A stretch of DNA of 36,592 nucleotides from Nitrospirota bacterium (GTDB taxonomy: Bacteria; Nitrospirota; Nitrospiria; Nitrospirales; NS-4): assembly GCA_005877615.1 (NCBI GenBank), contig VBOD01000013.1, positions 1 to 36,592 of the forward strand, in the 5' to 3' direction. The notes below the pieces were generated by a model, which saw nothing but the letters and a program-made list of their open reading frames with translations, did no database searches and had not been told where the DNA came from. Shown here piece after piece: positions 1 through 36,592 of the stretch; positions within the stretch are counted from its first letter, which is position 1, and each line of letters opens with the position of its first letter. Position numbers and translations under genes: made by a program.

Positions 1-438
1 TGCAAGAGCTTCACGACAATGAGGGTGGAGCTTAGGGCTGCCGCCACCGCTACATAGAGAAGATCGAAGTTCCCGTTGCCTATCCTATAGCCGAAGAATC
101 GGAATGCTAAAAGGCCCAATGCCACACAGGCGGCAAACTGCACGATCCCCAGTGTCAACATGGACTTGCCCATCTTCACGAGTTCCCGAAGATTGATCTC
201 CATGCCGATGATAAAGAGGAGCAAGTTGAGCCCTATCTCGGAGATCAGCTCAATATTGGCTTCATTCGTCACAAGCCCAAACCCTAGGTGGGTTCCCAGA
301 AGTACACCGCCCAGGACATATCCGAGAATCAATGGCTGGCGTAAGAGCCGCGCCACGTGGGACGCTGCCGCTGCGAAGATGATCCCGTAGGCGATGTCGG
401 TTAGAAGTGAAAGGGATTGGTCAATCGCTGGGCTCATC
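1..438 (-). CDS. Cation:proton antiporter, KefB/CPA2-type (partial, N-terminal part only)
   Basis: Reverse-strand translation from ATG at 438: MSPAIDQSLSLLTDIAYGIIFAAAASHVARLLRQPLILGYVLGGVLLGTHLGFGLVTNEANIELISEIGLNLLLFIIGMEINLRELVK..., typical of the CPA2 antiporter N-terminus; runs off the window edge. Confidence 0.85.
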
Positions 439-756
439 TCCCGTTCCCTCGGCGGCCTGGTCCAGTTCTTCCATCATGCCTTCGTCGAAGTCTTCGCCTG
501 TCTCCCCGGCCATCTTCTTCATAAACCGCGCCATGCTCTTGGGATCGCTCTCATCGAGGTCGCCGAAGCTGCTCGGGTCGGCCAGCGACTCGAGGCGGGC
601 CTCTTCTGACTTGGGGGTGGCGATGCGGGACATAAGCCTGGTCAATCGCTCGCTCCCGCAGTGTTGGCAGCGCGCCGGCTCGGGGTTGCTGACGCTCAGG
701 ATGAAGAGCGTGGTGCGCTTGCGGCAGGCGTCGCATTGGTATTCGTAAATCGGCAT
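421..756 (-). CDS. FmdB-family zinc-ribbon regulatory protein
   Basis: MPIYEYQCDACRKRTTLFILSVSNPEPARCQHCGSERLTRLMSRIATPKSEE...; MPxYEYxCxxC...CxxC zinc ribbon. Start set at internal Met 20 of the ORF-track entry. Confidence 0.85.
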   Translation of the reverse strand: MPIYEYQCDACRKRTTLFILSVSNPEPARCQHCGSERLTRLMSRIATPKSEEARLESLADPSSFGDLDESDPKSMARFMKKMAGETGEDFDEGMMEELDQAAEGTGDEPSD

Positions 757-893
757 TCCAGCACCTCTGCTTCGTGCCCAGAAATGTTGCTCAAAATCTG
801 CGGTGGACGTCAACCCTCCTCATACTATAATGGTAAGCAAGAAGGCAAACCCGGCAATGCCGGCATCCGCGATCACGACCGGAGGGGAAGAGC

Positions 894-1250
894 ATGGACA
901 TTCGGACCGAGAGCCGCAACGTGACGATGGTCCCTCAGTGGCAGGAAGAAATCGAGGCCCGCTTACATGACCTCCAGGACGGGCACAACGACATCCTCCA
1001 CGCCAGGGTGATCCTGGAAAGGAACCGGCACCATAACAAGGGGCCCAGGATCGCCATGGCGCGGCTGGTGTGCAACGTGCGGGGCGGAACCTTCACCGCC
1101 TCGAAAACCGAAGAGACGTTCGAAGAGGCCATCCGGGCGACGTTCAACGCGATGGAGGAGGAGTTACGAACGTTCCGGGAAAAGAGGAAGCAGCGGGCGC
1201 GGGTCGAATCGGCCCGACGGAAGCCGGGCAAAAGGACGCGGTTCGACTGA
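894..1250 (+). CDS. HPF/RaiA-like ribosome-associated protein
   Basis: MDIRTESRNVTMVPQWQEEIEARLHDLQDGHNDILHARVILERNRHHNKGPRIAMARLVCNVRGG...; beta-alpha-beta S30AE-like pattern; SD-like ggagggg before the ATG. Confidence 0.7.
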   Translation: MDIRTESRNVTMVPQWQEEIEARLHDLQDGHNDILHARVILERNRHHNKGPRIAMARLVCNVRGGTFTASKTEETFEEAIRATFNAMEEELRTFREKRKQRARVESARRKPGKRTRFD

Positions 1251-1293
1251 AACCGCGCCGGAGGCCATAGTAGGAGACAGGCAGGGAGGTCGC

Positions 1294-2316
1294 GTGCGCG
1301 CGTTGGTCAAGACGAAGGCCGTCCCGGGGTTGGAGCTGGTGGACGTCCCCAAGCCGTCGGCCGGCCCGGGGCAAGTGGTCGTACGGGTTCTGGCCACGTC
1401 CCTCTGCGGGACCGATAACCACATCTACCGCTGGGACGAGTGGGCGCAGGGACGCATCCACCCGCCGCGCATCATCGGCCACGAACTGTGCGGCGAGGTC
1501 GTCGAGGCCGGCCCCGGCGTGGCGGCGGTCGCCATCGGGGATTACGTCGCGGCCGAGTCGCACATCACGTGCGCCGTGTGCTTCCAGTGCCGGACAGGCA
1601 ACGCGCACGTGTGCAAGAACTACCGGATCCTGGGCATCGACGAAGACGGCTCGTACGCCGAGTACGTGAGGCTTCCCGAGCGCGTCCTGTGGAAGACCTC
1701 GCGGGAGATCCCGCCGGAATTCGCCTGCCTGCAAGAGCCACTGGGCAATGCCGTCCACGCGGCGCTGGTGGAGGACCTCACCGGGCAATCCGTGCTGATC
1801 ACCGGCTGCGGCCCGACGGGGCTCTTCGCGACGGCGGTGGCCCGCACCGCAGGCGCCGGCGTGATCATCGCCTCGGACGTGAGCGACTACCGGCTGGGCC
1901 TCGCCAAGCAATTGGGCGCGGACTACACGATCAATCCCACCAGGGACGACACCGACCTAATCACTCGCGTGACGGGCGGGGAGGGGGTGGACGTGGCGCT
2001 GGAGATGTCCGGAAACCCTGCCGCGATCCACAAGTGCTTCCTGTACGTCAAGAACGGCGGTCGCGTCACGCTGTTCGGCATCCCGGAGGCGCAAGTCAGC
2101 TTCGACATGACGAACGAGATCATCTTCAAAGGCATCCGGGTCTACGGCGTGACGGGGCGGCGCCTGTTCCAGACCTGGTACCGTCTTTCTGGGCTCTTCA
2201 AGGCGGGCCTCAACATCAAGCCTGTCGTCACCCACGTCCTGCCCTTGGACAAATTCGCCGAAGGGTTCGACCTGGTAGCGAAAGGCCAGTGCGGCAAAGT
2301 GGTCCTCCGACCGTAG
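1294..2316 (+). CDS. tdh: L-threonine 3-dehydrogenase (zinc MDR family)
   Basis: Zinc-MDR motifs GHELCGEVVEAGPGV, C..C..C structural zinc region, GCGPTGLFA; directly followed by kbl-like gene. Confidence 0.88.
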   Translation: MRALVKTKAVPGLELVDVPKPSAGPGQVVVRVLATSLCGTDNHIYRWDEWAQGRIHPPRIIGHELCGEVVEAGPGVAAVAIGDYVAAESHITCAVCFQCRTGNAHVCKNYRILGIDEDGSYAEYVRLPERVLWKTSREIPPEFACLQEPLGNAVHAALVEDLTGQSVLITGCGPTGLFATAVARTAGAGVIIASDVSDYRLGLAKQLGADYTINPTRDDTDLITRVTGGEGVDVALEMSGNPAAIHKCFLYVKNGGRVTLFGIPEAQVSFDMTNEIIFKGIRVYGVTGRRLFQTWYRLSGLFKAGLNIKPVVTHVLPLDKFAEGFDLVAKGQCGKVVLRP

Positions 2317-3507
2317 ATGTCGTACGACAAGATCAAATCGCTCATCGAGCAGCAGCTCGCGGAGATCCGGGCGGCGGGGTTGTATAAGACCGAGCGCGTC
2401 CTGCTGGGCCCGCAGGGGGGCAGCATCCGCGTCGCGCAGGGGACAGCCATCAACCTTTGCGCCAATAATTACCTGGGCCTGGCCAACCATCCGGCGATCG
2501 TAGAGGCGGCGGCGCATGCGGTCCGCATGCGAGGGTACGGCATGGCCTCGGTGCGATTCATCTGCGGGACGCAGGACCTCCACAAGGATCTCGAACGAGC
2601 CATCACGTCGTTCCTCGGCGCCGGCGATACCATCCTCTACAGTTCCTGTTTCGACGCGAACACTGGCCTCTTTGAGACGCTTCTCGGCGAGGACGACGCC
2701 GTGCTCAGCGACGCGCTGAACCACGCGAGCGTGATCGACGGCATCCGCCTGTGCAAGGCCCAGCGGTACCGGTACGCGCACGGCGACATGGCCGACCTGG
2801 AAAAGGGCCTGCGGGAGACGGCGGGGCGGCGCATCCGCCTGATCGCCACCGATGGGGTCTTTTCGATGGACGGGGACTTCGCCCGGCTCGATGCGATCGT
2901 CGAGCTGGCCGAGCGGTACGGCGCCATCGTGATGGTGGACGACAGCCACGCGACCGGTTTCATCGGCCCCACCGGACGGGGGACGCCGGAACTGTTCGGC
3001 GTGGCCGACAAGGTGGACCTGATCACGAGCACGCTTGGCAAGGCAGTAGGAGGCGGGACCGGCGGCTTCACGGCGGGCCGGCGCGAGTTGATCGAATTGC
3101 TGCGCCAGCGGTCACGTCCGTACCTGTTCTCGAACGCCATCCCGCCGATGATCTGCGCGGCGGGCTTGAAGGCGTTGGAACTGATCCGGCAGGGCGGCGA
3201 GCTGCGGAGGCGGCTGGAGGAGAACGCGCGGTTCCTGAGACAGGCTCTGGAGAAGCTTGGATTCAAGGTCAGGCCCGGCATGCACCCGATCATGCCGGTC
3301 ATGCTCGGCGACGCGGCGCTGGCCGTGCGGATAGCGGACCGTTTGTTGGAGGAAGGCGTGTATGTGATCGGGTTCAGCTACCCCGTCGTGCCCAAGGGAG
3401 AAGCGCGCATCCGGGTGCAGGTCTCGGCGGCGCACACTCGCGAGCAGCTCAGCCAGGCGGTGACGGCCTTCGAAAAGGTGGGGCGGGAGTTGGGCGTCAT
3501 TTCATAG
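2317..3507 (+). CDS. kbl: Glycine C-acetyltransferase (2-amino-3-ketobutyrate CoA ligase)
   Basis: [50 protein letters not shown]; alpha-oxoamine synthase family, abutting tdh. Confidence 0.88.
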
Positions 3508-3567
3508 CCGCTGACGGCTTTTCGCCTGCCTTTCTGATTGACACTCCTCCAAACATGGTCTTAGTCT

Positions 3568-3987
3568 TTGGGTATGGGTTCACGCATTCTTCGAGCCATC
3601 ATCGTGCCGGGGCTGGTCCTGGTCGCCGGCGCCTTGCCCGTGCACGCCGATGAACCCATTGCAATCGGCACGATCCTTCGTGATGCTGACTCCTATCACC
3701 TTCATTCGGTCCTCTTGAAAGGTAAGGTTCGAGATTCGCAGGTGATTGCTCCCTTTCTTCCTCCCACCGAGCAGTGCCCCAAGCACCACGTAGCGGTCGC
3801 GTTTACTCTTGACGATGAAACCGGTTTCATCCAGGTGGGAGCTCATCTCTGTGGGAATCGCTCGATCAAGAATGGAGACAATGTGCTGCTCCGTGCCATT
3901 ATACTTGTTGCTCACGAGTACACTGATGGAGAAGATCGGCGAACGGTGGCGGCAATCTTGAAAGGAATGCAGCGTCTAGGAGATTAG
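3568..3987 (+). CDS. Hypothetical exported protein
   Basis: 139 aa ORF with signal peptide-like N-terminus (MGMGSRILRAIIVPGLVLVAGALPVHADE). Confidence 0.55.
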   Translation: MGMGSRILRAIIVPGLVLVAGALPVHADEPIAIGTILRDADSYHLHSVLLKGKVRDSQVIAPFLPPTEQCPKHHVAVAFTLDDETGFIQVGAHLCGNRSIKNGDNVLLRAIILVAHEYTDGEDRRTVAAILKGMQRLGD

Positions 3988-4024
3988 CGCTCTAGAAAAA
4001 GTAGGCTCGTTTAAAGGGGGCGGC

Positions 4025-4438
4025 GTGGGCTTTCTGATCCGGGTGTTCGCGAATGCGCTGGCGATCCTCGCCGCCGCCTATATCCTGCCGGGGATCGAAG
4101 TCAGCGGCGGTCTGGCCGTGCTGGCGGCGGGTCTCGTGCTGGCGATCATCAATGCCGTCGTCCGGCCGGTGTTGATCTTCCTGACGTTGCCGTTCACGCT
4201 GGTGACGCTGGGACTCTTTCTCTTCGTCCTGAACGCTTTCTGCCTGTGGCTCACGTCCTGGCTGGTCAAGGGATTCGAGGTGCACGGGTTCTGGCCGGCG
4301 GTGTTCGGGGCCATGCTTGTGAGCGTCGTGAGCTGGCTGCTGAACGCCTTCCTCAGCGACCGGGGCCAGGTCGTCGTCATCACCCGCCACAAGCGATTTC
4401 CTGGCGGCGACGTCATCGACATCTCCCCCAAACGCTAG
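4025..4438 (+). CDS. Phage-holin-family-like membrane protein
   Basis: GTG start; four hydrophobic segments; pattern FxxNALAILAAAYILPGIEVSGG...VLAIINAVVRPVLIFLTLPFTLVTLGLFLFVLNA typical of this membrane family. Confidence 0.8.
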   Translation: MGFLIRVFANALAILAAAYILPGIEVSGGLAVLAAGLVLAIINAVVRPVLIFLTLPFTLVTLGLFLFVLNAFCLWLTSWLVKGFEVHGFWPAVFGAMLVSVVSWLLNAFLSDRGQVVVITRHKRFPGGDVIDISPKR

Positions 4439-4445
4439 GTGCCCA

Positions 4446-4757
4446 CTAGCACCAGCGCCAATCCCACTTGCTCAAGGTCTTCTTATTGGTCAGAACCGGT
4501 TGCGACAGGTTCTCGCTGATGGGTTTGGGATTAAAAGTGAGGACGTATTCCACGCACACCTTGGGTATCTTCTCAGTTTGATACGTCCATACAGCGCTGC
4601 CTTCGGGATTGTCGGACGCCTTAAACGGCGAGCCGAGGTACTGTGTCACGTCGTACTGAGTACTGTGCCCGACCCCCTTTCTGAGGTAGAAACTGGGCGC
4701 GGCGTACATGGCGGCGACGACTCCGAGCACTACAATGAGCACGATTGTCTTGATCAT
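4446..4757 (-). CDS. Small hypothetical membrane-anchored/exported protein
   Basis: MIKTIVLIVVLGVVAAMYAAPSFYLRKGVGHSTQYDVTQYLGSPFKASDNPEGSAVWTYQTEKIPKVCVEYVLTFNPK...; start is an internal Met of the 4446..5195 ORF. Confidence 0.55.
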   Translation of the reverse strand: MIKTIVLIVVLGVVAAMYAAPSFYLRKGVGHSTQYDVTQYLGSPFKASDNPEGSAVWTYQTEKIPKVCVEYVLTFNPKPISENLSQPVLTNKKTLSKWDWRWC

Positions 4758-4773
4758 GTCTTCCCTTGTCCAC

Positions 4774-5475
4774 TCACTTCTTGGGCGGAGCGTTGAAGCG
4801 CCAGTCATTGAATTCTTCGATGACAGGGTCCAGGTTGAAGGCCACGCTGACGCGCGGCGCGGACCCGTTGTACACGCCGACGGCGTGCGAGAGCCAGCCG
4901 GGGAACAACACGCATTGCCCGGCGGTGGGCGTGAACGCGATGCTCTTTCCGGCGTCGTGCAGTTCGGGCACGGCGTAGCGCAGATAGGGGGCCAGCATCG
5001 TGGCCAGGCACCCGCGAGGATCAAACAGCAGGAGGTCGCCGCCGCTCTTGCCGTCCGCGGCGATGTCTCCGACGTCCGCGTAGTACACGCCCGACCAGAA
5101 GGTGCCGGGGTGCGGGTGGACCGAATTGCTGCCTCCCTTGCGCTGCACGTTCGCCCAAGTCTCGACGACCTGCCAGCGGGGATGTTTGCCGGCAAGGTCC
5201 GGCGCCCGTTCGGAGAATTCCGTCGCCTGCGTGGCGACTTCGATGATCGGGGTCATGAGGTCTTTGAGGACCGGCCCGGCCCACTCGAACATGGACATGT
5301 CGTGCGGCGAGGACCAGCCGACGACCTCGTGGTCCGCCTCGGCGGGGTGGGAGGCCTCCCGCTCGAGAATCGCCCGGCGCAGCTCCTTGTTGACGCGCTC
5401 GTGGTCCGGGACGGTGAAGACCAGCAGCGGGGTGGAGAAAATCGGCCGGATGCGGATTTCCATCTCCTTGGACAT
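4774..5475 (-). CDS. Putative 2-oxoglutarate/Fe(II)-dependent oxygenase
   Basis: Contains HPHPGTFWSGVYYADVGD, FTPTAGQCVLFPGWLSHAVGVYNGSAPRVSVAFN; double-stranded beta-helix with HxH...H and R-x-S features of the putative 2OG-FeII oxygenase family. Confidence 0.8.
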   Translation of the reverse strand: MSKEMEIRIRPIFSTPLLVFTVPDHERVNKELRRAILEREASHPAEADHEVVGWSSPHDMSMFEWAGPVLKDLMTPIIEVATQATEFSERAPDLAGKHPRWQVVETWANVQRKGGSNSVHPHPGTFWSGVYYADVGDIAADGKSGGDLLLFDPRGCLATMLAPYLRYAVPELHDAGKSIAFTPTAGQCVLFPGWLSHAVGVYNGSAPRVSVAFNLDPVIEEFNDWRFNAPPKK

Positions 5476-5550
5476 GCCAATACCTTTCGTGCTGCGTCAA
5501 TCGAGAATATCGTCAGGTCAGCGGGGTGTCAAGTTAGCCTGGATCGCGCC

Positions 5551-5588
5551 TTGAGAAGCCTGCCTTGCTCCGTTATAATGCGTCCCTC
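5551..5588 (+). promoter_or_regulatory. Predicted sigma70-type promoter (TTGAGA-N17-TATAAT)
   Basis: TTGAGA at 5551-5556, 17-nt spacer, TATAAT at 5574-5579; predicted start site about 5585-5587, just before ATG at 5589. Confidence 0.7.
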
Positions 5589-6077
5589 ATGGCGTTTCCC
5601 GCCAAAGACTTTGTGAGTCTGCTCCAGGACGTGGGATTCGACTTCTTCACCGGGGTTCCGGATTCGACGTTGGGTGGGGTCATCGCCACCTTGATCGAGC
5701 GGCGGATTTATATCCCGGCGGTCCGCGAAGATGAGGCGGTGGGTCTGGCGGCCGGGGCCTACATGGGTGGCAAGATACCGGCGGTGCTGATGCAGAACTC
5801 GGGGCTGGGAACGTCTTTGAACGCGTTGATCTCGCTGAACCTGATCTATGTGCAGCCGTGTCTGCTCCTGATCTCCTGGCGCGGCCACGACGGGAAGGAT
5901 GCCCCCGAGCATCTGGTGATGGGGCAGGTCATGACGAAGTTGCTCGATCTGGTGCGCATCCCGCACCGCGCTTTGCGCGCGGAAACCGTGCGCGAGGACG
6001 TGGGCTGGGCCGGGCAGGTCTTCATGTCGCAACGCATCCCAGTCGCCCTGCTGGTCACCCCGGGAGTCTTTTCGTGA
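5589..6077 (+). CDS. Phosphonopyruvate/sulfopyruvate decarboxylase, alpha (N-terminal TPP-binding half) subunit
   Basis: DFVSLLQDVGFDFFTGVPDSTLGG, EDEAVGLAAGAYMGGKIPAVLMQNSGLGTSLNALISLN, LLISWRGHDGKDAPEHLVMG; matches AepY/ComD pattern. ATG 5589 preferred over upstream in-frame start. Confidence 0.85.
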   Translation: MAFPAKDFVSLLQDVGFDFFTGVPDSTLGGVIATLIERRIYIPAVREDEAVGLAAGAYMGGKIPAVLMQNSGLGTSLNALISLNLIYVQPCLLLISWRGHDGKDAPEHLVMGQVMTKLLDLVRIPHRALRAETVREDVGWAGQVFMSQRIPVALLVTPGVFS

Positions 6078-6667
6078 GGCCCGAAGAAGGGGTCCTCACC
6101 AGCCGCAGCCGCGCGCTCGGAGCGGTGCTCGAGTTGCTCACCGACGAGCTTGTCGTCGTCTGCAACGGATTCCCCTCGCGGGAGGTTTACGCGCTGCGCG
6201 ACCGGCCGGAGAATTTCTATATGATCGGGTCCATGGGCTTGGCGTCGGCGATCGGCCTTGGCGTCGCCCTGGCGCAACCAAGGCGCAAGGTGGTGGTGTT
6301 GGACGGCGACGGCAACGTGTTGATGGCCATGGGCACGCTGGCGACGGTGGGAGCGTTGAAGCCGAGGAATTTCGTGCACATCGTGTTCGACAACGAAGTG
6401 TACGGCAGTACCGGCAACCAGCCGACGCTCTCGCAAACCGTGCGACTGGAGCAGGTAGCCAAAGCCACCGGCTATAAGAACGTGGAGCGGGTGCGTGAGC
6501 TGGACGATACAGTGTACGAGGCGAAGACGATGTTGAAGGAAGACGGTCCGAGTTTTCTGCTCGTGAAAGTCTCGGAGCTGGCGGAGGACGTGGGTCGGGT
6601 GGGGATCGAGCCGGCGGCCATGACCGAGCGATTTCGGAAGGCCGCCATGGGAGGCCACGCGTCATGA
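6074..6667 (+). CDS. Phosphonopyruvate/sulfopyruvate decarboxylase, beta (C-terminal half) subunit
   Basis: GTG start overlapping the alpha stop (GTGA); FYMIGSMGLASAIGLGVALAQPRRKVVVLDGDGNVLMAMGTLATVGALKPRNFVHIVFDNEVYGSTGNQPT; TPP motif GDGN...N. Confidence 0.85.
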   Translation: MRPEEGVLTSRSRALGAVLELLTDELVVVCNGFPSREVYALRDRPENFYMIGSMGLASAIGLGVALAQPRRKVVVLDGDGNVLMAMGTLATVGALKPRNFVHIVFDNEVYGSTGNQPTLSQTVRLEQVAKATGYKNVERVRELDDTVYEAKTMLKEDGPSFLLVKVSELAEDVGRVGIEPAAMTERFRKAAMGGHAS

Positions 6668-7959
6668 TCTTATTGAACCCCGGTCCCGTCAACGTGTCCG
6701 AGCGCGTGCGGCAGGCGTTGCTGAAACCGGACATTTGCCATCGTGAGTCAGAATTCAACGACTTGATCGAGGGCATCCGGGACAAGCTCATTCGGGCGTT
6801 CGCCCCCGGGGGGAATTTCGTGCCCATCCTCTTGACCGGGTCTGGCACGGCGGCCGTGGAGGCGGCCGTCACCTCTTGTCTGCCGCCGGGGCGCCGCATC
6901 CTCCTGATCAAGAACGGCGTGTACTCGCAGCGGATCTCGGCGATCGCCAACGCGCACAAGATGCAGAACATGGATATCTCGTTCGAGTGGGACCAGCGCG
7001 TCGAAAACGAACCGATCGAGGTCGCGCTCCGGCAGAACAAGGCAATCCAGGTCGTGGCGGTCGTCCATCACGAGACGTCCACCGGCATGCTCAACCCCGT
7101 CAAGGAGATCGGGGCGATCGCCAAGAAAGCCGGTCGCTTTCTGTTGGTGGACGGCGTCAGCAGCCTGGGCGGGGAAGAGATCGATTTTAATTCCTGCAAC
7201 GTGGGGTTGATGGCCGGCTCCTCGGGCAAGTGCATCCAGGGCTTTCCCGGGGTCGGGTTCGTCCTCGTTCGGCGGGACCTCATGGAGCAGATGGTGACTT
7301 ATGAACAGCGGTCGGTGTACCTTCACCTGCCCACCTATTACAGGCAGCAGGAGGAAGGCTCCATCCCATTCACCCCGGCAGTGCAACTCTACTATGCCTT
7401 CGACGAGGCGCTGAACGAGCTGCTGGAGGAAGGGGTGGCGAACCGCATCGCGCGATATCGCAAGCTGGCGCGTCTCATCCGAAACCGCATGCGGGCCATT
7501 CGGATGAAGTTCTACCTGCGCGAGCCCCTCTGGTCGAGCACTCTGTCTGCCTTCAACCTGCCGGAGGGCGTCTTCTACGATCACCTGCACGACCTGCTGC
7601 GCGAGCGGGGCTACATAGTGTACGCCGGCCAGGCTCAGTTGGCGGAGAGCATTTTCCGCGTGGCCAACATGGGGGCCTTGACCGAGGCCAACATCACCGG
7701 CTTCCTGGACGCCTTCGAAGAAGCCTTGCCGGAGGCGCAGAAGCGCGGCGAAGAGCGGTTGAAGGAGATGGAGCGCCTGACCGGTGACCGGAAGGAGAAG
7801 GAAGAGCGGGAGAAGGCCGAAGCCGAGGCGGCGAAGAAGGCCGAGGAAGAGGCGGCCCTCGTGGCCAAGGCGAAAGCTCTGGAGGAACTCGAGGCGAAAG
7901 CGGCCAGCAGGGAATCCAAAGAGAAGGACACTGGAGAAGAGGCGAAGACGAAAGCTTAA
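6664..7959 (+). CDS. 2-aminoethylphosphonate--pyruvate transaminase-like class V aminotransferase with charged C-terminal extension
   Basis: LLNPGPVNVSERVRQALL, VHHETSTGMLNPVKEIG, VDGVSSLGGEEID, SSGKCIQGFPGVGFVLVRR match the PhnW family; C-terminal ~55 aa are Lys/Glu/Ala-rich. Confidence 0.82.
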   Translation: MILLNPGPVNVSERVRQALLKPDICHRESEFNDLIEGIRDKLIRAFAPGGNFVPILLTGSGTAAVEAAVTSCLPPGRRILLIKNGVYSQRISAIANAHKMQNMDISFEWDQRVENEPIEVALRQNKAIQVVAVVHHETSTGMLNPVKEIGAIAKKAGRFLLVDGVSSLGGEEIDFNSCNVGLMAGSSGKCIQGFPGVGFVLVRRDLMEQMVTYEQRSVYLHLPTYYRQQEEGSIPFTPAVQLYYAFDEALNELLEEGVANRIARYRKLARLIRNRMRAIRMKFYLREPLWSSTLSAFNLPEGVFYDHLHDLLRERGYIVYAGQAQLAESIFRVANMGALTEANITGFLDAFEEALPEAQKRGEERLKEMERLTGDRKEKEEREKAEAEAAKKAEEEAALVAKAKALEELEAKAASRESKEKDTGEEAKTKA

Positions 7960-7974
7960 AGAACGAGATGATAT

Positions 7975-8709
7975 ATGAAAGCCATCATCCTGGCAGCGGG
8001 TGTCGGCAAACGCATCGGGGCGGCCACCGGGAATCGACCCAAGTGCCTGCACGAGTTCGGCGGGCGATCCCTGCTGGTCCGGTATCTCGATGCGTTGCTC
8101 GCAGTCGGGGTGAAGAGCGCGGTCCTCGTCGTGGGGCATCGGCAGGAACTGATCCGGGACGCGGTCGGGGAGAGTTATCGCGGCCTGGCGATTCGGTATG
8201 TGGTCAACGATCAGTACCACCGGGGCAGTCTCTATTCGCTGTGGCTGGCTCGCGGGAGCTTCGACGACGACCTGCTGATCATGGACTCCGATGTGCTGTG
8301 CCCGGCCTCGTTCGTGAGGCGGCTGGTCACGTCCCCCCATCCGAACGTCCTGTTGGTTGATGAGATGGCGCGTCAGGATTCAGAAGAGCGGATGGCGATC
8401 ATCCGGGGCGGCCGGGTGGTGGCGCTGACGAAGAAGATTCCGAACGAGCCGCCGGACCTGATCGGCGAGGGGGTGGGGTACATCAAAATCAACCGGGAGG
8501 ATGCCCGAGCCATGCTGGCTGCGATGGAGCCCTTTGTGCAAAAGGGCGAGCTGGACATGGAGTATGAGGATACCTGGGAGGCCTTCTTCCGCGCGGTTCC
8601 AGTGGGCTGCGAAAAGATCGGCGGGCAGCCGTGGATCGAAATTGACTTCCCGGAGGACATCGTGCGCGCCGAGCGGGAAGTGTTACCGAGACTACAGGAG
8701 ACGCTATGA
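7975..8709 (+). CDS. PntC/LicC-like nucleotidyltransferase (candidate phosphonate cytidylyltransferase)
   Basis: MKAIILAAGVGKRIGAATGNRPKCLHEFGGRSLLVRYLDAL; QYHRGSLYSLWLAR; LLIMDSDVLCP; PWIEIDFPEDIVRAE. Confidence 0.8.
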   Translation: MKAIILAAGVGKRIGAATGNRPKCLHEFGGRSLLVRYLDALLAVGVKSAVLVVGHRQELIRDAVGESYRGLAIRYVVNDQYHRGSLYSLWLARGSFDDDLLIMDSDVLCPASFVRRLVTSPHPNVLLVDEMARQDSEERMAIIRGGRVVALTKKIPNEPPDLIGEGVGYIKINREDARAMLAAMEPFVQKGELDMEYEDTWEAFFRAVPVGCEKIGGQPWIEIDFPEDIVRAEREVLPRLQETL

Positions 8710-9689
8710 GCATCCGCATGGACCAAATTCAACCGACCATCGACCGCGAATACGACTACTTCATGTCCGAGCACCCGCACTGGAGCCTGACGAAGGGCGA
8801 TCAAGACCTCGAACTGGTGGCGCACGCGCTCCGCGTGCTGCTCCACATGAAGACCACCCCACAGCACCTGTCCGAGTACCTCGCGCTGGTGGACTGCCAG
8901 CACGCGGACGGAGGGTGGGGGAAGATGGCCTCCAATAAGGAGAGCGCCGCGTGGGTGACGGCATTCTGCGCCCTGATGTTGATCCGCGGGAACCTCTCCT
9001 TGAAGCATCCGCGGATCGCCGAGGCCGTCAAGAAATGCGCCCGCTATTTCCTGGAGACCCAGAAGGAGGACGGGAAATGGTCCGATCCGTCCTGGGCGGA
9101 CCTGGATGCCGTGAGCCACCCGATCAGCTTCTTTGACGTGCTGCTGGCCGTCGGCAAGCACCTCGTGGATGAGCCAACCCTGGCCAAGGTCAGAGCCTCC
9201 TGGCGCAAGGGGATGAAGTTCATGTTGGACCGGCAGACGGCTGACGGCGGCTGGTACGATCCCGAGTTCCATCCCACGGGGGTGGAGATCACGGCGCACC
9301 TGATCCAAGATTCCATTGTGGCGGATCTGCTCCTCGGCGATGAGTTCAACGTGCGCGAGTGCTGCCGGAAGGGCGTGATGAAGCTGCTCTCGGTGCAGGC
9401 CGCTGACGGGTCCTGGGACGGCGAGAACGTAGACCACACCATGGACTGCACGCGGTCCATCATGCTGGTCTGCAGCGTCCTGGGCATGCGGGCGCAGTGC
9501 GACCGCGCGATCGAGCGCGGGCTCGAGTGGATTCTCAAGCACAAGTGCGAGCACGGATGGCCTGATTTTCCGGGGATGGAGACAAACCTCGAGCGCACCT
9601 GCGATGGGCTCGACACCCTGCTCAAGTACAGGGCGTACAGCCAGCCGGTCACGACCGCTATCGTCAAGCTCTGGGGGTATGCCGCGTGA
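8706..9689 (+). CDS. QW-repeat (prenyltransferase/squalene-cyclase-like) single alpha/alpha-barrel protein
   Basis: Repeats DCQHADGGWG, ETQKEDGKWSD, DRQTADGGWYD, SVQAADGSWDG; 327 aa, about half the length of squalene-hopene cyclases, and no DxDD motif seen. Confidence 0.75.
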   Translation: MSIRMDQIQPTIDREYDYFMSEHPHWSLTKGDQDLELVAHALRVLLHMKTTPQHLSEYLALVDCQHADGGWGKMASNKESAAWVTAFCALMLIRGNLSLKHPRIAEAVKKCARYFLETQKEDGKWSDPSWADLDAVSHPISFFDVLLAVGKHLVDEPTLAKVRASWRKGMKFMLDRQTADGGWYDPEFHPTGVEITAHLIQDSIVADLLLGDEFNVRECCRKGVMKLLSVQAADGSWDGENVDHTMDCTRSIMLVCSVLGMRAQCDRAIERGLEWILKHKCEHGWPDFPGMETNLERTCDGLDTLLKYRAYSQPVTTAIVKLWGYAA

Positions 9690-9997
9690 TTTTTCTGGCA
9701 AAGGTCGCCGAGATCCCGGACGGCGCGCGCAAGCTCATCCAGGTGAACGGCATCAGCGTCGCGCTGTTCCGTCACGAGGGGCAATTCTACGCTCTGAACA
9801 ATGCGTGTCCCCACCGCCAAGGGCCGCTGGTCCGGGGGACACTCGAAAAAACTGCGGAAGGGAGCGGGTGCTTCATTCGCTGTCCGATGCACGGCTGGAG
9901 GTTTGACCTGGCCACGGGCGACAGCCGCGGGCGCCCGGGCAACGCCACTGTCTATCCGCTCATCCGGCAGAATGACGAACTGTACATCGAGCTCTGA
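9686..9997 (+). CDS. Rieske [2Fe-2S] ferredoxin
   Basis: CPHRQGPL ... CPMHGWRFDLATG: C-x-H and C-x2-H Rieske ligands; GTGA overlap with upstream gene. Confidence 0.88.
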   Translation: MIFLAKVAEIPDGARKLIQVNGISVALFRHEGQFYALNNACPHRQGPLVRGTLEKTAEGSGCFIRCPMHGWRFDLATGDSRGRPGNATVYPLIRQNDELYIEL

Positions 9998-10003
9998 GCT
10001 CTT

Positions 10004-11440
10004 ATGGACCGCGCTCCCATTGACAGCGCCCTGATCCTGACAACCACGCGAATCTTCAACCGGCCGGGCATGCCCTCGCCCGCGAGCCCCCTGACGGTGG
10101 TGGGCGGCCTGTCCCTGTTTCAACGGACCATTCTGACCCTGCAACGCGGCGGCATCTCCCGGTTCATTGTGCTGGCGGGGGACGAGACGGAGGACCTGCA
10201 ACGTCAGTTGCACGCAGATGGGCGCATCCGGGCGTCAGTGCGGTGGCTTCCGGTGCTGGAGTTTTCCCCTGGTGATCCCCGCGCGTGGGAGATTTTTCCG
10301 GGCCTCTTCGGCGCATCGTACTTGGTGGTTGGGACGGGGGCCGTCTTTCCGGCGAGCCTGGTGACGCGCGTGCGGCAGGAAGCGGGGAACGGCGAGCCGC
10401 TCGTCGTGGTGCGGGACGTCCCGCAGCCACAGTCACGGGACGCCCTGAATCCTTCGACGGGGCTCAGAACGGGGTCCTCGAAGCCGGAGGGACGATCGCG
10501 TGAGCCAGGCGACTTAGCAGTTTTGGAGCCGTCTTCTGCTGAAGGCGGCGTGGCGACCACGCTGGAGACTCCCGCGACGCCGACCCTCGACGTTGATCTC
10601 ATGGTGATTCCGGAAGGCTTTACCGCCTCCGGTTGGGCGACCCCGCAGGACAGCCCGTACCCCGTGCACGCGGCGTTCGAGCGAGCAATTCGCCAAGGGC
10701 AGGGGCGAGTGCTGCTGTTAGGATCGGACTGGTACCAGGACGTCTGCGCCGAAGGGACATCCGGCCCGGCCGAGGCGGAGCAGACGTTGATCCGTTCGCT
10801 CAAGGGGGGCCTCGAAGGCTTCGTGGACCGGCATTTTAATCGCCGGTGTTCGAGGTGGATCACCCGGTGGCTGCTGCGCACGCCGTTGACGCCCAATGGC
10901 GTGACCGTCCTGGCCACGGCAGTGGGGGTCCTCGCCTCTGTGGCCTTCGGCGTCGGAGGGTACGCCGCAGGCGTCATCGGCGCGCTTCTTTTCCAACTCT
11001 CCACGATCCTGGACTGCTGTGACGGCGAAGTCGCGCGGCTCAAGTTCAAGGAGTCGGCCTTCGGCGAGCAATTGGACGTCGTTCTCGATAACGTCGTCCA
11101 TATCGCGCTCTATGCCGGCATCGCCTGGGCGTCCTATGAGGGCAATTGGGGGCCTGTGGCCCTGCTCTTGGGTGGGTTCGCGATGCTCGGAAACGTCGCG
11201 GCGTTCCTGGTGGTCCAACAAGCGACCCGGATGCGAAAAGGACTCGATCCCGAACGGCGGCGCTATGTCGAGTCGCTCCTCAACAGCCTCGTCAGCCGCG
11301 ACTTTTCGGTGCTCATCCTAGCGTTTGCCCTCGTCGGGCACGTGGACTGGTTCCTCCCCCTCGCCGCGATCGGCTCGAACATCTTCTGGCCCGTGCTGGC
11401 CTGGCAGCTCAGATCCCCGAACACGTCCGCGCGCGCCTGA
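10004..11440 (+). CDS. Fusion: degenerate nucleotidyltransferase-like domain + CDP-alcohol phosphatidyltransferase
   Basis: C-terminal DCCDGEVARLKFKESAFGEQLDVVLD matches DGxxARx8GxxxDxxxD; N-terminus keeps the NTase fold pattern (ALIL...VVGGLSLFQRTILTLQRGGISRFIVLAG) but lacks the GxGxR/PK signature. Confidence 0.85.
   Translation: MDRAPIDSALILTTTRIFNRPGMPSPASPLTVVGGLSLFQRTILTLQRGGISRFIVLAGDETEDLQRQLHADGRIRASVRWLPVLEFSPGDPRAWEIFPGLFGASYLVVGTGAVFPASLVTRVRQEAGNGEPLVVVRDVPQPQSRDALNPSTGLRTGSSKPEGRSREPGDLAVLEPSSAEGGVATTLETPATPTLDVDLMVIPEGFTASGWATPQDSPYPVHAAFERAIRQGQGRVLLLGSDWYQDVCAEGTSGPAEAEQTLIRSLKGGLEGFVDRHFNRRCSRWITRWLLRTPLTPNGVTVLATAVGVLASVAFGVGGYAAGVIGALLFQLSTILDCCDGEVARLKFKESAFGEQLDVVLDNVVHIALYAGIAWASYEGNWGPVALLLGGFAMLGNVAAFLVVQQATRMRKGLDPERRRYVESLLNSLVSRDFSVLILAFALVGHVDWFLPLAAIGSNIFWPVLAWQLRSPNTSARA
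10445..10475 (+). repeat. REP-like interspersed repeat remnant inside CDS
   Basis: cCTTCGACGGGGCTCAGAACGGGGTCCTCGA resembles the common bacterial CCTTCGAC...GCTCAG.ACG interspersed repeat; encodes NPSTGLRTG in the inter-domain linker. Confidence 0.45.
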
Positions 11441-11444
11441 GACA

Positions 11445-12446
11445 ATGACGCGCCTCACGCTCGTCCTCCTGCTGTTGGGCGTGGCCATGCTTTGCGGGCT
11501 CGTGCTCCATATCGGCCCGGCCGTTCTAGCCGGGGAGATTGAGAAACTGGGCTGGAACGTCGTCTGGGTCCTGTTGCCTTCGATTGCCGTGTACGTGCTG
11601 GACGCCCTCGGCTGGCGTTACACGCTGGGCCGTCATGCGGAGAAGATCAGGTTCGATCGCCTGTTCATGACCCGCATGGCCGGCGAAACCGTAAACTATA
11701 CGACTCCGGGCATGTACCTGGGGGGCGAGCCGATGAAGGCGTATCTGCTCAGCCGGCACGGCGTCCCGCTGGTGGATGGCATGGCGTCAGTCGTCACTGC
11801 CAAGACGACGATGACGTTGGCGCAAGTCGTCTTCATCATGCTGGGGATCGGACTGGGCGCGGTGCTGTTGAGCCGCTCCAACAACTTGCTGGTGCTGAGC
11901 CTGCTCGGACTCGGTTTGCTGGGGTTCGGCGTTGGATTGTTTCTCGCGGTACAGCGGTTCGGGCTGTTCATGAGCCTCCTCCGGGTGTTCGACCGGGTGG
12001 GAATCAGGATTGCCTGGTTGAAAGCGCGGGAGGGCAGACTGGAGGCCCTGGATAGCGCGATCCGGGACTTCTATGTCCGCGACCGGCGCGGCTTCCTTCT
12101 CTCCTTCGCTTCGTTCTTTGCGGGGTGGCTGGCGGGCGCCGTGGAAGTGTACCTGATCCTGTATTTTCTCGGGCTTCCGGTGGACTGGCGCACGGCGATC
12201 GCCATCGAAGCGCTGGCCGTGTTTGCCAAGGGCGGGACGGCGTTCATCCCAGGCAGCGTCGGCGGCCAGGAAGCGGGGACCGTGCTCGTGTTCGTGGCCT
12301 TCGGGCTGACCGAACAGGCCGGCGTGACCTTCGCGCTCGTGCGCCGCCTCCGGGAGATCGTCTGGGTCGCGTTCGGTCTCTGGGTGCTGGCGATGGAAGG
12401 CCGGGTTGCAGCTCCCGCGGAACCGTGCGATCGCCCGCCGGCGTGA
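11445..12446 (+). CDS. Lysylphosphatidylglycerol synthase transmembrane-region (UPF0104)-like integral membrane protein
   Basis: Multi-TM; ETVNYTTPGMYLGGEPMKAYLL, ALAVFAKGGTAFIPGSVGGQEAG typical of this flippase-like family. ATG 11445 chosen within longer ORF. Confidence 0.8.
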   Translation: MTRLTLVLLLLGVAMLCGLVLHIGPAVLAGEIEKLGWNVVWVLLPSIAVYVLDALGWRYTLGRHAEKIRFDRLFMTRMAGETVNYTTPGMYLGGEPMKAYLLSRHGVPLVDGMASVVTAKTTMTLAQVVFIMLGIGLGAVLLSRSNNLLVLSLLGLGLLGFGVGLFLAVQRFGLFMSLLRVFDRVGIRIAWLKAREGRLEALDSAIRDFYVRDRRGFLLSFASFFAGWLAGAVEVYLILYFLGLPVDWRTAIAIEALAVFAKGGTAFIPGSVGGQEAGTVLVFVAFGLTEQAGVTFALVRRLREIVWVAFGLWVLAMEGRVAAPAEPCDRPPA

Positions 12447-12463
12447 TAATTGAGGTTTTACCC

Positions 12464-12482
12464 TGTCAACAAATGGTTGACA
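12464..12482. promoter_or_regulatory. Perfect inverted repeat TGTCAAC-N5-GTTGACA
   Basis: Read directly: tgtcaac aaatg gttgaca, followed by ttattttc; possible operator or weak terminator. Confidence 0.5.
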
Positions 12483-12701
12483 TTATTTTCACACCTATCC
12501 AAATCCTGTAACCTGCCTATCTGTTTAGATAGAAATTCCTAGCTTCCAAGGGATGGTGCTGGAGAAACCCACGTTCCCAGCAAGCCGAAGAATTTGAATA
12601 TTTTTAAATAGGTTAGGCAGTGTTCTCACGCAAGGTTGTCCCTCTAGACCTTCAGCGGCATCAAAGTTGCGTTATCTTAAATGTTATACGAACCACGGGA
12701 C

Positions 12702-12728
12702 ATAGAGCATCCGCTCAGGGTGCTCTAT
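12702..12728. repeat. Inverted repeat ATAGAGCA-N11-TGCTCTAT in leader of the PxKF-protein gene
   Basis: 8-bp perfect arms read directly. Confidence 0.5.
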
Positions 12729-12774
12729 CGCTTTGGGTTCATTCGGTTCTTCCCCTCAAGAGTATGTGTGTAGA

Positions 12775-15252
12775 ATGACCAACAGACAGCCAGACAGATT
12801 CCTCTCCCTGAGCCCTTGCCGGAAAGCTGCACGAAAGTTTTTACTCTGCGGTGAGATAAGTCTTCTACTCATCCTTACAACGGCCAGCTTGGCGCTAGCG
12901 CAGGCAGGGCCAACACTTCAAAGCGCTACATTCTTCGGAGGCGCCGGTGACCAGCGAGGGACCGGCATTACCATCGGCGGTGGAGCGATCTATGTGTCGG
13001 GCAATGTTCAACCAGAGAGTCAAGGCGCCAGCGATTCGGCCTCGGCCTTGGTCTTGAAGTATGCGATACCACCTAGCCCATCGCCGGCATGGTCACGGTC
13101 TTTTGACTTTGGCACAAACTTTTTTAGCATCGTTTCCACGAACGAGGGAGTTTACGCCGGCGGACAGAACTATTCTCTGACATACACCCCCTTTGGCGCC
13201 AAGAAGGACAAGACCTTTCTGGCCAAGTTCGCACCCGATGGTAGCTCTGGGTCCAGTGATGGCGGTTCTGTTTGGGTGACGGGGGGAACCCTGGGCCCCT
13301 TCCTCTTCGGACTGAGTGGAGGCACTGTCGAGACTTTCTACAGTGTAACTACTGCACTTGAAGGTTCCATTTACGCAGCCGGCGGCGCGAAAAACCAGTC
13401 CCAGATCCCCGCCTACATCATCGGTAAGTACGATAGTTCCGGTGGCTTCCTCGTGAGGGCCACGGATTCGAGTGTCGGCGTCAACTTTGACTCAACCTCC
13501 TTTCCGAGCCCTGGCGGCTCCTTGGGATGGGGCGTAACGGTTCTCAACGGCAACATTTATCTTGCGGGTTTTTCTGGTTGGCAAAGTGAAGGAGATTATC
13601 CCAACCAAAGGGCTGCTATCTGGAAGTACGACTCGGATCTGAACTTGATGTGGCGGAGAAAGGACACGAACTTGGTGGGAGAATTTCGGGGCGTAACTGC
13701 GTTCCAGGATGCTATCTACGCGGTTGGGTTCACGGGAGTTCCAAACAGCGAAGACTTCCTCATCGAAAAGTACGACGCGACTGGGAACCTGGTCTGGCGG
13801 CAGATCTCCGGCGGGCCGAACACGGATGTGCTTACCGGCGTCGTCGGGATCGGCACCCGGATGTTCGCAGTGGGATACACCATGAGCCAAGGGGCCGGGG
13901 GAGCCGATGCCGTCATCCTGGAGATCGATCCCGCTACCGGCGTCACGTTATCAACGAGTCTGTACGGTGGAGTGATGGATGATTTCGCAAATGGCGTGGC
14001 TACAGACGGAACCGACCTGTATGTAGTTGGAGAGTCGCGCAGTTTCGCAACTCCCGAGGGCAATCTGGTGGTGCAAAACGACGGCATCCTCCTCCGGTAC
14101 AGTCTCGCCGTGGCTCCCGCCACGCTGACCCTGACCCCGGCATCCGGGTTTATCGGCATGTCCGTGACGGTCAGCGGCTCCAACTTTGGGGCGACGCAAG
14201 GGACCAGCGCAGTGACGTTTAATGGCGTCAGTGCTGGCACGGCTACCAGTTGGAGTGACACGCAAATTGTGGTCGTCGTTCCTGGTGGAGCCACTACAGG
14301 ACCGGTGGTCATCACCGTCAACGGCGTGGCCAGCAACAGCGACAAGATCTATACGGTGATCGCCGACACTATCGCGCCGATCACGACAGCAAGCGCGACT
14401 CCGGCCGCGAACGGCGCGGGCTGGAACAATTCGAACGTCACAGTGACACTATCCGCGACGGACAATGCTGGTGGTAGCGGTGTCCAGTCGATCACTTACA
14501 TATTGGCAGGCGAGCAGATGGGTGGCGGTTCAGTCGCAGGTAGTTCGACCTCCATCCTCATCACGACAGAAGGTGTGACCACCGTGACCTATCATGCGCG
14601 GGACAACGCAGGGAACGTCGAGGCTGACAGGACGCTCGTCATCCGTTTGGATAAGACGCCGCCGACGCTGACCATGCCCACGCTGGCCCCGTCCTATACG
14701 TTCGATGGAACTGTAACCCTGAATTTCAGCACAAGCGATGGTGTGTCCGGGGTGGGCAGCTCACAGGCAACCTTTAATGGGAGCACGGTCACAAGCGGAA
14801 CAACTGTCACTCTTACAAAAGCTGGGACGAACACCTTCACGCTGACGGCAACAGATGAGGCTGGCAACACAGCCAGTCAGAGCACGAGCTTCAGCGCGCG
14901 CTACAACTTTATCGGGTTCCTGCAGCCGGTCCTGTATGACGGTATCCGGGTCTTCAAGCTTGGGAGTACGGTCCCGGTCAAGTTTCAACTTACGGATTCC
15001 ACAGGAGCCGTTATCTCCACTGCAACAGGCACAGTGACGGTCCAGCAGTTCTCGGGGAGTGCACCGGTCAATGACCCCCTAGATGGTGTTTCCAGTGGTG
15101 GCTCGAATTCCGGTGATTTCTTCCGGTATGACAGCACGAGCAGCCAGTACATCTTCAATCTCAGCTCGCAGCCGTTGCCTACGGGGACTTGGCAAGTTCA
15201 AGCGCATCTGGATGATGGCAGCGTTCACACGGTGATGATCGGATTGAAGTAG
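12775..15252 (+). CDS. Large secreted protein: N-terminal propeller-like repeats, IPT/TIG-like domain, Ig-like repeats, C-terminal PxKF-type domain
   Basis: Signal peptide (LLLILTTASLALAQA); repeats such as IYAVGFTGVPNSEDFLIEKYDATGNLVWRQ; TLTPASGFIGMSVTVSGSNFG; C-terminal FLQPVLYDGIRVFKLGSTVPVKFQLTDSTG. Confidence 0.75.
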   Translation: MTNRQPDRFLSLSPCRKAARKFLLCGEISLLLILTTASLALAQAGPTLQSATFFGGAGDQRGTGITIGGGAIYVSGNVQPESQGASDSASALVLKYAIPPSPSPAWSRSFDFGTNFFSIVSTNEGVYAGGQNYSLTYTPFGAKKDKTFLAKFAPDGSSGSSDGGSVWVTGGTLGPFLFGLSGGTVETFYSVTTALEGSIYAAGGAKNQSQIPAYIIGKYDSSGGFLVRATDSSVGVNFDSTSFPSPGGSLGWGVTVLNGNIYLAGFSGWQSEGDYPNQRAAIWKYDSDLNLMWRRKDTNLVGEFRGVTAFQDAIYAVGFTGVPNSEDFLIEKYDATGNLVWRQISGGPNTDVLTGVVGIGTRMFAVGYTMSQGAGGADAVILEIDPATGVTLSTSLYGGVMDDFANGVATDGTDLYVVGESRSFATPEGNLVVQNDGILLRYSLAVAPATLTLTPASGFIGMSVTVSGSNFGATQGTSAVTFNGVSAGTATSWSDTQIVVVVPGGATTGPVVITVNGVASNSDKIYTVIADTIAPITTASATPAANGAGWNNSNVTVTLSATDNAGGSGVQSITYILAGEQMGGGSVAGSSTSILITTEGVTTVTYHARDNAGNVEADRTLVIRLDKTPPTLTMPTLAPSYTFDGTVTLNFSTSDGVSGVGSSQATFNGSTVTSGTTVTLTKAGTNTFTLTATDEAGNTASQSTSFSARYNFIGFLQPVLYDGIRVFKLGSTVPVKFQLTDSTGAVISTATGTVTVQQFSGSAPVNDPLDGVSSGGSNSGDFFRYDSTSSQYIFNLSSQPLPTGTWQVQAHLDDGSVHTVMIGLK

Positions 15253-15319
15253 CACTGAGTTTGCATTAGTCCCTAACCCTTCCTTTACAGCCTTCCGGGC
15301 TTCTTGATAGCATCCCTTC

Positions 15320-17272
15320 GTGACGGGTGTTGCCTCCATCGTCTGGGCGGGGCTGGCCGTGCTCTGCGCGGTCGGCTTCGGAGTCGTCACCGGCATCGTC
15401 AATCCCGACGAGAAGGTCAACGGGCTCTGGCTCGTGGTCGCCGCGGCCTGTTTCTACGTGCTGGCGTACCGGTTCTATGGCCGGTTCCTTGCGCAGCGGG
15501 TCGTCGAGCTGGACAATCGGCGGATCACACCTGCGCACCGGCTCAACGACGGGTCAAATTTCCATCCCACCAACCGCTGGGTGTTGTTCGGCCATCATTT
15601 TGCCGCCATTGCGGGCGCCGGGCCGCTCCTGGGGCCGGTCCTGGCCGCGCAGTTCGGGTTTCTGCCCGGATTCCTCTGGCTGGTCATCGGCGCGGTGCTA
15701 GCCGGGGCGGTCCAGGATTTCGTCATCCTCGTCGCCTCGATGCGCCGCAACGGCCGGTCGCTGCCGCAGATCGCCCGGGATGAGATCGGGACGGTGACGG
15801 GCATGGCAACCACGATAGCCGTGTTTTTCATCGTCGTGGTGGCGCTGGCCGGGCTCGCCCTCGCGGTCGTCAACGCACTCTACCGTAATCCATGGGGCAC
15901 GTTTACGCTGGCCATGACCGTGCCGATCGGTTTTTTTATGGGCTTCTATCTCCAGCGCTGGCGGCCTGGGCGCGTGGGCGAGATGTCGTTGCTCGGCGTG
16001 GTCATGCTGGTAGCGGCCGTCATCGCGGGGCGCGCCGTCGCTCAGTCCTCGCTGGCGGGGTGGTTCGATCTGGAACGCTCCACCTTGGTCTGGCTGCTGG
16101 CAGCGTATGGATTTCTCGCATCCGTGCTGCCGGTCTGGATGCTGCTGGTCCCGCGGGGCTATCTCTCGACCTTCATGAAAGTCAGCGTGGTCGTGTTGCT
16201 CGGCGTTGGGGTGATCGTGATAGCGCCGACGATTGCGATGCCGCGCGTAACCGGCTTCATCGCCGGCGGGGGGCCGATCATCCCCGGGCCGATCTTCCCC
16301 TTCGTCTTCATCACGATCGCCTGTGGGGCGATTTCCGGGTTCCACTCGCTGGTCTCCTCCGGTACGACACCCAAGATGCTCGACCGGGAATCGCATGCGA
16401 TGATCGGCTACGGCGCGATGCTGATGGAGAGTTTCGTGGGAGTGACCGCGCTGATCGCGGCGGCGGTCCTCGCGCCGGGCGACTACTTCGCGATCAATAC
16501 CACGTTGTCGGCGGAAGCCTTGGGGTTGCTCGGCTACCCGGTGGCACGCATCCAGGAGCTTTCGCGCCTCGTGGAGCAGGACATCATGGGACGCACCGGC
16601 GGGGCGGTGTCCCTGGCGGTCGGCATGGCCTCAATCTTTTCGGCCTTGCCGGGCATGACCGGCCTGATGGCCTATTGGTACCAGTTCGCGCTTCTCTTCG
16701 AGGCGCTGTTCATCCTTACCACCATCGATGCCGGCACGCGCGTGGCTCGATACCTCATACAGGAACTGGGAGGGACGGTCTATGCGCCGTTGCGGACCAT
16801 CAACTGGATGCCGGGCGCGATCGGTGCGAGCCTGCTCGTCGTGGGAGGCTGGGGCTATTTGTTGGCCACCGGCAGCGTGTCCACGATCTGGCCGATGTTC
16901 GGGGCTGCCAACCAACTGTTGGGCATGCTGGCCCTGTGCGTGGGCACGACGGTGCTGATTAAGATGGGCAAGGCACAGTATCTCTGGGTCACGGCCGTGC
17001 CCATGATCTTCGTGGGCTTCATCACGCTGAGCGGATCGTATGAGCTGTTTGTCCTGTTCCTTACCAAGGCTGGTTCGGCCTCAGTGGAGGAGGCGGTCGT
17101 GTTCTATCTGGATGCCGCCCTGATCGGCATCGTGGCGACATTGGCGGTCGTGATCCTGGCGGACTCGCTGGCCAAATGGTATGGGTATGTGATACGGAAG
17201 CAACCCTATACGACCAGCGAAGTGCCGTCTCGCGAGGACGGCATCGAGATTCCCGCGGGCCCGTGCTGTTAG
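15320..17272 (+). CDS. cstA: Carbon starvation protein A (CstA family peptide/pyruvate transporter)
   Basis: Multi-TM; NDGSNFHPTNRWVLFGHHFAAIAGAGPLLGPVLAAQFGFLPGFLW; GFHSLVSSGTTPKML; FGAANQLLG. Confidence 0.93.
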   Translation: MTGVASIVWAGLAVLCAVGFGVVTGIVNPDEKVNGLWLVVAAACFYVLAYRFYGRFLAQRVVELDNRRITPAHRLNDGSNFHPTNRWVLFGHHFAAIAGAGPLLGPVLAAQFGFLPGFLWLVIGAVLAGAVQDFVILVASMRRNGRSLPQIARDEIGTVTGMATTIAVFFIVVVALAGLALAVVNALYRNPWGTFTLAMTVPIGFFMGFYLQRWRPGRVGEMSLLGVVMLVAAVIAGRAVAQSSLAGWFDLERSTLVWLLAAYGFLASVLPVWMLLVPRGYLSTFMKVSVVVLLGVGVIVIAPTIAMPRVTGFIAGGGPIIPGPIFPFVFITIACGAISGFHSLVSSGTTPKMLDRESHAMIGYGAMLMESFVGVTALIAAAVLAPGDYFAINTTLSAEALGLLGYPVARIQELSRLVEQDIMGRTGGAVSLAVGMASIFSALPGMTGLMAYWYQFALLFEALFILTTIDAGTRVARYLIQELGGTVYAPLRTINWMPGAIGASLLVVGGWGYLLATGSVSTIWPMFGAANQLLGMLALCVGTTVLIKMGKAQYLWVTAVPMIFVGFITLSGSYELFVLFLTKAGSASVEEAVVFYLDAALIGIVATLAVVILADSLAKWYGYVIRKQPYTTSEVPSREDGIEIPAGPCC

Positions 17273-17282
17273 CGCATACCCG

Positions 17283-17313
17283 TGTCGCCCTGAGAGCAGC
17301 GAAGGGTCTCGAA
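17283..17313. repeat. REP-like interspersed repeat remnant
   Basis: tgtcgccctgagagcagcgaagggtctcg resembles the reverse orientation of the common CCTTCG...CTCAGG.CGAC bacterial repeat. Confidence 0.35.
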
Positions 17314-17328
17314 CCGATCGGAGGACTT

Positions 17329-17826
17329 ATGGCTGACGCGAATTCGTTTGATGTGGCCTCGAAAGTGGATATGCAGGAAGTCAAGAACGCCCTCGATCAG
17401 GCGATGAAGGAGATCCGCCAGCGGTTCGACTTCAAGGGGACCAGGACGGAGCTGACGCTCAAGGAGAAGGAGAGCGAGCTGGTGATCGTGTCGGACGACG
17501 AGTACAAGCTCAAGAGCGTGGTGGACATCGTGAAGACCAAGCTTATCAAACGCAACGTCTCGGTCAGGGCGTTCGCGTTCGGCCCGGTGGAGCCGGCGCT
17601 GGGCGGCACGGTCCGGCAGGTCGCGAAGATTCAGAACGGGCTGTCGAGCGAGAAGGCGAAGGAGATCGCCAAGGTCATCAAGGACGGGAAGTTCAAAGTC
17701 CAGGCGCAGATCCAGGGCGATCAGGTGCGCGTGCAGGGCAAGAGCAAGGACGAGCTGCAGGCCGTGATCGTCCTGCTCAAGAGCCAGGACTTCGGGATCG
17801 ATCTCCAGTACGTGAACTATCGGTAA
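17329..17826 (+). CDS. yajQ: YajQ family nucleotide/c-di-GMP-binding protein
   Basis: NSFDVASKVDMQEVKNALDQAMKEIRQRFDFKGTRTELTL...; ends DLQYVNYR; SD ggagg upstream. ORF-track start (17176) is too far upstream. Confidence 0.95.
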   Translation: MADANSFDVASKVDMQEVKNALDQAMKEIRQRFDFKGTRTELTLKEKESELVIVSDDEYKLKSVVDIVKTKLIKRNVSVRAFAFGPVEPALGGTVRQVAKIQNGLSSEKAKEIAKVIKDGKFKVQAQIQGDQVRVQGKSKDELQAVIVLLKSQDFGIDLQYVNYR

Positions 17827-17828
17827 GG

Positions 17829-18023
17829 CTACGTGCCCCCCTTCATCTGCGCGTCGAGAAAGTCCTCGTATTCCAACTCGACGCCGCAGACCGTGCAGGC
17901 GATCGGCTCGCCGGGCGGGGGCGGGAAGACTTCTTCCTTTTGCAGGACCCCTTGGCAGACGTGGTAGAAGTGGCCTCGGGAATGCTCCTCGTCCAGGGGA
18001 TCCAAGATGTAGGCCAACACCAT
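17829..18023 (-). CDS. Small zinc-binding hypothetical protein
   Basis: 64 aa, contains CTVCGVELEYEDFL; opposite strand between yajQ and the histidine kinase. Confidence 0.5.
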   Translation of the reverse strand: MVLAYILDPLDEEHSRGHFYHVCQGVLQKEEVFPPPPGEPIACTVCGVELEYEDFLDAQMKGGT

Positions 18024-18086
18024 AGCCGCAGTCTACAAACTTGCTCCCCTTTTTTGCAATCCCGCCGGAGCAGGTAGGCGATTACC

Positions 18087-18122
18087 TTGATTCTCCCGGG
18101 GAAGGTGCCTATCCTAGGCACG
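18087..18122 (+). promoter_or_regulatory. Predicted promoter with palindrome over the -10 (TTGATT-N17-TATCCT; GTGCCTA-TCC-TAGGCAC)
   Basis: TTGATT 18087-18092, TATCCT 18110-18115, inverted repeat 18105-18121. Confidence 0.5.
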
Positions 18123-18140
18123 CAAACTGGAGGGACTCGA

Positions 18141-19553
18141 TTGGACAACAGCGCGACCACGCTTCCACCAGCGCGAGGAATAAGCGCATTACGTTCCTCC
18201 CAACTGTTTTCCCGAACCATCAAGTTCAGCACGCTGGCCCTGCTGGCCATCTTACTGATCTCTCTGGGCAGTTTTGCAAACCAGGCGTCCCTCGCGGCTT
18301 ATCTTTCCTTCTTCGCGATCATCCTGCTCCAGGGGATCGAGTTCCTCTTTCCCATCTCTCCGGAAGCGGGCGGGGCGGCCCATCCCTGGCGGTTTGTGGT
18401 CCTCCGTGTGAGCATCGTGCTGCAAGTGTTGCTGGCCTCGGTGCTGGTGGCGGCGACGGGTGGCAGTGGGAGCATCTACGAATTGATCTACCTCCTCCCC
18501 ATTGTCTCGGCAGCCACGATGTTGCCGGGGCGGGAGGTGGCAATCGTGGTCGGTGGAGCCATGGCTGCGATGATTGGGTTCACTGTGACTGGCACACCTC
18601 TCACTACTTCAATTGCGCGAATCAAGGATGTCCAGGACGCAGTGGCGGCGACGGTCTATTTTACGATGGCCGGTATTCTCGTCTACTTTTTCACGAAGAA
18701 CGAACGTGACCAGCGCTTGCATTACCAGACAATGGCGGCGACTTTGGCTGAAACCAACGCGGAGCTTCGGCAGGTCCAGGCAGAGTTGACCGAGCGCCTG
18801 GCGCAATTGGCCCATATGGAGGAACGGGTCCAGCGAATCAGCCAGATGGCTGCGCTCGGAGAGCTGGCTGGCCAGGTTGCACACGAAGTGCGAAATCCTC
18901 TAGGCATCATTAAAGGCGCGACTGAAATGCTGGTGTCACGCGTCTCGGATTCTTCCGCACGACACCACATCGGCGTCGTCCTCGAGGAGGTTGACCGCCT
19001 CAACAAGGCAGTAGAAAGTATTCTCCGCCTCGGAACGCCGTTGCGCCTCCAAACGGTTCGGCTCACTCTGCAGGATCTTCTCAAATCGGTTACACAGACG
19101 GCGACGGCCTGGTCTGCGGATGAATTACACACCGTGAGACTGACAGTTCCCCCCGAGCCTCTGTGGATCCAAGGCGATCATCTGTTACACCATGCCTTGA
19201 CGAACCTGATCCACAATGCATTCCAGGCTATGCCGACTGGTGGGACCGTGACCATCACAGCCCAGCACGATTCAGGCAAGGATAAGGATGATGTAGTTGT
19301 CACAATCGCGGACACCGGTGTCGGCCTCTCTGCTGAAGATCTGAAGCGCTTGGGAGAACCGTTCTTTACCAAGCGGGCAGGCGGTGTTGGGCTGGGATTT
19401 GCCTTTGCCCGACGGATTATTTCCGCACACAGGGGGACGCTGGACGTGAGCAGCTCTCTTGACCATGGCACCTGCGTTACCATCCGTCTCCCTGCCGAGC
19501 TCCGCGAATCAAAAGGCTGGCTTTCGACCGAATCCGTGGATGTTCGAAGGTAA
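18141..19553 (+). CDS. Membrane-bound sensor histidine kinase (NtrB/PilS-like)
   Basis: N-terminal TM segments; H-box AHEVRNPLGIIKGATEML; N-box LTNLIHNAFQAMP; G-box DTGVGLSAEDLKRLGEPFFTKR. TTG start at 18141 with GGAGG 7 nt upstream preferred over 18087. Confidence 0.85.
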   Translation: MDNSATTLPPARGISALRSSQLFSRTIKFSTLALLAILLISLGSFANQASLAAYLSFFAIILLQGIEFLFPISPEAGGAAHPWRFVVLRVSIVLQVLLASVLVAATGGSGSIYELIYLLPIVSAATMLPGREVAIVVGGAMAAMIGFTVTGTPLTTSIARIKDVQDAVAATVYFTMAGILVYFFTKNERDQRLHYQTMAATLAETNAELRQVQAELTERLAQLAHMEERVQRISQMAALGELAGQVAHEVRNPLGIIKGATEMLVSRVSDSSARHHIGVVLEEVDRLNKAVESILRLGTPLRLQTVRLTLQDLLKSVTQTATAWSADELHTVRLTVPPEPLWIQGDHLLHHALTNLIHNAFQAMPTGGTVTITAQHDSGKDKDDVVVTIADTGVGLSAEDLKRLGEPFFTKRAGGVGLGFAFARRIISAHRGTLDVSSSLDHGTCVTIRLPAELRESKGWLSTESVDVRR

Positions 19554-19567
19554 GAGGGAGTGTCGTG

Positions 19568-20947
19568 ATGGCCACAATTCTAGTGGTGGATGACGAGAAA
19601 AATTATCTCTGGATGCTGGGAGAACTCTTTCAGAATGAAGGTCATGAAGTGCTGACCTGTGAGAAGGGGTCGGATGCGTTAACACTGCTCCGAGACGGCC
19701 AGGTGGATCTGCTGCTGACCGACCTGCGCATGGCCGAGATGGATGGCATGACACTGCTCGCCCGTGCACGAGAAATTGCCCCGGCTGTCTCCACCATTAT
19801 CATGACGGCCTATGGAACGATCGAACGGGCGGTCGAGGCGATGCGGTTAGGAGCTTATGATTTCATCGTCAAACCGTTCAACAATGCGGACCTGCTCCGT
19901 GCGGCCGCCAAAGCGATTGAACGGACGGTACTCGTTCGCGAGAATCTGCGACTCTCCCAGTCACTGGCGCACCAGTACCATTTCGACCAGTTGGTTGGAA
20001 AGAGTGCCGCCATGCAAACGGTGTTCGACAAAATCAAACGCGTGACCGATTCGAAGAGCACGGTCCTCATCACTGGTGAGAGCGGCAGTGGCAAGGAGTT
20101 GGTGGCGCATGCGATCCATTTCAATGGGCCGCGGTGCGGCAGGCCCTTCCTCCCGGTCAATTGTAGCGCGCTGACCGAAACGTTGGCGGAGAGTGAACTG
20201 TTTGGGCATGAGCGAGGCGCCTTCACAGGAGCCAGCGTCAGACACCTGGGGTTTTTTGAACAGGCAAACGGCGGAACGTTATTTCTGGATGAGATCGGAG
20301 AGCTGCCGATGAACCTCCAGGCCAAGCTCCTCCGGGTTCTCGATAAACAGGAAATTCGACGGGTGGGAAGCGAGAAGGTGGTCGCTGTTGATGTCCGTAT
20401 TTTGGCCGCCACCAACCACGATCTTAAAGCCCAGGTCAAGGCCGGACGGTTCCGTGAGGATCTGTTCTTTCGTCTGAATGTGGTCCGGATCGACGTGCCG
20501 CCCCTCCGCGATCGGCCCGAAGACATTCCGCTGCTCGCCGAGGCCTATCTTCAGCAACTCGTCAAAGAGGGCGGCGTTCGTGACAAACGCCTGTCCCCCA
20601 TTACCATGGACCTGCTAACTCGCTATCGCTGGCCCGGCAATGTGCGCGAGCTTCAAAATGTGTTGGCTCACGCCGCGCTGATGTCCAAAGCTGATGAAAT
20701 TCAGCCGGACGATTTCCCGTTGGAGCTTGCCGCGACCGGCGATTGGCTCACCGCCCTTGATCGAATCTTGCCGCACGATGTCCCCCTCGACTCCACACTG
20801 AAAGCGGTCGAACGGCACATGATCATCCGCGCACTCGCCCACGCGAATGGAGTCCAGGCGAAGGCGGCCGAACTGCTTAAAATCAGCCGCAGCCTCCTTC
20901 AGTACAAGCTAAAACTGCTGGGGAACTCGCCGGACAGCCCACGCTAG
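19568..20947 (+). CDS. Sigma-54-dependent response regulator (NtrC family)
   Basis: Receiver (VVDDEKNYLW, LLLTDLRM, KPF), AAA+ Walker A GESGSGKE, sigma-54 contact loop GAFTGA, C-terminal HTH. Confidence 0.93.
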   Translation: MATILVVDDEKNYLWMLGELFQNEGHEVLTCEKGSDALTLLRDGQVDLLLTDLRMAEMDGMTLLARAREIAPAVSTIIMTAYGTIERAVEAMRLGAYDFIVKPFNNADLLRAAAKAIERTVLVRENLRLSQSLAHQYHFDQLVGKSAAMQTVFDKIKRVTDSKSTVLITGESGSGKELVAHAIHFNGPRCGRPFLPVNCSALTETLAESELFGHERGAFTGASVRHLGFFEQANGGTLFLDEIGELPMNLQAKLLRVLDKQEIRRVGSEKVVAVDVRILAATNHDLKAQVKAGRFREDLFFRLNVVRIDVPPLRDRPEDIPLLAEAYLQQLVKEGGVRDKRLSPITMDLLTRYRWPGNVRELQNVLAHAALMSKADEIQPDDFPLELAATGDWLTALDRILPHDVPLDSTLKAVERHMIIRALAHANGVQAKAAELLKISRSLLQYKLKLLGNSPDSPR

Positions 20948-20981
20948 ACCTGCCTCATCTCCATCTCAGCCTGTATAAAAA

Positions 20982-21010
20982 TTTTGACGACTGTCCAAGT
21001 TTTTTGACGA
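20982..21010. promoter_or_regulatory. Direct repeat TTTTGACGA x2 with 20-bp period
   Basis: ttttgacga at 20982-20990 and 21002-21010. Confidence 0.5.
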
Positions 21011-21075
21011 GACTGCGGTGAGCAGCTTCCACATGCCTCGCAGGCTCGCCTAAGTGGTTGAGGTTGCACGAGGTC

Positions 21076-21095
21076 CTTTTTCGGTCTTTTTCGGT
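21076..21095. repeat. Tandem decamer (ctttttcggt) x2
   Basis: Read directly: ctttttcggt ctttttcggt followed by cttgg. Confidence 0.7.
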
Positions 21096-21100
21096 CTTGG

Positions 21101-21116
21101 TGGTGCAATTCCTGCT
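21101..21116 (+). promoter_or_regulatory. Candidate sigma-54 promoter (tGG-N10-GC)
   Basis: tGGtgcaattcctGCt: GG at 21102-21103, GC at 21114-21115 with exact 10-bp spacing, just downstream of an NtrC-family gene. Confidence 0.45.
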
Positions 21117-21133
21117 TGCCCTACGGCCGTCGG

Positions 21134-22363
21134 ATGGATTCAATCGTGAGCATTCTTTCAGTTCTTCAATGGATTTGTGTGATACCCGTCATCGTCGGGT
21201 CTGTCTATGGGGTTATCTGTCTCTTGTGCGTTGTCCGCTACCGATCACAGAAAGCCCGGTCCTCTCCAACACCTGGCAGAGAGTGGCCTCCAGTCACCAT
21301 TCTGAAGCCGGTTCACGGGCTGGAGAAAGACCTTGATAAAAATCTCCGCAGCGCCTGCCTTCAGGATTACCCAACTTATCAAGTGGTCTTCGCCGTCCAG
21401 GATGAGAAAGACCCCGCGATCCCTTTGCTCAAAAATCTCGAACTGGAGTTTGGTCCTCAACGGGTGTCTGTGGCCATCGAGCATCGCCAAGTCGGCACCA
21501 ACGGCAAGATCAACAACTTGATTGGCGGTCTGATGCATGCACGTCATGAGATTCTGGTGATCAGCGATAGCGACGTCTACTTGAGGCCGGATTATCTCAA
21601 GGCCATCGTGGCCCCGTTGGCGGATCCGGATGTCGGGTTCGTCTGCACGTACTTTATGGCGACCGCTGCAGAATCCTGGTTCGAGAAGATGGAGTTGCTC
21701 ACGATGAATGCCGGTTTTTTCCCCGACACCGTGTTCGCCCATGTAACCGGAACCGCCAAATTCTGTATTGGATCGTCGGTAGCCCTTCGGCGCTCAACGC
21801 TGAACGAGATTGGTGGGCTGGAAGGTCTCGCAGATTATTTGGCCGAAGACTACGAGATGGGTCGCCGCATTTGGGAGACTAGCAAAAAGATGGCGGTCGC
21901 GCCTTACGTGGTGGAAACAGTAGTGGACCTCAGGACGCCCTCTCAATGGTGGAACCATCAACTTTATTGGGATCAAAACAGCTGTATGGTTCGGCCTGGC
22001 GCACTCTTCTCCACCATATTCATCCGTCCCGTCCCGTTCGCGCTCCTCTTCGCCGCAGCCAGGCTAGGAGATCCGGTTGGGCTATCGGTCCTTGCGGGAA
22101 CGCTTGCCCTGCGTCTCGTCACTACTGCTGTGATTCTAGGTTGGGGGCTTCGCGATCGTGAAGGGCTGAGGAGCCTGATGCTTCTTCCGTTCCGGGACCT
22201 GGTGGCTGTTGTTTCCTTGCTCCTCGCTTTCACCAAACGGACGACTGTCTGGCGCGATAAGGAGTTTGTCCTGACCCGCGATGGACGCATGGTTGCACGG
22301 GAGAAAAACTTGTGCGAAAGCTCATCGTCACCGGTGACGACTTCGGTCTCGCCGTCCCGGTAA
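21134..22363 (+). CDS. hpnI: Hopanoid biosynthesis-associated glycosyltransferase (HpnI, ceramide glucosyltransferase-like)
   Basis: PPVTILKPVHGLEKDLDKNLRSACLQDYPTYQVVFAVQDEKDPAIPLL; ISDSDVYLRPDYL; QNSCMVRP. ATG 21134 preferred. Confidence 0.88.
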   Translation: MDSIVSILSVLQWICVIPVIVGSVYGVICLLCVVRYRSQKARSSPTPGREWPPVTILKPVHGLEKDLDKNLRSACLQDYPTYQVVFAVQDEKDPAIPLLKNLELEFGPQRVSVAIEHRQVGTNGKINNLIGGLMHARHEILVISDSDVYLRPDYLKAIVAPLADPDVGFVCTYFMATAAESWFEKMELLTMNAGFFPDTVFAHVTGTAKFCIGSSVALRRSTLNEIGGLEGLADYLAEDYEMGRRIWETSKKMAVAPYVVETVVDLRTPSQWWNHQLYWDQNSCMVRPGALFSTIFIRPVPFALLFAAARLGDPVGLSVLAGTLALRLVTTAVILGWGLRDREGLRSLMLLPFRDLVAVVSLLLAFTKRTTVWRDKEFVLTRDGRMVAREKNLCESSSSPVTTSVSPSR

Positions 22364-23163
22364 ACGAAGCCATAGAAGAAGCCCATCGACGGGGGATCCT
22401 GACCACCGCCAGCCTGATGGTTGGAGCGGGGGCTGCAGCCGATGCGGTGGAACGGGCCAGGCGGCTTCCAACGTTGAGTGTGGGACTCCATCTCGTACTG
22501 GTCGAAGGGCACCCGGTCCTACCCCCTTGCGAGATCCCCGATCTGGTGGACAGCCGGGGTGAGTTTGCGACTCGTCTCTTCGGCGCCGGTCTGAACTTTT
22601 TCTTTCGGCCCGGCGTGAGGCGGCAATTGGAGGCGGAGATTCGTGCACAGTTTGAGGCGTTCACGAAGACCGGGCTGCCCCTGGATCATGTGAATGCGCA
22701 CAACCATATGCATATCCACCCCACCGTGCTGGGGTTGATTTTGAAGGTCGGACGGGACTACGGCCTCAAGGCCGTCCGCGTTCCCTATGAGCCGTTGCTT
22801 CCGTCGTGGCGTGCGTCAGGAACGGCTTTTTTCTCCCGCTCGGCCTTATGGCTGTTCATGATGCCGTGGAGCAAGCTATTGAAGGCGCGCCTGCGGCGCG
22901 CCGGCGTACGTTCGAACGAATATGTTTTCGGTTTGAATGACAGCGGGCAGATGGATGTTTATCTCGTGCTGCAAATGCTACGACATCTGCCGGAAGGCGT
23001 CACGGAGATGTATTTCCATCCCGCAACGCGCCGCTGTCCTGAAATTGATCGCACCATGCCGACCTATCGGCATGAACGGGAATTCGAAGCATTGATCAGT
23101 CCAGCGGTCCGCGAGGCAATCGCGGCGTCTGGGTTCCAGCGAATCGCCTTTAGCGAGCTGTAA
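22312..23163 (+). CDS. hpnK: Hopanoid biosynthesis-associated deacetylase (HpnK, YdjC/ChbG-like)
   Basis: KLIVTGDDFGLAVPVNEAIEEAHRRGILTTASLMVGA; GLPLDHVNAHNHMHIHPTV; GTG start with GGGAG about 8 nt upstream, inside hpnI. Confidence 0.88.
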   Translation: MRKLIVTGDDFGLAVPVNEAIEEAHRRGILTTASLMVGAGAAADAVERARRLPTLSVGLHLVLVEGHPVLPPCEIPDLVDSRGEFATRLFGAGLNFFFRPGVRRQLEAEIRAQFEAFTKTGLPLDHVNAHNHMHIHPTVLGLILKVGRDYGLKAVRVPYEPLLPSWRASGTAFFSRSALWLFMMPWSKLLKARLRRAGVRSNEYVFGLNDSGQMDVYLVLQMLRHLPEGVTEMYFHPATRRCPEIDRTMPTYRHEREFEALISPAVREAIAASGFQRIAFSEL

Positions 23164-23212
23164 GAGTTCGCATACCGAACGCAGAAGGGTTGAACGAGGA
23201 AAGAGGAACACG

Positions 23213-24172
23213 ATGACGCGGTATCTGGTGACAGGTGGAGCAGGCTTTATCGGCTCACACGTGGTCGAGACGCTCCTGAAGAAAGGAAAGCACGTCCGGG
23301 TGCTGGATAACTTCTTCACGGGAAAGCGGGAGAATCTCGAGGCCGTTTACGGCGGCGTGGAGTTGATCGAAGGGGATGTGCGGGATGGCGCGCTTTGCCA
23401 GGAGGTCATGGACGGGGTGGAGGCCGTCATTCATCTCGCGGCGCTCCATGAGGTGGTCCGGTCCGTTGAGTGTCCGCTGGAGACCCATGAGGTGAACGTG
23501 ACAGGCACATTGAACCTGCTGGTGGCCGCCCGCGGGGCGGGAGTCAAGAAGTTCGTATTCGCCTCCTCATCGGCCGTGTACGGGGAGAATCCGGTGATCC
23601 CGAGATCCGAGAGCATGTTGCCGTCTCCCACCTCCTCGCCCTATGCGGTCAGCAAGCTCACCGGCGAGCATTACTGCCAAATGTTTTGGTCTCTCTATGG
23701 CCTTGACACGGTCTGTTTGCGCTTCTTCAATGTCTACGGCCCTCGGCAGGATGCGGCCTCGACCTACGCCGCGGTCATTCCCAAATTCATCTCTCTTCTC
23801 CTGGCTGAGACGGCCCCGACGATCTACGGTGCCGGCGAGCAGTCGCGCGATTTTACCTTCATCGCGGATTGCGTGTCCGCCGTCTTGGCCGCTTGCGAGG
23901 TCCCCGGCCTGTCCGGGATGGTGTTCAATGTCGGCACCGGCCACCGGACGACCGTGAACCAGTTGTGTGCGATTCTGCAGAAGATTCTGCACACGGACCT
24001 CTCCCCCATCTATGCGTCGCCCCAACCTGGGGATCTGCCGCACGATCAGGCTGATATTGAACAAGCAAAACGCGTCCTGTCGTATCGCCCGCAGTGTGAT
24101 CTCGCTCGTGGGCTTCACGAGACGATCCGATACATGCGCCTTGCAAAGGTTCTTGCGAAATCTAGAGTGTAA
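23213..24172 (+). CDS. NAD-dependent nucleotide-sugar epimerase/dehydratase
   Basis: VTGGAGFIGSHVVE; FASSSAVYGE; SPYAVSKLTGE (YxxxK); WbpP/GalE-like short-chain dehydrogenase. Confidence 0.85.
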   Translation: MTRYLVTGGAGFIGSHVVETLLKKGKHVRVLDNFFTGKRENLEAVYGGVELIEGDVRDGALCQEVMDGVEAVIHLAALHEVVRSVECPLETHEVNVTGTLNLLVAARGAGVKKFVFASSSAVYGENPVIPRSESMLPSPTSSPYAVSKLTGEHYCQMFWSLYGLDTVCLRFFNVYGPRQDAASTYAAVIPKFISLLLAETAPTIYGAGEQSRDFTFIADCVSAVLAACEVPGLSGMVFNVGTGHRTTVNQLCAILQKILHTDLSPIYASPQPGDLPHDQADIEQAKRVLSYRPQCDLARGLHETIRYMRLAKVLAKSRV

Positions 24173-24183
24173 AGGAGAGAACG

Positions 24184-25617
24184 ATGAAAACCCTGCTCTT
24201 AAATCCACCCTCATTCGAGATGTTCGACGGCGGGGCCAGCTCGCGCTATCAGGCTACCCGTGAGATTCCCTCCTTCTGGTATCCAGTGTGGCTGGCCTAT
24301 TCGGCCGGTATGATCAAAGACAGCCGGCTCTTGGATGCACCGTCCCATGACGTGACTCCGGAGGAAACGATCAAGATCGCCGCCGAGTACGAGTTTCTCG
24401 TGCTGTTTACCAGCACCGCCGGCTTTCGCAGCGATGCCCGACTCGCTGAAGCGATCAAATCAGCGAATCCCGACATCAAGATCGCCTTCGTCGGTCCGCA
24501 TGTAACCGTTCAGCCGGAGCAAAGCCTGAAAGCCTCACCGGCCATTGATTTCGTGGTCAGGCGGGAATTCGACTACCCCGTGTCGGAATTTGCCGGGGGG
24601 AAGAACCTGGCGGAGATTGCTGGCATCAGCTTCAGAAAGGATGGGCGCATCGTCCACAATCCGGACCGCCCGCAGATCGAGGATCTCGATGCCCTTCCCT
24701 TCGCGGTGGATGTCTATAAGCGGGACCTCGACATCACACGATACGACATTCCCTATTTGAAGCACCCCTACGTGGCCTTCTACACCTCGCGGGGTTGCCC
24801 GGCGCTGTGCACGTTCTGTCTCTGGCCGCAGACGATGAGCGGGCATCCCTGGCGGACACGCAGCGTTTCCAATGTCGTCGAGGAGGTGAAGCGCTGCCTG
24901 GAGTACTTCCCCCAGGCGAAGGAAATTTTCTTCGACGATGACACGTTTCCCTGGGCCAAGGACCGCACGATCGAGATCTGCAAGGCTTTCAAGCCTCTGA
25001 AGTTTACCTGGTCCTGCAACTCCCGGGTGACGGCGGGCTACGAGACCTTGAAGGCGATGAAAGAGGCTGGCTGCCGGCTGCTGATCGTCGGGTTCGAGTC
25101 CGGCGATCCGCAGATTCTGAAGAACATCAAGAAAGGCGCCACGGTCGAGCAGGCGCGCGAGTTCATGAAAAATTGCAAGAAGCTGGGCCTTGTGGTGCAC
25201 GGCGATTTCCAGGTCGGGCATCCAGGTGAAACGCCGGAGACGATCGAGCGGACCATTCAATTTGCCATGGAGCTCGATCCGGAGACGATTCAGGTTTCGA
25301 TGTCTCATCCGTATCCGGGCACGGAGTTCGATGCCTACTTGAAGAAACACAACTATGCCGTGGACTCAGTGATGACGGATGAGGAGGGGCATCAACTCCC
25401 CGTGTTTCAATATCCAGGGCTAAGCAGAAAAGACATCATGCACGCGGTCGAGCGGTTCTACGACCGGTATTACTTCCGGCCGCATGTCATCTTCCGGATC
25501 CTGCGGCGCGCGATCTTCGACGCCAACGACCGGCGGCGGCTCTACATCGAAGGCAAGGAGTTTTTGAAAGTGCGCGCCCAGCGCAAGAGGTTTGTCAGAA
25601 CCCAGGCGACTGTTTGA
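24184..25617 (+). CDS. hpnJ: Hopanoid biosynthesis-associated radical SAM protein HpnJ
   Basis: MKTLLLNPPSFEMFDGGASSRYQATREIPSFWYPVWLAYSAGMI; B12-binding-like N-terminus; SAM motif CPALCTFC. Confidence 0.9.
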   Translation: MKTLLLNPPSFEMFDGGASSRYQATREIPSFWYPVWLAYSAGMIKDSRLLDAPSHDVTPEETIKIAAEYEFLVLFTSTAGFRSDARLAEAIKSANPDIKIAFVGPHVTVQPEQSLKASPAIDFVVRREFDYPVSEFAGGKNLAEIAGISFRKDGRIVHNPDRPQIEDLDALPFAVDVYKRDLDITRYDIPYLKHPYVAFYTSRGCPALCTFCLWPQTMSGHPWRTRSVSNVVEEVKRCLEYFPQAKEIFFDDDTFPWAKDRTIEICKAFKPLKFTWSCNSRVTAGYETLKAMKEAGCRLLIVGFESGDPQILKNIKKGATVEQAREFMKNCKKLGLVVHGDFQVGHPGETPETIERTIQFAMELDPETIQVSMSHPYPGTEFDAYLKKHNYAVDSVMTDEEGHQLPVFQYPGLSRKDIMHAVERFYDRYYFRPHVIFRILRRAIFDANDRRRLYIEGKEFLKVRAQRKRFVRTQATV

Positions 25618-25639
25618 AGGCACGGGTTGCTTGTAAGGA

Positions 25640-26089
25640 ATGAAGCAGATGTGGACTGAACGGATAAGAATTATTGCTCTCCTGGCGGTTGCCATCATCA
25701 GCCAAGCGGTGGGCAATGTGCTGTTGAGTCAGGGCATGAAGCTCATCGCAGAAGAGAGCCAACTGACCTGGAATAATTGGGTCTCCATATTCTTGCAGGC
25801 TGTCCAGAGTCCTTCGATTTTGTTCGGAGTCGGATTCTATGTCATTTTTTTCGTGCTCTTCGCGGCCGCCCTGTCCAGGGCGGATTTGAGTTTCGTGCTG
25901 CCGGCTATCTCATCTGAAGTGGTCCTCAACGTCGCGTTTGCCGACTACTTCTTGAACGAAACTGTCTCCGCGATCCGATGGACCGGAGTCCTGTTGATTT
26001 CCATTGGCGTCGGCCTGGTGGTGCAATCCTCGCCGAGAACGTTCGGGATTGCGGGCGGCCAGGACACCATGGCGGAGGGTGGCAGGTGA
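25640..26089 (+). CDS. Small EamA/DMT-type membrane protein (four-TM, ArnE/F-like), first of pair
   Basis: 149 aa, four hydrophobic segments; SRADLSFVLPAISSEVVLNVAFADYFLNETVSAIRWTGVLLISIGVGLV typical EamA half. Confidence 0.78.
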   Translation: MKQMWTERIRIIALLAVAIISQAVGNVLLSQGMKLIAEESQLTWNNWVSIFLQAVQSPSILFGVGFYVIFFVLFAAALSRADLSFVLPAISSEVVLNVAFADYFLNETVSAIRWTGVLLISIGVGLVVQSSPRTFGIAGGQDTMAEGGR

Positions 26090-26454
26090 AAACGGCAATC
26101 CTGATTGCGATCATTGTGCTCGCCGATTCGGCCGGAGATGTCCTGCTCACCAAAGGCATGAGGCAGGTGGGCGAAGTGTCCACCTTTGCGCCGAGAGCGC
26201 TTCTGGCGATCGCCCGCAGGGCCGTTCGCAATCACCACTTTCTCGCCAGCATTGTGTTCATGGTCATGCATTTCGTCGGGTTTCTGGCGGTCCTGTCCTG
26301 GGCCGACCTCAGTGTTGTGTTTCCCGCAACCACGTTGGTCTATGTCCTTGGCACCCTTACCGCCAAGTTCATCTTGCAGGAAACGATCTCCATGCATCGC
26401 TGGGCGGGGACGATGCTCGTCTGTCTGGGCGTGGGGTTGGTGTCGCTCCCGTAA
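26086..26454 (+). CDS. Small EamA/DMT-type membrane protein (four-TM, ArnE/F-like), second of pair
   Basis: GTG start in GTGA overlap; SWADLSVVFPATTLVYVLGTLTAKFILQETISMHRWAGTMLVCLGVGLV parallels the preceding protein. Confidence 0.78.
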   Translation: MKTAILIAIIVLADSAGDVLLTKGMRQVGEVSTFAPRALLAIARRAVRNHHFLASIVFMVMHFVGFLAVLSWADLSVVFPATTLVYVLGTLTAKFILQETISMHRWAGTMLVCLGVGLVSLP

Positions 26455-26459
26455 ATTGC

Positions 26460-27638
26460 GTGCCAACTAAAGCAGAATGGAACGGTGAAACCTTGGAAAG
26501 TGTGAAACAAGACATAGCGCCGAGCAGGCGTGTTCCGGCCGCGAAGATCCAGTTCCTCCCGGAAGACCGGACCTGGATCGCAGAAAGGATTCAGGAAGTC
26601 CTGGCCAGCGGCCAGTTAACACTGGGCAAGTACGGAGCGGAGTTTGAGCAGAAATTTGCTCAATTCTGCGGAACCCGTCACGCGATTGCTGTGAACAGTG
26701 GAACCAGTGCCTTGGAGATCATCTTGCGGGCACTGGGGATGGAAGGCAAGGATGTGCTGGTACCGACCAATACGTTCTTCGCGACTGCCGCGGCAGTGGT
26801 CCATGCCGGAGGACGTCCGGTTCTCGTGGACATGGACCCGGAATCCTTTGCCGTACGGCCGGAAGACGTCGAGAAGAAGATCACGCCCAAGACGGCTGGC
26901 TTGATCGTGGTTCACATCGGCGGCATCGTCTCCCGGCGCATTGGGGAACTGCAAGAATTGGTCTGCAAGAAAGGGCTCTGGCTGGTGGAAGATGCCGCCC
27001 ATGCGCATGGCTCCTCCTACGGGGGCGTGAAAGCCGGGACGTTCGGGATCGCCGGGTCCTTCAGTTTCTACCCCACCAAGGTCATGACGTCGGGCGAGGG
27101 GGGCATCATTGTCACCAACGACGATCGCATCAACGAAGAGGCGATGATTTATCGTGACCAGGGCAAGGCCAGCTTCACGCAGAACGCGCACGTCAGGATG
27201 GGGTACAACTGGCGCATGTCCGAGCCCCACGCCATCATCGGACTGAAGCATCTCGAACGATTGCCGGCCATGATAGCGGGCCGACAGAAGATCGCCGCGA
27301 TTTACGACGAGGGCTTGAAGGGGTTCCGGAATCTCAGCCGCGTGGAGGTGCCGGCCGGCGGGGCGTGCAATTACTACAAGTACATCGTGGTTCTCAAGCA
27401 GAAGCAGGATCGGAAGGCCCTCAAGGCTCTGCTGCGGGACCAGTATGGAGTCATGTTGGCCGGCGAGGTGTATGAGGAACCGCTGCACAAGCAGCCGGTG
27501 TTCGAGTCGTACGTGTCCGGTCCGCTTCCGGCGTCGGAAGACTATTGTGCCCGGCACCTGTGTCTTCCGGTCTTTTCGGGAATGGAAGAAGCTGAGGCCT
27601 ACCAGGTCCTGGACGCGTTGAAAGACGTCATCGGCTGA
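26460..27638 (+). CDS. DegT/DnrJ/EryC1/StrS-family PLP aminotransferase
   Basis: NSGTSALEIILRALG; VEDAAHAHGSSYGG; FSFYPTKVMTSGEGG (PLP lysine). Start uncertain (GTG 26460, TTG 26493 or GTG 26502). Confidence 0.88.
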   Translation: MPTKAEWNGETLESVKQDIAPSRRVPAAKIQFLPEDRTWIAERIQEVLASGQLTLGKYGAEFEQKFAQFCGTRHAIAVNSGTSALEIILRALGMEGKDVLVPTNTFFATAAAVVHAGGRPVLVDMDPESFAVRPEDVEKKITPKTAGLIVVHIGGIVSRRIGELQELVCKKGLWLVEDAAHAHGSSYGGVKAGTFGIAGSFSFYPTKVMTSGEGGIIVTNDDRINEEAMIYRDQGKASFTQNAHVRMGYNWRMSEPHAIIGLKHLERLPAMIAGRQKIAAIYDEGLKGFRNLSRVEVPAGGACNYYKYIVVLKQKQDRKALKALLRDQYGVMLAGEVYEEPLHKQPVFESYVSGPLPASEDYCARHLCLPVFSGMEEAEAYQVLDALKDVIG

Positions 27639-27657
27639 CTAACAAGGAGAACCGATC

Positions 27658-28578
27658 ATGGCCAAAGTGGTGGTGACTGGAGGAAGTGGTTTCATTGGAT
27701 CACACGTCGTGGATGCATTGGTCGATGCGGGGCATGAGGTCACCGTCATCGATCACCGTGTGCGTCCGCACCGTCCGGATGTCGGGTTTGAGGACGTGGA
27801 TCTCATGGACCTCTCGTCGGTGCTGGCAGCCACCAGGGAGGCCGAGCATATCTTCCACTTGGCGGCGGTCTCCAACGTCAACTACGCACACAAGTACCCG
27901 GTCTACACCACGGCGTTGAATGTGGTGGGGACGGCGAACGTGCTGGAGGCGGCGCGGGTCAACGGCGCTCGCCGGCTGTACCTCGCCTCGACTGTCTGGG
28001 TGTACAACGGGTGCCCGCAGAACGGAGGCGCCTTGCAGGAGTCGGAGCCCTTCTTTTTGGACGGCGCCGGCCACATCTATACCTCCACCAAGATGGCCAG
28101 CGAGATGGTCTGCCACAATTACAGCCAGCTCTACAAAGTGCCCTTTACCATCCTCCGGTACGGTATCCCCTACGGCCCCCGCATGCGGGAGGAACTCCTG
28201 ATCCCTATCTTCATCAAGAAGGCGCTCAAAGGGGAGCCCCTTACCGTGTCTGGCAAGGGGGAGCAATACCGGAATTTCGTGTACGTGCGGGACATGGCTG
28301 AGGCCCACGTCTTGGCTATGAAAGAGTCCGCCGCCAATCAGACATACAACCTCGAAGGTCCGCGAAAGGTCACGGTCTTGGAAGTGGCAGAAGGGATCCG
28401 CAAGGCGATCGGGGACCATGTGAAGATCGAGTTCGTGCCGGCGCGCCCCGGCGACTTTGGGGGCAAGGAAGTCTCGGCGGCAAAGGCCAAGCGGGAACTC
28501 GGCTGGTATCCGACCGTCTCGTTCGAAGACGGGCTGAAACAGACTGTAGATTGGTTCCGCCAAAAATGGAGTAACTAG
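27658..28578 (+). CDS. NAD-dependent epimerase/dehydratase (second)
   Basis: VVTGGSGFIGSHVVD; LASTVWVYNG; YTSTKMASE (YxxxK). Confidence 0.85.
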   Translation: MAKVVVTGGSGFIGSHVVDALVDAGHEVTVIDHRVRPHRPDVGFEDVDLMDLSSVLAATREAEHIFHLAAVSNVNYAHKYPVYTTALNVVGTANVLEAARVNGARRLYLASTVWVYNGCPQNGGALQESEPFFLDGAGHIYTSTKMASEMVCHNYSQLYKVPFTILRYGIPYGPRMREELLIPIFIKKALKGEPLTVSGKGEQYRNFVYVRDMAEAHVLAMKESAANQTYNLEGPRKVTVLEVAEGIRKAIGDHVKIEFVPARPGDFGGKEVSAAKAKRELGWYPTVSFEDGLKQTVDWFRQKWSN

Positions 28579-28584
28579 CATCTC

Positions 28585-28605
28585 CAGGTGACATGATCTC
28601 ACCTG
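28585..28605 (+). promoter_or_regulatory. Hairpin sequestering SD and start codon (CAGGTGA-CATGATC-TCACCTG)
   Basis: Perfect 7-bp arms; SD-like AGGTGA in 5' arm, ATG (28593) in the loop. Confidence 0.5.
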
Positions 28606-30731
28606 TCGACAAATCCTCGTCTCTCTCGCGCCTGCTCGCCTTTTGGTGGGTGCTGTTCGTGATCGTCCAGCAGACAGAACGACTATTTTTGTTCCCTGAG
28701 ACCGCCGCATTGGAGTGGCCAACCATCGGTCTTCTTACGAGAACACTGGGGACTGGTCTCGTGGGAGACATGATCAGCGCGACAGGCGCCGTTGCCGTCG
28801 CTGGCGTTCTCGGCCTTCTGCTCGCCATCCCCGCCTCCCGATTGAGTAAAACGGCCAAGAGTAATGACGGGTACAGGACGGGATTGAACGTAGCGCTGGC
28901 GGTGGTTGGAGGCCTGTTGTTGGTGATCCTGATTGTGGACGTCGGATATTACGGCTTCAGCCAACAGCACGTGAACTTCGTGTTCTTTGAATATCTGGAT
29001 GATCTGCTTCACACGTCCGGCAATGAGACAGGAGCATCACAAGCGGCGGAACAAACTGTCGCCGAGTTGGAAGAGGGAACTAAATGGGGCGTTCGGATTG
29101 GAAGCTTTCTACTACTTGAAGGTTTGGCAATAGCAGGCTGGTGGCTTGCCTTCAAACACACGTTCGCGCCGTTGCTGGCTCGATGGGAGATGCAGTGGCC
29201 TGCTCTGACATCGGCGATGTTGGTGGCAATCACTCTGAGTGGTGTGGCCGGGCTCGGCCCGTTTCAGTTGTCTTCGTCTCCTCGCATGGCCCACGACAGC
29301 GAGGCCTTCTTTAACCTGGCGCAGAATCCACTTCTCTTCGCGCAAGAGCCGTTTCGTGATGCCTTTCTCTCACAGTGGTCATGGACACCACGCCATATGC
29401 CTGGTGCGATGACGGTCGAAGAAGCCGTGCAGGTGGCCCAGGAGACTCTGGGACGAGGGGCAAGCTTCCCCTCTCCTCAGTATCCCTTGGTAAAGGCCAC
29501 TAACGAACGAGTCGGGGTTCGTTTTAAGGAGCCGGTCAATGTGGTGCTGATCTTTGTGGAAGGATTGGACCGTCGCTTTCTCGGTCGAACGATTGATGGC
29601 TCAGCCTCATCGAGTCAGCCGATTCGTCTCACGCCCTTTCTCGATCGCTTGAAGGACGAGAGCCTTTACTTCGAAAACTTTTTCAGCAATGGGGTGGCAA
29701 CGACCAGAGGTCTTCTCTCTACGTTCTGCTCCTACTATCCGCGTCAAGGAACAGCGGCTATCAAGACGCGGTATGACCAGGACTATTTGTGTTTGCCTTT
29801 CCTTCTGCAGAAAGGCGGATTCAGAACGGAGATGGTCATCAGTTTGGATAGTGACATACCCGGAATACGGCCATTCATGGCAAGGAATGGTCTTGAGCGG
29901 TTGTACGGCGAGAGCGACTTCCCGACGAGTGCGGAGCGGCTTGGCGTGGGTCTCACTGATGGCGCTCTTTTTGGCTTCATGCGAACGCGGATCGAGACGC
30001 TGCAGAGCCACGGCGAACGGTTTTTCCTCACCGCGCTGACTTCTAGTATGCACCATCCGTTCACCATTCCATTGCGGCATCCGGAGGTGCAGGCTCTCCA
30101 ACAACACAGAGACCGCTACGTCGCGGCGCTTCGCTACTTCGACCTCGAGTTTGAACGCTTCTTCACAGGCCTGCAGCGAGACGGTCTGCTCCGCAACACC
30201 ATCGTCTTCGTACTGGGTGATCACGGTCGCCATGAGCCGGTTGGGGCGACGGACATGGAACGGCAAGCCGGGCGTTTTCTCGCGCCGTTGTTCATCTGGT
30301 TGGACCCGTCGCTTCGCACGCCGGACACCTATCGCCCTCGCCATATTGAGAGGATCGCCAGTCAGGTCGACCTTGCACCGACGATCCTTGCCATGAACGG
30401 GCTAATGCCGCATGTCTCGTCGTTCGTGGGCCGGGATCTCACCTGTCTTTTCGTGCGAGACTGTCTCCACGATAATTTTGCTTACCTCAGCAGCGTCTAC
30501 GACGATCTAATCGGGCTGGCTGATCAGGATGGTCTCTGGCTCTACTCCTTTCGAAGAGGGTTGTTTCAGCAGATCGACTTGAAACTGAAGGGTTCGGCGC
30601 GACTACTCACGCTTACGGCGACGGACGTCGCTCCACGCTACCGGCGCTTGCTGGCGCTCTATCTCACCACCAACGTGCTGCTCGAGAGAAAGCAGATTTG
30701 GTCATGGAAAGAGTTGGAAGGGGAACTGTAG
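28593..30731 (+). CDS. LTA synthase-like (alkaline phosphatase/sulfatase fold) membrane phosphotransferase
   Basis: N-terminal TM region; NVVLIFVEGLDRRFLG, FSNGVATTRGLLSTFCSYYPR, FFLTALTSSMHHPF, VFVLGDHGRHE metal-binding motifs. Confidence 0.83.
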   Translation: MISPVDKSSSLSRLLAFWWVLFVIVQQTERLFLFPETAALEWPTIGLLTRTLGTGLVGDMISATGAVAVAGVLGLLLAIPASRLSKTAKSNDGYRTGLNVALAVVGGLLLVILIVDVGYYGFSQQHVNFVFFEYLDDLLHTSGNETGASQAAEQTVAELEEGTKWGVRIGSFLLLEGLAIAGWWLAFKHTFAPLLARWEMQWPALTSAMLVAITLSGVAGLGPFQLSSSPRMAHDSEAFFNLAQNPLLFAQEPFRDAFLSQWSWTPRHMPGAMTVEEAVQVAQETLGRGASFPSPQYPLVKATNERVGVRFKEPVNVVLIFVEGLDRRFLGRTIDGSASSSQPIRLTPFLDRLKDESLYFENFFSNGVATTRGLLSTFCSYYPRQGTAAIKTRYDQDYLCLPFLLQKGGFRTEMVISLDSDIPGIRPFMARNGLERLYGESDFPTSAERLGVGLTDGALFGFMRTRIETLQSHGERFFLTALTSSMHHPFTIPLRHPEVQALQQHRDRYVAALRYFDLEFERFFTGLQRDGLLRNTIVFVLGDHGRHEPVGATDMERQAGRFLAPLFIWLDPSLRTPDTYRPRHIERIASQVDLAPTILAMNGLMPHVSSFVGRDLTCLFVRDCLHDNFAYLSSVYDDLIGLADQDGLWLYSFRRGLFQQIDLKLKGSARLLTLTATDVAPRYRRLLALYLTTNVLLERKQIWSWKELEGEL

Positions 30732-30819
30732 CCCGCCGCTCTCATTTTTCTTGACCGGCCTGCGTAAAAGGAAGTAAATAGGAGCCGCGCGCCAGGAACC
30801 ACATGTCGTAAGGAAACCG

Positions 30820-31908
30820 TTGGCGATGGATCACAACAATCGGGGTACGTTGCGTTTGGTGCTTGAAGAAGGCGGGCCGGGTGTCTGCACGTTCGCCATT
30901 AACAACGCCTGCAACGCACGGTGCGGGTTCTGCAATTTCGCCCTGGACAAGCTGCCGCGTGAGGACTGGGTCTACGTCTCACGCCAAGGCGCGTTGGATG
31001 CGCTGGATATCTTGCATGCCCAGGGGATCCGGTACTTGGTGATCACGGGGGGCGAGCCCACGATGCATCCCGACCTCGGCCGCATCGTCAAGCGTGGGTC
31101 GGAGCTGGACATGAAAGTGATGCTCGTCACAAACGGAGGCCTCCTGCGGCCAGAGCGGATCCGGGACCTGGTCGCCGCCGGCATCTCCAGTTTCATCATC
31201 TCCATTGATGCGGCCACGGTAGAAAGCCACGAACGCAATCGTGGATTGCCTGGCGTATGCGAAAAAATTCGTGAGGCCAACCGCCAATTGAAGGAGCTGA
31301 ATATCCACACCACCGCTTCCGTGACGATGAGCCGGCTGGTGGATTACGAAGCCCTCCCGGATTTTCTGGAGTCACTGGGCTTCATCTCCGTGACGTTTTC
31401 ATACCCCCTTCGCCAACTGGGCTCGAGTTTTCTCGGATACTCGGACTCGCAACTGGTGGACTTCACCAATGAAGAGCTCGACGCGGCCTTTGAGCGGATT
31501 AAGCGCCTCAAGAAGCGGTTTCTGGTTTTGAATCCGACCCCCTCGCTCGAGGAGATGCAGCGTTTTGTGAAACATCAGCCCCAACGATTCCCTTGTCTGG
31601 GTGGATTTCAGTACTTCCATCTTGATTGGCATCTGATGCTGTGGCGGTGCCATTATTGGGAGAAGCCGATGTGCTCAATCTACGAGTTCGATGGCTCGCA
31701 GCGAATCCGTGATGGGTGCACGCGGTGCATGATCGACTGCTATCGCGACTCAAGCGTCATGCAGTACATCGGCGTGTCCGTCCATGACGCCTACCAGGCC
31801 CTCCGCGCCGGCAAGCTGGGTCAGGCTGCCAAGGCCATGACACGCCCGGCGAACCTGGGTTCGTTGCGCGCGATCCTCGAAGAACTTCCTTGGCTCCTGC
31901 GGTTCTGA
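30820..31908 (+). CDS. Radical SAM protein (unassigned subfamily)
   Basis: CNARCGFC (CxxxCxxC), GGEPTMHPDL, C-terminal Cys cluster CTRCMIDCYRD and CLGGFQYFHLDWHLMLWRCHYW. Confidence 0.85.
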   Translation: MAMDHNNRGTLRLVLEEGGPGVCTFAINNACNARCGFCNFALDKLPREDWVYVSRQGALDALDILHAQGIRYLVITGGEPTMHPDLGRIVKRGSELDMKVMLVTNGGLLRPERIRDLVAAGISSFIISIDAATVESHERNRGLPGVCEKIREANRQLKELNIHTTASVTMSRLVDYEALPDFLESLGFISVTFSYPLRQLGSSFLGYSDSQLVDFTNEELDAAFERIKRLKKRFLVLNPTPSLEEMQRFVKHQPQRFPCLGGFQYFHLDWHLMLWRCHYWEKPMCSIYEFDGSQRIRDGCTRCMIDCYRDSSVMQYIGVSVHDAYQALRAGKLGQAAKAMTRPANLGSLRAILEELPWLLRF

Positions 31909-31914
31909 TAGCGA

Positions 31915-32682
31915 ATGACTCTCCGTAGCGGACTCCGCAAGCTGAGTTGCCTGTTCTCCGCATTTTGGCTTTGTCTGTTCGCTGGGCCGCTGGCCACCCC
32001 CGACGCCATCGCTTCAGACGAGTCGGCGTCTCCTCATCATCATGAGCGCTCAGCGGTCACCCAGCACGAACCTGTGCATGAGAGGCTCCCCCCGTCCGGG
32101 TTGTCGCCGGAAGAGGATTTGGAATACTCGCGGTTCATGCACCATTCGTCGGGTGTGACGGTATTGGTCATTGCGACACTGTTGCTGGTCGATCGGTTGA
32201 CCGCTCACCGGCATCGGCTGCTCAGGGTCGGCAGCGGCTTGACTTGGCTCTTGTTTGGGATATTCCTTTTCGTCTTCAGCGATTTAGAAGCCTGGCCGAT
32301 CGGTCCGGCTGGGTTTATCGAGAGTTTTTCTCTTTCCACGACCCACGAGTGGATCCAGCATCATCTCCTTTCCATGATTCCCATGGTGCTCGGAATCTAC
32401 ACGATGCTGTATCATTGGATACAACCTAGGCCTCTGTGGAATTACCTCGCGGCCAGTATCGCGATGCTAGGAGGAGCTGCCCTCTTGATCCACCAGCATC
32501 TGGATCATCCCGGCATTGATGTCGTGAACATCCAGCATCGCTTCTTTGCCCTCACATCCTTCTTCATCGCTGCGAGCCTGGTAGTGGAGGGAAACGCACG
32601 GTTCGCATGGAAGGGGAAACCCTACCTGCTTCCCGCCGGGCTTCTGCTCCTGGGCATCCAATTAGCCCTCTACGTCGAGTAA
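31915..32682 (+). CDS. His-rich integral membrane protein of unknown function
   Basis: Signal peptide-like N-terminus then several TM segments with clustered His (SPHHHERS, THEWIQHHLLSM, HQHLDHPGIDVVNIQHRFF). Confidence 0.6.
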   Translation: MTLRSGLRKLSCLFSAFWLCLFAGPLATPDAIASDESASPHHHERSAVTQHEPVHERLPPSGLSPEEDLEYSRFMHHSSGVTVLVIATLLLVDRLTAHRHRLLRVGSGLTWLLFGIFLFVFSDLEAWPIGPAGFIESFSLSTTHEWIQHHLLSMIPMVLGIYTMLYHWIQPRPLWNYLAASIAMLGGAALLIHQHLDHPGIDVVNIQHRFFALTSFFIAASLVVEGNARFAWKGKPYLLPAGLLLLGIQLALYVE

Positions 32683-32719
32683 CGTCTGAACAGAGGTCTG
32701 CTCAGAACGGTGTCTTGCT

Positions 32720-34078
32720 TTGTATGAAACGGCGGTCGGCGGCGGCATCCTGTTCCGCTGGCTTGGTGTCCTCTGGTGCCTTCTCTTCGTTGGGCTTGCT
32801 CATCCTGCGCCTGCTGCGGAAATGGATGCGCTAACCGTTCCTCCGGAACAATCCGGAAGTGCTCCTCGCAAAGAAACGGTGCCGGGGGAGACGACCGAAA
32901 AGGCCTCGGAGGACGTGTACCCCAAGCAGGAGCACGTGTTGAAGTCCCTGCCCGCAAAAGGCGGCTACACGGTGATCCCGCTGCCCGCTTTCTCTTACAC
33001 CCGTAACGAGAACTACTGGATTGGCGCGCTGGCGCCGATTCTGAGAGCGAACGACAAGGAGGAAATCGAGGACATCTTCGCGCCGCAGTACCTGCATAAT
33101 AAGTTCATCGGCGAGAGCTTTTCCCTCAACTACTACGGATACCGCAACGAAACCGTTCAATACCGCGTGATCGCCTCCTATGCCACGAAAGTCGAGCGGG
33201 AGTTCGAGGCAAGCTTTAAAGATACGGGGGCCGGCGGAGGACGCTATATCCTAGCGGCCGAAGCCAACTGGTTCAAGAACGCCTTCGCCCGGTTTTTCGG
33301 CATTGGGAACAACACACCTGAAGCGGACGAATCGACCTACACCTCCCGCGAAGCGAACATCAGGCTCAGCGCGGGCCTCAACCTGGCCCAGCACTTCTCT
33401 GTGCTGTGGACAGAGCGCTACCGCGATGTCCGGGTCGAAGATGGAGTCATCCCGTCGCTGCCCCAGACGAAGGACAAGTTCTCCACCATTACGGGCATCG
33501 AAGGCGCGCAGATCTTCGGGCATCGTCTGACGCTTCTGTACGATACCCGGGATAATTTGCTCGCTCCCGTCAGGGGAACGTATGTCTCTCTCTACGGAGA
33601 GTTGGCCCAGAACCTCCATGTGGAGGGGCCCGACCGGTGGTTTCGGATTTCGCTGGATGCCCGTCAAATGGTTCCGCATGCCTCTGGACGCATGGTGTTC
33701 GTGGCGCGCCTTATGCTCGCTATGGTCTTCAGTCGGGGCGTTCCCTTCTATGAACGGCCGATGCTAGGCGGCGAGAATACGTTGCGTGGGTTCGGACGCA
33801 ACCGGTTTATTGATGATAACTTGTTTCTGATCAATCTTGAGGAGCGTATTCGTGTCTTTGAGAAACGAGTGTTTGACAATCCCCTCGAGTTCGAGGTGGC
33901 GCCGTTTCTGGATGTAGGACGGGTGGACGATGACCTCTTTACTCGCCTCAAGGACACGCAGTTCAATCCGGGGGTGGGCCTCCGCGTCCTCTCACGTCCC
34001 AACGTTGTGGGACGCATTGACGCGGCGTACGGGAAGGACGGCGGTAATGTCTTCGTCGGACTGGATTATCCGTTCTAG
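32720..34078 (+). CDS. Omp85/BamA-type (surface antigen D15-like) outer-membrane beta-barrel, no POTRA evident
   Basis: Alternating beta-barrel pattern, LTLLYDTRDNLLAPVRGTYVSL, ERPMLGGENTLRGFGRNRFID, terminal VFVGLDYPF. Start uncertain (TTG 32720; no strong ATG in this frame). Confidence 0.8.
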   Translation: MYETAVGGGILFRWLGVLWCLLFVGLAHPAPAAEMDALTVPPEQSGSAPRKETVPGETTEKASEDVYPKQEHVLKSLPAKGGYTVIPLPAFSYTRNENYWIGALAPILRANDKEEIEDIFAPQYLHNKFIGESFSLNYYGYRNETVQYRVIASYATKVEREFEASFKDTGAGGGRYILAAEANWFKNAFARFFGIGNNTPEADESTYTSREANIRLSAGLNLAQHFSVLWTERYRDVRVEDGVIPSLPQTKDKFSTITGIEGAQIFGHRLTLLYDTRDNLLAPVRGTYVSLYGELAQNLHVEGPDRWFRISLDARQMVPHASGRMVFVARLMLAMVFSRGVPFYERPMLGGENTLRGFGRNRFIDDNLFLINLEERIRVFEKRVFDNPLEFEVAPFLDVGRVDDDLFTRLKDTQFNPGVGLRVLSRPNVVGRIDAAYGKDGGNVFVGLDYPF

Positions 34079-34084
34079 CAGAGG

Positions 34085-35188
34085 GTGGCGAACGTGAACG
34101 CACGCCGCTTCCTGCCATTGCTCCTGGCTTTGCTCCAGATCGCTCCTGCGGCGGCTGCCTGGGCGGCCTGCACGGTGGAGCGGGCGGTGTCCGGCGAGCC
34201 CGCCCTCTTCGTGCGCCACTTCAGTCAGGATTGCACCAAGGCGGAGCGGGCCGCGCAGGCGGTGCCGGCGCGCGAAATTCTTGAGGCTCTGAAGGCCGGC
34301 AAGGGCGTGTCCATCCGGAACGGGGTGGTCTCCGGCGATCTGCTGCTGACCGGCCTGCCGACGGCGCCGCTGGTCTCGGTCCCCCTGCCGCCATCGGTGC
34401 TCGCGACCATGGCGGGATCCTCCGTCGCCGAGGCCCGCGTGATCCGCGGGCCGTTCGTGATTAGCAACTCGATCTTCGACGGCCTCCTGGACACCCAGCT
34501 CAAGCCCGACATGGTCGAGCATCGGATGCTGGGCGACATGGTGGTGATCCAGGGCCCCGTCACGTTCCACGGCACCACCTTCACGAAGACCGTGGACCTC
34601 TCCCGGACGATCTTCCTCGGACCCGTCGACAGCTCCGAAGCGGTGTTCCTGGACGATGCGTTCTTCCTCACCTGCATTTTCGACAAGGCGACGAGCTTCG
34701 AGAAGACGGCGTTCGCCGGGCACACTCGCTACTATCAGGCGGTCTTTCACGAGCCGGTCACGTTCCTCCGCGCTGGGTTCAGCGGGCTGACGAATTTCCT
34801 CTCAGTCACGTTCAAGAAGGAGTCAAGTTTCTCGCGCGCCTATTTCAAGATGGGTACCGGGTTTTCGGGCAGCAGGTTCGAAGGGATCTCGGACTTCTCG
34901 GAGGCCGTGTTCGAGAAGAACGTCTTCTTCATGCACGCCGTCTTCCTCGCGGACACCTATTTCCGGCGCGCCACATTCCGCGCCGAGGTCAGCTTCTCCG
35001 ACGCCGATTTCAAAGCCAAGGACGACTTTGCCAAGGTCTTCTACCAGCAGGAGCCCAACTTCACCCGCGCCAAGTTCGCGACCCCGCGCTCTTCATCCGG
35101 GTTCGAGAACCCCGTGTTTCTCGCCATCGTGGGGGTAGCCCTCCTGATTTTCCTTATCGCCTTTTTCGTGATCCTGAAAAAAGGGTAG
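34085..35188 (+). CDS. Exported pentapeptide-repeat-like protein with C-terminal TM anchor
   Basis: Signal peptide; repeated xFxxAxF units (YYQAVFHEPVTFLRAGFSGLTNFLSVTFKKESSFSRAYFKMGTGFSGSRFEGISDFSEAVF...); C-terminal VFLAIVGVALLIFLIAFFVILKKG. Confidence 0.78.
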   Translation: MANVNARRFLPLLLALLQIAPAAAAWAACTVERAVSGEPALFVRHFSQDCTKAERAAQAVPAREILEALKAGKGVSIRNGVVSGDLLLTGLPTAPLVSVPLPPSVLATMAGSSVAEARVIRGPFVISNSIFDGLLDTQLKPDMVEHRMLGDMVVIQGPVTFHGTTFTKTVDLSRTIFLGPVDSSEAVFLDDAFFLTCIFDKATSFEKTAFAGHTRYYQAVFHEPVTFLRAGFSGLTNFLSVTFKKESSFSRAYFKMGTGFSGSRFEGISDFSEAVFEKNVFFMHAVFLADTYFRRATFRAEVSFSDADFKAKDDFAKVFYQQEPNFTRAKFATPRSSSGFENPVFLAIVGVALLIFLIAFFVILKKG

Positions 35189-35213
35189 CGCCTACCACAT
35201 CTTGAAGGAAGAC

Positions 35214-35250
35214 TTGCCTTCTGCCCTAAATCTGGTATATTCAGAGGTCT
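35214..35250 (+). promoter_or_regulatory. Predicted promoter upstream of scpA (TTGCCT-N16-TATATT, extended -10 TGG)
   Basis: TTGCCT 35214-35219, TATATT 35236-35241; ATG at 35251. Confidence 0.45.
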
Positions 35251-36063
35251 ATGGCAGAGGATCGTGACATCGGTCTCGATGTGGCGGAGGACTCCTATCG
35301 CATCCGGCTGGATGAGTTCGAGGGTCCGCTGGACCTCCTGCTGCATCTGATCAAGAAGAACGAGATCAACATTTACGACATCCCGATCGCGCTGATCACC
35401 AAGCAGTACCTCGACTACATCAGCACGATGAAGTCGCTGAACTTGGTGGTCGCCGGCGAGTTCCTGGTGATGGCGGCCACGCTGATCCACATCAAGTCCC
35501 GGATGCTGCTGCCGGTTGAAGCCGAGGGGGACGAGGAGGATGAGGCAGGCGAAGACCCCCGGGCCGAGCTGGTCCGGCGGCTCCTGGAATACAAGCAGTT
35601 CAAGGAGGCGGCCGGCGAGCTGGTGCAGCGCGGCCAGCAGTGGCGGGAGGTCTTCGGCCGCCCGGCGATCGTCGACGCAAGCCGTCAGGGCCTGCAAGGG
35701 GAGGAGGACGGGACGCTGCTGGAGCTGACGCTGTTCGACCTGGTGGACGCCCTGCAGGGAGTGCTGCAGCGGGTTCCGGCGAAGACGCTGATCGAGGTGA
35801 CGGCCGATCACCTGACGGTCAAGGACCGCATGAACTACATCCTGGAGCGACTGGAACAGGAGTCCGCCCTGCCGTTTGACGCCCTCTTCTTGCCAGACGA
35901 AGGGCGACTGGTCGTGATCGTCACGTTCTTGGGTTTGCTGGAGTTGATGCGGATCAGGCTGGTTCGGGCCTTTCAGGCCGAGGCCTTCGGGCCCATCCTC
36001 CTGTCACGGACATTCCTGCCGGTGACGGTCGAGGGCGCTGAATCAGGGGAGAATACACTATGA
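35251..36063 (+). CDS. scpA: Segregation and condensation protein A
   Basis: YRIRLDEFEGPLDLLLHLIKKNEINIYDIPIALITKQYLDYI... LVMAATLIHIKSRMLLP. Confidence 0.95.
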   Translation: MAEDRDIGLDVAEDSYRIRLDEFEGPLDLLLHLIKKNEINIYDIPIALITKQYLDYISTMKSLNLVVAGEFLVMAATLIHIKSRMLLPVEAEGDEEDEAGEDPRAELVRRLLEYKQFKEAAGELVQRGQQWREVFGRPAIVDASRQGLQGEEDGTLLELTLFDLVDALQGVLQRVPAKTLIEVTADHLTVKDRMNYILERLEQESALPFDALFLPDEGRLVVIVTFLGLLELMRIRLVRAFQAEAFGPILLSRTFLPVTVEGAESGENTL

Positions 36064-36592
36064 TGACGACGGAAACGGTAGAAGCCGAGTTGGAACACGA
36101 CGGCCCCAACGGAAATGGGAACGACAACACCAGCCCCTTGTCGGGGCTGAAGGGCATCCTCGAGGCGATCCTCTTCGTGTCAGGCGAGCCGCTCTCGGTG
36201 GACCGCATGTTGGGCGTGGTCGAGGGCGTGGCCCGCGAGGAGCTGATGAGCGCCCTGCGGGCGCTCCAGGCCGACTACGCGGCGGAGGGGCGGGGGCTGC
36301 AACTCATCGAAGTCGCCGGGGGATTCCAGATTGCCACACGGCCGGATTGCGCGCCGTGGATCAAGCGGTTGGAGAGGGCCAAGGAGGGCGCCAGGCTGTC
36401 GCGCTCGGCCATGGAGACGCTGGCCATCGTCGCCTACAAGCAGCCGGCGGTCCGCGCTGAGATCGAGCAGATCCGGGGCGTGGATTCCGCGGGCGTGCTG
36501 AAAACGCTCCTCGAACGCCGGCTGGTCCGCATCGTCGGGCGCAAGGACGCCCCCGGCCGTCCCATCATGTACGGGACGACGAGGCAGTTCCT
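36060..36592 (+). CDS. scpB: Segregation and condensation protein B (partial)
   Basis: ATGA overlap with scpA; LKGILEAILFVSGEPLSVDRM..., LSRSAMETLAIVAYKQPAVRAEIEQIRGVDSAGVLKTLLERRLVRIVGRKDAPGRPIMYGTT; runs off the window. Confidence 0.93.
   Translation, partial: MMTTETVEAELEHDGPNGNGNDNTSPLSGLKGILEAILFVSGEPLSVDRMLGVVEGVAREELMSALRALQADYAAEGRGLQLIEVAGGFQIATRPDCAPWIKRLERAKEGARLSRSAMETLAIVAYKQPAVRAEIEQIRGVDSAGVLKTLLERRLVRIVGRKDAPGRPIMYGTTRQF

Follow-up and report, generated by a model that had tools for sequence, protein, structure and literature searches.

A near-universal operon of a bacterial order resembles the downstream part of a phosphonate head-group pathway and is linked to a candidate PEP mutase with a substituted lid

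The window, i.e. the whole stretch of 36,592 nucleotides that was analysed, contains an operon that probably encodes the downstream part of a pathway for a 2-aminoethylphosphonate (AEP) head group, with the first enzyme encoded elsewhere in the genome. Natural phosphonate biosynthesis begins with PEP mutase (PEPM), for which the window contains no gene. The sequence-only reading had accordingly described an operon without a PEP mutase, which is true of the window but false of the genome: contig C127 carries a fusion of a PEPM-type protein with a nucleotidyltransferase domain (G000:C127:6183-7892), whose counterparts are linked to the operon in relatives. The genome search thus recovered a PEPM-type gene, although the diagnostic motif EDKxxxxxNS is replaced by EDNxxxxxCS.

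Eight co-directional genes occupy positions 5589-12446, and an ORF check of the window found all their frames present. Four junctions are 4-nt overlaps (6074/6077, 6664/6667, 8706/8709, and 9686/9689) and the remaining ones are short gaps, exactly as read from the sequence alone. The family labels given in that reading were borne out by profile searches, which recognised decarboxylase halves and aminotransferase, NTP_transf_3, toroid, Rieske, CDP-OH phosphotransferase, and HpnL/UPF0104-like proteins.

5589..6077, + strand: ppdA, alpha half (pyrimidine-binding) of a split phosphonopyruvate/sulfopyruvate decarboxylase; TIGR03297 122 bits and TIGR03845 118 bits, both below cut-off
6074..6667, + strand: ppdB, beta half (TPP-binding) of the decarboxylase; TIGR03846 196 bits and TIGR03297 188 bits, both below cut-off; 4-nt overlap with ppdA
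6664..7959, + strand: PhnW/AepZ-type aminotransferase with a charged C-terminal tail; TIGR03301 361.2 bits; 4-nt overlap with ppdB
7975..8709, + strand: nct, PntC-like nucleotidyltransferase (NTP_transf_3); AAGxGxR...PK signature intact; best solved match the PntC domain of 6pd1
8706..9689, + strand: single alpha/alpha toroid with a squalene-hopene cyclase (SHC)-like fold, accessory; profile, predicted model, and fold matches
9686..9997, + strand: small Rieske [2Fe-2S] protein, accessory; PF00355 67 bits
10004..11440, + strand: two-domain CDP-alcohol phosphotransferase; PF01066; NF041135 104 bits on the C-terminal part; AF2299 nearest solved
11445..12446, + strand: HpnL-like/UPF0104 flippase-like membrane protein; TIGR03476 166 bits (cut-off 195.65) and TIGR00374 76.8 bits (cut-off 43.2)

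The operon is real and near-universal in its bacterial order. Other genomes share its gene order, so it is more than a chance arrangement: a six-gene core (ppdA-ppdB-phnW-nct-CDP-alcohol phosphotransferase-HpnL-like) is kept across the order, and ppdA is present in 215 of 236 genomes and in 150 of the 154 of good quality. One genome (G016) has lost PEPM, ppdA, and the remaining core while retaining the toroid. The toroid and Rieske genes, counted as operon members in the sequence-only reading, are indeed part of it here, but they are accessory and absent from the operons of most families inspected; the idea that they are essential was dropped for this reason. The predicted model of the toroid (pLDDT 91.6) matches the folds of class II cyclases and complement thioester domains. 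Judged by sequence, however, the protein falls outside the class II terpene (squalene-hopene) cyclases despite this similar fold, as it lacks the DXDD acid motif, having only DLD(A/T), and scores 49 bits against a cut-off of 431 for TIGR01507.

From their families, PpdA and PpdB would decarboxylate phosphonopyruvate to phosphonoacetaldehyde, which the PhnW-type enzyme would aminate to AEP. The aminotransferase exceeds the TIGR03301 (PhnW-AepZ) cut-off of 360.8 bits, as does the Binatia protein (364.1 bits), and its nearest solved relatives are AEP transaminases. PpdB is closest to a putative Ppd beta subunit (9iz3_B) among solved structures, and both decarboxylase halves score about as well against the sulfopyruvate models as against TIGR03297, which was built for the unsplit protein. 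These equal scores would also suit a substrate other than phosphonopyruvate, e.g. sulfopyruvate, or 3-phosphohydroxypyruvate leading to phosphoethanolamine and CDP-ethanolamine. Another use of these genes is possible given that several genomes (G176, G323, G006, and others) contain ppdAB-phnW without a PEPM match. Still, G176 and G323 also lack the nct-to-HpnL-like part and with it the activation and transfer genes, PEPM-type genes adjoin ppdA in many genomes, and the aminotransferase lies above the PhnW-AepZ cut-off, which makes a different substrate quite improbable.

Phosphonopyruvate itself would be supplied by the fusion on C127. Its lid reads EDNVFPKRCS; the variant form EDN(V/I)(F/Y)PKRCS occurs in 28 sequences, and many relatives have EDNVYPKRCS. 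PF13714 alone is too broad to define PEPM, as it also matches in control genomes, and two further PF13714 matches in the same genome proved to be MICL-type by motif and score. The fusion scores 275.5 bits against TIGR02320, below the curated cut-off of 319.55, and this is still its best-scoring family. Signature changes are limited to K116 to N and N122 to C (mussel numbering), whereas D58, D85, D87, E114, K120, R159, and H190 are invariant in 28 EDN-type and 48 EDK-type sequences. The fused nucleotidyltransferase domain is unlikely to be a working cytidylyltransferase, because its GxGxR stretch is degenerate, which it is alongside both PEPM lid types.

A PEPM-type gene, canonical or variant, was found in 207 of the 236 genomes, and the two types never occur together. 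Among the relatives inspected, twelve carry the EDN-type gene divergently beside ppdA, and in Candidatus Binatia it adjoins toroid and Rieske genes, with ppdA-ppdB-phnW-nct located elsewhere in the same genomes. Four genomes with the canonical type (G020, G280, G017, and G184) retain decayed remnants of the variant beside the operon. Together, the position beside ppdA, the toroid and Rieske neighbours in Binatia, and the mutual exclusion with remnants tie the fusion to the operon. The majority of canonical PEPM genes examined lack an adjacent Ppd gene of their own; G297 and G024 encode a second Ppd pair beside theirs, so the canonical PEPM may serve another pathway in these two. Thirteen good genomes have ppdA and no PEPM match, and the presence-absence association between PEPM and ppdA is not significant when taken alone.

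Based on linkage, mutual exclusion, and replacement, we infer that the EDNxxxxxCS protein is a PEP mutase that is active with its substituted lid and produces phosphonopyruvate. Its lid cysteine occupies the position of the methylisocitrate lyase cysteine (EDQxxPKRCG), where phosphonopyruvate hydrolase has a threonine. This residue and the score below the PEPM cut-off could point to a C-C lyase or phosphonopyruvate hydrolase-like enzyme that is a mere operon neighbour. We consider this unlikely, as the protein has a higher score for PEPM than for hydrolase or lyase in the profile comparison, groups with PEPM and apart from MICL proteins in the tree (support 100/100), and alternates with canonical PEPM, leaving decayed remnants where the latter took over.

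Downstream of the putative mutase, Nct would convert AEP to CMP-AEP, as suggested by its nearest relative: the best solved match is the PntC domain of 6pd1 (residues 2-242). At the positions that contact the AEP amine in Tde-PntC, the alignment, read together with the published text, places an Asp at Glu104, as in LicC, and a Glu at Glu196, so AEP is a tentative substrate. Going by its family, the CDP-alcohol phosphotransferase would then pass the AEP group to an alcohol, with a membrane lipid as the likeliest acceptor. Its CDP-OH domain spans residues 296-406 of 478 (PF01066, 41 bits, cut-off 22), and the motif DG(x)2AR(x)8G(x)3D(x)3D is present in this C-terminal catalytic domain as DCCDGEVAR...GEQLDVVLD. 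Inspected by eye, the N-terminal region looks like an NTP transferase that has degenerated.

The encoded pathway thus looks like one that places a phosphonate head group on a membrane lipid, and the HpnL-like protein might handle or flip the product. In the phosphonolipid operon originally proposed, family membership, the conserved order, and PEPM linkage in relatives speak strongly for the AEP head group, whereas lipid transfer and flipping are predictions. There is a small chance that the acceptor is instead a glycan or another surface polymer, since known PntC clusters tailor cell surfaces (PMC6697681) and the transferase domain has its closest relatives among enzymes that transfer inositol phosphate. 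However, genes for glycosyltransferases or polysaccharide export are missing from the conserved core, whose last gene encodes a flippase-like membrane protein and which lies next to lipid transport genes in Binatia.

Hopanoids were considered as a specific lipid acceptor. Three hpn genes lie 8.7 kb downstream of the operon:

21137..22363, + strand: HpnI, hopanoid glucosaminyltransferase (TIGR03472 315 bits, cut-off 310); neighbourhood, possibly related
22312..23163, + strand: HpnK (TIGR03473 390 bits, cut-off 232.6); neighbourhood, possibly related
24184..25617, + strand: HpnJ radical SAM protein (TIGR03471 738 bits, cut-off 577.6); neighbourhood, possibly related

In Binatia, ppdA-ppdB-phnW-nct is located between hpnN and hpnK, followed by hpnI and hpnJ, and Rokubacteria have an nct-like/phosphotransferase-like pair inside an SHC cluster. 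The last operon gene is HpnL-like, and SHC and the operon core are both missing from G016. Nevertheless, HpnJ is missing from several genomes with the operon, families f2 and f3 showed no other hpn gene next to the operon, and the HpnL-like proteins (n = 8) score 146-187 bits, all below the HpnL cut-off. SHC is nearly universal in the order and discriminates little, so its co-occurrence was dropped as proof of a hopanoid acceptor. A phosphonohopanoid product is therefore rather unlikely, and a hopanoid with an AEP head group, made via a PEP mutase with the lyase-like EDNxxxxxCS lid and common to this order and Candidatus Binatia, is a doubtful extension of this idea. Titles and abstracts searched yielded nothing relevant on hopanoids and phosphonate or on Nitrospira and phosphonate biosynthesis.

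An order-wide operon apparently ending in lipid transfer would identify its carriers as producers of phosphonolipids, which we did not find described in the literature searched. Surveys of phosphonate producers count by the EDK(X)5NS motif (PMC6697681, PMC8931226); if the EDNxxxxxCS form is active, they overlook producers, among them about a quarter of the order's genomes. The natural exchange of lid types also offers a direct way to test which residues of the lid are required by PEP mutase.

Several known systems resemble parts of this pathway. It shares with hpn clusters the hpnIKJ genes in the window, the contiguity with hpnN/hpnK in Binatia, and the HpnL-like gene; the consulted part of the published hpn account gives no established hpnL function and names no phosphonate genes (PMC12583986). 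Like the Pnt pathway with PntC (Rice et al. 2019, PMC6697681), it combines a PEPM-NTP transferase fusion, Ppd, an AEP transaminase, and a separate LicC/PntC-like cytidylyltransferase. It differs in the EDNxxxxxCS lid, the PEPM gene outside the operon, the split Ppd, a core that includes a CDP-alcohol phosphotransferase and an HpnL-like protein, and the accessory toroid and Rieske proteins. The EDN protein shares the fold family, metal and substrate residues, K120, and S123 with PEP mutase (TIGR02320; mussel 1m1b, bacterial 5unc), and departs from it in the two lid substitutions and the sub-threshold score. Finally, the phosphotransferase resembles IPCT/DIPPS and AF2299 in its catalytic domain and NTP-transferase-like N-terminal region, but here this region appears degenerate and a separate, intact nucleotidyltransferase gene precedes it.

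The operon of eight genes (5589-12446, + strand) had been read from its sequence alone as one without a PEP mutase (PEPM), a claim that does not hold for the whole genome, a 1.82-Mb assembly in 131 contigs at 90.5% completeness, where a full-genome search for the enzyme found a PEPM-type fusion on contig C127:

C127:6183-7892, 569 aa, variant PEPM fusion; best family TIGR02320 (PEP mutase), with a C-terminal nucleotidyltransferase region

This protein scores 275.5 bits against TIGR02320, below the cut-off of 319.55, yet this is its top-scoring family, and its lid reads EDNVFPKRCS. In an alignment with the mussel enzyme and across 28 EDN and 48 EDK sequences, K116 is replaced by Asn and N122 by Cys in the variant, and Lys120 and the remaining metal and substrate residues are conserved. 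The genome encodes three PF13714 proteins, two of which were rejected as PEPM, being methylisocitrate lyase-like on motif and score.

All eight genes are present as originally described, on the + strand with four 4-nt overlaps, and family searches support their labels. Curated models score the two halves of the split decarboxylase (ppdA/ppdB) indistinguishably as phosphonopyruvate (Ppd) or sulfopyruvate decarboxylase, and the aminotransferase narrowly passes the PhnW-AepZ cut-off. Among solved structures, ppdB is closest to a putative Ppd beta subunit, the aminotransferase to 2-aminoethylphosphonate transaminases, the PntC-like nucleotidyltransferase (nct) to a PntC-AEPT fusion, and the CDP-alcohol phosphotransferase, which has an intact catalytic motif, to AF2299/IPCT-DIPPS phosphotransferases.

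Across the 236 genomes of the order, ppdA is found in 215 (E <= 1e-30) and a PEPM-type gene in 207 (E <= 1e-55), with the PEPM cut-off exceeded in 143. The canonical form (EDKxxxxxNS) occurs in ~146 genomes and the variant in ~61, the latter count being inferred from score class, with 28 distinct variant sequences read directly. Each genome has one PEPM-type match, except for G209 with two genes; one of its PEPM-like proteins (L281) has the lid EDKKGLKRNS and lies above the TIGR02320 cut-off. Canonical and variant PEPM were not seen together in any of the 236 genomes (hypergeometric probability ~1e-34, assuming independent genomes, which they are not). In the tree, PEPM of both lids split from the methylisocitrate lyases at 100/100, and canonical PEPM forms one clade, whereas the variant is not resolved as a single clade.

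The variant gene adjoins ppdA in divergent orientation in G307 and G351, and also in G046, G022, G162, G182, G228, G231, G273, G339, G421, and G202. Most inspected canonical genes have no Ppd neighbour, the exceptions being those of G297 and G024. Four canonical-type genomes (G020, G280, G017, and G184) retain the operon, with variant-gene fragments still adjoining ppdA; tblastn flagged single stops in some of the operon's genes. We infer that variant and canonical PEPM serve the same role for the operon. ppdAB-phnW may also have a use without PEPM. Reading the ppdA and PEPM match tables yielded 14 good genomes without a PEPM match, 13 of which still carry ppdA; G176 and G323 keep only ppdA-ppdB-phnW, the activation and transfer genes being absent, and in G006 nct, toroid, Rieske, and PEPM are all missing. 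Further counter-evidence is the ppdA-adjacent PEPM relative of G328 (L375:9914-10630), with a third lid variant, EDTLQPARFG, in the divergent slot where relatives carry the EDN type. Some of the PEPM absences are probably assembly gaps, and the association between ppdA and PEPM presence was not significant when tested simply.

Gene order of the toroid-containing operon is conserved in the family of the studied genome and in one other family (f4) of the same order; families f2, f3, and f8 conserve the core ppdA-ppdB-phnW-nct-phosphotransferase-HpnL-like without toroid and Rieske. In Candidatus Binatia (assigned from record titles), variant PEPM, toroid, and Rieske adjoin one another, and ppdA-ppdB-phnW-nct lies at a separate place in these same genomes. 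Two loci (L384 in G048, L389 in G169) have three HpnL-like genes in tandem after the phosphotransferase.

The predicted structure of the toroid is confident (pLDDT 91.6). It resembles class II terpene cyclases, among them single-domain squalene-hopene cyclase (SHC)-like proteins, as well as complement thioester domains; a full DXDD motif was not found in the toroid. In G010, a canonical-PEPM genome, no Rieske gene is recognisable between toroid and phosphotransferase (L024, ~7970-8440), a stretch with stops in all three coding-strand frames, and the gene looks decayed. G007 has a second toroid copy away from the operon (L026:2117-3094, 47-51% identical), adjoining a gene that by eye is fatty-acid-desaturase-like.

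The last operon gene, HpnL-like, scores under the HpnL cut-off. The window also contains hpnI, hpnK, and hpnJ, 8.7 kb downstream of the operon, and in two Binatia loci (L157 and L158) hpnN and hpnK flank ppdA-ppdB-phnW-nct, with hpnI and hpnJ next. Three loci of Candidatus Rokuibacteriota (L065, L089, and L095) have a pair of nct-like (~40-43% identical) and CDP-alcohol phosphotransferase-like genes inside an SHC cluster, followed in L089 by what by eye is an inositol-1-phosphate-synthase-like protein. SHC is encoded in 152 of 154 good genomes of the order, and SHC is missing from G016, as are the operon core and PEPM. Together, these hpn neighbourhoods, the Rokuibacteriota SHC cluster, and the absences in G016 hint at a hopanoid or general membrane-lipid role for the pathway.

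The operon is real and conserved, and all functions assigned to its genes and to PEPM are predictions from sequence. Most of the operon fits a pathway type already known, in which a PntC-type enzyme activates a phosphonate; the order-wide conservation of the putative transfer module is new. Rice et al. (PMC6697681) found EDKxxxxxNS in 883 of 905 fused PF13714 proteins and set the remaining 22 aside, and Locke et al. (PMC8931226) also demanded this motif; the candidate PEP mutase described here is a new motif variant that escapes such published filters.
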